In this document: piece after piece, positions 1 to 64,000 of the stretch | Position numbering within the stretch: the first letter of the stretch is position 1 | How the letters are laid out: every line of letters starts with the position of its first letter | Source of the DNA: Gammaproteobacteria bacterium | Lineage (GTDB): Bacteria > Pseudomonadota > Gammaproteobacteria > HK1 | Direction of reading: 5' to 3' | Assembly (NCBI GenBank): GCA_021773645.1 | Contig: JAJFJU010000015.1 | Location: forward strand, 124,001-188,000 | Length of the DNA stretch: 64,000 nt | Position numbers and translations under genes: made by a program | Notes under the pieces: generated by a model | Told to the model about the DNA's origin: nothing | Seen by the model: the letters and a program-made list of their open reading frames with translations, nothing else | The model's database searches: none

Positions 1-200
<200 letters not shown>

Positions 201-253
201 TTGAGGTCCATTATTTTCACTGTGTGTTGTTAGATGTAAATGGAGGTACTGAT

Positions 254-778
254 ATGAAACATTTTTTGCACTTTCTCACCGACGATGATCAGCGCTTGTT
301 GATGGAATCGATAGAGCAACTCCAGGTGACCGAGGGCACGATCATTCTGCATGAGGGTGAGCAGCGGCATGCCATATTTCTTGTCTTGCAGGGAGATGCC
401 CGGGTAGAACGGACTCATGGGGATTTTAATATTGAGATATCACATCTCGAAGAGGGTGAGATCTTTGGAGAAATGAGCTTTGTTGAGGGATTTATGGCCA
501 GCGCCAACGTGGTCGCTGCCAGCTCGATAAAATTAGCGGTGATCGAGTCCGCAGTGATTGAAAGACTGTCGGCTGATGACCCGGGTTTTAGTGGTCGATT
601 TTATAAATCTCTCACTGAGATTCTATCCAGACGGTTACGAGAAACCACTACAAGGGGCATATCGGAGTACACCTGGGGTGGTGGCATACGCCGAGTTCCA
701 GTAAAGGGTGATTCTGATGAAATGGAGGCCACGTGGACTGGTGGCAGCCCCTTGAGGGACAAAGCTTTTTCAGCCTAA
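254..778 (+). CDS. Cyclic nucleotide-binding-domain protein
   Basis: A protein of about 174 residues with one Crp/CAP-like beta-roll domain (roughly residues 10-125) and no helix-turn-helix, so it is not a Crp-type DNA-binding regulator. Seen: the roll motifs IILHEGEQ and IFLVLQGDARVE, and a phosphate-binding-cassette-like stretch FGEMSFVEGFMASANVVA. That cassette lacks the arginine that contacts the cyclic phosphate in Crp, so ligand binding is doubtful. An upstream in-frame GTG exists at 224, but ATG 254 is preceded by GGAGG (242-246) at good spacing, so I start there. The gene follows gor and overlaps the 3' end of the convergent secreted-protein gene by 4 bases. The ligand and partner are unknown. 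Confidence 0.8.
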   Translation: MKHFLHFLTDDDQRLLMESIEQLQVTEGTIILHEGEQRHAIFLVLQGDARVERTHGDFNIEISHLEEGEIFGEMSFVEGFMASANVVAASSIKLAVIESAVIERLSADDPGFSGRFYKSLTEILSRRLRETTTRGISEYTWGGGIRRVPVKGDSDEMEATWTGGSPLRDKAFSA

Positions 779-1152
779 TTTACAAAGCAGCGCTGATCGG
801 CGAGGGCGCTGCGTAATTGATCTAGGCGTTGATACAAGCCCTTTTTTCCCTCGCTGTTCAGATAAGAACGAGTAGCGGAGTATCCCAAGTAATAGAAAGC
901 CGGGGTGATAACGAGCCCTGCAGCAACCGCCGCCTGATTGCGGGGATTGTTCCAATAGCTGGTGGATGGGGCATTAAGCTGAGTATTTACCACGTTTGTC
1001 TCACGGTAGAGCTCGCGACAACCCTTTTGGGCGTCTGCAAGCTGCTGGGCGGAAATACCCGGAGCCGTAATTGTTGCGAAAGCGTGGGCAGTGGTCAAAG
1101 GCAGCAGGGCCATGAAGCTACAGAGCAGGCTCGAATACAGGATGCGGGGCAT
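775..1152 (-). CDS. Hypothetical secreted protein
   Basis: Not recognised. The protein is about 125 residues and begins with a clear signal peptide: MPRILYSS, a hydrophobic stretch, then a likely cut after AHA (about residue 23). The mature part has two cysteines (QKGCREL and the C-terminal DQRCFVN) that could pair, and a short moderately hydrophobic stretch, GLVITPAFYYLGYS. The frame stays open upstream to 1227, but the ATG at 1150-1152 has a GGAGGA ribosome site (minus strand, 1161-1166) and gives the natural signal peptide. The gene is divergent from the AsmA-like gene and convergent with the cyclic-nucleotide-domain gene. A periplasmic location is inferred; function is unknown. Confidence 0.65.
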   Translation of the reverse strand: MPRILYSSLLCSFMALLPLTTAHAFATITAPGISAQQLADAQKGCRELYRETNVVNTQLNAPSTSYWNNPRNQAAVAAGLVITPAFYYLGYSATRSYLNSEGKKGLYQRLDQLRSALADQRCFVN

Positions 1153-1277
1153 GAGATTATTCCTCCAGACAATGCCTTGGTTGTTAAGCAGCATAGCGGC
1201 CAGTCTGCTAAAGAGTTTAGTCTGCATTGGTGCCTGACATCTGCTGCATGCGCAATTTTATCCAGGAATATCGCCTA

Positions 1278-3386
1278 ATGCGCCTATTACGCTGGCTCTT
1301 CGTCAGCCTTCCTCTACTTTTATTATTCATAGCAACCCTGTTCTGGGGGCTGCTCCATACGATTGATCGCACGGTATACCAACAAGCCCTTGAAGCAGAG
1401 ATTTCAAAGCTAACGGGAAGGGCTTTTCAAGTTAAAGGAACGCTGGGTATAGAGTTGTTACCCCGACCAGCCCTGGTTGCTGGCGGCGTGAACCTAGCTA
1501 ACGCCCCTTGGGGCAGTCGTAAGCAGATGTTGAAATTGGGTCATCTGCGGATGGAGTTAGCGCTACGGCCCTTGTTGAAGGGGCGTATTACTATTACCAA
1601 GATTGTTGCCTCGGAGCTGGATTTGTTGTTGGAAAGAAATGCTGAGGATGAGCCTAACTGGCATTTTAAGGGCCAGCAGGATGACAGTCGTCGGAAGTTA
1701 CTCGGGGATGGCTTTTCCCTATGGGATATCCATCAGGTGCTGGCGCACAAGGCAAAACTCACCATTAAGGCTGGGAATGGCCGTGAGCCGATAAATATCG
1801 AGGTAGAGGCGCTACAACTTCGGGCCTTGAATCGATTTAGCCCCGTGGAAATTTATTTGAAGGGTAAGGCCTTGGGACGCAGCTTCATTTTTTCTGGAGC
1901 GATGGAAAATATGTCGCGGTTGCTTGCCAATAAAATCGTGGCCGTTCGAGGCAAGGCTATTCATGGAAATTCCGAGCTGAGTTTTCGGGGGGTGTTGGAG
2001 CAGCCTCTTATGATGGGGAATCCACGCTTGGTGGTTTTAGGGAAAGGGGCCGAACTTGCGGCTATCGTCCCGGACTTACCCGTCAATATGGCGTATTTGC
2101 CCTATAAATTCGAATTTTCAGCAAGGCCCGATGGTGCGCGATGGATTTTGGACGGAATCCATCTGAGTGCTGGAAAAAATAATCTATCCGGGAGCGTGAC
2201 CATCTATCCGGACAAGGAGAAAGGGCGTTTTGAGGCTTTAATGGTCGTCGCGGATGGCCCGGAAATCGGGATGTTTTTTCCCACTTTAGCTGATTCGCTA
2301 GCGCCTCTCCCATATCAAATTTCCATAGAGGCTGCAGGAGACTTCAAACACTGGGATTTGAAGAAACTGCAACTTAAAGCGGGCGCCAACGAAGTAACGG
2401 GGAGCTTGGCCGTGGATTGGGGCGGAAAAAGACCGCGGATTGCAGGCGAATTACGCTCCACGCAGATCGAACTTCCTATTGGGAAACTCAACGGATCAGA
2501 TATAGCCGTTAAGCAAAAAAGTAACGCGGGGAAGCTATTTAGCAGCGAGGACATTGATAGTGCGGCGCTGTCTTGGATAGATGGGCATATAAATCTGGAT
2601 GTCGAGTTGTTAAAGAATGCCGTATTACCGGTGAAAAACCTACATACCCAACTGCAATTAGAAGACGGTCAGTTGCACGTTACAGAACTGCGCATGGACG
2701 TGGCGGGTGGAACGCTCACGGCTTCCGGGCGTATTGACGACAAGCAATCCCGGCCAATTGAGCTTAAGGCGAGTGGCAAAGAACTGGATTTACTTCGACT
2801 GGTGAATCAATTTGGATTAGATGCGGATGGATTGAGTGGAAAAATTGATTTTTCGCTTGTCCTAAACGCGCACGGTCACTCATCTGCCACAGTGGCTAAA
2901 AGTCTTAATGGTGAGGTGAGACTATTAATGACTAAAGGGCGTGTGCGGACTGAAATGCATGAATATCTGGTGGGTGGACTTAGCACGGTCCTAAGTACTT
3001 TTTTTCGTGAGAAGGCTGATACCACGATAATCCATTGTGCCATTGCTCATATGCGTTTCCAACAAGGTATGGGTAAAAGTCTTTCATTGGTCGTGGATAC
3101 CGAGCACGCTCTGTTAAAGGGAGAAGGCAAACTCAATCTGCATGACGAAAGCCTGGATTTTCTCATAGAGCCCAAGCCCAAAGGGGTTACCCTCAACCTT
3201 GGGGTGCCGTTGAGAATTCAAGGTCCAATACAAGAACCTGTCGTGTCACCCCAGGCACTAGGTGCGGCACGTAAGATCGGGGGACTGCTTGGAATTATCT
3301 TTTTCCCACCTGCCGCTTTACTGGGATTGGGGGAGTTAGGAGCAGGGGACGCCCCAGCCTGTAGCAAGGCGCTTGCGGGAAACTAG
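1278..3386 (+). CDS. AsmA family protein
   Basis: A large envelope protein of about 702 residues. Seen: one N-terminal membrane anchor (LRWLFVSLPLLLLFIATLFWG), then an AsmA-type beginning (LTGRAFQVKGTLGIELLPRPALVAGGVNLANAPWG) and a long beta-rich periplasmic part, ending in the conserved C-terminal AsmA region around LNLGVPLRIQGPIQEP. AsmA/TamB/YhdP-type proteins form periplasmic beta-groove bridges implicated in phospholipid transport to the outer membrane. ATG 1278 is chosen because it places the membrane segment directly at the N-terminus; earlier in-frame starts at 1227 and 1248 would add an odd Cys-containing leader. It stands alone and converges on rne. Which AsmA subgroup it belongs to cannot be settled by eye. 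Confidence 0.85.
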   Translation: MRLLRWLFVSLPLLLLFIATLFWGLLHTIDRTVYQQALEAEISKLTGRAFQVKGTLGIELLPRPALVAGGVNLANAPWGSRKQMLKLGHLRMELALRPLLKGRITITKIVASELDLLLERNAEDEPNWHFKGQQDDSRRKLLGDGFSLWDIHQVLAHKAKLTIKAGNGREPINIEVEALQLRALNRFSPVEIYLKGKALGRSFIFSGAMENMSRLLANKIVAVRGKAIHGNSELSFRGVLEQPLMMGNPRLVVLGKGAELAAIVPDLPVNMAYLPYKFEFSARPDGARWILDGIHLSAGKNNLSGSVTIYPDKEKGRFEALMVVADGPEIGMFFPTLADSLAPLPYQISIEAAGDFKHWDLKKLQLKAGANEVTGSLAVDWGGKRPRIAGELRSTQIELPIGKLNGSDIAVKQKSNAGKLFSSEDIDSAALSWIDGHINLDVELLKNAVLPVKNLHTQLQLEDGQLHVTELRMDVAGGTLTASGRIDDKQSRPIELKASGKELDLLRLVNQFGLDADGLSGKIDFSLVLNAHGHSSATVAKSLNGEVRLLMTKGRVRTEMHEYLVGGLSTVLSTFFREKADTTIIHCAIAHMRFQQGMGKSLSLVVDTEHALLKGEGKLNLHDESLDFLIEPKPKGVTLNLGVPLRIQGPIQEPVVSPQALGAARKIGGLLGIIFFPPAALLGLGELGAGDAPACSKALAGN

Positions 3387-3459
3387 CAGGCTGGCGACCG
3401 GAGACGAATCTAAGGGCTCTGATCTATTCGTGGATTCGCATCTTGAACCGCAGCCTGCT
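3385..3459. repeat. Nested inverted repeat between asmA-like gene and rne
   Basis: Between the convergent 3' ends there is an outer perfect 9-bp inverted repeat, AGCAGGCTG (3385-3393) with CAGCCTGCT (3451-3459), and an inner one, CGAATC (3405-3410) with GATTCG (3433-3438). The left outer arm begins on the stop codon of the asmA-like gene. It could act as a bidirectional terminator, although no T-run follows on either strand. Confidence 0.45.
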
Positions 3460-3485
3460 TCGCTCAGAATAAATCAGAGTTTCCC

Positions 3486-6065
3486 TCAGTCTTTGTTGGT
3501 TGGTTCGGGGTTTTTTCCGCTTACCGGGCTTGTCGCTGGTGCCTTGTCAGGGCTTTTGGGCGGAGCGGGAGGAGGCACGGGTGTTGCCGCTTTACTGGCC
3601 ACTGGCTCGATCGGTTTGGACGTTTTTATCGGTGTTGATTTTATGGGTTTTGCCTGAACCGGGGTCTCCGGTATTTTTCGGGCTGCCGAAGGCTTTTCAG
3701 GGATCGTCTTATCGCTTTTACGATTGTTTTCAGCGGCCTTTGGTTTTGGTGCTGCCTCGGCCTTAGCGTGCTCGGTGGGCGAAGTTGATGGCTTGGCAGG
3801 GACCTTTGTAGTGGGTGGAGTGCTAACTTTTTGAGCCTGCTCAGATGCCTTGGAAGGAGCCGGTTTCTCGTTGCCGCTAGACTTTGGGTTTTCTGTCTTA
3901 GTTGCCGGTTCTTTGGCTTTTACCGCTGCTGAATCGGTCTTGTTGTCCTGAGGGTTTTCTGTGCCCTCGGTTCCAGCTTGGCGGCCACGCCCACGTCCAC
4001 GTCCACGTCCGCCTCGGCGGCGTCCACGGCGGGGCGCATTGCCAGTTTGTTCCTGTCCGGATTGTGGACCATTGCCGTTAGCTTTTTCTTTGTTCTCGCT
4101 AGCTGCGTCAGGCTTGGTAGTCCCGGTTTTTTGTGCTTGTGTGGGCTTGTTAGGCTTTTCTCCCGGTCCATTGTTGGAACGCTGCTCGTTAGGACGACGT
4201 CGGGCCCCACCACCGCCGCGACGGCCACCACCGCGACGACGATTTCCGCTTGGGCGTGTTTGCTGTCCCCCCTGTCCTTGTCGGCGGGCACCACTACGCT
4301 GGTTTTCCACGGGTTTAGTCGACGGCTTATCTTCCGCGGGCGTGGCCTGGGGGGGGGGCTCGGCAGGATCCTTTTCGTTGCCAAACAGGTTGGATAGGAA
4401 TTTTTTGATCAGGCCAGTTTCTTGCTTCGAGGATGTTTCTTCGGCGATGACCGGTGCTTGTCTTACCACGCCCTTAACCGCGGGTTCCGGTGTGCGTACG
4501 GGTGCTTTATTGCCTAGCAATTCCAGTTCTGCCTCTGGAGCAGTTTCGCTGAGTTTATAACTTGGTTTCTTCTGAGTCGGATGCTGGCGATCGTCTTCGC
4601 GAACCCGTTCCACGATGTAATTGGGAGATTCGAGGGCTGGATCAGGGACCAGAACGATATGGATGCCCTGACGTTTTTCCATTTCATGGATGCTTTCCCG
4701 CTTCTCATTGAGCAGGAAGATACCAACATTCAGCGGCACTTTAACTACGATTTTGCCGGTTTTTTCCTTCTGGGCCTCTTCATCAATGAGGCGCAAAATG
4801 GACAGCGCAAGAGATTCTGCACTACGAATCTGCCCATGTCCGCTGCATCGTGGGCAGATGCTCAAACTGGATTCGCCCAGTGAGGGACGGAGTCGTTGAC
4901 GGGACATTTCCAGTAGGCCAAAGCGCGAGATCCGTGCCACCTGTATGCGCGCCCGATCCGGGCGCAGTGCATCGCGCAGGCGTTGCTCTACGGCACGCTG
5001 ATTGCGGGCTGGGCTCATATCGATGAAATCGATAACGACGAGTCCGCCCAAGTCGCGTAGACGCAGTTGTAGGGCAATTTCGTCCGCTGCCTCAAGATTG
5101 GTGTTTAAGGCGGTTTCCTCAATGTCGCCGCCCTTGGTTGCTCGTGCTGAATTGATATCTATGGATACCAGCGCCTCGGTGTGATCGATGACCAGGGAGC
5201 CACCAGAAGGCAAGTTAATGGAGTGGCCAAAGGCCGATTCGATCTGACTTTCTATTTGGTAGCGACTAAATAGCGGTGTGCTGTCTTGGTAGAACTTGAG
5301 TTTTGCCAGATTGTGCGGCATGACTTGGCCAATAAATTCTTTCGCTTCGTCATATAGTGTCTTGTCATCAATCAGGATCTCGCCTATATCTCGCCGAAAA
5401 TGATCCCGGATGGCGCGGATAATGAGGTTGCTTTCCTGATGAATGAGCGCCGGAGGAGAGGGCTCCTGAGAGGCGGTATCGATGGCACTCCAAAGCTGTA
5501 GCAGATAATCGAGATCCGCCTGTAGTTCCTCTTCATTTCGGCCTACCCCGGCAGTGCGGACGATCAGGCCCATGCCCTCGGGGAGTTCCAGATTGCTGAG
5601 GGCTTCTCGCAGGTTGCTACGCTCTTCCCCCTCTACGCGGCGAGAGATGCCGCCGGCACGTGGGTTGTTAGGCATTAACACCAGATAACGCCCAGCCAGG
5701 CTGATGAAGGTGGTCAGAGCAGCCCCTTTATTGCCGCGCTCTTCCTTGTCTACCTGAATAAGTAGTTTTTGGCCTTCCCGCAGCACTTCCTTGATCGATG
5801 GGCGGCCGCTTCCAGAACCCTCTTTGGACTTAAAATATTGCCGTGAGACTTCTTTAAAAGGCAAAAAACCATGCCGCTTGGAACCGTAATCGACGAATGC
5901 GGCCTCCAGGCTGGGTTCGATACGGGTGATTTTTGCGAGGTATATATTGGCCTTCTTTTGGCCCCGGGACGGCACCTCTATATCGAGGTTGGTGAGGCGC
6001 TGGCCATCGGCAATGGCGACTCGCAGCTCTTCTGGCTGGGTCGCATTGATCAACATTCTTTTCAT
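3486..6065 (-). CDS. rne: Ribonuclease E
   Basis: An essential endoribonuclease for mRNA decay and for rRNA/tRNA maturation, and the scaffold of the degradosome at the inner membrane. The 859-residue protein has an S1 domain (about 36-120), a catalytic core with the Mg-binding aspartates D303 (SIDIN) and D346 (VVIDFIDM), and the Zn-link CPRC at C404/C407. These are the same positions as in E. coli. From about residue 500 the protein is low complexity: Pro/Lys/Glu-rich and very Arg/Gly-rich segments ([16 protein letters not shown]), the usual RNA-binding, partner-binding tail. The start has a strong AAGGAG ribosome site. It is divergent from rluC, as in E. coli, across a long structured leader. 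The full-length tail makes it RNase E rather than RNase G. Confidence 0.97.
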
Positions 6066-6565
6066 CAGATCTCCTTAGGCTACGCACGAGGCCGTTCGAC
6101 AAAGCGAAGGGACGCGCGCGCGGCTGGCGGATTCGTGCCATGGCAGGAGCGGTGGGGAATGGGCACATGGCGCCCGGATAGGGGAAAACCGGAACCCGTT
6201 GAGGGTTACTGGAATATTACGGTGGACAACCCGTCGGTCTTAAGTAGATACAAATACATAAGGCACTAACGTCCTGCTAAAGCAGGTGTCCGGGGAAAGT
6301 TTCCCTGGGGTTGTTTCACGCGGCTAAGCCAGCGTGAACGGCCGCGCAGGGCAACCCGCCTATAGCGAATCCCGCGCAACGCCACGGCCCCCTGGCCGTC
6401 TAAAACCGCTCGTGCCGTCCGTCTGCATCACGGATGACATCGAATCTATTCATTTCAAGTAAGGGCACATCACCATAGAGGCACCCCCAAGCGGCCCGAT
6501 ATCCTGCATCGTGCCGCCTAAGTAATTCTTGCTACAGCGATTAATCCAAGTGCTGAGCGCGGCCG
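6066..6565 (-). promoter_or_regulatory. Long structured 5' leader of rne (620-bp gene-free gap)
   Basis: The 6066-6685 gap has no convincing gene. On the rne side it holds several hairpins: ACGGCC/GGCCGT (6384-6399), a TTCACGC..GCGTGAA stem continued by GGC/GCC (6315-6338, one bulged A), GGGAAAgTTTCCC (6293-6305) and CCTGC/GCAGG (6273-6286). E. coli rne has a 361-nt structured leader through which RNase E controls its own mRNA. A comparable role here is inferred from position and structure, not from sequence identity. Confidence 0.5.
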
Positions 6566-6593
6566 ACTATAGCATGCGGGTCTGGCGCATCAA
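6566..6593 (-). promoter_or_regulatory. Candidate rne promoter
   Basis: On the minus strand, TTGATG (6588-6593), a 16-bp spacer and TATAGT (6566-6571), followed by a GC-rich stretch. Transcription would start near 6559 and give a leader of about 490 nt. Confidence 0.45.
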
Positions 6594-6614
6594 ACTGCTA
6601 TCATGCGGCCCATG

Positions 6615-6642
6615 TTGAGCCTGCTTTTCTATCCCCTAAATT
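6615..6642 (+). promoter_or_regulatory. Possible rluC promoter (weak)
   Basis: TTGAGC (6615-6620), 16 bp, TAAATT (6637-6642), followed 43 bases later by the rluC start, which has a GAGG ribosome site. The match to consensus is moderate, so this is a tentative call. Confidence 0.3.
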
Positions 6643-6685
6643 TGTCCCGGCCCGGGCCTGTCCAGCATTTATATGAGGCTGGCGC

Positions 6686-7663
6686 ATGAGCCGTGAGCAA
6701 TCCGAGCTAATTCGTTCAACGGTTCAGCTGGTGGAGATAGATAGTCATCACGAAGGCCAGCGGATTGATAATTTCCTGCTTTATTGCCTGAAAGATATCC
6801 CCAAGACGCGCATCTATCGCATCCTTCGCAAGGGTGAGGTGCGAGTCAATAAAGGCCGAATTCGCCAAGGATATCGCCTAAAAATAGGCGATATCGTACG
6901 CATTCCGCCATTGTCCCGGCGTCCGCCTCAGGCGCCGCCTCCGCGCAACGAGAAACTGCTGCAACGCCTTGCCAGCAGAATCCTCTTGGAAGATAAGCGC
7001 CTGCTGGTATTGAATAAACCCTCGGGTATTGCGGTCCATGGTGGCAGTGGTATCAGTTTGGGGATCATCGAGGCCATGCGGGCATTGCGGGGCGAAGGCG
7101 CTTATTTGGAGCTGGTACACCGGCTGGATCGGGAAACCTCGGGCTGCCTAGTGATTGCCAAACGGCGTAGCACTTTGCGCCACCTTCATCAATGTCTGCG
7201 GGAGCAACGGGTACACAAGTGTTACTTCGCCTTGGTTAAAGGACGCTGGACTGAGCGGCAGGTGGTGACCGGTGCATTGCGCAAATATGACACGCGTTCT
7301 GGCGAACGAGTGGTGCGTATGGAGGAGGGTGGGAAGTCGGCAACAACTCGTTTTGAGCCGCTGGCTAGTACCGCTACTTATAGTTTGATGCGGGTTAAGC
7401 CACTGACCGGCCGTACCCATCAGATCCGTGTCCATGCGGCGGAGGCAGGCCATCCCATTGTCGGGGATTCTAAATATGGCGATACGGAATTTAACCGCGA
7501 AATGCGTGATCGTGGTGGCCTTAAACGCCTTTTTCTCCATGCCGCCAGTCTGGAATACCCGGCGGCCGAGGATGGCAAAGCGGTTCTTCTACAAGCTCCT
7601 CTGGATGATGAGCTCAGGCTAGTGCTGAAAAAACTGGGAATGAGTGCGAGTTACGCATCGTGA
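6686..7663 (+). CDS. rluC: 23S rRNA pseudouridine(955/2504/2580) synthase
   Basis: Converts three uridines of 23S rRNA to pseudouridine. The protein has 325 residues: an S4 RNA-binding domain (about 24-85; QRIDNFLLYCLKDIPKTRIYRILRKGEVRVN) and an RsuA/RluA catalytic domain with HRLDRETSG, whose D148 is the catalytic aspartate, followed by GRTHQIRVH. Length and domain order fit RluC rather than RluD, and the divergent rne neighbour is the classical RluC context. The stop overlaps the GTG start of the HAD gene by 4 bases, so the two are probably translated together. Confidence 0.95.
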   Translation: MSREQSELIRSTVQLVEIDSHHEGQRIDNFLLYCLKDIPKTRIYRILRKGEVRVNKGRIRQGYRLKIGDIVRIPPLSRRPPQAPPPRNEKLLQRLASRILLEDKRLLVLNKPSGIAVHGGSGISLGIIEAMRALRGEGAYLELVHRLDRETSGCLVIAKRRSTLRHLHQCLREQRVHKCYFALVKGRWTERQVVTGALRKYDTRSGERVVRMEEGGKSATTRFEPLASTATYSLMRVKPLTGRTHQIRVHAAEAGHPIVGDSKYGDTEFNREMRDRGGLKRLFLHAASLEYPAAEDGKAVLLQAPLDDELRLVLKKLGMSASYAS

Positions 7664-8325
7664 GTAACGATCAACGCCTACTGGTTTTTGATTGGGATGG
7701 AACCTTGCTTGATTCCACCGCGGTGATTGTGGCGGCCGCCCAGGCAGCGACGATAGATCTGGATATTGAGCAGCCGTCGGAGGCGCGTATCCGCGGCATC
7801 ATCGGTCTTAATCTGGCGGATGCCATTGCGACTCTGTTTCCGGCCGAGAATTCGAGTTTTTGTGAGGTTTTCAGACAGCGCTATCGGGCTCGTTTTGCTG
7901 AAATCCATCAGCACTCGCCCACCGAGCTATTTCCAGAGGTAAGTTCTGTGCTTAAAGATCTGGAGAGCTTGGGTTATATCCTCGCCATCGCTACTGGCAA
8001 GGCGCGGGCTGGTTTTGAGCGGGAGGCCGAGCGTACCGGGGTGGAAGGACATTTTCGCACCACCCGCTGTGCCGACGAGGCACCGTCCAAGCCCCATCCG
8101 GCGATGCTGCTACAGATTATGGAGGAGCTGGATATGGATGCAGAACAGACCACCATGATCGGAGATACGGATTACGATTTGAAAATGGCGGAAGGTGCCG
8201 GGGTTGCAGCGGTGGCGGTGAGTTATGGTGCGCATCCCAAGGAGCGGCTGTTGGCGCGAGCGCCAGCCGCTTGTCTGGAAAACCTGACTGAGCTTCCCGC
8301 TTGGCTACAGAGGACACATTATTGA
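7660..8325 (+). CDS. HAD-IA family hydrolase (phosphoglycolate phosphatase-like)
   Basis: A cytosolic HAD-superfamily phosphatase of 221 residues. Seen: motif I DWDGTLLDS with nucleophile D11 and D13, motif II around IATGK, motif III lysine in SKPHPAML, and motif IV GDTDYDLKMA. The small helical cap between motifs I and II places it in subfamily IA with Gph-like enzymes. The substrate cannot be read from sequence. It starts at GTG inside the end of rluC, and its TGA shares one base with the ATG of the S49 protease gene, so the three probably form an operon. Confidence 0.88.
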   Translation: MSNDQRLLVFDWDGTLLDSTAVIVAAAQAATIDLDIEQPSEARIRGIIGLNLADAIATLFPAENSSFCEVFRQRYRARFAEIHQHSPTELFPEVSSVLKDLESLGYILAIATGKARAGFEREAERTGVEGHFRTTRCADEAPSKPHPAMLLQIMEELDMDAEQTTMIGDTDYDLKMAEGAGVAAVAVSYGAHPKERLLARAPAACLENLTELPAWLQRTHY

Positions 8326-9296
8326 TGGATGAGAGTGATTGGGACCCGGTCAGCACTGCGCCAAAGGAAGAATTGGCTTGGGAGCGCGAGGTGCTGGACA
8401 AGCTCGCCTTTGCGGCCATTTCCGAGCAGCGTCGCGCACGGCGCTGGGGAATATTTTTCAAGCTGGCCAGCCTCGCCTACGTGGGCTTGTTACTGTGGTT
8501 TTATCTGCCCTGGCAAGGTCTTTCCCCGAGCATGGGTGAGGCGCATAGCGCGCTGGTGGATATACGCGGGGTGATCTCGGCGGATAGTGAGGCTAGCGCT
8601 GATCGTGTGGCCACCGCCCTACGTGCGGCCTTTGAGGATAAAAATACTGCGGGCGTCATTCTGCGTATCAATAGTCCTGGCGGTAGCCCGGTTCAGGCGG
8701 GCTATATCAATGATGAGATCCGGCGATTACGGAAAAAATATCCGGATACCCCGCTGTATACGGTGATCTCCGATATCTGCGCCTCGGGTGGTTATTACAT
8801 TGCCGTGGCGGGTGATCGGATCTATGCAGACAAGTCCAGCATCGTGGGTTCCATCGGTGTGTTAATGAATGGTTTCGGTTTTGTCGACGGCATGAAAAAG
8901 CTTGGCGTTGAACGGCGCCTGCTGACCGCTGGTGAACATAAGGGCTTGATGGACCCCTTTTCGCCCCTTGAGAATGCAGAGCGTACACATATTCAGCGCT
9001 TGCTCGATCAAATGCATGCGCAATTTATTCAAGTGGTAAAGGAGGGGCGCGGTAAACGTCTAAAAGAGGATGAGAAACTCTTCAGTGGCCTTGTCTGGAG
9101 TGGAGAGGAAAGTGTAGAGCTGGGGTTGGTGGATGCCCTAGGTAGTGCCGGTTATGTGGCGCGGGAGGTGATCGGGGTGGCTGAGATCGTCGACTTTAGT
9201 GTCCGCAAGGGGTATCTCGAACGCATCAGCGAGGGTATCGGTAGCGCGGTGGCAAGAACGCTATCTAGCGAACTGGCCTTTAGCTTACCGCGCTGA
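8325..9296 (+). CDS. sppA: S49 family signal-peptide-peptidase-like protease
   Basis: A membrane-anchored Ser-Lys protease of the short (single-domain) SppA/SohB type, 323 residues; the family degrades cleaved signal peptides or membrane fragments. Seen: one membrane segment (about 46-62), the oxyanion-loop motif RINSPGGSP (115-122), the likely nucleophile S154 in DICASGGYYIA and the likely general base K206 in AGEHKGLMDPF. A TTG at 8301 would add eight residues, but ATG 8325 sits directly on the HAD stop. It is followed closely by the palindromic element at 9318. The symbol is the family name; long E. coli SppA has two such domains. Confidence 0.87.
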   Translation: MDESDWDPVSTAPKEELAWEREVLDKLAFAAISEQRRARRWGIFFKLASLAYVGLLLWFYLPWQGLSPSMGEAHSALVDIRGVISADSEASADRVATALRAAFEDKNTAGVILRINSPGGSPVQAGYINDEIRRLRKKYPDTPLYTVISDICASGGYYIAVAGDRIYADKSSIVGSIGVLMNGFGFVDGMKKLGVERRLLTAGEHKGLMDPFSPLENAERTHIQRLLDQMHAQFIQVVKEGRGKRLKEDEKLFSGLVWSGEESVELGLVDALGSAGYVAREVIGVAEIVDFSVRKGYLERISEGIGSAVARTLSSELAFSLPR

Positions 9297-9317
9297 GTTG
9301 CCGCCACTCTCGAGTGT

Positions 9318-9451
9318 TAGTAAGCGGTTGAAAACGCTCAGGCGAGCACAAGACAAGGCAAAAATTGGCGAAAAAGGAGAGCTTACAAATAGTAAGTGAG
9401 CATTTTGAGCCGATTTTTAACGCCGCATGAGTGTTTTTCAACTGCTTGCTA
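9318..9451. repeat. Large imperfect palindrome (MITE-like) between sppA and maf
   Basis: A ~134-bp nearly complete inverted repeat. The outer arms are TAGTAAGCGGTTGAAAAC.. on the left and ..GTTTTTCAACTGCTTGCTA on the right, with an inner CTTAC-aaata-GTAAG core at 9382-9396. Most outer-arm mismatches are G-T pairs, so an RNA from the plus strand folds best. The right arm overlaps the last four codons and stop of maf. It may end both converging transcripts. The composition is A-rich/T-rich, unlike the flanking genes. I expect dispersed copies elsewhere in the genome. Confidence 0.7.
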
Positions 9452-10034
9452 GTACATCGACACCTGCTTGCTCCAGCATAAAAACCAGGCGGATCAAGGG
9501 CAGTCCGATGAGGGCATTGGGATCGGTTCCGGAGAGCTGTGAAAATAAGCTGACGCCCAGACCCTCAGCTTTGAATCCGCCGGCGCAGTCGAGCGGGTTT
9601 TCGCGGCGTACATAATTTTGGATTTGGGCGTCACTCAGAGGACGTAGGCTGACCTGGAAGGGCACTACCTCTACCTGCGTCAGGCCCTGATCGGCATCAA
9701 ACAGACACAAGCCGGTGAGAAATTGCACCGTGGTGTCGGCCATTTTCCTCAACTGCTCCTCACAGCGCGCCACCGTTAATGGTTTGCCGAGAATTTCGCC
9801 CCCCGCCACCGCGACTTGGTCGGAGCCGATGATAAGCCCCTTGGGATACTGGCTGGCACCCGCTCGTGCCTTGGCCTCAGCCAGACGCCGTACCAGCACC
9901 TCGGGAGGTTCACTCGGTAGGCGGGTCTCATCCACCTGCGGCGCGCAGACTTGAAAGGGCAATCCCAGTCGCTCCAACAGAGCACGGCGATAGGGGGAGG
10001 TGGAGGCCAGGACGATAGGGGAATTCATGCTCAT
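9438..10034 (-). CDS. yceF: Maf/YceF-type nucleotide pyrophosphatase
   Basis: Maf-family enzymes hydrolyse (modified) nucleoside triphosphates to monophosphates in the cytosol; the YceF branch prefers 7-methyl-GTP. The protein has 198 residues. Seen: N-terminal VLASTSPYRRALLERLGL, DETRLPSEPPEVLVRRLAEAKA and GSDQVAV with the conserved Asp. Context supports YceF over the dTTP-type Maf: it is divergent from yceD-rpmF-plsX, as in E. coli. An alternative start two codons later is possible. The last residues (LASS) and the stop lie within the palindromic element at 9318-9451, so the C-terminus may have been recruited from it. Confidence 0.9.
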   Translation of the reverse strand: MSMNSPIVLASTSPYRRALLERLGLPFQVCAPQVDETRLPSEPPEVLVRRLAEAKARAGASQYPKGLIIGSDQVAVAGGEILGKPLTVARCEEQLRKMADTTVQFLTGLCLFDADQGLTQVEVVPFQVSLRPLSDAQIQNYVRRENPLDCAGGFKAEGLGVSLFSQLSGTDPNALIGLPLIRLVFMLEQAGVDVLASS

Positions 10035-10048
10035 TGTTCGCTCTATTT

Positions 10049-10064
10049 AAATAAGCGCTTATTT
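10049..10064. promoter_or_regulatory. Perfect 16-bp palindrome upstream of yceD operon promoter
   Basis: AAATAAGCGCTTATTT is its own reverse complement. It abuts (one base overlap) the TTGACA -35 box of the yceD promoter, and its centre lies at about -42.5 from the predicted start site, a usual place for an activator or repressor site. It does not resemble FadR, FabR or PsrA sites as I know them. The binding protein is unknown. Confidence 0.5.
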
Positions 10065-10092
10065 TGACATGGATGAGCCACTCAAATAACAT
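10064..10092 (+). promoter_or_regulatory. Promoter of the yceD-rpmF-plsX-fab operon
   Basis: TTGACA (10064-10069), exactly 17 bp, TAACAT (10087-10092). The predicted start, near 10099, is only about 3 bases before the yceD ATG at 10102, which also has no ribosome-binding site. The yceD message is therefore probably leaderless or nearly so. Confidence 0.65.
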
Positions 10093-10101
10093 CGCGCGGC
10101 T

Positions 10102-10608
10102 ATGGAAAAGCTGCTGGCAGGTGAGATATTCCCTTTGAAGCTTGCCCGCGCCGGTGCGAGTCTCCGCGGGCAAATTTCCTTGGCGCGACTACCTCGTCTT
10201 TCGGCGTGCGTGGAGCGTGCCGGTGAGATGGTGGAAGTAGCCCTGGAATTTTCCCAGGATGAGTTGGGTTGTAGCCTAGTGGAGGGTGTCCTCAGTGTGG
10301 ATGTCGAGCTGGTCTGTCAGCGCTGCCTGGTGGCTTTTTCTACCCCATTGCTGGGTGAGGTACGCCTTGGGTTTGTCGCCAGTGATCAGGCGGCGAAGGG
10401 TTTGCCTGAGGGGCTGGAGGCCTGTGTGCTCATTGATGGCAAGGTGACTCTGGAGACCCTGGTGGAGGATGAGTTATTGCTGGCCTTGCCAGACGTGCCT
10501 TTGCATCCTCGGGAAGTTTGTCCGGCTGGTAGCAAATATGAGCCGGAGCCCAGGGACGAAAACAACCCCTTTGCGGTGTTGGGGCAATTGAAGGGGAAAG
10601 TAAACTGA
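10102..10608 (+). CDS. yceD: YceD family protein (23S rRNA accumulation, DUF177)
   Basis: YceD is needed for normal 23S rRNA levels in bacteria and plants; its mechanism is poorly known. The protein has 168 residues, close to E. coli YceD. Seen: the conserved ELVCQRCLVAF block with a CxxC pair, VEDELLLALPDVPLHP, and the C-terminal NPFAVLGQLKGK. It is the first gene of the ribosome/fatty-acid operon, upstream of rpmF as usual. The start has no Shine-Dalgarno and lies about 3 bases after the predicted transcription start; the encoded N-terminus and total length nevertheless fit the family. Confidence 0.92.
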   Translation: MEKLLAGEIFPLKLARAGASLRGQISLARLPRLSACVERAGEMVEVALEFSQDELGCSLVEGVLSVDVELVCQRCLVAFSTPLLGEVRLGFVASDQAAKGLPEGLEACVLIDGKVTLETLVEDELLLALPDVPLHPREVCPAGSKYEPEPRDENNPFAVLGQLKGKVN

Positions 10609-10704
10609 CTTTCCGTGTGGGCCGGGTGTTAATCCGGTAGAGATTATTGATATTTGGGTGGAAGTGCTTTTCTGCCTTTTACGATTAGCTTGTGAGGAAT
10701 ACAA

Positions 10705-10884
10705 ATGGCAGTTCAAAAGAGCAAAAAGAGTCGCTCAAGGCGTGATATGCGGCGTGGACACGATACCTTGGGCAATCCGACTCTCTCCATCGAGTCGAGC
10801 ACCGGTGAAACTCACCGTCGCCACCATATTAGTGCCGATGGCTTTTATCGTGGGCGTAAAGTGTTGCCGGGTGCGGACGACTAG
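10705..10884 (+). CDS. rpmF: 50S ribosomal protein L32
   Basis: A small protein of the large ribosomal subunit, 59 residues. It begins [20 protein letters not shown] and continues with the conserved [23 protein letters not shown] ribosome site precedes the ATG at 10705. The zinc cysteines of some L32 proteins are absent, as in many gammaproteobacteria. It lies between yceD and plsX, the standard position, and plsX begins three bases after its stop. Confidence 0.96.
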
Positions 10885-10887
10885 AGT

Positions 10888-11910
10888 TTGAGTTACACCA
10901 TTGCCGTGGACGCCATGGGTGGCGATCACGGTCCCAGTGTAGTTATCCCGGCCTCCTTGGAGATGCTTTCCAAGCGGCCCGGGCTGCGCCTTATTCTGGT
11001 GGGTGACGAGGCGCAGATTGTAGCTGAGCTGGCGGCAAATAAGGCCGAGTCTGGCGAACGCTTACGTGTCCATCACGCCTCCCAAAAGGTGGCTATGGAT
11101 GATTTGCCGTCTCAGGCATTGCGCACCAAGAAAGATTCTTCCATGCGGGTTGCCATTAATCTGGTCAAAGATCAGGTGGCCGACGCCTGCGTGAGTGCCG
11201 GTAATACCGGCGCCTTGATGGCAACCGCTCGCTTTGTACTCAAAACCTTACCGGGAATTAAACGCCCGGCTATCGTCTCCACGCTGCCCGCCACGGTGGG
11301 GCATACCCATGTGCTGGATCTCGGGGCCAATGTGGCGGCGACGGCGGAGCAACTTTTCCAGTTTGCGGTGATGGGCTCCGTGCTCACCAGTGCGGTGGAT
11401 AATATTGCGCGGCCACGGGTGGGTTTGTTGAATATCGGTGAAGAGGAAATCAAGGGTAACGAGTGTGTCAAAGAGGCTGCTCGTCTGCTGGCCTCCAGCG
11501 ATCTCCATTACATCGGTTTTGTGGAGGGTGACGATATCTATAAAGGCACCGCCGACGTCATCGTGTGTGACGGTTTTGCCGGAAATGTCGCACTTAAAGC
11601 CAGTGAGGGGGTCGCTCGTATGATTGGCCATTTCGCGCGCCAGGAATTTTCTCGTAATGCTTTCACTCGTTTGGCCGGTCTGATGGCGATACCGGTCTTG
11701 CGGGCTCTGCGCAAAAAATGTGATCCGAGAAATTATAATGGGGCCAGTTTTCTGGGCCTCAAAGGTACTGTGATCAAAAGTCACGGTAGTGCGGATGTCA
11801 TGTCTTTTGGTAATGCCATCAACGAGGCTATTATCGAGATCAAGAAAAATGTGCCGGTACGCATCGATGAGCATCTGGCCTCAATGCTGACCTCTCGGGA
11901 GGCGGTATGA
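10888..11910 (+). CDS. plsX: Phosphate acyltransferase PlsX
   Basis: Makes acyl-phosphate from acyl-ACP and phosphate, the acyl donor for the first step of phospholipid synthesis; a peripheral membrane enzyme. The protein has 340 residues. Seen: the N-terminal [12 protein letters not shown] signature, [20 protein letters not shown] and the C-terminal [16 protein letters not shown]. The only reasonable start is TTG at 10888, since a stop precedes it in frame and the next Met is within the conserved motif. That rare start, three bases after rpmF, suggests coupled and moderated translation. The stop overlaps the ATG of fabH. Confidence 0.95.
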
Positions 11911-12875
11911 ATTACGCCCGCATCGCTGGCACCGGATCCTATTTGCCCGAGAACATCCTCACCAATGCCGAACTTGAGTCCATGGTGGATACCACGGATG
12001 AGTGGATTTTTGAGCGCACCGGTATCCGCGAGCGCCACATTGCAGTGGAAGGCGAAACCACCTGTGATTTAGCCGAACAGGCAGCACGCCGGGCAATGGA
12101 TGCGGCGGGCGTACGGGCCTCAGATATTGATCTCATTATCGTCGGCACCACGACCCCGGATCGCATCTATCCTTCCACGGCCTGCATGCTGCAAGCCCGT
12201 CTGGGCATTAAAGGTTGTCCAGCTTTTGACCTGCAGGCGGTATGCACCGGCTTCGTTTATGCCCTCGGTGTGGGTGAGCAGTTTATCCGCACCGGGAGTG
12301 CAAAAAAGGCCCTTGTCTTAGGTGCAGATACTCATTCTCGTTTGTTGGACTGGACCGATCGGGGAACCTGTATCCTCTTCGGCGACGGTGCGGGAGCCGT
12401 GGTCCTGGAGGCCAGTAAGGAGCCGGGGATCTACTCCACTCATTTGCACGCGGACGGCAGCTATGGGGACTTGCTGCGCGTTGATGGTGGTATCTCTCAA
12501 GGCTACGACCAGGTGGTTGCCGGCAAGGCTTTTGTGGAGATGCGAGGCTCCGAGGTATTCAAGGTTGCGGTTCGTACCTTGGGACGCATCGTGGATGAAA
12601 CCCTGGCGGCTAATAATATGCATAAAGAAGATGTGGATTGGCTGATTCCTCATCAGGCTAATATCCGCATTATTCAAGCGACGGCGAAAAAAATGGGCAT
12701 GCCCATGGAAAAGGTGGTGCTGACCATCGATCGCCACGGCAATACCTCAGCGGCCTCGGTACCCTTGGCGTTAGACACGGCGGTGCGCTCGGGACAGGTA
12801 AAGCGCGGCGATACACTGCTGTTGGAGGCCTTTGGGAGTGGATTTACCTGGGGCTCCGCGCTACTCCGTTACTAG
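11907..12875 (+). CDS. fabH: Beta-ketoacyl-ACP synthase III
   Basis: Starts fatty acid chains by condensing acetyl-CoA with malonyl-ACP. The protein has 322 residues of the thiolase fold. The catalytic triad is visible as C113 ([10 protein letters not shown]), H249 (IPHQANIRI) and N279 (HGNTSAAS). It overlaps plsX by ATGA and is followed 15 bases later by fabD, giving the common order plsX-fabH-fabD-fabG-acpP-fabF. Confidence 0.97.
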
Positions 12876-12890
12876 AATGGCCCTCAATTT

Positions 12891-13835
12891 ATGACAACTC
12901 GCTTCGGTGTGATCTTTCCCGGTCAGGGCTCACAGTCTGTCGGTATGCTGGCGGAGCTGGCAACTGCTTGTCCCGAGGTTCAGGAGACTTTTTCCGAGGC
13001 CAGTGAAGTACTCGATTACGATCTTTGGCAGCTGGTACAAACGGATCCCGAGGGCACCCTGAATAACACCACTATCACCCAGCCGGCAATGCTGGCAGCG
13101 GGGGTTGCGGCATGGCGTTGTTGGCTTGCTCGCGGTGGTGCGAAAGCTGCTTTCATGGCGGGCCACAGCCTGGGCGAATACAGCGCCCTGGTTTGTGCCG
13201 GGGCATTAGATTTTCCCACGGCGGTCTCTCTGGTGGCGGCACGTGCGCGTTATATGCAAGCTGCCGTGCCGGAAGGACTGGGGGCTATGGCAGCTATCCT
13301 GGGACTGGATGATGAAATCGTGCAGGCGGCTTGCGCTGAGGGTGCGGAAGATGAGGTGGTGGCAGCGGTTAATTTCAATGCCCCGGGGCAGGTGGTCATT
13401 GCTGGGGATATCGCGGCGGTGGAGCGAACCCAAGCGATCGCACTGGAAAAAGGGGCGAGAAAGGCTATCGGCTTGCCGGTGAGTGTGCCCTCTCATTGCA
13501 GCTTGATGGAGCCCGCAGCACGCCGACTGGAGAAGAAATTGCAGGCTGCCAGCCTAGCTACCCCCACAGCGCCGGTATTGCATAATGTGGATGCGCGGAC
13601 TAGGCCGGATGCCGATGGCATGCGTCGTGCTTTGGTGCAGCAATTATCACATCCGGTGCGCTGGGTAGACACTATTCGGGAAATGCAGGCGCAGGGTGTG
13701 GAGCAACTCATGGAGTGTGGGCCTGGGCGCGTTCTGACCGGGCTGAACCGGCGGATTGAGCGTCGCATGGGAATTTTTCCAATTTTTGATGCCACTAGCC
13801 TGGATAAGGCCTTGGTAAAACTGGCGGGGACGTAA
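12891..13835 (+). CDS. fabD: Malonyl-CoA:ACP transacylase
   Basis: Loads malonyl groups from malonyl-CoA onto acyl carrier protein. The protein has 314 residues. Seen: FPGQGSQ at residues 9-15, the active-site serine S93 in GHSLGEYSAL and the catalytic H202 in PSHCSLM. The stop codon is immediately followed by the fabG ATG without a single spacer base, implying coupled translation. Confidence 0.97.
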   Translation: MTTRFGVIFPGQGSQSVGMLAELATACPEVQETFSEASEVLDYDLWQLVQTDPEGTLNNTTITQPAMLAAGVAAWRCWLARGGAKAAFMAGHSLGEYSALVCAGALDFPTAVSLVAARARYMQAAVPEGLGAMAAILGLDDEIVQAACAEGAEDEVVAAVNFNAPGQVVIAGDIAAVERTQAIALEKGARKAIGLPVSVPSHCSLMEPAARRLEKKLQAASLATPTAPVLHNVDARTRPDADGMRRALVQQLSHPVRWVDTIREMQAQGVEQLMECGPGRVLTGLNRRIERRMGIFPIFDATSLDKALVKLAGT

Positions 13836-14582
13836 ATGGGGATTTTGGACGGTGAATGTGCCCTGATAACGGGAGCAACCCGAGGCATAGGTTGTGGTAT
13901 TGCTTTGGCACTGGGCCGTGAAGGTGCCAAGATCATTGGTACTGCAACGACGGAGGCCGGTGCCCGTACTATCGACGAATATCTGGAGAGTGAGGGGCTG
14001 GCTGGACACGGTGCGGTGCTGGATGTGGCAAGCAGCGCATCCGTGGATGCCTTTTATGCTGAGTTGAAGAAAAATTCAGAGTTACCGGGTATCCTCATCA
14101 ACAATGCGGGTATTACTAGGGATAACCTCTTTATGCGACTGGCTGCGGATGATTGGGACGCGGTGATTAATACCAACCTTTCTTCGCTGTATCGTATGAC
14201 ACGCCCCTGTGTGCGGGGCATGATGAAGGCGCGCACGGGACGAATCATCAATATTTCCTCCGTGGTTGGGGCCACCGGAAACGCCGGGCAGGTAAATTAT
14301 GCGTCAGCCAAGGCGGGAGTCATGGGCTTCACCAAGGCCTTGGCGCGCGAAGTAGGTGCTCGGGGTATTACCGTCAATGCGGTGGCACCGGGCTTCATCG
14401 AGACCGATATGACTGCGGCACTTACGGAAGATCAGCGTAGTGTCCTGATCGCCGATGTCCCGCTCAAAAAATTAGGCGTGGTGGAGGACATTGCGGCGGC
14501 CGTGGTGTTTCTTTCGTCGCCTGCAGCCGGATATATTACCGGCGAAACACTGCATGTGAATGGCGGCATGCACATGTCCTGA
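13836..14582 (+). CDS. fabG: 3-oxoacyl-ACP reductase
   Basis: NADPH-dependent reduction of 3-ketoacyl-ACP in fatty acid elongation. The protein has 248 residues, a short-chain dehydrogenase. Seen: the cofactor motif TGATRGIG (12-19), NNAG at about 89-92, and the catalytic S142, Y155 and K159 (YASAK). The C-terminal ITGETLHVNGGMHM is typical of FabG. It abuts fabD, and a weak terminator-like structure and possible promoter lie between it and acpP. Confidence 0.97.
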   Translation: MGILDGECALITGATRGIGCGIALALGREGAKIIGTATTEAGARTIDEYLESEGLAGHGAVLDVASSASVDAFYAELKKNSELPGILINNAGITRDNLFMRLAADDWDAVINTNLSSLYRMTRPCVRGMMKARTGRIINISSVVGATGNAGQVNYASAKAGVMGFTKALAREVGARGITVNAVAPGFIETDMTAALTEDQRSVLIADVPLKKLGVVEDIAAAVVFLSSPAAGYITGETLHVNGGMHMS

Positions 14583-14664
14583 GCATTGTTTGGAACATTA
14601 ACAAGACGCTGTAACCAACTGAAATACAATCAAAATATGTCTCGCATGCAGGACGGGGTAATTC

Positions 14665-14688
14665 GCCTTGCAACTTGGGGCTTTTTTT
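14665..14688 (+). terminator. Weak terminator candidate between fabG and acpP
   Basis: A short stem (three G-C and two G-U pairs; GCCTT with GGGGC around a 7-base loop) is followed by seven T. It would partly separate acpP expression from fabG. A poor promoter, TTGCAA (14668-14673) with TAAACT (14690-14695) at 16 bp, overlaps it and might serve acpP. Confidence 0.35.
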
Positions 14689-14742
14689 ATAAACTAAGCG
14701 CGGAGCAGGCATAGGGCCGCAGTCACTGGAGGTTTTACTCGC

Positions 14743-14979
14743 ATGAGTACTATCGAAGAGCGCGTCAAGCAGATCGTTATTGAGCAGCTTGGGGTTACCG
14801 AAGAAGAGGTAAGTGTAGATTCGTCTTTTGTGGATGATCTGGGGGCGGATTCACTGGATACAGTGGAACTGGTGATGGCGCTCGAAGAAGAATTCGACTG
14901 CGAAATCCCGGATGAAGATGCTGAAAAGATTACTACGGTAGCCCAAGCGAACGAGTACGTTCGTGCGCATATGGACTAG
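14743..14979 (+). CDS. acpP: Acyl carrier protein
   Basis: Carries growing acyl chains on a phosphopantetheine arm. The protein has 78 residues, strongly acidic, with the prosthetic-group serine S37 in the invariant DSLDT motif. GGAGG (14728-14732) precedes the ATG. It is flanked by weak terminator-like structure upstream and a good one downstream, fitting the usual need for much more ACP than enzyme. Confidence 0.98.
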
Positions 14980-14997
14980 TTGCTAGTTGATATCAAA

Positions 14998-15037
14998 GGC
15001 TGCGTGTCATCCGGCGGGTGAGCGCGGCCTTTTTTTT
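14998..15037 (+). terminator. Intrinsic terminator/attenuator between acpP and fabF
   Basis: GGCTGCG (14998-15004) pairs with CGCGGCC (15023-15029), seven pairs including one G-U, and is followed by eight T. It lies only 12 bases before the fabF start, so fabF depends on read-through. Confidence 0.65.
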
Positions 15038-15049
15038 GGGGGTGCGGTT

Positions 15050-16285
15050 TTGAGTAGACGAGTTGTGGTGACGGGCGTGGGTGCGGTAACACCTGTAGGG
15101 AATACGATTGCAGACTCTTGGGCCGCAATACTGGCTGGAAAGAGCGGGATTGCGCCTATCGAGGCCTTTGATACAGAAGGTTTTGCCAGTCGTATTGGTG
15201 GCACCATCAAGGACTTCAATCTCGAACTATATATGCCCCGCAAGGCGGCGCGAACCACCGATCCCTTTATTCACTATGGTATGGCGGCAGGTATTCAGGC
15301 GATTGAAGATTCTGGTCTTGAGATCAACGAGGAAAATGCTGAGCGCGTCGGCATTGCCATCGGTTCCGGAATTGGTGGTTTGCTTGGTATAGAAAAAGGT
15401 TATGGTGCCTTTTTGAAGGGTGGCGCAAGAAGAATTTCTCCGTTTTTCGTGCCCAGTAGCATCATCAATATGGTGGCCGGCAATCTTTCCATTCGTTATG
15501 GCATTAAGGGCCCCAATTTTGGGGTGGTCACAGCCTGCGCTACCGGTACCCATAACATAGGTATGGGTGCCCGCATGATCGAGCGTGGAGATGTGGATTC
15601 CATGGTCGTAGGTGGTACCGAGATGGCCACTACTCCCACCGGGCTTGGCGGTTTTGCCGCTGCTCGTGCGTTATCTACACGCAATGATGAACCCGAATTG
15701 GCCAGCCGTCCGTGGGATCGTGGACGGGATGGCTTTGTGTTGGGTGATGGCGCGGGCGTACTGATGCTGGAATCGTTGGAAACGGCGCAGGCACGTGGCG
15801 CAAATATTTATGCTGAGGTGGTGGGTTTTGCCATGAATGGCGATGCCTATCACATCACCGTACCACCGGATGATGCCAATGGGGCCAGCCGCTGTATGGG
15901 CCTTGCTCTCAAGGATGCGGGGCTCAATCCTGAACAGGTGGATTACGTGAATGCCCATGGCACCTCCACGCCGGCTGGAGATATCGCCGAAACTCGCGCC
16001 TTAAAATCCGCTTTTGGTGACCATGCTTCAAGTTTAGCGGTGAGTTCAACCAAGTCCATGACCGGGCATTTGCTCGGTGCTGCCGGCAGTGTTGAGGCCA
16101 TCTTCAGCGTGCTTGCATTACGCGACCAAGTGGCTCCCCCCACCATCAATCTGGACGATCCGGATGAGGGTTGTGATTTGGATTACGTGCCCCATGAGGC
16201 CCGGGAAATGCATTTGGACACGGTGATGTCCAATTCCTTCGGCTTTGGTGGTACTAACGGCACACTAATCTTCTCCCGCGTCTAG
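15050..16285 (+). CDS. fabF: Beta-ketoacyl-ACP synthase II
   Basis: Condenses malonyl-ACP with acyl-ACP during elongation, including the temperature-sensitive cis-vaccenate step. The core has about 411 residues. The catalytic C163 is in [10 protein letters not shown], with the two histidines in [11 protein letters not shown] and [11 protein letters not shown]. The frame extends back to TTG 14987, but family members start MSRRVVVTG, which fits TTG 15050 with GGGGG (15038-15042) at good spacing. An upstream start would place the terminator inside the gene. It is followed by pabC. Confidence 0.95.
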
Positions 16286-16309
16286 CAGGCTGTTCAACGG
16301 GGTCGTGCC

Positions 16310-17131
16310 GTGATCCTCATAAACGGTGTCCCCGGTGACTCTATTCCGGCCACGGATCGTGGCCTGCTTTATGGCGATGGCTTGTTTGAAACCATTGCCG
16401 TTATTGCAGGTGCTGCACTTAACTTCGATGCCCATCTCAGCCGTCTAAATCTGGGTTGCCAGCGTTTGGGTATCTCCGTGCCTGGCGACAATTTGCTGCG
16501 CCACGAGGCTAGTCAGGTGATAGGGGCTTGTCCCCGTGGCGTGCTGAAAATTATTTTCACCCGCGGTGGCGGCGGACGGGGATATCGCCCGGATCCGGAA
16601 TTGACGCCTACTCGTATCCTCATGCTGCAAACTGCCCCAGATTATCCCGAAGAAAATCGTGTGGGTGGAATTATTGCCGGGATCTGTCATACCCGGGTGG
16701 TGGATCAACCTGAGCTGGCGGGCATCAAGCATCTCAACCGCTTGCCTCACGTATTAGCGCGCAACGAGCGCGGGCAAGCAGAGTGTTCCGAAAGTTTAAT
16801 GCTCGATATCCACGGAAGGGTACAGACTGGCAGTATGAGTAATCTCTTTCTGTTGCGTGGAAATACATTGGTCTCCCCGCCGCTTGCCACCATTGGTGTC
16901 GCTGGCACCGTGCGTCAGGCCATCCTGAAAATAGCCCCAGAGCTAGGCTGGAAGATAGTGCTTGAAGAGATGGTGCTTGAGGATCTCTATGCGGCAGACG
17001 AGGTTTTCCTAAGCAATAGCTTGATTGGGATTTGGCCATTGCGGGCGTTAGCGGGCAGAGCGCTCAATGTAGGCAAAGGCTCAGCACTATTGCTTAAACG
17101 TTTGATTCACGACGGTGTGGTTCCTCCATGA
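16310..17131 (+). CDS. pabC: Aminodeoxychorismate lyase
   Basis: Releases 4-aminobenzoate and pyruvate from aminodeoxychorismate in folate synthesis; a PLP enzyme of fold type IV. The protein has 273 residues and starts at GTG. Seen: TDRGLLYGDGLFET near the N-terminus, the PLP lysine K140 in GIKHLNRLPHVLARNE (the same number as in E. coli PabC), and TGSMSNLFLL. It sits between fabF and mltG, its usual gammaproteobacterial position, and overlaps mltG by ATGA. Confidence 0.95.
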   Translation: MILINGVPGDSIPATDRGLLYGDGLFETIAVIAGAALNFDAHLSRLNLGCQRLGISVPGDNLLRHEASQVIGACPRGVLKIIFTRGGGGRGYRPDPELTPTRILMLQTAPDYPEENRVGGIIAGICHTRVVDQPELAGIKHLNRLPHVLARNERGQAECSESLMLDIHGRVQTGSMSNLFLLRGNTLVSPPLATIGVAGTVRQAILKIAPELGWKIVLEEMVLEDLYAADEVFLSNSLIGIWPLRALAGRALNVGKGSALLLKRLIHDGVVPP

Positions 17132-18183
17132 GTGATGAAACACCGCTATTGCCCCCGCGCACTCTATCGCTATTACGCTTGTCTGTGGCCGCGGTTATGT
17201 TGCTACTGGGATTGCTTGGAACATGGTTTCTCGCTGACTTTCGAGACAATTTGGATCAACCGATGTTTACCGCTGGCGAGCCTTTGCATTTGACCGTGGA
17301 AGCTGGCACTAGCTTGGGGCAACTCAGTGCAGAATTGGCGACACGATACGGCTTGCTCCATCCGCGGTATCTGCTCTGGTACGGGCGCTGGTCGGGGATG
17401 GCGACGCGGATTCGAGCTGGAGAATATCGGATTCCTGCAGCCACCACGCCTAGGCAGTTTCTACAGATCTTGGTAGAAGGTAAGGTCATTCAATATGCTC
17501 TGGGTTTTCCAGAAGGATGGCCGTTTTCGCGCTGGCTCAAGGTGCTGCAGCGGGAACCAGCGCTGGGGAAGGGGCTCAAGGGGATGAGTGAAAAGGAGAT
17601 TCTAGCGCAACTTGGCTTGGATGCGAGGCATCCAGAGGGGCTGTTTTTCCCTGATACCTACCATTACACCCGCGCTACCACGGGCCTGGATATACTGCAT
17701 CGCGCTTATGAAAGAATGCAAAAGGTGCTGGCCAAGGAGTGGCAGGGGCGGGCAGCTGACTTACCGCTGAAAAGCGCTTACGAAGCACTGATTCTGGCTT
17801 CCATCATTGAAAAGGAGACGGGTCGGGCTGAAGAACGGGCACAGATTGCCGGGGTATTTATACGTCGGCTTGAGAAAAATATGCGCTTGGAGACCGATCC
17901 CACGGTTATATACGGCCTGGGAGAGCGCTTTGATGGGAATTTGCGCCGCCGTCACCTGCGTGAAGATACCCCTTACAATACCTATCGGCACAAGGGTTTG
18001 CCGCCCACGCCGATTGCTATGCCCGGACGTGCGGCGATTCATGCCGCACTACATCCAGCGGCTGGAGATGCCCTTTATTTTGTCGCTCGCGGAGATGGTA
18101 CGCACCAATTTTCTAGTAATTATGCATTACATAAGCAAGCGGTAAATCGCTATCAACGACGTAAAAAGCAGAGTCGGAAATAA
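17128..18183 (+). CDS. mltG: Endolytic murein transglycosylase MltG
   Basis: Cleaves nascent peptidoglycan strands and probably sets glycan length; anchored in the inner membrane. The protein has 351 residues: one membrane segment (about 16-36), a LysM-like region, then the YceG catalytic domain with the catalytic glutamate E228 in ASIIEKET, and RLETDPTVIYGLG and TPYNTYRHKGLPPTPI. It overlaps pabC and is followed 4 bases later by tmk, as in E. coli. Confidence 0.96.
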   Translation: MSDETPLLPPRTLSLLRLSVAAVMLLLGLLGTWFLADFRDNLDQPMFTAGEPLHLTVEAGTSLGQLSAELATRYGLLHPRYLLWYGRWSGMATRIRAGEYRIPAATTPRQFLQILVEGKVIQYALGFPEGWPFSRWLKVLQREPALGKGLKGMSEKEILAQLGLDARHPEGLFFPDTYHYTRATTGLDILHRAYERMQKVLAKEWQGRAADLPLKSAYEALILASIIEKETGRAEERAQIAGVFIRRLEKNMRLETDPTVIYGLGERFDGNLRRRHLREDTPYNTYRHKGLPPTPIAMPGRAAIHAALHPAAGDALYFVARGDGTHQFSSNYALHKQAVNRYQRRKKQSRK

Positions 18184-18187
18184 GCCA

Positions 18188-18832
18188 ATGGCGGATGAAC
18201 AGCGCGGATATTTTCTGACCTTTGAGGGTGGCGAGGGCATGGGTAAGTCGACCCAAATTGCTGTGGTCGATAAATTTCTGCGTGTGGCCGGTGAGCAGGT
18301 GGTATTCACCCGTGAGCCGGGCGGTACACCGTTGGGGGAGCGTATACGCGAGCTATTGCTGGATCGCGAAGGCGGGATGCAACGCGAGAGTGAGCTGCTG
18401 CTGATGTTCGCTGCGCGCGCGGAACACTTAGCACAGGTTGTAGTGCCTGCATTAGCGGCAGGAAAATGGGTGATCTGCGATCGCTTTACTGATGCTAGTT
18501 ATGCCTATCAGGGCGGAGGCAGAGGCCTATCTGATATGCGGATCAAGATACTTGAAGACTGGGTGCAGGATGGCTTAAAACCGGATCTGACCATTCTCCT
18601 AGATGGCTCCATCTCTGTGGGGATGGAGCGGGTTGGACGCCGTGGGGAACGGGATCGTTTCGAGCAAGAGGCACGGGGGTTTTTTCAGCGGGTGCGTGAT
18701 AGCTATCTTCAGCGGGCCCGCCGGGAGCCCAACCGTTTTGTTGTGCTAGATGCCACTGCGCCTAAGGAAAAAGTGAGCGCGGCCATTGTCGCCAAGCTGG
18801 AGGCGTTATTGGCCGTACGGAGATCAGCATGA
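18188..18832 (+). CDS. tmk: Thymidylate kinase
   Basis: Phosphorylates dTMP to dTDP. The protein has 214 residues. The P-loop is FEGGEGMGKST (Met in place of the more common Ser/Ala/Cys), followed by TREPGGTPLGERIRELLL and the DRFTDASYAYQGGGRG block that holds the dTMP-binding DR(Y/F) and YQG elements. The stop overlaps the ATG of holB, a standard pair. Confidence 0.96.
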   Translation: MADEQRGYFLTFEGGEGMGKSTQIAVVDKFLRVAGEQVVFTREPGGTPLGERIRELLLDREGGMQRESELLLMFAARAEHLAQVVVPALAAGKWVICDRFTDASYAYQGGGRGLSDMRIKILEDWVQDGLKPDLTILLDGSISVGMERVGRRGERDRFEQEARGFFQRVRDSYLQRARREPNRFVVLDATAPKEKVSAAIVAKLEALLAVRRSA

Positions 18833-19803
18833 CAGTGCCACTGCCCTGGCAGAATACGCTCTGGCGGCAAATTGTGGCGCGGCGTAATGCTATGCCCCAC
18901 GCCTTATTGCTGAGCGGCCCGCAAGGCATCGGCAAGCAGCGTTTTGCCCAGCAGTTGGCGGCTGGGCTGTTATGCCAAGCGCCACAGCACGGCCACTCTT
19001 GCGGTGAATGCCGCCCGTGTCATCTGCATAGCAGTGGAAATCATCCTGATTTCCTGTCAGTAGAGCCTGAAAAGCGCAGCATCGTGGTGGATCAAATTCG
19101 TGGGCTCATTGAGTTTAGTATTTTGACCCGGCATTTTAAGGGTCCCAAGCTATTACTCATCTCCCCCGCTGAGGCGCTGAATAGGCATGCCGCTAATAGC
19201 TTGCTTAAGGTGCTTGAAGAGCCGCCGGCGGAATGCATTTTTATCCTTATTTCCCATGCCCCTGGGCGTTTGCCAGCCACCCTGCGCAGTCGTTGCCAGC
19301 AGTTGCAGTTGAGGGCACCGACAGCAGCGCTGGCATTGACCTGGATGCAGCAGCAAGGATGTGCAGAGAAGGAGGCTCTGCCCGCCTTGGAGATTGCAGA
19401 GGGGAGTCCCTTTCGGGCGCTGGAGATGCTTGAAAATGATAGGGTGACGCAATATCAGGGGCTATTGAATGACATTCTCAGGCTAATAAAAGGGCAGAGA
19501 AATCCTGTTTTAGTGGCGCGGGAATGGAAGGCGATTGGCGGCGAGTGGGTGGTGCGCTGGATGCTTGCAACTATCGCTAAACTGGGTCGATACCGCTTAC
19601 TTTCTGGGCATGAACATGATGGGGGCGAACTGGCTCACGCTATGCAAAAGATCGGTGAAAGGCTAGACTTGGCCTGCATGTTGGCGCTTTACCAGCACTG
19701 TCTGGACACGCGTCGGCTGCAGGCAGCGGCGATTACTCTTAATGAGCCGTTGCTGCTGGAGGGACTGGCCATTGCTTGGGCAGAGGCGGGTGAACTTCGC
19801 TAA
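18829..19803 (+). CDS. holB: DNA polymerase III subunit delta'
   Basis: Part of the clamp loader that places the sliding clamp on DNA. The protein has 324 residues. Seen: a Walker-A-like SGPQGIGKQ, a zinc module with four cysteines (CQAPQHGHSCGECRPC), LKVLEEPPAECIFILIS, and a sensor-1-like LRSRCQQ. The overlap with tmk and the downstream pilZ reproduce the Pseudomonas order. Confidence 0.94.
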   Translation: MTVPLPWQNTLWRQIVARRNAMPHALLLSGPQGIGKQRFAQQLAAGLLCQAPQHGHSCGECRPCHLHSSGNHPDFLSVEPEKRSIVVDQIRGLIEFSILTRHFKGPKLLLISPAEALNRHAANSLLKVLEEPPAECIFILISHAPGRLPATLRSRCQQLQLRAPTAALALTWMQQQGCAEKEALPALEIAEGSPFRALEMLENDRVTQYQGLLNDILRLIKGQRNPVLVAREWKAIGGEWVVRWMLATIAKLGRYRLLSGHEHDGGELAHAMQKIGERLDLACMLALYQHCLDTRRLQAAAITLNEPLLLEGLAIAWAEAGELR

Positions 19804-19849
19804 GCTGAGCAGCAGGCGTTTTCTTTAACCAATATCAGGGGCATCGCTC

Positions 19850-20194
19850 ATGGCGGCACCACGACAAGGCATTCTTTCCTTGACCATCCGTGATAAGAGC
19901 GCGCTCTACGCCTCCTATATGCCCTTCATCAAGAATGGCGGTTTGTTTATCCCTACCAACAAGTCCTATGGCATCGGTGATGAGGTTTTTATGCTGCTGA
20001 CCTTGATGGATGATAAGCAAAAAATGCCCATTGCTGGCAAGATTGTCTGGATTACCCCCAAGGGTGCGCAGGGAAACCGCACCGCTGGTATCGGTGTGCA
20101 GTTTAGCGATATGGACAAGGGTCAGACCCACAACAAAATCGAAAATCACCTTGCGGCTGCGCTGAAATCAGAGCGTCAGACGCACACCATGTAA
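19850..20194 (+). CDS. pilZ: Type IV pilus PilZ-domain protein
   Basis: PilZ is a cytosolic protein needed for type IV pilus assembly and twitching, acting with PilB/FimX in the best-studied species. The protein has 114 residues with a single PilZ domain (ILSLTIRDKSALYASYMPFIKNGGLFIPT.. GKIVWITP.. GIGVQFS). The RxxxR and (D/N)xSxxG residues that bind c-di-GMP in other PilZ domains are not evident, as in pilus-type PilZ. The holB-pilZ-tatD context matches Pseudomonas, which supports the assignment. No other pilus gene lies in the window. Confidence 0.88.
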   Translation: MAAPRQGILSLTIRDKSALYASYMPFIKNGGLFIPTNKSYGIGDEVFMLLTLMDDKQKMPIAGKIVWITPKGAQGNRTAGIGVQFSDMDKGQTHNKIENHLAAALKSERQTHTM

Positions 20195-20196
20195 CG

Positions 20197-20985
20197 GTGC
20201 CGCAACTCGTCGATTCACATTGTCACCTCAACCTACTGAGTGCCGTTCGCAAGGGCGCGGATATGGAAGAGGTGATTGCCGAGGCTGCCAACGAGGGCAT
20301 AGGGCATCTGCTCTGCGTTTCCGTTGAGCTCGATGACTTTCCCTTGTTACAGGGCTATGCCCAGCGTTTTCCGCAGGTCTTTATCTCGGCTGGTTTGCAT
20401 CCCAATCACGAGGCTAAAGTAGAGCCAGATGAGGCGGCCATTACTGCCGTCGCCACGGCTCCCGAAGTGGTTGCCATTGGCGAAACCGGTCTCGATTATT
20501 TTCGTTCTGAGGGTGATCTTGCTTGGCAACAGGAGCGTTTCCGTCGTCATATTCGGGTGGCGCGAGCATTACAAAAACCGCTCATCATCCATTGCCGTGA
20601 GGCGCGGGAAGATACCCTGCGCATACTTCGCGAGGAGCACGCTGAGGAGGTGGGTGGGGTTATGCATTGCTTTGTAGAGGATTGGGATACCGCGCGGGAG
20701 GCGCTGGATCTTGGCTTCTATATTTCCTTTTCAGGCATCGTGACCTATAAGAATGCCGAGCAGGTGCAACACGCCGCAGCACGAGTGCCCCTGGATCGGC
20801 TGCTTGTGGAAACCGACTCCCCCTATCTGGCCCCGGTGCCTCGTCGTGGTCGGGAGAACCACCCCAAATTAGTGCGTTTCGTGGCGGAGTATCTAGCCAC
20901 TCTGAGAGAGATGGAGTTCGAGGCCCTCGTGAGCGCCACCACGGATAATTTTTTCAGGCTCTTTCATCATGCGGTGAGAACCTAG
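20197..20985 (+). CDS. ycfH: TatD family metal-dependent hydrolase
   Basis: An amidohydrolase-fold enzyme; TatD/YcfH proteins have metal-dependent DNase activity and were once linked to Tat export. The protein has 262 residues and starts at GTG two bases after pilZ. Seen: DSHCHLN, IGETGLDYF, PLIIHCREA, GVMHCF and the C-terminal VETDSPYLAP, the full set of metal ligands. YcfH is named from the tmk-holB context of E. coli. Confidence 0.92.
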   Translation: MPQLVDSHCHLNLLSAVRKGADMEEVIAEAANEGIGHLLCVSVELDDFPLLQGYAQRFPQVFISAGLHPNHEAKVEPDEAAITAVATAPEVVAIGETGLDYFRSEGDLAWQQERFRRHIRVARALQKPLIIHCREAREDTLRILREEHAEEVGGVMHCFVEDWDTAREALDLGFYISFSGIVTYKNAEQVQHAAARVPLDRLLVETDSPYLAPVPRRGRENHPKLVRFVAEYLATLREMEFEALVSATTDNFFRLFHHAVRT

Positions 20986-20990
20986 GTCCG

Positions 20991-22658
20991 ATGGAACGGC
21001 CCTGGTTGGCAAGCTATCCGCCGGGAATGCCGCAGCACATCGCTGATGACGAATTCCCTTCACTAACAGCACTTTTAGAGCAAAGTGCGCGGCGCTATTC
21101 CAAACGTCCCGCCTTTGTGAGCTTTGGCCACTATCTCAGCTATGGAGAAGTGGATGAGCTAAGTGCTTCTTTCGCTGCCTTTCTGCAATCCCGGGGTCTT
21201 GAGCGTGGCGCCCGTATCGGCCTGATGATGCCGAATCTGTTGCAGTACCCCATCGCTGCCTTTGGCGCTCTGCGCGCAGGCCTGGTAGTGGTGAACATCA
21301 ATCCCCAGTACACCGTCAGAGAGCTGCGGGCGCAGCTCCGCGATGCTGAATTAACAGCCGTCGTGGTGCTCGACATGCTCGGGGCAGGTTTGCGTGAGGT
21401 GTTGCAAGATACCCCCATCAAGACGGTCGTGGTGACTGCCTTAGGGGATCTATTGCCGCTCCCGAAGGCCTGGGCTTTGGGCGCGGCGCTGAAAATATCC
21501 AAGGGATGGCGTGGCCCTCCCGTCATTTCAGGGGCTATTGCCTGGCGTTCAGCGCTCTCGCAGGGGCACCGGCGTGAATTTAGAGCCATTGCGCGCTGTC
21601 GCCAGGATCCCGCCTTTTTGCAATACACCGGTGGTACCACGGGGGTGTCCAAAGGGGCCATTCTGAGTCACGGAAACCTGTTGGCAAATATCGCTCAAAT
21701 CACGCCGTGGATTCGTTATCCTTGGTCGGAGGGGAAGGGGTTAAACGAATGCGAAGAGGTCATTCTCACGGCATTACCGCTCTATCATATCTTCGCGCTG
21801 ACCGCGAATTGGTTGGTGTTTTTCGCCCTTGGTGCACTCAATGTACTGGTCACAGACCCGCGAGATTTGACCGGGTTGGTACGTACGCTAAGGCGTTATC
21901 CGGTGACCTGCATGACCGGCGTTAATACCCTGTTTGCTGGCCTGCTACGGACCCTGGATTTTGAAAAGCTCGATTTTTCATGCTTCAAAATGACCCTCGG
22001 TGGGGGTATGGCAGTGCAATCGACGGTGGCTGATGAGTGGCAAATGGTTACCGGCACTGCATTGACTGAGGCCTATGGGCTAACTGAGGCCTCGCCCGCC
22101 GTATGCATCAATCCACTCGATGGCGGTCAGGGCGATGGGGGCATTGGTTATCCCTTGCCGTCTACGGATTGCGAGATTCGTAATGAAGCCGGTCATGGGC
22201 TTGCCCTCGGTGAGACTGGTGAGCTTTGGTTGCGCGGTCCCCAAGTGATGCCGGGTTATTGGCGACGGCCGGCGGAAAGTGCCGTGGTGTTAAAGGATGG
22301 CTGGTTACGTACTGGCGATCTGGGAACAATGGATGCAAAGGGCCGTATTCACCTCAAAGACCGGCTTAAAGATATGGTTCTGGTGTCAGGTTTCAATGTT
22401 TATCCCAATGAAATCGAGGCGGTGCTTGCTAGCCATCCTGTAGTAGTTGAGGTGGGGGTTGTGGGTATCCCGGATGCGAAATCAGGTCAGTGTGTTAAAG
22501 CGGTGGTGGTGGCTGACGACTCAGAGTTGAGTTCAGCGGAATTGGAGGCTTGGTGTAGACAGAATCTAGCCGCATATAAGGTCCCTAAAGTGATTGAGTT
22601 TCGTGCCAGTTTGCCCAAATCTACTGTGGGGAAAATATTGCGTCGAGAGTTGCGTTAG
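20991..22658 (+). CDS. fadD: Long-chain fatty acid-CoA ligase (FadD-like)
   Basis: Activates fatty acids to acyl-CoA via acyl-adenylate. The protein has 555 residues. Seen: the AMP-binding signature LQYTGGTTGVSKGAILSHGNL, EAYGLTEASPAVCINP, the hinge region GWLRTGDLGTMDAKGRIHLKDRLKDMVLVSGFNVYPNEIE, and the catalytic lysine in LPKSTVGKILRREL. Length and N-terminus (PWLASYPPGMP) resemble E. coli FadD. It begins 5 bases after tatD, so it is probably the last gene of the long run. The exact chain-length range is not readable. Confidence 0.88.
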   Translation: MERPWLASYPPGMPQHIADDEFPSLTALLEQSARRYSKRPAFVSFGHYLSYGEVDELSASFAAFLQSRGLERGARIGLMMPNLLQYPIAAFGALRAGLVVVNINPQYTVRELRAQLRDAELTAVVVLDMLGAGLREVLQDTPIKTVVVTALGDLLPLPKAWALGAALKISKGWRGPPVISGAIAWRSALSQGHRREFRAIARCRQDPAFLQYTGGTTGVSKGAILSHGNLLANIAQITPWIRYPWSEGKGLNECEEVILTALPLYHIFALTANWLVFFALGALNVLVTDPRDLTGLVRTLRRYPVTCMTGVNTLFAGLLRTLDFEKLDFSCFKMTLGGGMAVQSTVADEWQMVTGTALTEAYGLTEASPAVCINPLDGGQGDGGIGYPLPSTDCEIRNEAGHGLALGETGELWLRGPQVMPGYWRRPAESAVVLKDGWLRTGDLGTMDAKGRIHLKDRLKDMVLVSGFNVYPNEIEAVLASHPVVVEVGVVGIPDAKSGQCVKAVVVADDSELSSAELEAWCRQNLAAYKVPKVIEFRASLPKSTVGKILRRELR

Positions 22659-22682
22659 CCCGGGACCTAAAGGGTACAATGC

Positions 22683-22733
22683 GCGCCGTTTGAGCTGCGC
22701 CGTTTGAGCTGCGCCGTAGCCGCCTATAGGCGG
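22683..22733. repeat. 14-bp tandem repeat and perfect palindrome in the thrH leader
   Basis: The unit GCCGTTTGAGCTGC occurs twice in tandem (22685-22712), followed by the first bases of a third copy. Next comes the perfect 14-bp palindrome CCGCCTATAGGCGG (22720-22733). A TACAAT -10-like box (22675-22680) lies just upstream, with only a poor -35 (TTGCGT, 19 bp away). A regulatory role is possible but unproven. Confidence 0.55.
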
Positions 22734-22763
22734 ACGGTTTTCTGGGAATAGGGGGAGTTGCGA

Positions 22764-23366
22764 GTGGAACTGGTTTGCCTGGACTTGGAAGGGGTACTGA
22801 TCCCGGAGATCTGGATCAATGTGGCCGAGCGCACGGGGATTGAGGAATTGCGCGCCACCACCCGAGATATTCCTGATTACGACGTGCTGATGAAGCAACG
22901 CCTCGGTCTGTTGGAGGCCCATGGTCTCGGATTAGCCGAGATCCAGGCGGTCATCGATACTCTGGAACCGCTACCCGATGCTGTTGAAATGGTTTCCTGG
23001 TTACGGCAGCGCTACCAGCTCATCATCCTCTCCGATACCTTCTACGAATTTGCTGCACCCTTGATGAAAAAACTGGGCTCGCCCACACTTTTTTGCCATC
23101 GCTTGGAGGTGGATGAAAAGGGTCGGGTAGTTGATTATCACCTGCGCCAGGCAGATCAAAAGCGACGTGCGGTGGAGGCCTTCCAGGCGCTCAATTTTCG
23201 CGTCTATGCGGCGGGGGATTCCTATAATGACACCAGCATGCTGGGGGCGGCGGATGCCGGCTTTTTGTTTTGCCCGCCGGAGAAGGTGATTCAGGAATTC
23301 CCTCAGTTTCCAGTTACCCTTGACTACGCGGAATTACAGGCGGCCTTTAGCGGGGTTAGCCGATAA
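22764..23366 (+). CDS. thrH: Bifunctional phosphoserine phosphatase/homoserine phosphotransferase ThrH
   Basis: A HAD-superfamily enzyme that dephosphorylates phosphoserine and, in Pseudomonas, can transfer the phosphate to homoserine, linking serine and threonine synthesis. The protein has about 200 residues. Seen: motif [13 protein letters not shown] (the DLEGVL form typical of ThrH, not SerB), ILSDTFYEF (motif II), and [10 protein letters not shown] (motif IV). TTG 22758 is possible, but GTG 22764 stands at proper distance from GGGGGAG (22751-22757). The 3' end overlaps the convergent GGDEF-EAL gene by 11 bases. Confidence 0.9.
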
Positions 23367-25017
23367 GGCGTGCCTCGGCGACGGCATCGCCCTGCGCAAA
23401 ATCCACACCGGTTTTGTCCAGCAATGCCAATGTTCGGGTGTCCTCCACGCATTCGGCCACAGTACGCAGACCAAACAGATGGCCGATCTGGTTGATGGAT
23501 TCCACCATGGCCAGATCCGAGGCGTCATCGGCCATGCAGCGCACGAAACCACCATCGATCTTGAGTTGATCCACTTGTAGGTTTTTTAGGTAGGCAAAGG
23601 AACTCAGCCCGGTACCGAAGTCATCGAGGGCAAATTCACAGCCCAGTTTCTTTAATGTTGAGATAAAGTTGCGTGCCGCTTCCAGATTATCGATGGCGGC
23701 CGTTTCAGTGATCTCAAAGCAAATCCGCTCCCCGGCAACGCCAGAGCGCTTCAGTTCCCGCAGTATATCGTTCTGAAAATCCACCTCGGAAAGGGATTGG
23801 CCCGACAGATTAATGGCACAACGGTCTACATCAGCGAAGGTTTCCGGTGTTGTTTTCAGCAGCTCCAGCGCACGTCGTACTACCCAGCGATCGATGGATG
23901 GCATCAAATTGAAATGCTCGGCCGCAGAAATAAAGGTGTGAGGTGCCACCAACCCACCTTGTTCATCCACCATACGTACTAGCAGCTCGCCTTGGGGTTT
24001 GAGGGCGGAGGCAGCAGCAATGGGGACGATGGGTTGCAGCATCAGCTGGAACAGGTTCTTTTCTACCGCATACTGCACTCGTTGCATCCAGTGCAGTAAT
24101 TCCTCCTGATCGCCTTGCAGCAGATCCACTGCGCTGTGGAGATGCACCCGGTTGCGCCCCTCTGCACGGGCAAGACGGCAGGCATTGGCGGCGGCGCTCA
24201 TCAGCTCCATGGCACTGCCACTTTCCGAGTTGATGGGAACAACACCAATACTGGCACTGACTTCAAACAGGTGCTCCTCCCAGGGGAATTGAGTCTGCAG
24301 TACATCGCTGCGCAGGGTGTTGGCAATAGAGAGGCAGTTTTCGCTAGCGCAACCTTCCAGAATGACGGCAAACTGGCCCCCTTCCAGCCGCGCAACGGTG
24401 TCACTGTCGCGTACGCTTTGGCGCAGGCGTTTGGCGATCTCCCGCAGCAGTGCGTCGCCGGCAGGATAGCCGCAATAATCGTTAATCATGCGGAAGGGAT
24501 CGAGATCGAGGTGGCAGAGGGCATAGCGCTCACCGTTGCTGCGGCATTTCACCAGCTTGGCGCGCATGCAGCGCTCGAACTCCCGGCGGTTAATCAATCC
24601 GGTAAGGCGATCATGTGTCGCTTGGAAATTACCTAGTCGGCGTAGTCCAGTAAGCTCGCTTATATCGCTAATAATCAACGCGATACGATCTTTATTAGCA
24701 GCGTTTTTGGCGATGTGTAAGGTGCGTACTTCTACGGAATGCTGCTTGCCGTTTTGAGCAACAACCAGGCGCAAGGACGCGGGATAATGCACGCCATCTC
24801 TGTCATGCAGGCTATCGGCAATGGGGTCGATGTGAGAATTTTCGCTGTCCTCCATAAGGAAGGTCAGCAGGCTATTAATTTGTACCTGTTCCGTGATGGT
24901 GCAGGAAAGCCCAATAAGCTTTTTTGCCGCGCTATTAAGAGACTGCATTCGGCCGCGGAGGTCGGTGACGATGACACTGTCACTAACAGCATTGAGGATG
25001 TCGGTTTCCGTTGTCAC
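23356..25017 (-). CDS. PAS-GGDEF(degenerate)-EAL protein, probable c-di-GMP phosphodiesterase
   Basis: A cytosolic signalling protein of 553 residues with no membrane segment. Domains: an N-terminal PAS (about 5-120), a GGDEF domain (about 130-295) and an EAL domain (about 315-550). The GGDEF signature is EGGQF (212-216), lacking the catalytic acidic residues, so cyclase activity is unlikely. The EAL domain keeps its catalytic set: E344 (ELLVR), N403, E435, D465-D466 ([11 protein letters not shown]), K486, E522 and Q542. It should therefore hydrolyse c-di-GMP, perhaps tuned by the PAS domain and GTP binding to GGDEF. It is followed by, and probably co-transcribed after, lpxH (10-bp gap). Confidence 0.9.
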
Positions 25018-25027
25018 AGGGATAAGT

Positions 25028-25765
25028 CTAGCTCGCCATAAGCGCTTGCAGCGAGAGGCGCTGGAAGTCTCCCGCTAGCGTGCAACGTAGGATGCTTTCC
25101 CCTTGATACCAGTCGCCTAGTACGAATCTGCGTGCGGGGACCCCATCGATCAGGTGCTCATGGTCGGCCGGCCGATGGGTGTGGCCATGGATGAGAATCT
25201 GAGTATGGGAGTCGCGTAGTGCCTGCTCTACTGTCGCTTGGTTAACGTCCATGATGGCATCGCTTTTGTCCGCCATGGCCTCACGGGAACGCAACCGCAG
25301 CGCCGCTGCTTGTTGCCCACGTTCACTGAGTGGGAGGGAGAGAAACTGTTGCTGGAAGGTTGGCTGTCGAGTCAGGGTGCGGAGTGCCTGATAATCGTGG
25401 TCATCGGTGCAATAAAGATCCCCATGACTGATCAGTACGGACTGACCGTAGAGCTCAATAACCGAGGGGTCCGGTAGCCATTGGCAGCCACTTTGTGCGT
25501 TGAAGTCCTGGCCGAGGAGGAAGTCATGATTACCGTGCAGGATTTGTATCGGGACCCCGCTCCCAGTCAAACGGGCCAGTGCAATGATGACCTCTGGATG
25601 CGGTGATGAATCGTCATCATCCCCGAGCCATTGGTCAAACAGATCACCGAGGATATAGAGGCTCTGCGCATGCTCCGAGGTGTATTTCAGCAGGGCAAGA
25701 AAGGCCGCCACCCGCTCGGGGCGGGTGGGGCTAAGATGAATGTCGGAGACAAACAGGGTCGACAC
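25028..25765 (-). CDS. lpxH: UDP-2,3-diacylglucosamine diphosphatase
   Basis: Fourth step of lipid A synthesis: hydrolyses UDP-2,3-diacylglucosamine to lipid X and UMP at the inner membrane surface. The protein has 245 residues, a calcineurin-like metallophosphoesterase. Metal motifs seen: FVSDIHL, LGDLFDQWLGDD, LHGNHDF, ISHGDL and LIHGHTHRP. It is downstream of ppiB on the same strand, the E. coli order ppiB-lpxH. Confidence 0.95.
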   Translation of the reverse strand: MSTLFVSDIHLSPTRPERVAAFLALLKYTSEHAQSLYILGDLFDQWLGDDDDSSPHPEVIIALARLTGSGVPIQILHGNHDFLLGQDFNAQSGCQWLPDPSVIELYGQSVLISHGDLYCTDDHDYQALRTLTRQPTFQQQFLSLPLSERGQQAAALRLRSREAMADKSDAIMDVNQATVEQALRDSHTQILIHGHTHRPADHEHLIDGVPARRFVLGDWYQGESILRCTLAGDFQRLSLQALMAS

Positions 25766-25787
25766 GGCGAGACTCCGTGTCCGGGAC

Positions 25788-26288
25788 TCAGGCTTCGATA
25801 AGTTCAGCGTGCTCTAACATGACGTCATCCACTGGTACATCGGCGTGGCCGCCGTTGCGGGTGGTTTCAACCTTGGCAATTTTGTTCACCACGTCCATGC
25901 CGGCAACGACCTTGCCGAAAACACAGTAGCCCCAACCATCCGTGCTGCGGGTTTTGAAATCGAGAAAATCATTGTCGTTGAGATTGATGAAAAACTGCGC
26001 GCTGGCCGAATGCGGGTCCGGGGTGCGGGCCATGGCCACGGTGCCAAGGCGATTGCTAAGCCCGTTATCGGCCTCGTTATCGATGGTGTCACGGCCCTGC
26101 TTTTGTTCCATGCCCGCGGTAAAACCGCCGCCTTGGATCATAAAACCGTCGATGACGCGATGAAAGATGGTGCCGTCATAATGTGACCTACTGACATATT
26201 GAACGAAATTCTCCACCGTCTGGGGTGCTTTTTCCTCATCGAGTTCGAGTTCGATGGTGCCAAAGGTGGTCTGTAACCGGATGTTCAC
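25788..26288 (-). CDS. ppiB: Cytosolic peptidyl-prolyl cis-trans isomerase (cyclophilin)
   Basis: Speeds proline isomerisation during folding. The protein has 166 residues, a single cyclophilin domain with no signal peptide, hence the cytosolic PpiB rather than the periplasmic PpiA. Seen: TIFHRVIDGFMIQGG, GTVAMARTPDPHSASAQFFINL and GWGYCVFGKVVAGMDVV. It is divergent from gltX and upstream of lpxH. Confidence 0.95.
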   Translation of the reverse strand: MNIRLQTTFGTIELELDEEKAPQTVENFVQYVSRSHYDGTIFHRVIDGFMIQGGGFTAGMEQKQGRDTIDNEADNGLSNRLGTVAMARTPDPHSASAQFFINLNDNDFLDFKTRSTDGWGYCVFGKVVAGMDVVNKIAKVETTRNGGHADVPVDDVMLEHAELIEA

Positions 26289-26388
26289 GCATGTTTCTCC
26301 TGAGATAGCCTGCCCCTGATTGCCGTTAAGGCAATGTCAGTGGGACCAGACGGGTTGCATCAACCGATGATCAGGTGTGAAGACAGCT

Positions 26389-26418
26389 CTGACCGGTTGG
26401 CAGTGGTTCCCGTATAAT
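26389..26418 (+). promoter_or_regulatory. Candidate gltX promoter
   Basis: CTGACC (26389-26394), 18 bp, then the consensus TATAAT (26413-26418), 37 bases before the gltX ATG. Confidence 0.55.
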
Positions 26419-26455
26419 ACGCGATTCTTTTGCATCCGCCACGTATGAAGACCCC

Positions 26456-27877
26456 ATGAAGACCCGATTTGCCCCTAGCCCCAGCGGCTACCTCCACCTG
26501 GGAAATGCCCGTACCGCCTTGTTCAGCGCGCTGTTTGCCGCGACGGAGGCGGGCGGAAAATTTTTATTACGCATTGAAGATACCGATGCCGAGCGTTCTA
26601 CCGAGACTTACCGGGATGCCATCGTCGAGGATCTCCATTGGCTGGGTATCTATTGGCAGCAGGGCTTCAGGGCTGGAGGCGACGATGCTGGGGTTGCCTA
26701 CACTCAGGCAGAGCGTGGCACGCTGTATGCGGAGCACTTATCTCGTTTGGAGCGGGCGGGCCATGCCTATCCCTGCTTTTGCACCCCGGAGACGTTGGCA
26801 CGTCAGCGTGCCGAACAACGAGCGGCTGGCAAGCCACCGCGATATGTGGGCACTTGCCGGGAGCTGGACGCAACAGAGGTGGAATGCCGCCTTGCGCGTG
26901 GCGAGGCCCCGGCACTGCGTTTTCGTGTGGAGCAGGGAGCCACGCCCGGCTTTGACGATCTGGTGCGTGGTCCACAGGCGTTTCGTGGGGTGGATATCGG
27001 CGATTTCATCATTCAGCGGGCAGATGGTGGTCCCGCCTTCTTTTTCTGCAATGCTATCGACGATGCGCTGATGGGGGTGAGTCACGTATTACGTGGTGAG
27101 GATCACCTTTCCAACACGCCGCGTCAGCTGCTGTTGTTGCAAGCGTTGGGTTTTCCCGAACCGAGTTACGGCCATCTCCCCTTGCTGCTGGGAGAGGACG
27201 GTAAGCCATTGTCCAAGCGCTTGGGTGATGTCAGTTTGCGCGCCTTGCGCGACCGGGGCTATTTGCCCCAGGCGGTGCTTAATTATCTTGCTCGATTGGG
27301 GCATGCCTTTAAGGACAAGGCACTGTTGTCCTTTGACCAGCTGGCGGCCGTATTTCAGATTAGCCGGGTGGCCTCGGCCCCAGCCCATTATGATCCGGCA
27401 CAATTGGCTCATTGGCAGAAACTAGCATTGGCCGAGGCTGATGCAGAGACCCTCTGGGCCTGGATGGGAGAGAAAACCCACACACAGGTGCCAAAAGGGC
27501 AGGAGCTGCAGTTTGTTGCAGCCATCCGCGGCAACATCCGCTTTCCCGACGAAGCTGTTGAATGGGCGGGTCGGCTTTACGCTAATTCGCTGGAACGTGA
27601 TGGCGGGGCGTTGGATATTATCTCTGGCAGCAGCGCCGATTATTTTCAGACAGCAGCGGTGCTATTACCCGATAGCTCGGATTTCAAGGCCTTTTTGGCC
27701 CAGATGAAGGAGGCCACCGGGTGTCGCGGCAAAGCGTTATTTCAACCGCTGCGGGCTGCGTTGACGGGCTGTCTGGCCGGGCCAGAGCTGGGACCATTGG
27801 TAGCCTTGTTGGGCACGCAGCAAGCCGTGCGGCGACTTGAGGAATGTGTGGAACTGATTAATGAGGGGAAACGGTGA
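26456..27877 (+). CDS. gltX: Glutamate-tRNA ligase
   Basis: Charges tRNA-Glu with glutamate. The protein has 473 residues, class I. Seen: the HIGH-type signature [26 protein letters not shown], a zinc-type CFC...YVGTC insertion, and the KMSKS-type loop [11 protein letters not shown]. The stop overlaps the GTG start of cysS, so the two synthetases are translationally coupled. Confidence 0.96.
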
Positions 27878-29268
27878 AGATATTTAACACGCTGAGCGGA
27901 CAAAAAGAGCCGCTGCGGCCCATAGAACCGGGCAAGGTGCGGATGTATGTATGCGGCATGACGGTTTATGACCTGTGCCATCTCGGTCATGCGCGGGTGC
28001 TGGTGATCTTCGACACCGTAGTCCGCCATCTGCGCGATTCTGGTTATGAGGTCACCTATGTGCGCAACATCACGGATATTGATGACAAGATTATCCAGCG
28101 TGCCAATGAGATAGGCGAGGATTTTAATGCGCTGACCGGTCGTTTTATCGAGGCCATGCATGAGGATTGCACCGCCCTGGGGGTATTGCCACCCGATGAG
28201 GAGCCGCGCGCCACGGAATCGATGAGTAGCATCATTGATATGGTGACGATGCTGATGGATAAGGGCTACGCATATGCCGGAGAAAATGGCGATATCTATT
28301 ACGCGGTCAAGAAATTCAAGTCCTATGGGCGTCTTTCCGGGCGGCGATTGGAGGATCTGCAGGCGGGTGCGCGGGTGGCCGTGGATGAGGCCAAGGCCGA
28401 TCCCATGGACTTTGTGCTATGGAAACGGGCCAAACCCGGTGAGCCCAGCTGGGATTCGCCTTGGGGGGCAGGGCGCCCCGGTTGGCATATTGAGTGCTCG
28501 GCCATGTCCACGGACTGCCTAGGTTCCCACTTTGATATCCACGGTGGTGGCATGGATCTCAAGTTTCCCCATCATGAAAACGAGATTGCCCAGTCCGAGG
28601 CGGCTACTGGCGAGCCCTTTGTAAACTGCTGGATGCACAATGGTTTCGTGCGCGTTGCGGAAGAAAAGATGTCCAAATCCCTGGGCAATTTCTTTACCGT
28701 ACGCGAGGTGTTGAAGCAGTATTCAGCGGAGGTGGTGCGCTATTTCATCCTCTCCAGCCACTATCGCAGCCCGCTTAACTACTCCGATCAAAACCTGCAA
28801 AACGCGGCGGGTGCCATGGAACGCTTGTATCTCGCCTTGCGCGGTCTGCCAGTGGTCGAGGTGGACACACCCAATGAAGAGGCGCGGAAGCGTTTTCGCG
28901 CCGCCATGGACGATGACTTTAATACCCCCGAGGCCCTGGCGGTGTTATTCGAGCTGGCCAAGGAGATTAATCGCAAACGGGACAGCGCCCCGGAGGAAGC
29001 GGCGGCACTGGCTGCTAGCTTGCGTGGTTTGGGTGCCGTATTGGGACTGGTGCAAGACGATCCCGAGTCTTTTCTACGCCAAAGTGCCGGCGGTGCCGAG
29101 TCGAATGATAGCGATGATGCGCTGATCGATAGCCTGGTGGCGCAGCGGGACGAGGCTCGGAACAGCAAGAATTGGGCAGAGGCCGATCGGTTGCGTGATG
29201 AGCTGCAGGGAAAAGGTATCGTTGTGGAAGACGGTGCCGAGGGTAGTACTTGGCGGCGCGGGGGTTAG
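27874..29268 (+). CDS. cysS: Cysteine-tRNA ligase
   Basis: Charges tRNA-Cys. The protein has 464 residues and starts at GTG within the end of gltX. Seen: the zinc-binding [16 protein letters not shown] containing the HIGH box, [15 protein letters not shown], and KMSKSLGNF. It ends 10 bases from the convergent folD. Confidence 0.97.
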
Positions 29269-29278
29269 TGCTGCCGAT

Positions 29279-30142
29279 CTAACTTATTAGGGCGTCGGCC
29301 ATCTCCGCCGCCTGCAGGGTGTTTTGCAGCAGGGTGGCGACGGTCATGGGGCCGACTCCGCCAGGCACCGGGGTGATCCAGCTGGCGCGCTCGCGGGCCG
29401 CATCAAACTCTACATCGCCCACCAGGCTGCCATCATCACGCCGATTGATACCCACATCGATGACGATGGCGCCTTCCTTGATCCAGTCACCACGCACCAG
29501 TTCAGGACGCCCGGCCGAGGCAATGACCAGATCCGCCGCACGGACCTTTGCCGGCAGGTCCCGGGTGCGGGTGTGGCAGATGGTGATGGTGCAGCGTGCC
29601 GCCAATAGCTCCATGGCTACTGGACGGCCAACAATATTGGATTGACCGACAATCACCGCATCCATTCCTTCCAGATTTACTCCGGTACGGGCGAGCAGTG
29701 TCATGATGCCGCGTGGGGTGCAAGAACGCAGGCGCGGCAGGCGTAAGACCAGTCGTCCGACGTTATAGGGATGAAATCCATCCACGTCCTTGGCGGGATC
29801 TATACGCTCGATGACCGCTTCTTCATCAATATGGGCGGGCAGGGGCAGTTGCACCAATATGCCGTGGACGTCGGGATTGCTATTTAATGCGCCGATGAGC
29901 GACAGCAATTCAATTTGGCTAATATTACCATCAAGGTTGTGAGCGAAGGAGTTAAAACCCACCTCGGCACAGGCCCTGCGCTTATTGCGGACATAGACTT
30001 GCGAGGCCGCATCCCCGCCCACTATCAGCACCGCGAGCCCGGGTACAGATAAAGCCTTATCTACCCGTTGCTTAACTGCCCTAGCAACCTGGGTGCGGAT
30101 TTCCGCCGCCAGGGCTTTACCATCAAGAATATTTGCTGACAT
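29279..30142 (-). CDS. folD: Methylenetetrahydrofolate dehydrogenase/cyclohydrolase
   Basis: Interconverts methylene-, methenyl- and formyl-tetrahydrofolate with NADP. The protein has 287 residues. Seen: [13 protein letters not shown] (catalytic Lys/Tyr region), [41 protein letters not shown] and [11 protein letters not shown]. The frame stays open upstream to 30577, but that extension is the antisense of tRNA genes; ATG 30142 gives the family length. Confidence 0.97.
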
Positions 30143-30251
30143 GGAGTATGGAATCTGTAGTTTGAAGATGTGTGTATTCGCGGGATAGGAAACGGCGCGA
30201 ATTCTCGCATGGGAGCGATGAAAGCTCCACCTACATACTGGTCCACACTCG

Positions 30252-30280
30252 TTGACGAGACCCGGAGGCCGGCGTATTAT
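30252..30280 (+). promoter_or_regulatory. Promoter of the tRNA operon
   Basis: TTGACG (30252-30257), exactly 17 bp, TATTAT (30275-30280), followed by a GC-rich discriminator as in stringently controlled tRNA promoters. It reads into tRNA-Pro after about 75 bases. Confidence 0.7.
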
Positions 30281-30362
30281 CGCCTCGCTTCGGTTGTGGC
30301 AGCTTATGTGGTCGCAGTCGGAATGGCGTTTCCAAGGCATAGCAGCCAAGGTGGCCGGAATC

Positions 30363-30439
30363 CGGGGCATGGCGCAGTTTGGTAGCGCACCTGCTTTGGG
30401 AGCAGGGGGTCGGGGGTTCGAATCCCTCTGCCCCGACCA
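30363..30439 (+). tRNA. tRNA-Pro (anticodon TGG)
   Basis: 77 bases with an encoded CCA. The acceptor stem is CGGGGCA/TGCCCCG. The anticodon stem CCTGC/GCAGG holds the loop TTTGGGA (TGG at 30397-30399), and the T-loop is GGTTCGAATCC-type. First of a four-tRNA run. Confidence 0.97.
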
Positions 30440-30499
30440 ACTCCGGCAATGTGTTTTCCTTAGTACTATGCCGGGTGTTTGTGTCGGCGATGACTTAAT

Positions 30500-30576
30500 G
30501 CGCCCGTAGCTCAGCTGGATAGAGCATCGGCCTTCTAAGCCGGCGGTCGCAGGTTCGAGTCCTGCCGGGCGCGCCA
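30500..30576 (+). tRNA. tRNA-Arg (anticodon TCT)
   Basis: 77 bases with an encoded CCA. Acceptor stem GCGCCCG/CGGGCGC, anticodon loop CTTCTAA reading TCT, T-loop GTTCGAGTC. Sixty bases after tRNA-Pro and in the same likely operon. Confidence 0.97.
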
Positions 30577-30588
30577 CGTCAATCTAAT

Positions 30589-30665
30589 GGTGAGCGTAGC
30601 TCAGTTGGTAGAGCTCCGGATTGTGATTCCGGCGGTCGTGGGTTCGAGCCCCATCGTTCACCCCA
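30589..30665 (+). tRNA. tRNA-His (anticodon GTG)
   Basis: Acceptor stem GTGAGCG/CGTTCAC with one G-U pair, plus the extra 5' G (30589) opposite C73 that histidyl-tRNA synthetase requires. Anticodon loop TTGTGAT reading GTG. Encoded CCA at 30663-30665. Confidence 0.97.
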
Positions 30666-30678
30666 GTTTTAAAGTTTT

Positions 30679-30754
<76 letters not shown>

Positions 30755-30758
30755 AAAT

Positions 30759-30791
30759 AAAAAAGGGCTAGGCGCGAGTCTAGCCCTTTTT
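30759..30791 (+). terminator. Intrinsic terminator after the tRNA-Pro-Arg-His-Lys operon
   Basis: GGGCTAG (30765-30771) pairs perfectly with CTAGCCC (30780-30786). It is flanked by an A-run before and a T-run after, so it can work in both directions. Confidence 0.88.
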
Positions 30792-30796
30792 GTTTT

Positions 30797-30831
30797 AGCG
30801 GCAGGTGGAAATCCTTTTTCCACCTGCCGCT
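30797..30831. repeat. Perfect 15-bp stem-loop behind the tRNA terminator
   Basis: AGCGGCAGGTGGAAA (30797-30811) is followed, after a 5-base loop, by its exact reverse complement (30817-30831). No T-run follows, so it is not a standard terminator. It may be a back-up stop, a protein site or a small repeat. Confidence 0.7.
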
Positions 30832-30874
30832 TTGGTGGTTTATAAAGGGGGTAACGCCCTGTAGGCGGTAACGG

Positions 30875-30880
30875 TATAAT
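30875..30880 (+). promoter_or_regulatory. -10 box of a tRNA-Leu promoter
   Basis: A consensus TATAAT lies 14 bases before tRNA-Leu. No good -35 is present (TAACGC at 17 bp). GGTAACG occurs twice just upstream. The tRNA needs its own start because a terminator precedes it. Confidence 0.45.
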
Positions 30881-30894
30881 CGCCAGATTACGTA

Positions 30895-30979
<85 letters not shown>

Positions 30980-31031
30980 GTTTTGAAAAACGCTCCGCTG
31001 GGGCATTTGTTGCACGACTTTGAGGTGTCTG

Positions 31032-32330
31032 ATGGAAGTATCTGTTGAAGTGACCAGCGGTCTGGGCCGCCGGATGAAGGTTGAATTACCAGAGGACCGG
31101 GTCACAGGTGAGGTGCAGGATCGCCTGAAGCAGATGAGCCGTACGGTCAAGATGGACGGTTTTCGCCAAGGTAAGGTTCCGCTACGCATTGTGACCCAGC
31201 GCTTTGGCGGCCAAGTCCGTGATGAGGTGGTGGACAAGCTAGTCAAGAGCAGCTTCCAGGAGGCTGTGGCAGAGCAGAAATTAAATCTCGCCGGTGGTTT
31301 GAATATTGAGCCGGTAGAGAGTGAAACGGGCGCCGGGGTTATTTATACCGCTGAATTCGATATCTATCCCGATGTGGTAATTGCCCCCCTAGATAAGTTG
31401 GAAATCACTCGCCTGAACGCTGAATTGGCGGATACTGATGTAGAGCGCATGATCGAGCGATTACAGCGTCAGCGTCGAACCTGGAGTGAGGTGAAGCGTG
31501 CGGCCAAAACAGGCGATCGTTTGCGGGTTGATTTTGATGGCATCATGGACGGCGAAGAACTGGACGGCGGCAAGGGTAGTGACGTCACCCTGGAGATAGG
31601 CTCCGGCGGCATGATCAAGGGCTTCGAGGAAGGCTTGATCGGTGCGAAGGGCGGTGATGAGCGGGAACTGGATTTAGATTTCCCCGAGGATTATCACGTT
31701 GAGGGATTACAGGGTAAGTCGGTTCAATTTAAGGTTAAGGTCCACTTGGTAGAGGAAGGCGAATTACCTGAAATTGATGATGAATTTGGCCGTGGATACG
31801 GTGTTCAGGAAGGTGGTGTAGAAGCCTTTAAAGCAGAAGTTCGTAAAAATCTGCAGCGGGAGCTGGATGACGCGCTGCGAGCGAAGACCAAGGAACAGGT
31901 ATTGGATAAGCTGCTGGAGGCCAATCCGGTTGAGCTGCCCAATGCCATGCTGCAGCAGGAGACAGCGCGTCTCTATGCCCGCCAGCGCCAATCTCTCATC
32001 AAGCAGGGTGCCAAGCCGGAGGATATTAAACTCGATCCTGAAGCGTTGACGGCGCAGGCTAATCGCAGGCTTGCATTAGCCTTGCTGCTGGCAGAGATCA
32101 CCAAGGCAGGCGATATCGTGCCGGACGATGATAAGGTCAAGGAAATGGTCGCCAATGTCGCCGCTTCCTATGAGGATCCTAAAGAAGTCATCAGCTGGTT
32201 CCATGCAGAAGATGAGCGGCTGTCCGAAATTCGTTCCGCCGTACTGGAAGAACAAATTGTGGAATACATTATGGCGCAGGCAAAGGTGAGCGAAGAATCA
32301 ACCAGCGTCGATGCCTTGTTGAACCCTTAA
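31032..32330 (+). CDS. tig: Trigger factor
   Basis: A ribosome-bound chaperone and peptidyl-prolyl isomerase that meets nascent chains. The protein has 432 residues: an N-terminal ribosome-binding domain with the signature [12 protein letters not shown], a middle FKBP-like domain (about 150-245; [20 protein letters not shown]), and a helical C-terminal chaperone domain. A TTG four codons earlier is possible; ATG 31032 has GAGG close by. The stop TAA shares a base with the clpP ATG. Confidence 0.97.
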
Positions 32331-32974
32331 TGGCCGGTAACTATGAAGGTGAGAGCGACCACACGGTGCGTGCCTTGAATCTGGTTCCTATCGTTATCGA
32401 GCAGACGGCGCGCGGTGAGCGTTCCTATGACATCTATTCACGGATGCTCAAGGAGCGGGTTATTTTTCTGGTGGGTCCGGTAGAAGATTATTCGGCCAAC
32501 CTGATCGTCGCTCAAATGCTTTATCTGGAATCAGAAAATCCGGATAAAGATATTCATCTTTATATTAATTCCCCGGGCGGTGCGGTGAATGCCGGACTGG
32601 CTATTTATGACACCATGCAATATATCAAGCCTGATGTTGGCACCTTGTGTGTTGGACAGGCCGCTAGCATGGGTGCTTTGCTGTTAGCGGGTGGAACCAA
32701 GGGCAAGCGCTATTGCCTGCCTCATTCTCGCGTCATGATTCATCAGCCACTGGGTGGTTTTCAGGGGCAGGCGACGGATATTGATATTCATGCCCGTGAG
32801 ATATTGAATATCAAGGCACGCTTGAACGATATTCTTGCCAAGCACACTGGGCAAACGCTTAAAAAAGTTGTGGCTGATACCGAGAGAGATCATTTTCTGG
32901 GTGCGGAAGATGCGGTTAATTACGGTTTGGTCGATGAAGTTTTGGTAAGTCGCAAGACCTCTGCCGAAGAGTGA
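32330..32974 (+). CDS. clpP: ATP-dependent Clp protease proteolytic subunit
   Basis: Forms the double-heptamer proteolytic chamber that works with ClpX (and ClpA). The protein has 214 residues. The catalytic triad is S113 (GQAASMGA), H138 (MIHQPLGG) and D187 (TERDHFL). It lies between tig and clpX, the standard order. Confidence 0.98.
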
Positions 32975-32990
32975 TTTCTGAGGTGCATTC

Positions 32991-34271
32991 ATGAGCGACG
33001 AGACAAAAGATAAGGGCGATGATAAGGAACGCTTGCTCTATTGCTCTTTCTGCGGGAAGAGCCAGCATGAGGTACGTAAACTTATCGCGGGTCCTTCGGT
33101 CTTTATCTGCGATGAGTGTGTAGAACTCTGTAATGACATCATCCGTGAAGAGATTCAGGAAAAAAATAGTGAAGAGGGTGGTAGCAAGCTACCGACACCA
33201 CGCGAAATAAATCGCATTCTGGACGATTATGTTATCGGTCAGCAGCATGCGAAAAAGGTGCTATCGGTTGCTGTGTATAATCATTACAAGCGGCTTGATT
33301 CTGGATTAAATTCGGATGAAGTCGAACTCTCCAAAAGCAATGTCCTGCTTATCGGGCCAACGGGCTGCGGCAAAACCTTGCTTGCTGAAACCCTGGCGCG
33401 ACTACTGAATGTTCCCTTCACCATTGCCGATGCAACCACGCTGACTGAAGCCGGTTATGTGGGCGAAGATGTAGAGAACATTATTCAGAAGCTGCTACAA
33501 AAATGTGATTACGATGTGGAAAAAGCCCAGACGGGCATCGTCTATGTAGACGAGATCGATAAGATCTCCCGCAAGTCAGATAACCCGTCTATCACCCGCG
33601 ACGTGTCGGGAGAGGGCGTACAACAGGCGCTGCTGAAGCTGATAGAGGGCACCATTGCCTCGGTGCCCCCGCAAGGTGGGCGCAAGCATCCGCAACAGGA
33701 ATTCCTGCAGGTCAACACCGCTAACATCCTATTTATCTGTGGTGGTGCCTTTGACGGGCTGGTCAAAATCATTGAAAAGCGTTCGACCTCGCAGGGTGGA
33801 ATCGGGTTTGGCGCCACGGTGAAAGGCAAAAGCGATCAGAAGAAAATCGGTGAGGTGCTTGAGCAGGTTGAGCCGGAAGACATGATTAGCTATGGCTTGA
33901 TTCCCGAGTTCGTTGGGCGCTTGCCTATACTTGCTAGCTTGAATGAACTTGATCGCGACCAGTTAATCCAAATCCTGACTGAGCCCAAAAACGCGCTGAC
34001 CAAACAATATAAAAAGTTGTTTGAAATGGAAGGCTGCGAGATTGAATTTAGAAAGGATGCCTTGTATGCGGTGGCGGAAAAGGCCATGGAGCGGAAAACG
34101 GGTGCACGTGGATTGAGATCGATCATTGAAAATGAGCTACTTGACACCATGTATGATCTGCCTTCTATGGAGAATGTCGCCAAGGTGGTTATTGATGATT
34201 CGGTTGTAAAAGGAAAGTCTGAACCACTGATCATCTATGAGGGTGATAAGAAGCGTAGTGTAAGTGAATAA
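32991..34271 (+). CDS. clpX: ATP-dependent Clp protease ATP-binding subunit ClpX
   Basis: A hexameric unfoldase that feeds proteins to ClpP. The protein has 426 residues. Seen: the N-terminal zinc-binding domain ([14 protein letters not shown]), Walker A GPTGCGKT, the pore loop in AGYVGEDVE, Walker B VDEIDK, and the ClpP-docking IGF loop (GGIGFGA). It lies 16 bases after clpP and 54 before lon. Confidence 0.98.
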
Positions 34272-34325
34272 ATTCATGCATAAGTTGCGGCATGGCTGAG
34301 TAGTGAAGACGCTAACGATATAAAA

Positions 34326-36746
34326 ATGCCAAAAGATCTAAAAAAATCCAGTTTACATATGCCCCTTTTGCCATTGAGGGATGTGGTGGTTTACCCCTAC
34401 ATGGTGATCCCGCTGTTTGTCGGTCGGGAGCGTTCTATCCATGCCCTTGAAACCGCCATGGCGAGCGATAAAAAATTGTTATTGGCCGCGCAGAAAGATG
34501 CTGCTGTCGATGATCCCGATAGTTCTGGCATTTATAAGGTCGGAACCATAGCGAATATCCTGCAACTGCTAAAACTTCCCGATGGAACGGTCAAAGTTCT
34601 TATCGAGGGCGTCCAGCGTGCACATATTGATAGCCATTTGGAGTCAAAGGAATCCTATCTGGTCGCCGTTTCTCCCATAGAGGAAGATGCCAGTGATGAG
34701 CGGGAAGCGGAAATTCTGTCTCGTTCATTGTTGGGGCAGTTCGAAAAATATGTGAAGTTGAATAAAAAAATTCCGCCGGAGATCCTTGCCTCCCTTTCTG
34801 GCATCGAAAGTGCCGAGCGTCTGACTGACACTATCGCAGCTCATCTTTCTATCAAGATAGCCAAGAAGCAGGAGATCCTCGAGCATGTAGATCCAAGACA
34901 GCGGATTGAGTGCTTGATCTCGAATCTTGAGGAGGAGATCGATTTACTCCAGGTTGAAAGAAGAATTCGCGGCCGGGTTAAACGGCAGATGGAGAAAAGC
35001 CAGCGCGAGTACTATCTGAATGAGCAGATGAAAGCGATTCAGAGAGAACTTGGCGAGATGGAGGACACTCCGAACGAATTTGAGGAGCTGGAGAAAAAAA
35101 TTGCGGCATCGGGTATGCCGAAGGATGTGCGAGAAAAGGCGGATGCTGAATTAGGGAAACTGAAAATGATGTCTCCCATGTCTGCGGAAGCCACCGTGGT
35201 TCGTAACTATATTGATTGCCTTGTGGGTGTGCCTTGGCAAAAGAAGACTCGGGTTCGGAATGATTTGGCGAGGGCTGAAGATATTCTAGAAGAGGATCAT
35301 TACGGCCTGGAAAAGGTAAAACAGCGCATCATTGAATATCTGGCTGTGCAGCAGCGGGTCAAGAAGCTAAAGGGGCCTATCCTATGCTTGGTGGGGCCAC
35401 CTGGGGTAGGTAAGACCTCGGTAGGAAAATCGATAGCCCGTGCCACTAACCGCAAGTTCACGCGGATGTCACTAGGGGGCGTGCGGGATGAGGCCGAAAT
35501 TCGTGGCCACCGCCGCACCTATATCGGCGCCATGCCAGGCCGTATTGTGCAGAACCTTTCCAAAGTTGGGGTGAAAAATCCACTATTTTTACTCGACGAA
35601 GTCGATAAAATGGCGATGGACTTCCGTGGAGATCCTTCCTCGGCATTGCTTGAAGTCCTGGACCCGGAACAGAACAACACTTTTAACGATCATTACCTTG
35701 AGGTCGACTACGATCTCTCTGATGTGATGTTTGTGGCTACCGCAAATACGCTGAATATTCCCGCGCCACTATTGGACCGCATGGAAGTAATACGTCTACC
35801 GGGTTATACCGAATCGGAAAAGACCAGTATTGCGAATCGTTATCTTTCGACCAAGCAGTTTAAGAATCACGGTTTGAAACCATCGGAGATCAAGCTTTCC
35901 AAAAATGCCTTGAAACACATCGTGCGTCATTACACGCGCGAAGCTGGAGTTAGAAATCTCGAACGTGAGATAGCAAAAATTTCTCGCAAAGTAGTCCGTG
36001 AATTAGTATCCGATTCAAACAGAAAATCTGTGCACGTTACGCCGCGAAATATTTCCAAATATCTGGGCGTAGAGCGCTTCCAATACGGTCAGGCTGAAGC
36101 AGAGGATCGCATTGGTCAGGTGACCGGTTTGGCATGGACAGAGGTGGGTGGCGAACTGTTGACCATTGAGGCCGTGACCGTTCCGGGAAAGGGGCGTAGT
36201 GCCTATACAGGGCGCTTGGGTGACGTGATGCAGGAGTCTATCCAAGCGGCTATTACGGTGGTTCGAAATCGTACCGAAGCGCTTGGTATAGATGCAGACT
36301 TTTTTCAGAAAAGTGATATCCATATACATGTTCCGGAAGGCGCTACGCCAAAAGATGGGCCTAGTGCCGGCGTTGGAATGTGCACGGCGCTCATTTCTGC
36401 GCTGACCAAAATACCGGTGCGCGCGGATTTGGCTATGACTGGGGAAATTACCCTTCGCGGGGAAATTTTGGCGATCGGTGGTCTGAAAGAAAAATTGCTT
36501 GCGGCGCTTAGGGGGGGGATAAATGAGGTGCTTATTCCTAGCGAAAACGTCCGTGATTTGGTGGAAATCCCTAATAAAATCAAACAGAAACTCAGGATTA
36601 CTCCAGTGAAGTGGATTGATGAGGTCTTGATGGTTGCGCTTCAGACTCCGCCTAAGGCGGCGGCGAAGAAAGCCACTGACAAGGCCGTGCCTAAAGGCGG
36701 CGAAGGGTCTGGAAGCCGTGATGATGGTACGGTAATCAGACACTAA
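34326..36746 (+). CDS. lon: ATP-dependent Lon protease
   Basis: A cytosolic AAA+ protease for damaged and regulatory proteins. The protein has 806 residues: N-domain, Walker A VGPPGVGKT, Walker B LFLLDEVDK, and a C-terminal Ser-Lys protease domain with the serine in PKDGPSAGVGM and the lysine in GGLKEKLLAA. The last ~35 residues are a charged extension (AAKKATDKAVPKGG..). No clear ribosome site and no sigma-32 promoter could be seen upstream. Confidence 0.98.
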   Translation: MPKDLKKSSLHMPLLPLRDVVVYPYMVIPLFVGRERSIHALETAMASDKKLLLAAQKDAAVDDPDSSGIYKVGTIANILQLLKLPDGTVKVLIEGVQRAHIDSHLESKESYLVAVSPIEEDASDEREAEILSRSLLGQFEKYVKLNKKIPPEILASLSGIESAERLTDTIAAHLSIKIAKKQEILEHVDPRQRIECLISNLEEEIDLLQVERRIRGRVKRQMEKSQREYYLNEQMKAIQRELGEMEDTPNEFEELEKKIAASGMPKDVREKADAELGKLKMMSPMSAEATVVRNYIDCLVGVPWQKKTRVRNDLARAEDILEEDHYGLEKVKQRIIEYLAVQQRVKKLKGPILCLVGPPGVGKTSVGKSIARATNRKFTRMSLGGVRDEAEIRGHRRTYIGAMPGRIVQNLSKVGVKNPLFLLDEVDKMAMDFRGDPSSALLEVLDPEQNNTFNDHYLEVDYDLSDVMFVATANTLNIPAPLLDRMEVIRLPGYTESEKTSIANRYLSTKQFKNHGLKPSEIKLSKNALKHIVRHYTREAGVRNLEREIAKISRKVVRELVSDSNRKSVHVTPRNISKYLGVERFQYGQAEAEDRIGQVTGLAWTEVGGELLTIEAVTVPGKGRSAYTGRLGDVMQESIQAAITVVRNRTEALGIDADFFQKSDIHIHVPEGATPKDGPSAGVGMCTALISALTKIPVRADLAMTGEITLRGEILAIGGLKEKLLAALRGGINEVLIPSENVRDLVEIPNKIKQKLRITPVKWIDEVLMVALQTPPKAAAKKATDKAVPKGGEGSGSRDDGTVIRH

Positions 36747-36760
36747 TTTCAGGCTTTTGC

Positions 36761-36790
36761 TTGACACATGTTTTTAGCAATTGGTATACA
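36761..36790 (+). promoter_or_regulatory. Promoter of hupB
   Basis: Consensus TTGACA (36761-36766), 18 bp, TATACA (36785-36790). It would give a leader of about 94 bases before hupB. Confidence 0.7.
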
Positions 36791-36890
36791 GGGTGCGCTT
36801 TGCCCTAGGGTGTTGGCAGGATAGTAGCTCAGGGTCGAAACGTTTAACGTCGCGTTCGGCGAGTCCATTTATAACGAGGGAGAACTCTTA

Positions 36891-37163
36891 ATGAATAAAT
36901 CTCAGTTGATTGATGCGGTTGCAGAAAATGCCGAGCTGTCCAGAGCGGCTGCTGATAGTGCAGTGAATGCAGTACTTCAGGCCATTACAGATTCCCTAAG
37001 CAACAATGACCCGGTTACTATTGTTGGCTTTGGAACCTTCTCCACTCGTGACCGTGCGGCACGCGCCGGACGCAATCCTCGTACGGGTGAAACCATCCAA
37101 ATTAAAGCCTCCACATTACCTGTATTTAAGGCTGGTAAAGCGTTAAAAGATGCCGTAGGCTAG
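36891..37163 (+). CDS. hupB: DNA-binding protein HU-beta
   Basis: An abundant histone-like dimer that bends DNA and shapes the nucleoid. The protein has 90 residues: MNKSQLIDAVAENAELS, the hydrophobic core VGFGTFSTRDRAARAGRNPRTGE, and the C-terminal FKAGKALKDAV. GAGGGAG precedes the start. It lies after lon, as in E. coli, and tRNA-Val begins 36 bases after its stop with no terminator between them, so the tRNAs may be processed from the hupB transcript. Confidence 0.98.
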   Translation: MNKSQLIDAVAENAELSRAAADSAVNAVLQAITDSLSNNDPVTIVGFGTFSTRDRAARAGRNPRTGETIQIKASTLPVFKAGKALKDAVG

Positions 37164-37175
37164 CTCGCCTTCTGG

Positions 37176-37216
37176 TAGGGTGCTGAACCTCAGTTGTAGG
37201 GTGCTTAGCTCAGTTG
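37176..37216 (+). repeat. Tandem partial duplication of the tRNA-Val 5' end
   Basis: The 21 bases just before the tRNA-Val gene (37176-37196) repeat its first bases (37197-37216) with about three differences. It looks like slippage or a degenerate tRNA fragment. Confidence 0.6.
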
Positions 37217-37274
37217 GGAGAGCGTCGCCTTTACACGGCGAAGGTCGGGGGTTCGAACCCCTCAGCACCCACCA
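37199..37274 (+). tRNA. tRNA-Val (anticodon TAC)
   Basis: 76 bases with an encoded CCA. Acceptor stem GGGTGCT/AGCACCC, anticodon stem TCGCC/GGCGA with loop TTTACAC reading TAC. The hupB-tRNA-Val-tRNA-Asp-ppiD order is familiar from other gammaproteobacteria. Confidence 0.97.
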
Positions 37275-37286
37275 TCAAAGTTTTTA

Positions 37287-37363
37287 GGAGTGGTAGTTCA
37301 GTTGGTTAGAATACCGGCCTGTCACGCCGGGGGTCGCGGGTTCGAGTCCCGTCCGCTCCGCCA
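37287..37363 (+). tRNA. tRNA-Asp (anticodon GTC)
   Basis: 77 bases with an encoded CCA. Acceptor stem GGAGTGG/CCGCTCC with one G-U, anticodon stem CCGGC/GCCGG with loop CTGTCAC reading GTC. Twelve bases after tRNA-Val. Confidence 0.97.
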
Positions 37364-37369
37364 TTGATT

Positions 37370-37400
37370 AAAGGCGCCCCATTTGGAGCGCCTTTTTTTT
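37370..37400 (+). terminator. Intrinsic terminator after tRNA-Asp
   Basis: AAAGGCGC (37370-37377) pairs with GCGCCTTT (37388-37395), and the T-run continues to 37400. It ends the hupB-tRNA transcript about 32 bases before ppiD. Confidence 0.85.
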
Positions 37401-37432
37401 GGCACAAATATAAGCAGAGGTCGATTAAAGTC

Positions 37433-39349
37433 ATGCTTGAGTTTATCCGTGAGCGTGCCCAGGGTTGGATGGCCTGGGTTATCGTAATTCTGATCTGTAT
37501 TCCGTTCGCATTATTTGGCATCAATAGTTATTTTGGTACCGATCCCAATGCACCGGTGATCATCGTTGATGACAAGGAAATTGGTTTGATCGATTTCCAG
37601 CGTGCCTATCAGAATGATCTGGCCACTCTGCGTAATCGGTTTGGCAATCAGTTTGACCAAAACCTGTTGGACCAGGCGCGATTGAAACAACTAACCGTTG
37701 ATCGCCTAGTGCAGGCAGAACTTGTCTCGCAGCTTGCCGCAAAGGACGGACTGCGTATTGGTGAGGCCCAGCTCGCAACGGTGTTGAGAGCACAACAAAA
37801 TTTTAGAGAAGGCGCGGTTTTCTCCCCCTCTAGATATCAGAATTGGCTGCAGTCCCAGGGATACACCGCCAGTGGCTTTGAGGAACTGTACAAGGGTGTA
37901 TTGCTGAGCCAGCAACTGCGTTCAGGTATAGAAGTATCCCGCTTTAGCACTAACCGCGACCGAGCACAGCTGAAAAGGCTCATTGCGCAGACGCGTGATT
38001 TCTCTCTGCTAAAGATTACTGCTGCCATGCTAGGCGATGGCACGAAGCCTGATGAGGTGGCGCTGGCCAAGTATTACAGCGAACACCAGGCACAGTTTCG
38101 CACCCAGGAAAGGCTCAGGCTGGACTATCTCGTGCTGTCTAGCAAGGCACTTGCGGCAGGGGTCGTGGCCACTGAGGAGGCCCTGTTGGAGCTCTATGAG
38201 GTACAGAAGCTCGACTATGTGGTCCCGGAGCAGCGCTCAGCACGCCACCTGTTGATTGCCCTTAAAAGCAATGCGGATGACAAGACGGTGGCCCAAGCAC
38301 TACAGCGGATTAACGATTTTCGAGCGCAAATCCAAGTGGGGGCCTCTTTTTCCAAGTTGGCGGCAGAGCATTCTGATGATCCAGGTTCCTCAAAACAAGG
38401 TGGTGATCTTGGTTCCTTTAGCAAGGGTGTTATGGACCCTGCATTCGAAAAGGCTGCCTTTGCACTGGAGTTAGGCGGGTTGAGTGAGCCCGTTCGTAGT
38501 GCCTTTGGTTTTCATCTGATTCAGCTAGATGCCATTGAGGCCGAGCATGGAAAAAGCTTTGCTGACGTGCGGGATGAATTGCTTGCACGCTACCGTAGTG
38601 ATGAGGCAGAAAAAATACTTTACGAGCAAGTGGAGAGGCTGGCAACGCTGGCCTTCGAAAATCCCGACTCACTGGAAGTTGCTGCCGAAGAACTGGAATT
38701 AAAGCTTAATAAAAGTGATTGGATAGCACGCAATGGAGTAGCGGGTGATGCGCTGCTTGGCGATCGCAAGCTATTAACCGCGGCCTTTTCAGACGATGTG
38801 CTGGAAGCTAAAAATAACAGTGAAATACTTGAGCTGGCTGATGGTCGCTATGTGGTGCTGAGAGTTTCCGAACATGTGGCCCCCAAGGTGCGCGAGCTCG
38901 ACGAAGTGCATGGTGAAATTCTCGCCTTGCTGAAATCAAAAGATGCCAGCAGCAGACTGGCGGCACGTGGCCAGCAGGCATTGCAGAGCCTTAAGACAGG
39001 GACTTCCAGTGAAAGCCTTGCTAAGCGCCTTGCGGCTAAATGGCGACCTTACGAGTCGTTGACGCGCCATGATCTTTCCTTGGACCCGGAAATCTTACAG
39101 CGCATCTTTCGGATGTCTAAGCCGGTAAACGGTGCACTAGTATTTGATGGCCTTACTAGCAATAAAGGTGATTTTATTCTCATCGCATTAAGCCAGGTGA
39201 GCGAACAATCGGTGGACAGTGAGGGGGCTAAAAATCAACAGGCAGCGTTGGAATCTTTGCTCGGAAAGGGTGGCCGTGCCGAGTATGAGGCCTATTTGCA
39301 GAGCCTGCGTAATGCCGCAGAAATTGTGGTTCACCAGAGTCGATTGTAG
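37433..39349 (+). CDS. ppiD: Periplasmic folding chaperone PpiD
   Basis: An inner-membrane-anchored chaperone at the SecYEG exit. The protein has 638 residues: a short cytosolic start (MLEFIRERAQGW), one membrane segment (about 13-32), SurA-like N-domain helices, one parvulin domain (about 245-345; SARHLLIALKS..GGDLGSFSKGVMDPAFEKAAF), and a long C-terminal region. An upstream in-frame start at 37364 would run through the terminator and is rejected. The order hupB-(tRNAs)-ppiD is conserved. Confidence 0.95.
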   Translation: MLEFIRERAQGWMAWVIVILICIPFALFGINSYFGTDPNAPVIIVDDKEIGLIDFQRAYQNDLATLRNRFGNQFDQNLLDQARLKQLTVDRLVQAELVSQLAAKDGLRIGEAQLATVLRAQQNFREGAVFSPSRYQNWLQSQGYTASGFEELYKGVLLSQQLRSGIEVSRFSTNRDRAQLKRLIAQTRDFSLLKITAAMLGDGTKPDEVALAKYYSEHQAQFRTQERLRLDYLVLSSKALAAGVVATEEALLELYEVQKLDYVVPEQRSARHLLIALKSNADDKTVAQALQRINDFRAQIQVGASFSKLAAEHSDDPGSSKQGGDLGSFSKGVMDPAFEKAAFALELGGLSEPVRSAFGFHLIQLDAIEAEHGKSFADVRDELLARYRSDEAEKILYEQVERLATLAFENPDSLEVAAEELELKLNKSDWIARNGVAGDALLGDRKLLTAAFSDDVLEAKNNSEILELADGRYVVLRVSEHVAPKVRELDEVHGEILALLKSKDASSRLAARGQQALQSLKTGTSSESLAKRLAAKWRPYESLTRHDLSLDPEILQRIFRMSKPVNGALVFDGLTSNKGDFILIALSQVSEQSVDSEGAKNQQAALESLLGKGGRAEYEAYLQSLRNAAEIVVHQSRL

Positions 39350-39352
39350 GAA

Positions 39353-39509
39353 GGACTCGAACGGCAATAACATCACCATTTCGAGAGACGATGCATTCCA
39401 CCTGGCAGCGTTGCTCGTCAGTTGAATAGAATGACTATTCGCCCTCCTCGCGCCTAGCCAGTCGGGCGTCTCGAGTCTCGAAATGGCAACATTATTACCG
39501 CCCGAGTCC
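39353..39509. repeat. Large imperfect palindrome (MITE-like) between ppiD and the DUF1249 gene
   Basis: 34-base arms (39353-39386 and 39476-39509) have seven mismatches. All are A-C on the plus strand, hence G-U in a minus-strand RNA. An inner CTGGC/GCCAG pair (39402-39406, 39457-39461) and a central GAATAG-aatga-CTATTC hairpin (39424-39440) complete a long fold. No ORF of its own. An alternative hairpin, CCCGAGT/ACTCGGG (39501-39524), competes with the right arm. It differs in sequence from the element at 9318. Confidence 0.72.
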
Positions 39510-39544
39510 CAAGCAATACTCGGGCCTGTGTTAGCATTTGCCCC

Positions 39545-40027
39545 ATGCTGCTTCGTCACCATCAGGCCCCAGGTCGTTATCAGCGCCCCCATAATCTCGG
39601 GACGTTGATTTCTCTTTACGAAAATAATTTCATTCAACTCCAGCGCCTGATTCCCGACCTGGAGCAGCTGGAGGGTACATTGATCTCCAGTGTGCATGGC
39701 GCTCATAATCTCTATCTTTCAATCGGGCAACGTTCCCCCTATACCACCCTGATTTCCCTTTCCTACCGTTTTAGTTCTTCAACCCAGATCGCCGAGGAGC
39801 CCAATGCCCACATTCGTATCTATCACGATGCGCGTACGGTGGAATTGCTCGGACATAGTCGGAAAAAATTGGCCGCCCGCCCGGTCCGCGGTCCCTATCA
39901 ACGCATGCCGGAATTGCATCGACGCTGGTGCTTAAATCGCTTTCTCTATAAATGGTTGGGCTACTGTCAGCACCAGGGCCATCTGTTTCTCTCTGGCATG
40001 ATGGATTGCGGCAATCACCCTACCTAA
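39545..40027 (+). CDS. yqiB: DUF1249 family protein (YqiB-like)
   Basis: A conserved gammaproteobacterial protein of unknown function, 160 residues, probably cytosolic. Seen: LISLYENNFIQLQRLIPDL near the N-terminus, YTTLISLSYR, IRIYHDARTVELLG and the C-terminal WCLNRFLYKWLGYCQHQGH, all hallmarks of the YqiB family. In E. coli yqiB sits near cpdA and nudF; here it precedes mazG, 7 bases away, so the pair is probably co-transcribed. No catalytic motif is apparent. Confidence 0.85.
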   Translation: MLLRHHQAPGRYQRPHNLGTLISLYENNFIQLQRLIPDLEQLEGTLISSVHGAHNLYLSIGQRSPYTTLISLSYRFSSSTQIAEEPNAHIRIYHDARTVELLGHSRKKLAARPVRGPYQRMPELHRRWCLNRFLYKWLGYCQHQGHLFLSGMMDCGNHPT

Positions 40028-40034
40028 GATACCT

Positions 40035-40829
40035 ATGAATGAGTGTGAGGCGCTGCTAACGCTGATGCAGGCGCTAAGAAACCCCGAGACGGGTTGCCCC
40101 TGGGATCGGGAGCAGGACTTCGCCAGCATTGCACCCTTTACCGTCGAGGAGGCCTATGAGGTGGCGGATGCCATCCATCGTCGCCAACCCGAAGATCTCT
40201 GCGAAGAATTGGGCGATCTGCTATTTCAGGTGGTGTTCCATGCGCAGATGGCCACGGAGCAGGGCTGGTTTGATTTTAGCGATGTGGTTGCCGGTATTGT
40301 CGAAAAAATGACCCGCCGCCATCCCCATGTGTTTGGAGGTGGGAGTATCGCTACATCGGCGGATCAGAGCCTGGCCTGGGAGGCTCACAAGGCACGTGAA
40401 AGGGAGAGCAGAGGTCAGGCAGATGAGGTTCAGGGATTGCTTGCACAGCTGCCCCGCAACCTGCCACCGATACAGCTTGCCGCCAAGATGCAGAAAAAGG
40501 CCGCGCAAGTGGGTTTTGACTGGCCAAACGGTAAGGCAGTAGTGGCTAAAATTCGGGAAGAGCTGGATGAGTTGGAAGTGGAGGTGGAGGCCGATGCCGA
40601 CATCTCACTTATTGCCGCAGAGATGGGCGATCTGTTGTTCTCGTGCATCAACCTATGCCGGCACTACGGCATTGACGCAGAGACCAGCCTACGGCTTACG
40701 AATCACAAGTTTGAGCGGCGTTTCCAGCATATGGAAGAGCAGAGTGCTATACGCAACCGGCGCCTAAAAGACTGTAGCCTGGAGGAACTGGAAGCGATGT
40801 GGAGCGCTGCCAAGCAGGCTGGTGGTTAA
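40035..40829 (+). CDS. mazG: Nucleoside triphosphate pyrophosphohydrolase MazG
   Basis: Hydrolyses NTPs/dNTPs, including damaged ones, to monophosphate and pyrophosphate. The protein has 264 residues with two MazG domains. The first holds GCPWDREQDFASIAPFTVEEAYEV and the metal site EELGDLLFQVVFHAQMA; the second has EELDELEVEV and AAEMGDLLFSCINL. This is the long, E. coli-like form. It ends 2 bases from the convergent folE2. Confidence 0.96.
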   Translation: MNECEALLTLMQALRNPETGCPWDREQDFASIAPFTVEEAYEVADAIHRRQPEDLCEELGDLLFQVVFHAQMATEQGWFDFSDVVAGIVEKMTRRHPHVFGGGSIATSADQSLAWEAHKARERESRGQADEVQGLLAQLPRNLPPIQLAAKMQKKAAQVGFDWPNGKAVVAKIREELDELEVEVEADADISLIAAEMGDLLFSCINLCRHYGIDAETSLRLTNHKFERRFQHMEEQSAIRNRRLKDCSLEELEAMWSAAKQAGG

Positions 40830-40831
40830 CC

Positions 40832-41665
40832 TTAATCGTCTTCGGGTGAGCTCTTACCCTCAATCAATGCATAAGCGGAATGATTGTGGATGGATTCAAA
40901 ATTTTCCGACTCCACCACGTAGTGACCAATTCTTTCGTCGTTATTTAGGCGGATGGCCACATCGCGCACCATATCCTCAACAAACTTGGGATTGTCATAG
41001 GCTTGTTCGGTAACAAATTTCTCGTCCGGTCGTTTTAACAGCCCGTAGAGCTGGCAGGAGGCCTCACTTTCAACGATGTCGATGAGCTCCTCGATCCATA
41101 CGAAATCGAGGATCTCCGCACAGACGGTTACGCAGGAACGCTGGTTGTGTGCACCGTAGTCGGAAATTTGCTTTGAACAGGGGCACAGGCTGGTCACTGG
41201 CACTTCGACCTTGATGCGCATCCGGGACTGGCTCTCATTGATGCGTCCAATCAAGGTGATTTGGTAGTCAATCAGGCTCTTTACGCCGGTGACCGGAGCC
41301 GCCTTGTCGATAAAGTAGGGGAAGCCCATTTCTATATCCCCGGACTCGGCCTCCAGACGCTCGGTCATTTCCGACAGCATGTGTTTGAATGATTTCGTCG
41401 TGATTTCGTATTCGTGTTGATTCAGGATCTCCACGAAACGGGACATGTGCGTGCCCTTAAAATCATGCGGCAGGTTAACGTACATGTTGAATTCAGCAAT
41501 GGTGTGCTGCTCACCCCCGGAGCGGTCCCGTACCCGTACCGGGTGACGAATCCCCTTAATGCCTACCTTGTCGATGGCAATACGGCGGGAATCACGACGG
41601 CCCTGTACATCAGCCATGGTTTTTGTTGCTGGAATCTTAGTCACACTTTCAAGCTTTGCGGTCAT
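40832..41665 (-). CDS. folE2: GTP cyclohydrolase FolE2 (type IB)
   Basis: Converts GTP to dihydroneopterin triphosphate, the entry to folate and queuosine pathways, without relation to canonical FolE; the type IB enzyme can use metals other than zinc. The protein has 277 residues. Seen: [12 protein letters not shown], the metal ligand region [19 protein letters not shown] (C161, C163, H173) and the C-terminal [13 protein letters not shown]. It lies 2 bases downstream of queD on the same strand, so the two successive enzymes of preQ0 synthesis appear co-expressed. Confidence 0.96.
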
Positions 41666-41667
41666 GG

Positions 41668-42048
41668 TTATCTATCACTGTATTTCACGCAGGCCCGGTC
41701 GGTTTCCCAAAGGGTAACCGCACACACCTGCACGCGTTCATCGTCGAGGGTGCTGGCGATCTCTTGGTAAAGATGTTGCGCCAGATTTTCCGCCGTCGGA
41801 TTGATTTTGTCGAACGGCGGAATGTCATTTAGATATCGGTGGTCGAGTTTGTCCGTCACATGGCGAGTGAGCTGGCGGATGCGCTTGAAGTCTACGGCCA
41901 TGCCGAGTTCATCCAGCGATGTTGCTTCCACCTCGACTTCCACCTTCCAGTTATGCCCGTGCATACGGCTACAGGCCCCTGGGTATTCACGCAGGGTATG
42001 GGCGGAGGAGAAGTCACTAGTGACCTTCAGGGTATATAAATCAGACAT
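41668..42048 (-). CDS. queD: 6-carboxytetrahydropterin synthase QueD
   Basis: Makes 6-carboxytetrahydropterin from dihydroneopterin triphosphate for queuosine. The protein has 126 residues. Zinc ligands H17, H30 and H32 and the catalytic C26 of the CxxxHGH motif are visible, with D69-H70 and E115 (LWETDRA) completing the site. The Cys separates it from PTPS-III proteins that serve folate. It sits directly upstream of folE2, which supplies its substrate. Confidence 0.92.
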
Positions 42049-42101
42049 AATATCCGAGCATTTTACTCAGGTTTGGGTTCTCTGCCAATCGGTATGGCAG
42101 C

Positions 42102-43004
42102 TTAGTGGCTGCGGCGCACGATGAATTCAGAAATTCCTCGCAGCGCCTCGGCGGACGCGCCCAAGGTTGAAAGACTGGCGAGGGCCTCTTCATGTAACTC
42201 CTGAGCCCGCTGTTTAGCCGGTGCCAGGCCCATCAGGGAGGTATAAGTGGGCTTGTCACGGGCCAGATCCGCTCCCTTTTGTTTTCCCAAGGTATGGGTA
42301 TCGCCCTCTACGTCGAGGATATCGTCCTTAATCTGAAAGGCGAGTCCAATACAGTTGGCGTAGTGATCAAGTTTTTTCAACAGGCTACGGTCCACGCTAG
42401 GGGCAGCTAGGGCTCCGACCTTAATGCTGGCGCGAATCAGTGCGCCGGTCTTGTGGATATGCATATTCTCCAGCTCGGTCAGGTCTAGGTGATGACCCAC
42501 TGCGGCCAGATCCATTGCCTGGCCACCGGCCATGCCGCGTGAACCGGAGGCTAGACTCAGGGTTTCAAGCATTTCTAAACGGCGACTGGCATCAATATCC
42601 ACCGGCAGCTCATGGGCGAGCAGATGAAAGGCCTGGGTTTGCAGCGCATCTCCCGTGAGAATGGCGGTGGCCTCATCAAAAGCCTTATGGCAAGTGGGCT
42701 GACCGCGTCTGAGATCATCGTCATCCATCGCGGGTAGGTCATCGTGGACCAGAGAATAGGCATGGATAAGTTCCATGGCACAGGCCGGAGCATCAAGATG
42801 CTCCAGATTGGCATCCAGGGCCTTACCGGTGGCGTATACAAGGACCGCCCGAATTCGTTTGCCACCATTTAGCACCGCGTAACGCATAGCCTCGTGCAGA
42901 CGTGCTGGTTCAATATCTACTGCAGGGAGTCGGGCTTCTAGCGCCAGCTCAACTCGCTGTCGGTAATCAGCCAGCATTTGGGTGAAGCTGGTATCAGCTG
43001 GCAT
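42102..43004 (-). CDS. ispA: Farnesyl diphosphate synthase
   Basis: Adds two isopentenyl diphosphates to dimethylallyl diphosphate to make C15 farnesyl diphosphate for quinones and undecaprenol. The protein has 300 residues. Seen: GGKRIRAVLVY, the first aspartate-rich motif HDDLPAMDDDDLRRG, KTGALIRAS, and the second motif DDILDVEGDTHTLGK. The frame extends upstream to 43121, but ATG 43004 overlaps the end of xseB by 11 bases and gives the family N-terminus. The xseB-ispA order is the usual one; dxs is not adjacent here. Confidence 0.95.
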   Translation of the reverse strand: MPADTSFTQMLADYRQRVELALEARLPAVDIEPARLHEAMRYAVLNGGKRIRAVLVYATGKALDANLEHLDAPACAMELIHAYSLVHDDLPAMDDDDLRRGQPTCHKAFDEATAILTGDALQTQAFHLLAHELPVDIDASRRLEMLETLSLASGSRGMAGGQAMDLAAVGHHLDLTELENMHIHKTGALIRASIKVGALAAPSVDRSLLKKLDHYANCIGLAFQIKDDILDVEGDTHTLGKQKGADLARDKPTYTSLMGLAPAKQRAQELHEEALASLSTLGASAEALRGISEFIVRRSH

Positions 43005-43233
43005 CTGCGTCGTAGGCCTTTGTTGCGGCAGTATCGGCTTTCTCAGTGAGGATGCGAATGCGTTGTTCGGCGGTATCCAATGCCTGCTGGCATTGCTGAC
43101 TGAGTGCCGCCCCGCGCTCAAAGGTCTGCATGGATTCTTCCAGACTCAATTGCCCGGATTCCATCCGTGTGACCAATTTTTCCAGTTCTTCGATGGCGGT
43201 CTCGAAATCCGGGGTCTTTTTCTTGCGTGGCAC
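42994..43233 (-). CDS. xseB: Exodeoxyribonuclease VII small subunit
   Basis: Small subunit of the single-strand DNA exonuclease ExoVII. The protein is about 79 residues, one long helix pair: FETAIEELEKLVTRMESGQLSLEESMQTFERGAAL. TTG 43248 is an alternative start, but GTG 43233 has GGAG nine bases before it and gives MPRKKKTPD, like relatives. Translation should couple to ispA. xseA is not in the window. Confidence 0.93.
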   Translation of the reverse strand: MPRKKKTPDFETAIEELEKLVTRMESGQLSLEESMQTFERGAALSQQCQQALDTAEQRIRILTEKADTAATKAYDADAS

Positions 43234-43418
43234 GCGATAATGCTCCAAATCAGGAAGGAGCGAATTGTAATCGATCTGGAGTGGGATGGAAGAAATTGAA
43301 TTGCACTCAAAGCGCTATCAATGCGGCACTGAACTTGGCCTTTTTCCTGCGCGCCATTGCGAACCAATTCCGGGCATAATGCCACCTACGCGCTGATGCG
43401 CCAATTCATGAGGCGTAT

Positions 43419-44006
43419 ATGAAGATAAGCAGTTTTTTGTGCCAAGTGGTGCTGGGTCTCGGCCTGACCCTTATTTTGCCTTTAGCATGGGCGCAGATTG
43501 AAGAAGAGGAGGCCAAGCCTTGGTTGGAGGAAAAACGCGAGGCCTGGACTGAGCAGAAATACGCGTTACCGCCTTATCCCCGCGAGCAGGATTTGGTACC
43601 CCTTGTTGCTTCTGGGTTAGGCCTAGAGCATGAGTATCTCATTGATTTAAAATCAGTTTCCCGCACGCCGGATGATGTTTTCCATTACACCATTGTGGTG
43701 AGTTCCAGCAGTGGCGCCCGTAATATTTTTCACGAGGGGATTCGCTGTCTGGGTGGTATGCATGTGAATGCCAAGGCGCTGGTGAAAACTTATGGCTTCG
43801 GTAGTTCCAGCGGTCAATTTCGCCCTGTACGGGCCGGTGGTTGGCGAAAGCTGCGGGGAAAGGGGGTGTACCTCTATCGACGTGCCTTGGCGGATGAGTT
43901 TTTTTGTGATGCCACCATGGTTTACCTCGATACCCGGCGTCTGAAACTGCGCTTTGCTGAAGGGGATTGGAGCGATGGAACTGCAAGCGAAGGGGAAATG
44001 CATTGA
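43419..44006 (+). CDS. CNP1-like family secreted protein
   Basis: A conserved proteobacterial protein of unknown function, named after a cryptic neisserial protein. The protein has 195 residues with a signal peptide (MKISSFLCQVVLGLGLTLILP..AWA, cut near residue 25). Mature part: ALPPYPREQDLVPL, DDVFHYTIVVSSSSGARNIFHEGIRC and Cys residues at GIRC and FFCDAT that may pair in the periplasm. GAGG precedes the ATG. It is divergent from xseB and 32 bases upstream of parE. Location is inferred; the role is unknown. Confidence 0.8.
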   Translation: MKISSFLCQVVLGLGLTLILPLAWAQIEEEEAKPWLEEKREAWTEQKYALPPYPREQDLVPLVASGLGLEHEYLIDLKSVSRTPDDVFHYTIVVSSSSGARNIFHEGIRCLGGMHVNAKALVKTYGFGSSSGQFRPVRAGGWRKLRGKGVYLYRRALADEFFCDATMVYLDTRRLKLRFAEGDWSDGTASEGEMH

Positions 44007-44029
44007 GTGGGCTAAACCATGTCGAGTGA

Positions 44030-45922
<1,893 letters not shown>

Positions 45923-46014
45923 ATCGGTTCCGATAGCAAGCCTGAAAAGGAATTTCTTCGAAGGCGATAATCAGCCCTCCACCTCCCTTCATATCCAGTA
46001 CACTAGCGCCCGCC

Positions 46015-48270
46015 ATGAGTCAGCAAAACCCCGATACTGAAACCCTGCCGATCAAAACCTTTGTCGAGCGTGCCTACCTGGATTACTCCATGTACGTCAT
46101 TCTCGACCGTGCGCTGCCGCACATAGGCGACGGGCTCAAGCCGGTGCAACGGCGCATCATTTATGCCATGTCCGAGCTGGGTTTGTCAGCGGGGGTGAAG
46201 TTCAAGAAATCCGCCCGCACCGTGGGTGATGTGCTGGGTAAATATCATCCCCATGGTGATAGCGCCTGCTACGAGGCCATGGTTCTGTTGGCCCAGCCCT
46301 TTTCCACTCGCTATCCGTTGGTAGACGGCCAGGGCAACTGGGGTTCTATCGATGATCCCAAGTCTTTTGCCGCCATGCGTTATACCGAATGTCGTTTGAC
46401 CGCATTTGCTGACATCTTGCTGCAGGAGCTGCCTCTCGGCACGGTGGATTGGGCCCCCAATTTTGACGGTACGTTGGAAGAGCCCAAGCTGCTTCCGGCT
46501 CGTCTGCCGCATGTATTGCTCAATGGTGCCTCAGGCATCGCCGTGGGGATGGCCACAGATATTCCCCCACACAATCTACGCGAGGTGGGGGACGCCTGCA
46601 TTCGCCTGCTGGACGATGGAGATACCACACTGGAGGCGCTTTGTGAGTGCATTCAGGGGCCGGATTATCCCAGCGATGCCGATATCATCACCCCGATAGA
46701 GGACATCCACGCACTTTATCGCAACGGCAACGGCAGTATCCGTATGCGCGCCCGCTATGAGCGTGAAAATGGTGCCATCGTTATTACCGCGCTGCCCTAT
46801 CAAGTGTCCGGTGCCAAGATCATGGAGCAGATCGCGCAGCAAATGATCGCCAAAAAGCTGCCGCTGGTCGAGGATCTGCGAGACGAATCGGATCACGAGA
46901 ACCCGGTACGCCTGCTGATCCTGCCGCGCTCCAATCGGGTGGACGTGGACGCCCTGATGTTGCATCTGTTTGCCACCACCAATCTGGAGCGGAGCTATCG
47001 GGTTAATTTGAATCTGGTGGGTATGGACGGGCGCCCACGAGTCATGGATCTGCGTGCCCTGTTGCTGGAGTGGCTAGATTTTCGCCAGCAAACAGTGCGT
47101 CGTCGGCTGACCTTCAGGCTGGACAAGGTCTGTGCTCGCTTGCACCGCCTCGATGGTCTGCTCATTGCCTACCTGAACCTCGATGAAGTCATCCGTATCG
47201 TGCGTGAGGAAGATAAGCCTAAAGCAGTGCTAATAGCTCGCTTTAAGCTCAGCGAGCTACAGACTGAGGCCATTCTCGATACCCGTTTGCGCCAACTAGC
47301 GCGTCTGGAAGAGATGAAGATCGCCACCGAGCAGGCTGAGCTCAAGAGCGAGGAAGCCGAATTGCGCAAGACGCTGGGCTCAAAACGCCGCTTGCGCGGC
47401 CTGGTACGGGATGAAATCGAGATCGATGTAGAGGCCTTTGGCGATCCACGACGCTCAGCACTGGTTGACGTGGAGCCAGCACGGGCGCTTGAGCAGAAAT
47501 CACTGATTTCATCGGAGCCGATTACCGTGGTCCTGTCAGAGCGTGGCTGGATTCGTGCTGCCCGAGGGCATGACATCGACCCGGCTGCGCTTAATTTCAA
47601 GTCAGGCGATGGCTTCAAGGCCGCTGCTGCCGGGCGCAGTACACAGAATGTGGTGTTCATCGACTCCACTGGTCGTGCCTACACCGTTGCCGCCCATGGT
47701 TTACCCTCGGCGCGGGGGATGGGCGAGCCTTTATCTGGACGCATTCAGGCACCCGATGGGGCGACCTTCGAGGGGGTCATGCTGGCAGAGCCAGAAGCGC
47801 TGTTCGTGCTTGCCTCCGATGCCGGTTACGGTTTTGTAGCAGCGCTCAGTCAGCTGTACGCCAGGAATCGTGCGGGCAAGGTCGCCCTAAGTCTGCCCGC
47901 TGGTGCCCAAGTGCTGGTCCCGGCCCCGGTTAGTGATTTGGAAACCGACCGGGTGGCTATGGTCAGTAACCTGGGTCGCTTACTGATTTGTCCGCTCAGT
48001 GAGTTACCGCGTTTGGCCAAGGGAAAAGGCCTTAAAATCCTGCATATTCCCGCCCCCAAGCTCAAGCTTCGAGAGGAGTATGTGGTGGCCATGAGCGTGT
48101 TGCCGTTGGGTGCGAGTCTAGTGCTTCACGCCGGTAAGCGTCATTTGCAACTCAAGGGTGCCGATCTTGAGGTCTACCATTCGGCTCGTGGCCTGCGGGG
48201 GCGTTTATTGCCGCGGGGCTTGCAACGTGTTCAGGCCATGGAAGTCGCACAAAAAAAAACCGAGGCTTGA
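46015..48270 (+). CDS. parC: DNA topoisomerase IV subunit A
   Basis: DNA-cutting half of topoisomerase IV. The protein has 751 residues. The catalytic tyrosine is Y123 ([10 protein letters not shown]). The quinolone-resistance region reads [14 protein letters not shown] with the susceptible-type Ser83 and Glu87 (E. coli 80 and 84). The C-terminal pinwheel domain is present but shorter than in GyrA. Its last codons include nine consecutive A and form one arm of a hairpin. Confidence 0.96.
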
Positions 48271-48277
48271 GCCTCGG
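48251..48277 (-). terminator. Terminator-like hairpin over the parC stop, oriented to the minus strand
   Basis: CCGAGGC-ttga-GCCTCGG (48260-48277) is preceded on the plus strand by nine A (48251-48259). Read on the minus strand this is a stem followed by nine T. The plus side has no T-run. The parC stop codon lies in the loop. Confidence 0.6.
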
Positions 48278-48356
48278 CCAACGAACGGGTTAAAAAGGGA
48301 GGAGGGGGTACCCGTTCAATCAATAGAGCGGCCGTATTTCATAAAACTTTAACCTT

Positions 48357-48429
48357 GGTCTTTATTCCTGAATTAATATGAAATATATCAATCTATTGAA
48401 CATGTTTCTTAATCCTTTTAATGCAATTA
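48357..48429 (+). promoter_or_regulatory. AT-rich promoter region of the DUF1015 gene
   Basis: The 48340-48430 stretch is much richer in A/T than its surroundings. Two poor promoter candidates are TTGGTC with TATGAA at 16 bp, and TTGAAC with TTAATG at 16 bp. Neither is convincing alone. Confidence 0.3.
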
Positions 48430-48460
48430 AAAACGGTCATCAGATGAGAGCTTGTTCCTT

Positions 48461-49696
48461 ATGTCCCTAATTAAAGCCTTTGCTGGATTGCGTCCTGCCC
48501 CTGGTTATGTCGAAGCGGTTGCCGCTCCTCCTTATGATGTCGTCAGCTTTCAAGAGGCGCAGGAGATGGCCACAGGGTTGCCCTGGAGTTTCCTACATAT
48601 TTCTCGCCCCGAAATCGATTTACCAGAGGGGGTAGATCCCTATGGGGATGAGGTCTATGCCAAGGGTATGGCCAATTTACAGTCTATGCGCGATGCCGGG
48701 GTGCTGATGCGAGATGAGACCCCCTGCTTCTATCTTTATCGCTTACAAACGGCAGAGCACCAGCAGATTGGGCTAGTAGCGGCCACTTCGGTAGTCGCCT
48801 ACGAAAGCGGGCGGGTGTGTAAACACGAGCTCACTCAGCCCACTAAGGAAGATGATCGCACTCGCCAGATCGATAGCCTCAACGCCCAGACTGGGCCGGT
48901 TTTTCTGACCTGCCGCGAGAGCCCGGAATTTTCGGATCTGGCAGCGACAATTAGCGCTACCGAACCGACCTACGACTTTAGTCGTGATGATGGCGTGCGC
49001 CACAGCCTGTGGGTGATCAATGGCCCAGAGGAGATCGCCTTACTGGATGCCTTATTCGAGGGCATGGCTCACTTGTACATCGCTGATGGACACCACCGCT
49101 CGGCGGCTGCGGCGCGGGTGGCGGCCAAGCGTCGAGAGGCCCGTTCGGGTGGTGGCGAAGGCCCAGAAGACTACTTCCTCAGCGTTATATTTCCCGAGGA
49201 CGAGGTTTGCATACTCGATTACAACCGTGTGGTACGGGATCTCAATGGACTGACGGCTGCAGACTTTCTGGCCAAATTAGAGGTGGGTTTTAGCGTGAGT
49301 GCGAGTAGTACCCCAGTGCGGCCGCAGCAGCGTGGGGAGTTTGGTCTCTATCTGGATGGCCAGTGGTATCGTCTGCACCTGGCATCGGATGCTATCCCTG
49401 AAGATCCAGTGGAACGTCTGGATGTCAGCCTGTTAACCAATCAACTATTGACTCCGATCCTGGGTGTTGAAGATCTGCGCCGCGATCCACGGGTTGGTTT
49501 TGTAGGGGGTATACGCGGTACCGATGGGCTGGAGGCGTGTGTAGATTCCGGCGAGATGGCGGCTGCCTTCGCGCTCCATCCTACTGCCATGGCTGAAGTA
49601 ATGGCGGTGGCCGATGCCGGGCGTTTGATGCCGCCAAAATCCACCTGGTTTGAACCGAAGTTGGCGGATGGAATTGTTTCCTACGTGCTTGATTAA
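48461..49696 (+). CDS. DUF1015 family protein
   Basis: A widespread but uncharacterised cytosolic protein, 411 residues. Seen: the N-terminal LIKAFAGLRPAPGYVEAVAAPPYDVVS typical of the family, the strongly conserved LYIADGHHRSAAAARVA, which looks like a metal or phosphate site, VKHE-like KHELTQPTKEDDR, and the C-terminal MPPKSTWFEPKLADGIVSY. In many bacteria DUF1015 genes adjoin serA/serC; here no serine gene is adjacent, although thrH lies 25 kb away. TTG 48452 is a less likely start. The 3' end overlaps convergent epmB by 4 bases. Confidence 0.88.
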   Translation: MSLIKAFAGLRPAPGYVEAVAAPPYDVVSFQEAQEMATGLPWSFLHISRPEIDLPEGVDPYGDEVYAKGMANLQSMRDAGVLMRDETPCFYLYRLQTAEHQQIGLVAATSVVAYESGRVCKHELTQPTKEDDRTRQIDSLNAQTGPVFLTCRESPEFSDLAATISATEPTYDFSRDDGVRHSLWVINGPEEIALLDALFEGMAHLYIADGHHRSAAAARVAAKRREARSGGGEGPEDYFLSVIFPEDEVCILDYNRVVRDLNGLTAADFLAKLEVGFSVSASSTPVRPQQRGEFGLYLDGQWYRLHLASDAIPEDPVERLDVSLLTNQLLTPILGVEDLRRDPRVGFVGGIRGTDGLEACVDSGEMAAAFALHPTAMAEVMAVADAGRLMPPKSTWFEPKLADGIVSYVLD

Positions 49697-50754
49697 AGGA
49701 CTGTTTTGCTGGACTCTCCCGCTTGCTCTTTAACCAGGCGTGGCAGCAGATAGCCGGGCAGACGGGCACGTAGTTCTTCCACCAGTCTAAGGGCCTCATC
49801 CTCAGGCACCTCGAAGTGGTGGGCACCCTGTACCCGATCCAGCAGGTGCAGATAATAGGGCAGGGTGTCGGCCTGAAATAGCGCGTGGGAAAGTGCTGCG
49901 AGGGTCTTGGGGCAGTCATTGATCCCCCGTAACAGCACCGACTGATTTAGCAGCAATACCCCAGCTGCCTTGATTCGCCGTAGTGCCTGGCTAACTTCGC
50001 CATCGATCTCCTGGGGATGATTAGCATGAATCACCATCACTGGTCGTAGACGCGTACCGATCAGCCACGACAGCAGCGCACCATTGACCCGTGAGGGCAA
50101 CACCACCGGCAGGCGAGTATGAATCCGCAAGGTCTGTAGATGTGGAATCTCCGCCAGCCGCCGGGCAAGTTCGGCCAGCCGCTCATCGGCCAGGTTTAGC
50201 GGGTCGCCACCACTGAATATGACCTCTTTGATGCTGCTATCGGCTCGTATAGTGGCGAGCCAATCATCCCAGCGATCACGGCGCACATTGGCGCTGTAGG
50301 GAAAGTGCTGGCGGAAACAGTAGCGGCAATGGATGGCGCAGGCTCCGGTTAGCAGCAGCAGGACACGTCCCCGATATTTATGAATCAGCCCAGGCATGGC
50401 CATGGCATCCAGATCGCCCACCGGATCAGCGGCATAGCCGGATGACAGTACCGTCTCCTGAGATCTTGGCAGTACCTGTAGCAACAGTGGATCTTGGGGG
50501 TCGCCTTTGCGCATACGGGCCAGGTAACTCTGCGGCACCAACATTTCAAACGGGGGTTTTTGTTGGGGAATCTCTTGGTTTTCAAGCTCTAGCGTTCGCA
50601 ATAGCACATCTGGATTCCGTATAGCTGCAGCAAGTTCTTGCCGCCATAAGGGCATTATGTGGCTCTTGGGGTGTTTATTTCCCACGCCGGTCAGGGCGAG
50701 TGCTATAGGGCTATTCATCGGGGTGCTCTGCGGTATCTCATTAAAGGCGGGCAT
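49693..50754 (-). CDS. epmB: EF-P beta-lysylation protein EpmB
   Basis: A radical-SAM lysine 2,3-aminomutase-type enzyme that makes (R)-beta-lysine for modification of elongation factor P. The protein has up to 353 residues. Seen: the Fe-S motif CAIHCRYCFRQHF, IFSGGDPLNL and RIHTRLPVVLPSRV. Several in-frame starts exist (50754, 50718, 50655); the last would give an N-terminus most like E. coli EpmB (PLWRQELAAAIRNPDVLL), and no ribosome site decides. It is divergent from efp, whose product it modifies together with epmA. Confidence 0.93.
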   Translation of the reverse strand: MPAFNEIPQSTPMNSPIALALTGVGNKHPKSHIMPLWRQELAAAIRNPDVLLRTLELENQEIPQQKPPFEMLVPQSYLARMRKGDPQDPLLLQVLPRSQETVLSSGYAADPVGDLDAMAMPGLIHKYRGRVLLLLTGACAIHCRYCFRQHFPYSANVRRDRWDDWLATIRADSSIKEVIFSGGDPLNLADERLAELARRLAEIPHLQTLRIHTRLPVVLPSRVNGALLSWLIGTRLRPVMVIHANHPQEIDGEVSQALRRIKAAGVLLLNQSVLLRGINDCPKTLAALSHALFQADTLPYYLHLLDRVQGAHHFEVPEDEALRLVEELRARLPGYLLPRLVKEQAGESSKTVL

Positions 50755-50776
50755 TCTTTCACAATTTCGAATCGTC

Positions 50777-50805
50777 TTCGTGGATGTGGATGGATCGGTT
50801 ACAAT
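50777..50805 (+). promoter_or_regulatory. Possible efp promoter (weak)
   Basis: TACAAT (50800-50805) with a poor TTCGTG 17 bp upstream, about 46 bases before efp. ACAATTTCG occurs twice, 40 bases apart (50761 and 50801). Confidence 0.3.
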
Positions 50806-50851
50806 TTCGTTTTCTATTTAAACTCCGATTTTCCAGCACAGGATCCCATCC

Positions 50852-51421
50852 ATGGCCCGTTACAGTACCAATGAATTCAAGAGTGGTTTGAAACTGATGA
50901 TCGACGGCGATCCCTGCGCCATCATCGAAAATGAATTTGTAAAACCGGGCAAAGGCCAGGCCTTTTGCCGGGTAAAATTGCGTAATCTCAAGAATAGCCG
51001 GGTGCTGGAGCGTACCTATAAATCGGGCGAGAGCGTGGAAGCTGCCGATGTCATGGACCTGGATCTGCAGTATCTATACGCAGATGGCGAAGAATGCCAT
51101 TTCATGGATACCAGCAGCTATGAGCAATATGCCGCATCCGAGGCCGCGGTGGGTGACACCCGTAAATGGATCAAGGAAGAGGACATGTGCATCGTCACCC
51201 TGTGGAACGGCGCGCCATTGGCCGTTGCTGCGCCTAACTTCGTGGAACTCGAGGTCACAGATACCGACCCCGGTCTGCGTGGCGATACCGCCAGTGGCGC
51301 CACCAAACCCGCGACCGTGGAAACCGGCGCGGTGATCCGCGTTCCTCTGTTCGTGGAAATCGGCGAGCGCCTCAAGATTGATACCCGTACCGGTGAGTAC
51401 GTGTCGCGGGTTAAGGACTGA
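50852..51421 (+). CDS. efp: Elongation factor P
   Basis: Relieves ribosome stalling at consecutive prolines. The protein has 189 residues. K34 in the loop KPGKGQAF is the lysine that EpmA/EpmB beta-lysylate, exactly the E. coli position. The presence of both modification genes on either side makes the beta-lysine type certain in practice. Confidence 0.97.
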
Positions 51422-51455
51422 TTTTCTAGCAGTTTTTGGCTTAGAGCCACCCTGA

Positions 51456-52397
51456 ATGAGTAAGGACCCTGTGGTGGCATCCGTGGAAACCCTGCAGGCG
51501 CGAGCACGGATGCTGGCCGTCATCCGCGGGTTTTTCTCCGAGCGCAGCGTGCTGGAGGTGGAGACGCCGCTGCTTTGTAGCAGCACTACGTCCGAACTCC
51601 ATATTGAGAGCTTCTGTGCCGAAGACAACAGTTCGGGGGCGGGTGGTTTTCTGCAAACCTCTCCTGAAAGTTGTATGAAGCGCTTGTTGGCTGCTGGCAG
51701 TGGGGCTATCTATCAGATCTGTAAGGCCTTTCGTGCGGGTGAAGCGGGGCGGTTGCATAATCCTGAATTCAGTATGCTGGAGTGGTATCGGCCAGACTTG
51801 GGTTATCACGGGCTGATGGATGAGGTGGGTGATCTGTTGCGCCTGATACTCCAGCTTAAAAGCCAGCGGCGCATCAGTTATGGCGATGCCTTTCGCCGCT
51901 ATGCGGGTATCGACCCCTTTGATATTTCCTTGGCTGGGCTGCGCAAAGAGGCGGAGAAACACGGGCTTTCTGGTGCGACCGATCGTGAGCAGTGCCTTGA
52001 TTTTTTGCTTAGCCTCAAGGTGCAGCCGGCCTTGGGGGCGGGGTTAACTTTTATTTACGATTTTCCTGCTGCTCAGGCGGCCATGGCGCGTGTCCGTCCA
52101 GGTTCTCCGGCGGTGGCAGAGCGCTTTGAGGCCTATGTGGATGGGGTGGAGTTGGCCAATGGCTATAGGGAACTCATCGACCCCGTCGAGCAGGAATCCC
52201 GCATGTGGGCCGATTTGGAGCGGCGTGCAGCGGCTGGAATAGCGCCTGTTCCCATGGATGAAAAACTGTTGGCTGCCTTGCGTGCGGGTTTGCCCGAGTG
52301 CTCCGGGGTGGCGCTGGGGCTGGATCGGCTAATGATGCTGGCGACGGATAGTGACTCCCTGGCCTCAGTAATTTCCTTTTCTTATGAGCAGGCCTGA
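51456..52397 (+). CDS. epmA: EF-P lysine aminoacylase EpmA
   Basis: A lysyl-tRNA synthetase paralogue lacking the tRNA-binding domain; it attaches (R)-beta-lysine to EF-P. The protein has 313 residues. Seen: class II motifs VLEVETPLLCSSTTSELHIESF, FLQTSPESCMKRLLAAGSGAIYQICKAFRAGE, and the C-terminal GVALGLDRLMMLATD. It lies 34 bases after efp and is probably co-transcribed. It converges on nadB. Confidence 0.96.
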   Translation: MSKDPVVASVETLQARARMLAVIRGFFSERSVLEVETPLLCSSTTSELHIESFCAEDNSSGAGGFLQTSPESCMKRLLAAGSGAIYQICKAFRAGEAGRLHNPEFSMLEWYRPDLGYHGLMDEVGDLLRLILQLKSQRRISYGDAFRRYAGIDPFDISLAGLRKEAEKHGLSGATDREQCLDFLLSLKVQPALGAGLTFIYDFPAAQAAMARVRPGSPAVAERFEAYVDGVELANGYRELIDPVEQESRMWADLERRAAAGIAPVPMDEKLLAALRAGLPECSGVALGLDRLMMLATDSDSLASVISFSYEQA

Positions 52398-52405
52398 GCG
52401 GACTC

Positions 52406-53980
52406 CTAGGGCTTGAGGATAGTGGTGATCGGACTGCGATTATCGTCCGATTCAGGATAATCCAGGGTGTAATGTAGACCGCGGCTTTCCTGGCGTCTCA
52501 GGGCGGAGCAGATGATGAGATCGGCGACCACGGCAAGATTACGTAGCTCGATCAAATCATCGCTGACCCGAAAATTGCCGTAATACTCACGAATTTCCAT
52601 CAGCAGCAAATCTACGCGTCGCTTGGCACGTTGCAGGCGTTTGGTGGTGCGTACGATGCCCACGTAATCCCACATGAAACGGCGTAATTCATCCCAATTG
52701 TGCGATACCACCACTTCTTCATCGGAGTCCGTGACCCGGCTTTCATCCCATTCCGGTAAGGCCGGGGGCATGGCGCGATCAGCGATATGCTGGCTGATAT
52801 GGGTGGCCGCCGAGCGCGCAAATACCAGGCATTCCAACAGTGAATTGCTGGCCATGCGATTCGCCCCATGCAGGCCGGTAAAAGCCGCCTCGCCAATGGC
52901 ATAGAGCCCCGCCAAATCTGTACAGCCATTGCGGTCAGTCATGACGCCGCCACAGGTGTAATGGGCGGCAGGTACCACTGGTATAGGCCCTGCGCACATG
53001 TCGATACCCAGTTCCTGGCAGCGGGCATACACCGTAGGGAAATGGGAGCGGATGAACTCGGCGGGTTTGTGGGAAATATCCAGATAGACGCACTCGGCAC
53101 CGAGGCGCTTCATTTCATGGTCCATGGCGCGGGCGACTATATCTCGGGGCGCCAACTCGCCGCGGGGATCAAAACGCGGCATGAAGCGCTCACCATTGGG
53201 CAATAGCAGCTTGCCGCCTTCGCCACGTACAGCCTCGGTAATCAGAAAGGAACCGGCCTCGGGATGATATAAACAGGTGGGATGGAACTGGACAAATTCC
53301 ATATTGGCCACCCGGCAACCGGCACGCCAGGCCATGGCAATGCCATCACCGGTGGCGACATCGGGATTGCTGGTGTAGAGATAAACCTTACCCGCCCCCC
53401 CGGTGGCGAGCACTGTCATACGGGCACGAAAGCTCATCACCTCTTTTTTATTGCGCTCGAAGACGTACGCACCGACACAACCAAGTTGTTTATCGCGTAC
53501 CAGGTCCAGCATGAGGTGAGACTCATACAATGTGATGTTGGGATGGGCCTTTACCTGGGTTAACAGGGAGGTTTGAATCTCCAAGCCGGTGGCATCGGCG
53601 GCATGGATAACGCGGCGATGACTGTGTCCACCTTCGCGGGTCAGGTGATAGCCATTAGTATCCTTGTCTCGGGTGAAATCTACGCCTTGCTGGATAAGAT
53701 CCCGGATGCATTCAGGGCCATTAGAGACCACGAAATGGACGATTTCTGTATCGCATAGCCCGGCCCCGGCCTCTAGGGTGTCGGCAACGTGGGAGGCGAT
53801 GGAGTCGTTTTCATCCATCACCACTGATACACCGCCCTGGGCATAGCGGGTGTTGCTTTCCAGCAAGGTCGCTTTAGCGAGTATGGCAATGCGATGCGTA
53901 GGGGCGAGGCGCAGGGCCAGACTAAGCCCGGCCGCGCCTGCACCAATAATCAGGACGTCACTCTCGTACTGTTTGGTCAT
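52406..53980 (-). CDS. nadB: L-aspartate oxidase
   Basis: First step of NAD synthesis: oxidises aspartate to iminoaspartate with FAD. The protein has 524 residues. Seen: the FAD motif [55 protein letters not shown] and [30 protein letters not shown] 12 codons upstream is less likely than ATG 53980, which starts the conserved N-terminus. It is divergent from the rpoE cluster, as in Pseudomonas. Confidence 0.96.
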
Positions 53981-54107
53981 GGCTTTTTTTAACTGAGGTG
54001 GCTGCGTGAGCTGCAATTAGATTATGTGGGCAAGATAGCTGAGCCATGCGTAGATCAGCGGCCCTTTAGTATGGATAATGCCCCGCGAGCTTCATTTTAA
54101 TGGGGCG

Positions 54108-54113
54108 ATTATA
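54108..54113 (-). promoter_or_regulatory. Possible -10 box for nadB
   Basis: TATAAT on the minus strand, about 130 bases before nadB. No acceptable -35 at 16-18 bp (a partial TTGCAG at 19). An inverted repeat (TAATGCCCC / GGGGCGATTA) flanks it. Confidence 0.3.
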
Positions 54114-54216
54114 TGTGGCTAACCATGGGGCACTGCAAGCCATGCACTTATTTGGCTCTTTTCGGTGTGGGTTATGCCTCTCTTCTTCTGAAACACATGA
54201 AGGAAAGACTTTAAAC

Positions 54217-54363
54217 GTGACTACCGCGCTATATCGTCGTCTGCTCAATGTGTTGCGCCCCCATGTTTCCCCGCTGTGCAGTCATGGCGAACTATCTCTG
54301 CATCCCTCGGTCTATGGGGGTAGGCAAGGGAAGGTCGGCTTTGCAGAGGTTGCTCTGATATGA
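54217..54363 (+). CDS. RseD-like leader peptide upstream of rpoE (candidate)
   Basis: A 48-codon ORF starts at GTG with AAGGAA (54200-54205) upstream and ends with TGA overlapping the rpoE ATG (ATGA). Its product, MTTALYRRLLNVLRPHVSP.., has no recognisable domain. In E. coli, rpoE translation is reported to be coupled to a 51-codon leader, rseD, in the same position. The same arrangement and length here suggest coupling, although the sequence is not obviously homologous. The frame is open back to 54100, so other starts are possible. A 5-codon mini-ORF (ATG 54197) lies just before. Confidence 0.5.
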   Translation: MTTALYRRLLNVLRPHVSPLCSHGELSLHPSVYGGRQGKVGFAEVALI

Positions 54364-54935
54364 GCGAAAGGCAGGTCGATCAGGCTTTGGTGGTGCGGGT
54401 GCAAAATGGCGAGAAGGCGGCTTATGACCTGCTCGTTCTGAAGTATCAGCACAAGGTGAACAAGCTCGTTGGGCGCTTCGTGCGAGACCATTCCGAGGTG
54501 TTGGATGTCTCCCAAGAGGCCTTTATCAAAGCCTATCGGGCGCTGCCAAATTTTCGTGGCGACAGCGCCTTTTATACCTGGCTTTACCGGATTGCCATCA
54601 ACACGGCGAAGAATTATTTGGCGGCCCGCAAACGCCGTCCCATCGCCATGGACCTCGGCACCAATGAGGATCAGGACTACAGTAACGAGCCGCGATTACG
54701 CGATGACGATACGCCCGAGCGGCTGTTGTTACGCAGTGAAATCCAGGCAACGGTGGCAAAAACCATTGCCAACTTGCCCGAGGATCTCAAGCTTGCCGTG
54801 ACCCTGCGTGAGTTGGAGGGCCTGAGTTATGAAGGAATTGCCGAAGCCATGGATTGCCCTATTGGCACTGTGCGGTCGCGGATTTTTCGAGCTCGCGAGG
54901 CGATTAACCGCGAACTGAAACCCCTGCTTGATTGA
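54360..54935 (+). CDS. rpoE: RNA polymerase sigma factor RpoE (AlgU)
   Basis: Extracytoplasmic-function sigma factor for envelope stress. The protein has 191 residues: region 2 (LVLKYQHKVNKLVGRFVRDHSEVLDVSQEAFIKAYRAL; FYTWLYRIAINTAKNYL) and region 4 (LPEDLKLAVTLRELEGLSYEGIAEAMDCPIGTVRSRIFRAREAI). It is followed by its anti-sigma factors and the DegP-type protease. I could not find a convincing sigma-E autoregulatory promoter (GGAACTT/TCTGA) upstream. Confidence 0.97.
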   Translation: MSERQVDQALVVRVQNGEKAAYDLLVLKYQHKVNKLVGRFVRDHSEVLDVSQEAFIKAYRALPNFRGDSAFYTWLYRIAINTAKNYLAARKRRPIAMDLGTNEDQDYSNEPRLRDDDTPERLLLRSEIQATVAKTIANLPEDLKLAVTLRELEGLSYEGIAEAMDCPIGTVRSRIFRAREAINRELKPLLD

Positions 54936-54955
54936 TATAGTGGAAATTTGAAGCC

Positions 54956-55492
54956 ATGTCTGAACGTAAACTACAGCTATCTGCCCTGATGGATGGGGAA
55001 TTAGAAGCGCCTGCTATGGAGGCAGCGCTGGATGAATTGCTCGCGGATGAGAAGCTACGCCAAACCTGGGGGCACTATCACCTTGCCCGGGATGCCATGC
55101 GTGAAGGGCTGGCGGCAGAACAGGGTGAGCTGGGCGCACGTGTTCATCGTGCCCTGGAAGATGAACCAGCGGCCTCGGTGATACGACTGGAACGCAAACG
55201 CGGCATTAGTCACTACACGAAACCGGTCATTGGATTTGCCCTGGCCGCTTCGGTAGCGATGTTCGCGGTGCTTGGCGTGATCAAGCTGCAAGGCCCGAGT
55301 GGTGGACCGGAGTTACTCGCACAAAATGCTGGGGCTGTACAGACCGCGGCTATCCGCTGGGATGTGGCCCGCCCGGCAGTAGAAGACCGTCTCAATAGTT
55401 ATCTGGTACACCACAGTGAATACCAGTCAGCCCCGATGCACGGCATGCTGCCTTATGTGCGTGTGGTGGGCTATAACAGCAGTGGTTACTAG
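54956..55492 (+). CDS. rseA: Anti-sigma-E factor RseA (MucA)
   Basis: Inner-membrane protein that holds sigma-E inactive until it is cut by DegS and RseP. The protein has 178 residues: a cytosolic sigma-binding domain (LSALMDGELEAPAMEAALDELL..TWGHYHLARDAMREG), one membrane segment (about 93-112) and a periplasmic tail with the RseB contact region. It lies 20 bases after rpoE; rseB starts 13 bases after its stop. Confidence 0.95.
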   Translation: MSERKLQLSALMDGELEAPAMEAALDELLADEKLRQTWGHYHLARDAMREGLAAEQGELGARVHRALEDEPAASVIRLERKRGISHYTKPVIGFALAASVAMFAVLGVIKLQGPSGGPELLAQNAGAVQTAAIRWDVARPAVEDRLNSYLVHHSEYQSAPMHGMLPYVRVVGYNSSGY

Positions 55493-55505
55493 ACCCTTCC
55501 GCACA

Positions 55506-56471
55506 ATGCGCCAATTTCTGATGGCAGCGGTTTTGCTCGGTCTGTCGGTGTCCGCGTGGGCCGAGGGCGGAGAATCCGAGGCTCTGGCTTGGCTACAACG
55601 GATGGTAGAGGCGGCTGAGAGTCAGAATTATGACGGCACTTTTGTCTATCACAGCGGCAGTCAGATGGAATCCATGCGCATCATCCACCGTGCTGATGCC
55701 AATGGTGAGCGTGAACGATTGGTTTCCCTGAGTGGTGTGGCCCGCGAGGTATTAAGAAACGGCTCTGAGGTGATCTGCATCCTGCCGGACAATCAATCCA
55801 TCATCATTGGTGCCAGCCATCCCCGAGCTCGTAGTTTTCCGCGTATTTCCGGTGAAACCAAGGTGTTTCAGCAGTCCTATCGACTTGGACTTTCTGATGG
55901 GAAACGGGTGGCTGGGCGCAATACCAAGACCATCCATATGCAACCCCGGGACCAATACCGTTATGGGCACCGCCTATCGGTGGATCGCAAAAGTGGCCTG
56001 CTGCTAAAGACCGAGGTGATCAATGGCAAGGGTGAGGTGCTGGAGCAGGTCACCTATACCAGCCTGAGCTTGCCTGATGAAATCCCCGACAGTCTGCTTG
56101 AGCCCGCGACCCGGGGTGAGCATTTTCAGCGTTTTACCGTCAACGATCGCGCAAAACGGCAAAAGACCTCCAGCCCAATGAGCTGGAAGCTAAAATGGCT
56201 ACCCGCGGGCTTTACCATGAGTGAACGAACACGGGCTCCGCTCCCAACCCGAAACACGCCCGTTGAACATCTGTTTTATAGCGATGGACTGGCTTCGTTT
56301 TCTGTCTACATAGAGGAAATTGGTGCGGTTAAGGAACCGTTGAAGGGGCTTTCTCGCATGGGCGCCATGAACGCATTCGGGGTGGTACTGGAACGCTTTC
56401 AGATCACCGTGGTGGGCGAGGTGCCAGTAACAACGGTACGTACGGTGGCCGAAGCGGTTGCCCTTCAGTAA
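55506..56471 (+). CDS. rseB: Sigma-E regulatory protein RseB (MucB)
   Basis: Periplasmic protein that binds RseA and senses mislocalised lipopolysaccharide or lipoprotein, protecting RseA from DegS. The protein has 321 residues with a signal peptide (MRQFLMAAVLLGLSVSAWA). Seen: ALAWLQRMVEAAESQNYDGTFVYHSG, RIIHRAD, RYGHRLSVDRKSGLLLKTEVI and a C-terminal domain with WLPAGFTMS. The frame reaches back into rseA, but ATG 55506 provides the signal peptide. Confidence 0.95.
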   Translation: MRQFLMAAVLLGLSVSAWAEGGESEALAWLQRMVEAAESQNYDGTFVYHSGSQMESMRIIHRADANGERERLVSLSGVAREVLRNGSEVICILPDNQSIIIGASHPRARSFPRISGETKVFQQSYRLGLSDGKRVAGRNTKTIHMQPRDQYRYGHRLSVDRKSGLLLKTEVINGKGEVLEQVTYTSLSLPDEIPDSLLEPATRGEHFQRFTVNDRAKRQKTSSPMSWKLKWLPAGFTMSERTRAPLPTRNTPVEHLFYSDGLASFSVYIEEIGAVKEPLKGLSRMGAMNAFGVVLERFQITVVGEVPVTTVRTVAEAVALQ

Positions 56472-56555
56472 GCTGCCAAGCTGTGCCTTGAGTTCATGGC
56501 ATTGCCACGATCTTTCGCCTCCAACACAAATGAATAACTCTGAGTAAAACGTCTA

Positions 56556-57986
56556 ATGAATGCACTGTGCCATCTAAAAAAACTGCTCCCGGGACTTATT
56601 TTCGCCCTGCTGATCAGCGTTCACTTCAGCGCGGGGGCCCGTTCGCTACCTGATTTCACCGGTTTGGTGGAACGCTATAGCCCGGCGGTGGTGAATATCA
56701 GCACCACCCAAAAAGTGAAAAGACGGCGGGGTCCGGTTCTGCCCAAGGGGCTGGAATTGCCCGACATCCCCAAGGACAGCCCGCTGCATGAGTTCTTCCG
56801 ACGCTTTTTTGGTGAGGGCGGTGAGGGCGGGCAGGAGTTCAATGCCCAGTCGTTAGGCTCTGGTTTTATCATTAGTGCCGATGGATACATCATCACCAAC
56901 AACCACGTCATCAAGGATGCCGACGAGATTATCGTGCGTCTTAGTGATCGGCGTGAATTGGCTGCCAGGATTATCGGCGGCGACCCGCGTAGTGATATCG
57001 CACTGCTAAAAATTGAGGCCGAGGACCTGCCCATCGTCAAGACGGGTACTGATTATTCCCTCAAGGTGGGTGAATGGGTGCTCGCCATTGGCTCTCCCTT
57101 TGGCTTCGATCACTCGGTAACCGCCGGCATCGTCAGCGCCAAGGGGCGTAGTTTGCCGAGCGAGAACTATGTGCCCTTTATTCAGACCGATGTGGCCATT
57201 AACCCTGGAAATTCCGGCGGACCTTTGTTCAATCTGGATGGCGAGGTCGTCGGGGTTAACTCGCAGATATACAGCCGGACCGGCGGTTTCATGGGGCTTT
57301 CCTTTGCCATCCCTATTGCCGATGCGATGAATGTGGTGGAGCAGTTGCGTGATAATGGCAAGGTCTCGCGTGGCTGGCTGGGGGTAATGATTCAAGATGT
57401 CACCCGCGAGCTGGCAGAATCTTTTGGCATGGATAAACCCAAAGGGGCGCTGATTGCAAAGGTATTGCCCGATAGCCCAGCGGAGCAGGCGGGCCTGCAG
57501 GTGGGCGATGTGGTGCTTAAATTTAATGGCAAGCAAGTTAAGAGATCCTCAGATTTGCCGCCTCTGGTGGGACGTACTCGCGAGGGAGTGCAGGTGCCGG
57601 TGCGGGTGTTGCGGGGCGGCAAGAAGCGGACGCTGCAGGTGTTGATCGCGGAATTGCCAGAGGAGGAGACACTGGCCGCAAAAACCGACCCTGAAACCAC
57701 CACCGATCATCGGCTTGGGCTGGTAGTCCGGGATATTGATGCTACGGCCCGCAAACGCTACAAGGTGGCAAAGGGGGGGGTGCTGGTGGCCATCGTGGAG
57801 GAGGGACCGGCCCGTCAGGCAGGAATTCATGGCAAGGATGTGCTGCTGATGTTGAATGGCAAGCGCATAAAAGACCGCGCTCATTTCGAGCAACTGGCGA
57901 AGGAACTGCCCGCCGGCAGGGCAATATCGGTATATCTCCAACGTGCAGGCAATCCAATGTTTCTGCCTCTACGTGTGCCCCAATAG
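56556..57986 (+). CDS. degP: Do-type periplasmic serine protease/chaperone (MucD/DegP)
   Basis: HtrA-family protease for misfolded envelope proteins. The protein has 476 residues: a signal peptide (cut near residue 28), a trypsin-like domain with H117 (TNNHVI), D147 (SDIALL) and S220 (GNSGGPL), and two PDZ domains (about 265-360 and 385-470). Context after rpoE-rseA-rseB matches Pseudomonas mucD. Its output protects the same envelope that sigma-E monitors. Confidence 0.95.
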   Translation: MNALCHLKKLLPGLIFALLISVHFSAGARSLPDFTGLVERYSPAVVNISTTQKVKRRRGPVLPKGLELPDIPKDSPLHEFFRRFFGEGGEGGQEFNAQSLGSGFIISADGYIITNNHVIKDADEIIVRLSDRRELAARIIGGDPRSDIALLKIEAEDLPIVKTGTDYSLKVGEWVLAIGSPFGFDHSVTAGIVSAKGRSLPSENYVPFIQTDVAINPGNSGGPLFNLDGEVVGVNSQIYSRTGGFMGLSFAIPIADAMNVVEQLRDNGKVSRGWLGVMIQDVTRELAESFGMDKPKGALIAKVLPDSPAEQAGLQVGDVVLKFNGKQVKRSSDLPPLVGRTREGVQVPVRVLRGGKKRTLQVLIAELPEEETLAAKTDPETTTDHRLGLVVRDIDATARKRYKVAKGGVLVAIVEEGPARQAGIHGKDVLLMLNGKRIKDRAHFEQLAKELPAGRAISVYLQRAGNPMFLPLRVPQ

Positions 57987-58007
57987 AGAGCAGCAGAACA
58001 ATAAATC

Positions 58008-58036
58008 TTGGTGCTTCCCGAGCTAGGGACTATGAT
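58008..58036 (+). promoter_or_regulatory. Candidate promoter of the lepA-lepB-rnc-era-recO-pdxJ run
   Basis: TTGGTG (58008-58013), 17 bp, TATGAT (58031-58036). Transcription from about 58043 would begin at the first of two leader hairpins. Confidence 0.45.
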
Positions 58037-58043
58037 ACTGCGC

Positions 58044-58078
58044 TAGCTGTGGCCCCTCTAGGAGCCACAGGTTTTCCA
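58044..58078 (+). terminator. Hairpin with short T-run between degP and lepA
   Basis: CTGTGGC pairs with GCCACAG (seven pairs, extended inside by CC/GG), followed by GTTTT. It could terminate degP or attenuate lepA. Confidence 0.5.
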
Positions 58079-58092
58079 ACACTACGATTGAT

Positions 58093-58116
58093 GGGCGTCC
58101 TGACGGCGCCCTTTTG
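58093..58116 (+). terminator. Second hairpin with T-run just before lepA
   Basis: GGGCGT pairs with GCGCCC (one G-U), followed by TTTT, and lies only a few bases before the lepA ATG. No ribosome site is visible for lepA, so the structure may control its expression. Confidence 0.45.
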
Positions 58117-58122
58117 CTTTGT

Positions 58123-59919
58123 ATGAAACAAATCCGCAACTTCTCCATCATCGCCCATATTGACCACGGCAAGTCCACGCTGGCAGATCGTTTTATCCAG
58201 ATTTGTGGTGGCTTGAGTGAGCGGGAAATGGCCTCTCAAGTGCTCGATTCCATGGATCTGGAACGCGAGCGCGGCATTACCATCAAGGCCCAGAGCGTTA
58301 CCCTGGATTACCAAGGTAGTGATGGCACCGAGTACCAGCTGAATTTCATCGATACTCCGGGACACGTGGATTTCTCCTACGAGGTTTCGCGCTCGTTGGC
58401 GGCCTGTGAAGGAGCCTTGCTGGTGGTGGACGTCACCCAGGGCGTGGAAGCCCAGAGCGTTGCCAACTGTTATATGGCCATTGATCAGGGGTTGGAGATC
58501 ATTCCGGTGCTCAACAAGATCGATCTGCCTTCGGCCGAACCTGAGCGGGTGGTACAGGAGATTGAGGAGATTATCGGTCTGGAGGCCGATGATGCGTTGC
58601 AAGTCAGTGCGAAGAGCGGCATTGGGGTTCCGGAGTTGCTCGAACAGCTGGTGGCCAAGGTGCCACCACCTAAAGGTGTTGCGGACGCCCCTCTTCAGGC
58701 CCTGATTATCGATTCCTGGTTTGATAATTATCTCGGTGTGGTTTCCTTAGTACGCGTCATCAATGGCGTGCTCGGGGTCAATCAAATGATTCGGGTAATG
58801 TCCACCGGGGATAAGCACAAGGTGGATAAGGTCGGTGTATTTACCCCCAAACGCCATGATCTACCGGAGCTTCGCGCCGGTGAAGTGGGCTATGTGGTGG
58901 CGGGAATTAAAGATATTGAGGGCGCTCCGGTGGGGGATACCCTGACCATGGAGGCCCGTCCCGCGAGTGAATCCTTGCCTGGATTCAAGCCGGTGAAGCC
59001 ACAGGTTTATGCCGGCCTTTATCCAACCGATTCGAGCGATTTTGAGGCATTCCGTGACGCTCTCGGCAAGTTGCGTTTGAATGATGCGGCCTTTCATTTT
59101 GAGCCAGAAACCTCTCAGGCCCTGGGCTTTGGCTTCCGTTGTGGCTTTCTCGGCATGCTGCATATGGAGATCATCCAGGAACGTCTGGAGCGGGAATACA
59201 ATCTCGATCTCATTACCACTGCCCCCACCGTGGTCTACCAGATTCTGACCACCACCGGGGAATTGGTTTACATCGATAATCCGGCCCATTTGCCAGCACC
59301 CAATCACGTGGATGAAATTCGTGAGCCCATCGTGCTTGCCGATATCCTGGTGCCCGATGCCCATTTGGGTAATGTGATTTCGCTGTGCGTGGAAAAACGT
59401 GGCGTACAGAAAAAGCTGATGTATGTAGGCAAGCAAATCTCACTGTCCTACGAATTGCCCATGAACGAGGTGGTGCTGGATTTCTTTGACCGCCTCAAAT
59501 CTGTGAGTCGCGGTTATGCCTCGCTGGATTATCATTTCAAGCGTTACCAGGTAGCGCCGCTGCAAAAGCTGGATGTGCTTATTAATGGCGAGCGCGTAGA
59601 TGCTCTTTCGCTGATAGTCCATCGTGATGTCAGTCACCAGCGTGGCCGTGAACTGGTTGAAAAGATGAAGGAAATTATTCCGCGGCAGATGTTCGATGTG
59701 GCTATTCAGGCGGCAGTAGGTTCTCGTGTGGTGGCTCGGAAGACTGTTAAGGCACTGCGCAAAAATGTGACCGCCAAATGTTATGGCGGCGATGTTAGTC
59801 GTAAGCGCAAGTTGCTGGAAAAACAAAAAGCGGGGAAAAAACGTATGAAGCAGGTGGGCCGGGTGGAAATCCCGCAGGAGGCATTTCTCGCGGTGCTACG
59901 CATGGGGAAACCAGGATGA
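58123..59919 (+). CDS. lepA: Elongation factor 4 (LepA)
   Basis: A ribosome-binding GTPase implicated in back-translocation or 30S assembly. The protein has 598 residues. GTPase motifs [17 protein letters not shown] and [10 protein letters not shown]; the LepA-specific C-terminal domain with [12 protein letters not shown] and [28 protein letters not shown] 58123 gives the standard N-terminus [16 protein letters not shown]. It overlaps lepB by ATGA. Confidence 0.97.
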
Positions 59920-60689
59920 ACTGGGATTTTCCAGCCGTCATGGTGTTGCTGGTGGTCATCAGTGGCTTGATCTGGGCGCTGGATGCATGGTTATTAGCGC
60001 CCCATCGGGTAGAGGACGAGGCGGCGAGCGAGTCCAAAATGGTGGAATACGCTCGCTCTTTCTTCCCCATTTTTCTGGCGGTTTTATTGCTGCGCTCCTT
60101 TTTGGTGGAGCCCTTCCGTATTCCCTCCAACTCCATGATGCCGACATTACTGACCGGTGACTTTATTCTGGTCAATAAATACACCTATGGCATTCGCCTG
60201 CCGGTGCTAAATCGCAAGATCTTTTCCATTGGCCGTCCCCAACGCGGAGATGTGATCGTCTTTCGTTATCCCAAAGACCCGACCACACCCTTTATCAAAC
60301 GCGTAGTCGGTGAGCCTGGCGATCACGTTAGTTATTACAACAAGGTGCTCTACGTCAATGGCGTTGCATCAGCCCAGGAAGTGCTTGGGGCTTATCAAGG
60401 CACGGGCTCCGGCAGTGAAATGACTGGCGCCAGTCTGCGTTACGAACAGTTGGGCGATGTTCGTCACAGCATGCTTGTGCAAGGTGAAATGCCCTCTATG
60501 GAGGGGGAGATGGTAGTTCCAGAGGGGCATTATTTCGTCCTTGGCGATAACCGTGACAATAGTCGTGATTCCCGCTACTGGGGCACGGTCCCGGATGAAA
60601 ATCTGATTGGCAAGGCCTTCGCCATCTGGATGCATTGGGACTGGGGCTTTGGGCCCTCTTGGGGGCGCATCGGACAGAGTATTGATTGA
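59916..60689 (+). CDS. lepB: Signal peptidase I
   Basis: Inner-membrane protease that removes signal peptides. The protein has 257 residues: two N-terminal membrane segments (about 7-27 and 50-64), the catalytic S73 (PSNSMMPTL), the catalytic K128 ([11 protein letters not shown]), and box [15 protein letters not shown]. Co-translated with lepA as in E. coli. Confidence 0.97.
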
Positions 60690-60783
60690 CTAGACTAGGG
60701 CGTGTCTGGCGGTAACTTTCTAGCGATGGGATAATCACCCGCCACAAACGGGCAGCCTTAACAGCAATGGGGAGAGTCAGGTG

Positions 60784-61158
60784 ATGAAAATCTTGAAAAA
60801 ACAGCAGGGAACGGCGTCGAGCGTGATGCTCGGTTTGGTGGCAGCGGCAATGGTGGTGTTGCTGGGTCTCAAGTTGTTTCCGATGTATATGGAAAGCTTC
60901 AAGATCGATACCGCAATGGAGAGCCTTATCTCTGATAGCGAAATAGCCGATCAGAGTAAGCGCGAAATCATCTTCTCTTTGCTCAAGCGTCTAGACATCG
61001 ATGATGTAAGACGTATCACTGAGCATAACTACAAAGAATTCATCAAAGTTAGCAAGATTAAGCGCAAGGTGACCATTCAGGTTAAATATCGCGTTGAGAA
61101 CCCGTTATTTTCCAATCTTTCGCTGGTCGGTGATTTTGATAAGCAGGTGCAAAACTAG
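60784..61158 (+). CDS. DUF4845 family membrane protein
   Basis: A small conserved proteobacterial protein of unknown function, 124 residues. One N-terminal membrane segment (about 12-34; SVMLGLVAAAMVVLLGLKLFP) then a soluble domain (MESFKIDTAMESLI..KYRVENPLFSNLSLV), giving a pseudopilin-like outline. GTG 60781 is an equally possible start; GGGGAG (60769-60774) suits both. The position between lepB and rnc is characteristic of the family. Confidence 0.82.
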   Translation: MKILKKQQGTASSVMLGLVAAAMVVLLGLKLFPMYMESFKIDTAMESLISDSEIADQSKREIIFSLLKRLDIDDVRRITEHNYKEFIKVSKIKRKVTIQVKYRVENPLFSNLSLVGDFDKQVQN

Positions 61159-61161
61159 CGT

Positions 61162-61187
61162 TTTCCCCTCCCGCCTACGGGGGGAAA
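61162..61187 (+). promoter_or_regulatory. Hairpin immediately upstream of rnc
   Basis: TTTCCC/GGGAAA continued, after a 2-base bulge, by CCCG-ccta-CGGG: ten pairs ending 15 bases before the rnc ATG. E. coli RNase III cuts a hairpin in its own leader to limit its synthesis. A similar role is inferred, not shown. Confidence 0.45.
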
Positions 61188-61202
61188 TCCTCTAGTCAAA
61201 CT

Positions 61203-61880
61203 ATGAGCCCGTTAAATACCTGGCTCGCCCCACGGCTGAGTTATCTATTCAAGGATGCTGAGCTACTGGCTCGTGCGCTCACTCACCGCAGTGCCGGTAG
61301 CGAACATAATGAGCGCCTGGAATTCCTTGGCGACTCAATCCTCGATTTCATCATCGGCAAAGCCCTGTACCAGAAGTTTCCGCTCGCTCGGGAAGGTGAG
61401 TTAACTCGTATGCGTGCCGCGTTGGTGAAGGGGGAAACCCTGGCTGAAATTGCACTGGAGTTGGAGCTAGGCCCGGTTCTTCAGCTAGGTGCGGGGGAGT
61501 TGAAAAGCGGTGGACGGGAGCGGCCCTCGACTCTGGCCGATGCGGTTGAAGCCCTGATCGGTGCCATTTATCTCGACGGGGGTATGGATAGCTGCCAAAA
61601 GAGTGTGCTGTCCCTTTATCGAGAACGTCTCTCTGCAATGAATAATCCGCAGGCTAATAAAGACCCCAAGACGAGCCTGCAGGAATGGTTGCAGGCCCAG
61701 GGGCTCTCCTTACCTAACTATCGAGTGGCTGAACAGGCGGGCAGTGATCACCAACGGCAATTCCTGGTGGAATGCCGACTTCCTAATATGAAAAAGATTT
61801 TTCGTGGCTCCGGTAGTAGCCGGCGCAAGGCAGAGCAAGACGCGGCTAGCCAGGCCATCAATGTGCTGAATAATGACTGA
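61203..61880 (+). CDS. rnc: Ribonuclease III
   Basis: Double-strand-specific endoribonuclease for rRNA and mRNA processing. The protein has 225 residues: catalytic domain with the signature HNERLEFLGDSILDF and the metal-binding DAVEALIGAIYLDGG, then a C-terminal dsRNA-binding domain (DPKTSLQEWLQAQGL.. GSGSSRRKAEQDAASQAI). It overlaps era by 8 bases, the usual rnc-era-recO order. Confidence 0.97.
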   Translation: MSPLNTWLAPRLSYLFKDAELLARALTHRSAGSEHNERLEFLGDSILDFIIGKALYQKFPLAREGELTRMRAALVKGETLAEIALELELGPVLQLGAGELKSGGRERPSTLADAVEALIGAIYLDGGMDSCQKSVLSLYRERLSAMNNPQANKDPKTSLQEWLQAQGLSLPNYRVAEQAGSDHQRQFLVECRLPNMKKIFRGSGSSRRKAEQDAASQAINVLNND

Positions 61881-62769
61881 AAATACCTTTAGACGTGGTT
61901 TTATCGCCCTGGTGGGGCGTCCCAACGTGGGCAAATCCACTTTGCTCAATCGTTTGTTGGGGCAAAAGCTGTGCATTACAACTCGCAAGCCACATACCAC
62001 TCGCCACCGCATCCTTGGCATAAAAACCAATCTGCAGGCGCAACTTATCTTCATCGATACGCCGGGGATCCACGGTGGCCATCAGCGTGCCATTAACCGC
62101 TATATGAATCGGGCGGCCATAGGCGGCATTGCCGAGGCGGATGTGGTGTGTTTTCTCATCGATGCCCACGGTTGGACGGATGACGATGAGGTGGTATTGC
62201 GACAACTCCGGGATATCGATACCCCGGTGATCGTGGTGCTTAACAAGATCGATCGATTAGCTGATCGCAAGCGCTTATTGCCGCTGCTACAGCATCTCTC
62301 CGAGACCGTGAAGTTTGTTGAGGCGGTGCCTGTTTCAGCACGCCGGGGCGATAGCGTTGATCGGCTGGAGGAATTGTTGATTGAGCATCTGCCACGTGGT
62401 GAGGCAATCTTTCCCGAGGAGCAGATCACCGATCGAAATTTACGTTTTTTGGCCGCTGAATTTGTCCGAGAGCAATTGATTGTCCGTCTGGGCGATGAGT
62501 TGCCTTATCGCCTTGGGGTGGAAATCCAGCATTTTGAGGAAAGCGTTAAGTTGGCCACCATTGATGCCGTGATTTGGGTGGAAAACAAGGGCCACAAACA
62601 CATCATCATCGGCAGCAAGGGCGAGCTGCTCAAGCGGGTAGGGAGTGCCGCCCGGCAGGAGATGGAGGCGATGTTCGATATCAAGGTGATGCTCAAGCTG
62701 TGGGTCAAGGTGCGCTCGGGCTGGTCCGATGATACTAAGGCTTTGCAACAGTTAGGCTACCACGACTAA
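61873..62769 (+). CDS. era: GTPase Era
   Basis: Binds the 3' end of 16S rRNA and helps assemble the 30S subunit. The protein has 298 residues. GTPase motifs GRPNVGKST, DTPGIH and NKIDRL; C-terminal KH domain GHKHIIIGSKGELLKRVGSAAR. It is translationally coupled to rnc and precedes recO by 9 bases. Confidence 0.97.
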   Translation: MTENTFRRGFIALVGRPNVGKSTLLNRLLGQKLCITTRKPHTTRHRILGIKTNLQAQLIFIDTPGIHGGHQRAINRYMNRAAIGGIAEADVVCFLIDAHGWTDDDEVVLRQLRDIDTPVIVVLNKIDRLADRKRLLPLLQHLSETVKFVEAVPVSARRGDSVDRLEELLIEHLPRGEAIFPEEQITDRNLRFLAAEFVREQLIVRLGDELPYRLGVEIQHFEESVKLATIDAVIWVENKGHKHIIIGSKGELLKRVGSAARQEMEAMFDIKVMLKLWVKVRSGWSDDTKALQQLGYHD

Positions 62770-62778
62770 GGCATTCCA

Positions 62779-63495
62779 ATGGTGATGGAATTAGAGCCTG
62801 GTTATCTGCTCCATCGACGACGTTATCGCGAGAGTAGCTTATTGCTGGAGATTTTCACCCCCCAGTACGGACGCATGGGCCTAGTAGCCCGCGGTGCTGC
62901 TGGTGGGAGGCGACCTTTAAGTGGGGTGTTGCAGGCTTTTCAACCGCTACTATTTAGTTGGCGTGGGCGCGGTGAACTGAAAACTCTGGGCACGGTAGAA
63001 AGTGCTGGCCCGGCCAATTTTCGTGAGGGTGATGCCTTGTTTGGGGGATTCTACCTCAACGAGCTACTGCTGCGCCTGCTGCTCCGTGACGATCCCCATC
63101 CTGAGCTTTATAGCGCCTATAGTGAGGCACTACAGGGGCTGGCTGAGGCGGGAACCATTGAGGTCACGCTACGCATTTTTGAAAAGCGTTTGCTTTGGGC
63201 CATAGGCTATGCACTGGTACTCGATCGTGATGTGGACACTAACAACGATATTATCCCCACCGAGGCTTATCACTTTCATCCACAACAAGGCCCGTCGCTT
63301 GCCACACGGCTAGTTGGTGCGGGCATGACAGTTTCCGGGGCTACTTTGCTGGCCCTTGCCCGTGAACATTTTGACCAAAACAAAGAACTGCAGGAGGCGA
63401 AACAACTGATGCGTGGTGTACTGCAATTTCATCTTGGTGATAAACCCTTGGCTAGCCGTAAGGCTTATCTGCGTCCCGCGGGGAGTCTTTCATGA
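62779..63495 (+). CDS. recO: DNA repair protein RecO
   Basis: Helps RecR load RecA onto SSB-coated single-stranded DNA in gap repair. The protein has 238 residues: an N-terminal OB fold ([33 protein letters not shown]) and a helical C-terminal part ([21 protein letters not shown].. [13 protein letters not shown]). The zinc cysteines of Gram-positive RecO are absent, as usual in gammaproteobacteria. It overlaps pdxJ by ATGA. Confidence 0.95.
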
Positions 63496-64000
63496 GGCCT
63501 TTACTGGGGGTGAATATTGACCACGTGGCAACCCTGCGCCAAGCTCGGGGGACCCGTTATCCGGATCCGGTACAAGCAGCGATGGTGGCGGAAGAGGCCG
63601 GTGCCGAAGCGATTACCGTGCACCTCAGGGAAGATCGGCGACATATCCAGGAACGGGATCTCTGGATCCTTCGTGATACCTTACTGACCCGCATGAATCT
63701 TGAGTTGGCGGTTACCGACGAAATGGTAGCCATTGCTGAAAAAATTTCCCCCGCGGATTGTTGCCTGGTACCCGAGCGTCGGCAGGAATTAACCACCGAG
63801 GGTGGACTAGATGTGGTCGGACAGCCTGCGCGAATCAGTGCAGCATGTCAGCGTCTCAAAGAGGCGGGTGTTCGTGTCTCCCTGTTCATCGATCCGGACC
63901 CTGCCCAACTTGAGGCCGCCGCCAAGGCGGGTGCCCCGGTGGTGGAGCTACATACCGGAAGCTATGCCGATGCACCGGATGGGATGCAAACCGAGCACGA
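63492..64000 (+). CDS. pdxJ: Pyridoxine 5'-phosphate synthase (5' part, runs off the window)
   Basis: Condenses 3-amino-1-hydroxyacetone 3-phosphate with deoxyxylulose 5-phosphate to form vitamin B6 phosphate. The first ~169 codons are present and the frame is open to the window edge. Seen: [27 protein letters not shown] near the start, [30 protein letters not shown] and VSLFIDPDP. The ATG overlaps the recO stop; recO-pdxJ is the standard pair. Confidence 0.96.

Follow-up and report, generated by a model that had tools for sequence, protein, structure and literature searches.

MITEs are usually taken to be dead derivatives of insertion sequences, and their hairpins are regarded as a by-product of the inverted repeats. 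The ERIC/IRU element of enterobacteria is a palindromic MITE of 127 bp, an imperfect long palindrome that is found between genes in either orientation. REP/RAYT systems and the attC sites of integrons depend on strand-specific hairpins of single-stranded DNA (ssDNA) that are recognized by a recombinase. In Coxiella, a hairpin of very high stability has been predicted for the transcript of QMITE1/2 (PMC5896051). A catalogue of mobile and repeat sequence candidates from 2024 contains 250 candidates for mobile structured motifs, one of which, MRSC-65-2, is a single long stem with covariation, more than 20,000 members in diverse phyla and a UYCCGG repeat (PMC11109978). The searched passages of a review on prokaryotic MITEs describe no case of a strand-specific core that crosses phyla (PMC10969869).

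In this work, a 157-bp palindrome in a stretch of 64,000 nucleotides from a Gammaproteobacteria bacterium (contig JAJFJU010000015.1; the whole stretch is called the window below) is compared with these systems. The element shares with QMITE1/2 that it is short, non-coding and multi-copy, with terminal inverted repeats and short target duplications, and with ERIC/IRU that it is an imperfect long palindrome of similar size in an intergenic position; no similar sequence was found in the E. coli genome collection at E<=1e-3. Compared by ends and targets only, it differs from REP/RAYT and attC in its terminal inverted repeats and in the TWA or CTAG targets of its family. The nearest known concept is the class of mobile and repeat sequence candidates, MRSC-65-2 above all, which is similar in its single covarying stem, its diverse phyla, its dozens of copies per genome and in leaving open whether the RNA or the DNA form matters, and is set apart by its stated UYCCGG repeat as opposed to the GCGAGGAGG/CGAGCAACGC core described here (PMC11109978). 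Some relatives of the present element end in TCCCGG or TTCCGG, and the family may overlap or be identical with candidates in that catalogue (PMC11109978). Among the 4227 models of Rfam 15, none matched the element at thresholds up to E<=1, nine loci that hold relatives likewise had no Rfam match at the element, and the core sequence strings were not found in any related context in a collection of 5.4 million papers. Unlike in described prokaryotic MITEs, the core is conserved across phyla, is joined to different ends and has a strand-specific fold; the MITE anatomy is known, and the unusual part is this cross-phylum, strand-specific core shared by different ends.

The insertion behind ppiD and its copies in the genus

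The element lies between ppiD and a DUF1249 gene (Table 1), and as a palindrome of 157 bp it is far beyond chance. Folded as RNA, the minus strand has a predicted minimum free energy of -86.9 kcal/mol (z -10.0, with 0 of 200 shuffles as low) and the plus strand one of -63.7 kcal/mol (z -6.6). The difference between the strands amounts to 23 kcal/mol with RNA parameters vs 5.4 kcal/mol with DNA parameters.

Table 1. Coordinates of the element, its parts and the neighboring genes in the window
Feature	Position	Strand	Basis
Upstream gene ppiD (SurA_N_3 and rotamase domains), stop TAG at 39347-39349	37364..39349	+	
Decayed target-site duplication, GAA (TAA in intact copies)	39350..39352	.	flanks of other copies, empty site in G001
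Whole element, 157 bp, MITE-like	39353..39509	- (folding, or "motif", strand)	copies in own genome and congeners, empty site in G001
Left terminal inverted repeat/arm (3' arm of the minus-strand hairpin)	39353..39386	-	arm alignment, pair states in nine copies
Conserved core: GGC, WAG, GCG, tandem G.A helix, apical hairpin, CAA, CGC, N, GCC	39404..39459	-	covariance model R1 match, 74-sequence alignment, pair table
Conserved block CGAGCAACGC, 3' side of tandem G.A helix and CAA bulge	39408..39417	-	
Apical hairpin, stem covarying across the family	39424..39440	-	core alignment, pair table
Conserved block GCGAGGAGG, 5' side of tandem G.A helix	39443..39451	-	
Right terminal inverted repeat/arm (5' arm of the minus-strand hairpin)	39476..39509	-	arm alignment, pair states in nine copies
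Decayed target-site duplication, CAA	39510..39512	.	flanks of other copies, empty site in G001
Downstream gene, DUF1249	39545..40027	+	

A first, sequence-only reading had described a non-autonomous repeat. Searches with blastn bear this out: the own genome (G000) holds four full copies and one internally deleted copy, and others are present in two congeners, several in G002 and only remnants or traces in G001. The deleted copy (G000:C4:28883-28972) has lost its center and with it the core. When oriented, the copies share a common unit GGACTCG...CGAGTCC, and most of those with intact ends are flanked by TAA/TAA or TTA/TTA as 3-bp duplications. In G001, an empty site, TTGTAAATAAGCAATAC, is found just past the ppiD stop, where the window reads TTGTAGGAA-[element]-CAAGCAATAC. 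The element is thus a 157-bp insertion at TAA with a decayed 3-bp duplication and is a MITE by anatomy: it is shorter than 500 bp, non-coding, bounded by terminal inverted repeats of 34-39 nt, associated with a target duplication and an empty site, and present in several dispersed copies. That it has no coding capacity also holds, since the single listed open reading frame across it (39188-39706, minus strand, 172 aa) extends in antisense across both ppiD and the following gene and is not specific to the element.

Two further observations were made in G002. At the same ppiD 3' site (G002:C13:225500-227500, L190), about 47 nt of unrelated sequence are present, perhaps the remnant of another insertion. 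In addition, two copies, G002:C30:187479-187693 (L014, L018) and G002:C13:259512-259731 (L012, L019), carry an extra homologous segment of about 50 nt (..CCAGGGA..GCACAGGATGTGCGAGAGCG..) at an identical position within the core, which looks as though inner modules could be swapped.

Other features proposed for the locus fared differently. The central hairpin, GAATAG-AATGA-CTATTC, is present. The element had been considered antisense to the 3' end of ppiD; it begins 4 nt 3' of the stop codon, so it does not overlap the coding sequence and is antisense to downstream DNA only. The alternative hairpin at 39501-39524 exists, but half of it is host DNA and not part of the element: it pairs the right end of the element, CCCGAGT, with the flank ACTCGGG. 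This flank is host-derived and reads ACCCTGG and ACCCCGG in the congeners, which makes the hairpin a local coincidence, private to this locus.

Strand asymmetry of the arms

The 34-nt arms differ at positions 8, 9, 13, 19, 20, 22 and 23. As had been noted from the sequence, all seven differences are transitions, and all appear as A.C on the plus strand and as G.U on the minus strand. The chance of 1/64 (two-sided) that had been attached to this agreement is correct for seven independent transitions, but the sites are common to the element family and are therefore properties of the lineage rather than seven events in the window copy. Scoring 28 arm positions in nine genus copies by their pair state on the minus strand gives 178 Watson-Crick, 55 G-U, 11 A-C and 8 other cells, and nearly all of the A-C cells are private to single copies. 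Aligned in this way, the copies display the G-U-preserving change that the first reading had proposed to look for: shared difference columns are G-U in 9 cases and A-C in 1. Column 19 is C-G, U.G or U-A among the copies and column 22 is U-A, U.G or C-G, both of which are double changes through a wobble intermediate, and columns 8 and 9 switch back and forth from A-U to G-U. Private changes in the genus, by hand count from the pair-state table, comprise 6 G-U and 9 A-C.

The same preference is observed in distant relatives from many phyla on the motif strand, using a scoring of the arms that treats both kinds of transition alike. Among the matches listed, the arms of 50 elements contain 190 G-U vs 55 A-C differences. 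Grouped into 31 clusters, 58 elements among the matches listed favor G-U in 21 clusters and A-C in 4, with 6 ties (p 0.0009). Chance matches from the same scan lack such a bias (48 G-U vs 68 A-C). With core-adjacent bases left out, the count for the elements is 134 G-U vs 53 A-C. When only the arms are folded, the motif strand does better in 48 elements and the complement in 8.

Changes specific to single copies behave differently. Off Watson-Crick, four within-genome families in the relatives G042 and G037 contain 30 G-U and 25 A-C, and pooling these families with the genus gives 36 and 34; against the 190:55 of divergent elements, this differs with a Fisher p of 4e-5, the cells not being fully independent. 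The balance among copy-specific changes indicates that new mutations are not strand-biased and that the bias accumulates among propagating copies. In several columns, moreover, the wobble takes turns with A-U, a pattern that C-to-T change on the minus strand is unable to produce. Strand-biased C-to-T change, offered earlier as the alternative to a conserved fold, is thus disfavored. Of the proposal that an intact fold is kept as a minus-strand RNA, the part concerning the strand stands, in nine genus copies and 58 relatives, and the part concerning RNA is reduced to a slight lean over ssDNA. As judged from these alignments, it is a single strand whose fold has been maintained over long periods, either as RNA or as single-stranded DNA, and because only one strand is kept self-folding, the element probably acts in one of these two forms.

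A core common to elements with different ends

In the class relative G037, only the central 56 bases of the element were matched. A pattern scan with GCGAGGAGG-N12-40-CGAGCAACGC over 84,980 species genomes yielded at least 119 stretches, roughly half of them chance. Among the matches listed, at least about 64 have the full context (AGGC/AGAC and a spacing of 40-52 nt), and their hosts are Acidobacteria, Verrucomicrobia, Actinobacteria (Acidimicrobiia), Deltaproteobacteria, Planctomycetes and many Pseudomonadota. A covariance model was built from 74 cores. In a survey that scored few candidates per genome, so that its counts are lower bounds, the model places the core in at least 54 of 338 good Pseudomonadota genomes (16%). 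The copy number is about 55 in G042, 30 in G037, 19 in Lysobacter G038, 7 in G002, 5 in G000 and 2 in G001, the fifth match in G000 and the second in G001 having weak scores. In the window, model R1, whose training includes the sequence of this element, matches 39391-39468 on the minus strand with 71.4 bits (E 4.5e-20). Weak matches of the model at G000:C4:388576-388674 (L295) and G001:C21:59139-59235 (L296) represent another type of repeat that shares only the frame GGCAAGGCG...CAACGCCGCC and has a different inner stem (..AGCGGAGTTTACAT..GTAAATGAGCA..), which suggests a still larger superfamily. Family f58, from another class of the same phylum with genomes of 1.2-2.9 Mb in many genera, has the core in many sampled genomes, with up to 11 or more copies.

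The fold of the core was read from a direct pair table of the 74-sequence alignment. RNAalifold misses the G.A helix because it allows only standard pairs. In about 70 of 74 sequences, the motif strand reads C-G, G.A, A.G, G-C, G.A, A.G and G-C in this table, and often one more G.A/A.G step, the third, precedes the apical hairpin. Below this helix lies a GCG/CGC helix with constant AAG and CAA bulges. The complement strand would have C.U and A.C mismatches instead. Within the window's own family, the G-C between G.A pairs has changed to G.U or A-U in copies L002 and L003. In the type C elements described below, CGAG/CGAG has changed to CAAC/GTTG or CGAC/GTTG, with the next G-C flipped to C-G and the G.A pair kept. 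In the lower stem and the apical hairpin, 15 of 17 predicted pairs have changes on both sides. Inspection of the core alignment by eye shows no stable RNA tetraloop that recurs among the apical loops. DNA, too, can form tandem G.A and G.T pairs, and both RNA and DNA are able to adopt such a helix.

Relatives of about 164 bp in G038, G039, G041 and G042 have the ends TAGTG...CACTA, flanked by C and G, which corresponds to a CTAG target. Three types are found together in G037: the TAGTG type, one of about 266 bp ending in GAGCCTGTCTGTGAATAA (type B), and one of about 205-240 bp ending in TAGAAACGGCAGTTG (type C). Since the same core occurs with unrelated ends, it is not tied to one kind of end. 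Within G042, the outer left and right arms of the copies change together. Copies in this genome (L231-L270, L304-L310) are mosaics, in which two right inner arms (..GGGAAAAAGACGC.. or ..CTGGCTCACTAGCGCGGTGAG..) are combined with different outer ends. Type B of G037 and the longer elements L042, L064, L081, L088, L094 and L114 seem to have, on the opposite strand, another core-like half in inverted orientation.

Judged by target preference alone, the ends may be IS5-like (TWA) and IS630-like (CTAG). In the own draft genome, all 10 end matches of a pattern search fall in the five known copies, and end-pattern searches found no transposase bearing the ends of the window element in the genus. Neither did they find an autonomous partner in five other genomes or for types B and C of G037, where no transposase lies between or behind unpaired element ends. 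Plasmid searches with the element ends gave no convincing match (only E of about 1 or worse), core or element queries gave no plasmid or phage match, and the core pattern was absent from the viral contigs searched. An IS630 transposase beside plasmid matches H1-H3 was rejected as a partner, as the match was the host flank of L110, where an IS630 end adjoins the element.

How the fold may be maintained

The preferred reading, with a probability of roughly 0.6, is that the element is a MITE whose minus-strand fold is kept, with a shared core module, through selection on source copies via a single strand, with a slight lean to RNA. The 157-bp element, inserted at TAA behind the ppiD stop, would have been moved in trans by a putative transposase. 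Its body forms one long hairpin of which only the minus strand is kept foldable: arm differences persist there as G-U, and the core consists of GCG/CGC, the AAG/CAA bulges, tandem sheared-type G.A pairs between G-C pairs and a variable apical hairpin, a module common to elements with unrelated ends in many phyla. Selection would act on propagating (source) copies through a single-stranded form. A read-through transcript in the minus sense may fold into a compact hairpin that a protein could recognize, and this hairpin may allow insertions to be tolerated and source copies to persist. We infer this role in propagation from the pattern of changes. RNA is slightly favored over ssDNA because the gain from G-U is far larger in RNA (23 vs 5 kcal/mol) and many copies lie at gene ends. 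Against the preferred reading, copies lie in both orientations to the upstream gene, so that some are not transcribed as the folding strand, the apical loops have no recurrent RNA tetraloop, the end searches found no transposase in the genus or between unpaired ends in G037, and the core-less copy in the own genome still persists. Tentatively, and at somewhat below even odds, the tandem G.A/AAG-CAA module, on several types of non-autonomous transposon across many phyla, may be an undescribed functional RNA (or ssDNA) that is needed for propagation.

The closest alternative is that the minus strand works as an ssDNA hairpin that becomes accessible during replication or uptake and is recognized by a protein needed for mobility, as in attC or IS200/REP hairpins, with no role for RNA. 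The same pairing data fit this explanation, propagation seems to be what is constrained and not the individual copy, and the helix can be built in DNA. Furthermore, the motif strand is on the strand of negative GC skew in 44 of 68 loci (p of about 0.02, uncorrected, with gene orientation uncontrolled), a possible replication-strand bias that is too confounded to carry weight. However, the gain from G.T is smaller in DNA, and the ends, being terminal inverted repeats flanked by target duplications, do not look like the HUH or integron type. This explanation is judged less likely than not, although ssDNA as the acting form is nearly as good as RNA.

It is improbable that the element serves the host as a 3'-end hairpin that caps or stabilizes the upstream mRNA, as REP and ERIC can. 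Many copies start 0-4 nt past a stop codon, and in 29 of 45 intergenic cases the motif strand reads in the same sense as the upstream gene, with 16 in antisense, a lean that is not significant. The window copy has the opposite orientation. Moreover, the TAA, TTA and CTAG targets alone place insertions at stop codons, and the copy-specific changes have no preference for paired states, so that single copies are not measurably constrained.

Even less probable is a plain MITE in which the transposase or hairpin-templated conversion keeps the arms similar and the agreement in G-U is a founder accident. Palindromic MITEs are common, and the joint change of the outer arms in G042 would fit such a process, but symmetric conversion favors neither strand, the same strand is favored in 21 of 25 informative clusters among the matches listed, and the core has compensatory changes around its tandem G.A pairs. 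Finally, strand-biased mutation of C to T on the minus strand with no selected fold could account for all seven sites of the window copy, but it is scarcely credible given the copy-specific balance described above, the alternation of A-U and G-U in columns 8, 9 and 22, and the preference for the same strand in unrelated hosts and in either gene orientation.

The preferred reading of a strand-selected MITE fold bears on how such elements are viewed. That a single strand stays foldable in different phyla and with different ends indicates that the non-coding body probably has a job. The balance of G-U and A-C in arm differences, compared between fixed and copy-specific changes, offers a simple and general test by which a functional hairpin can be distinguished from an accidental palindrome. 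For this family, it raises a concrete question, namely whether an RNA-binding or an ssDNA-binding protein recognizes the conserved core.
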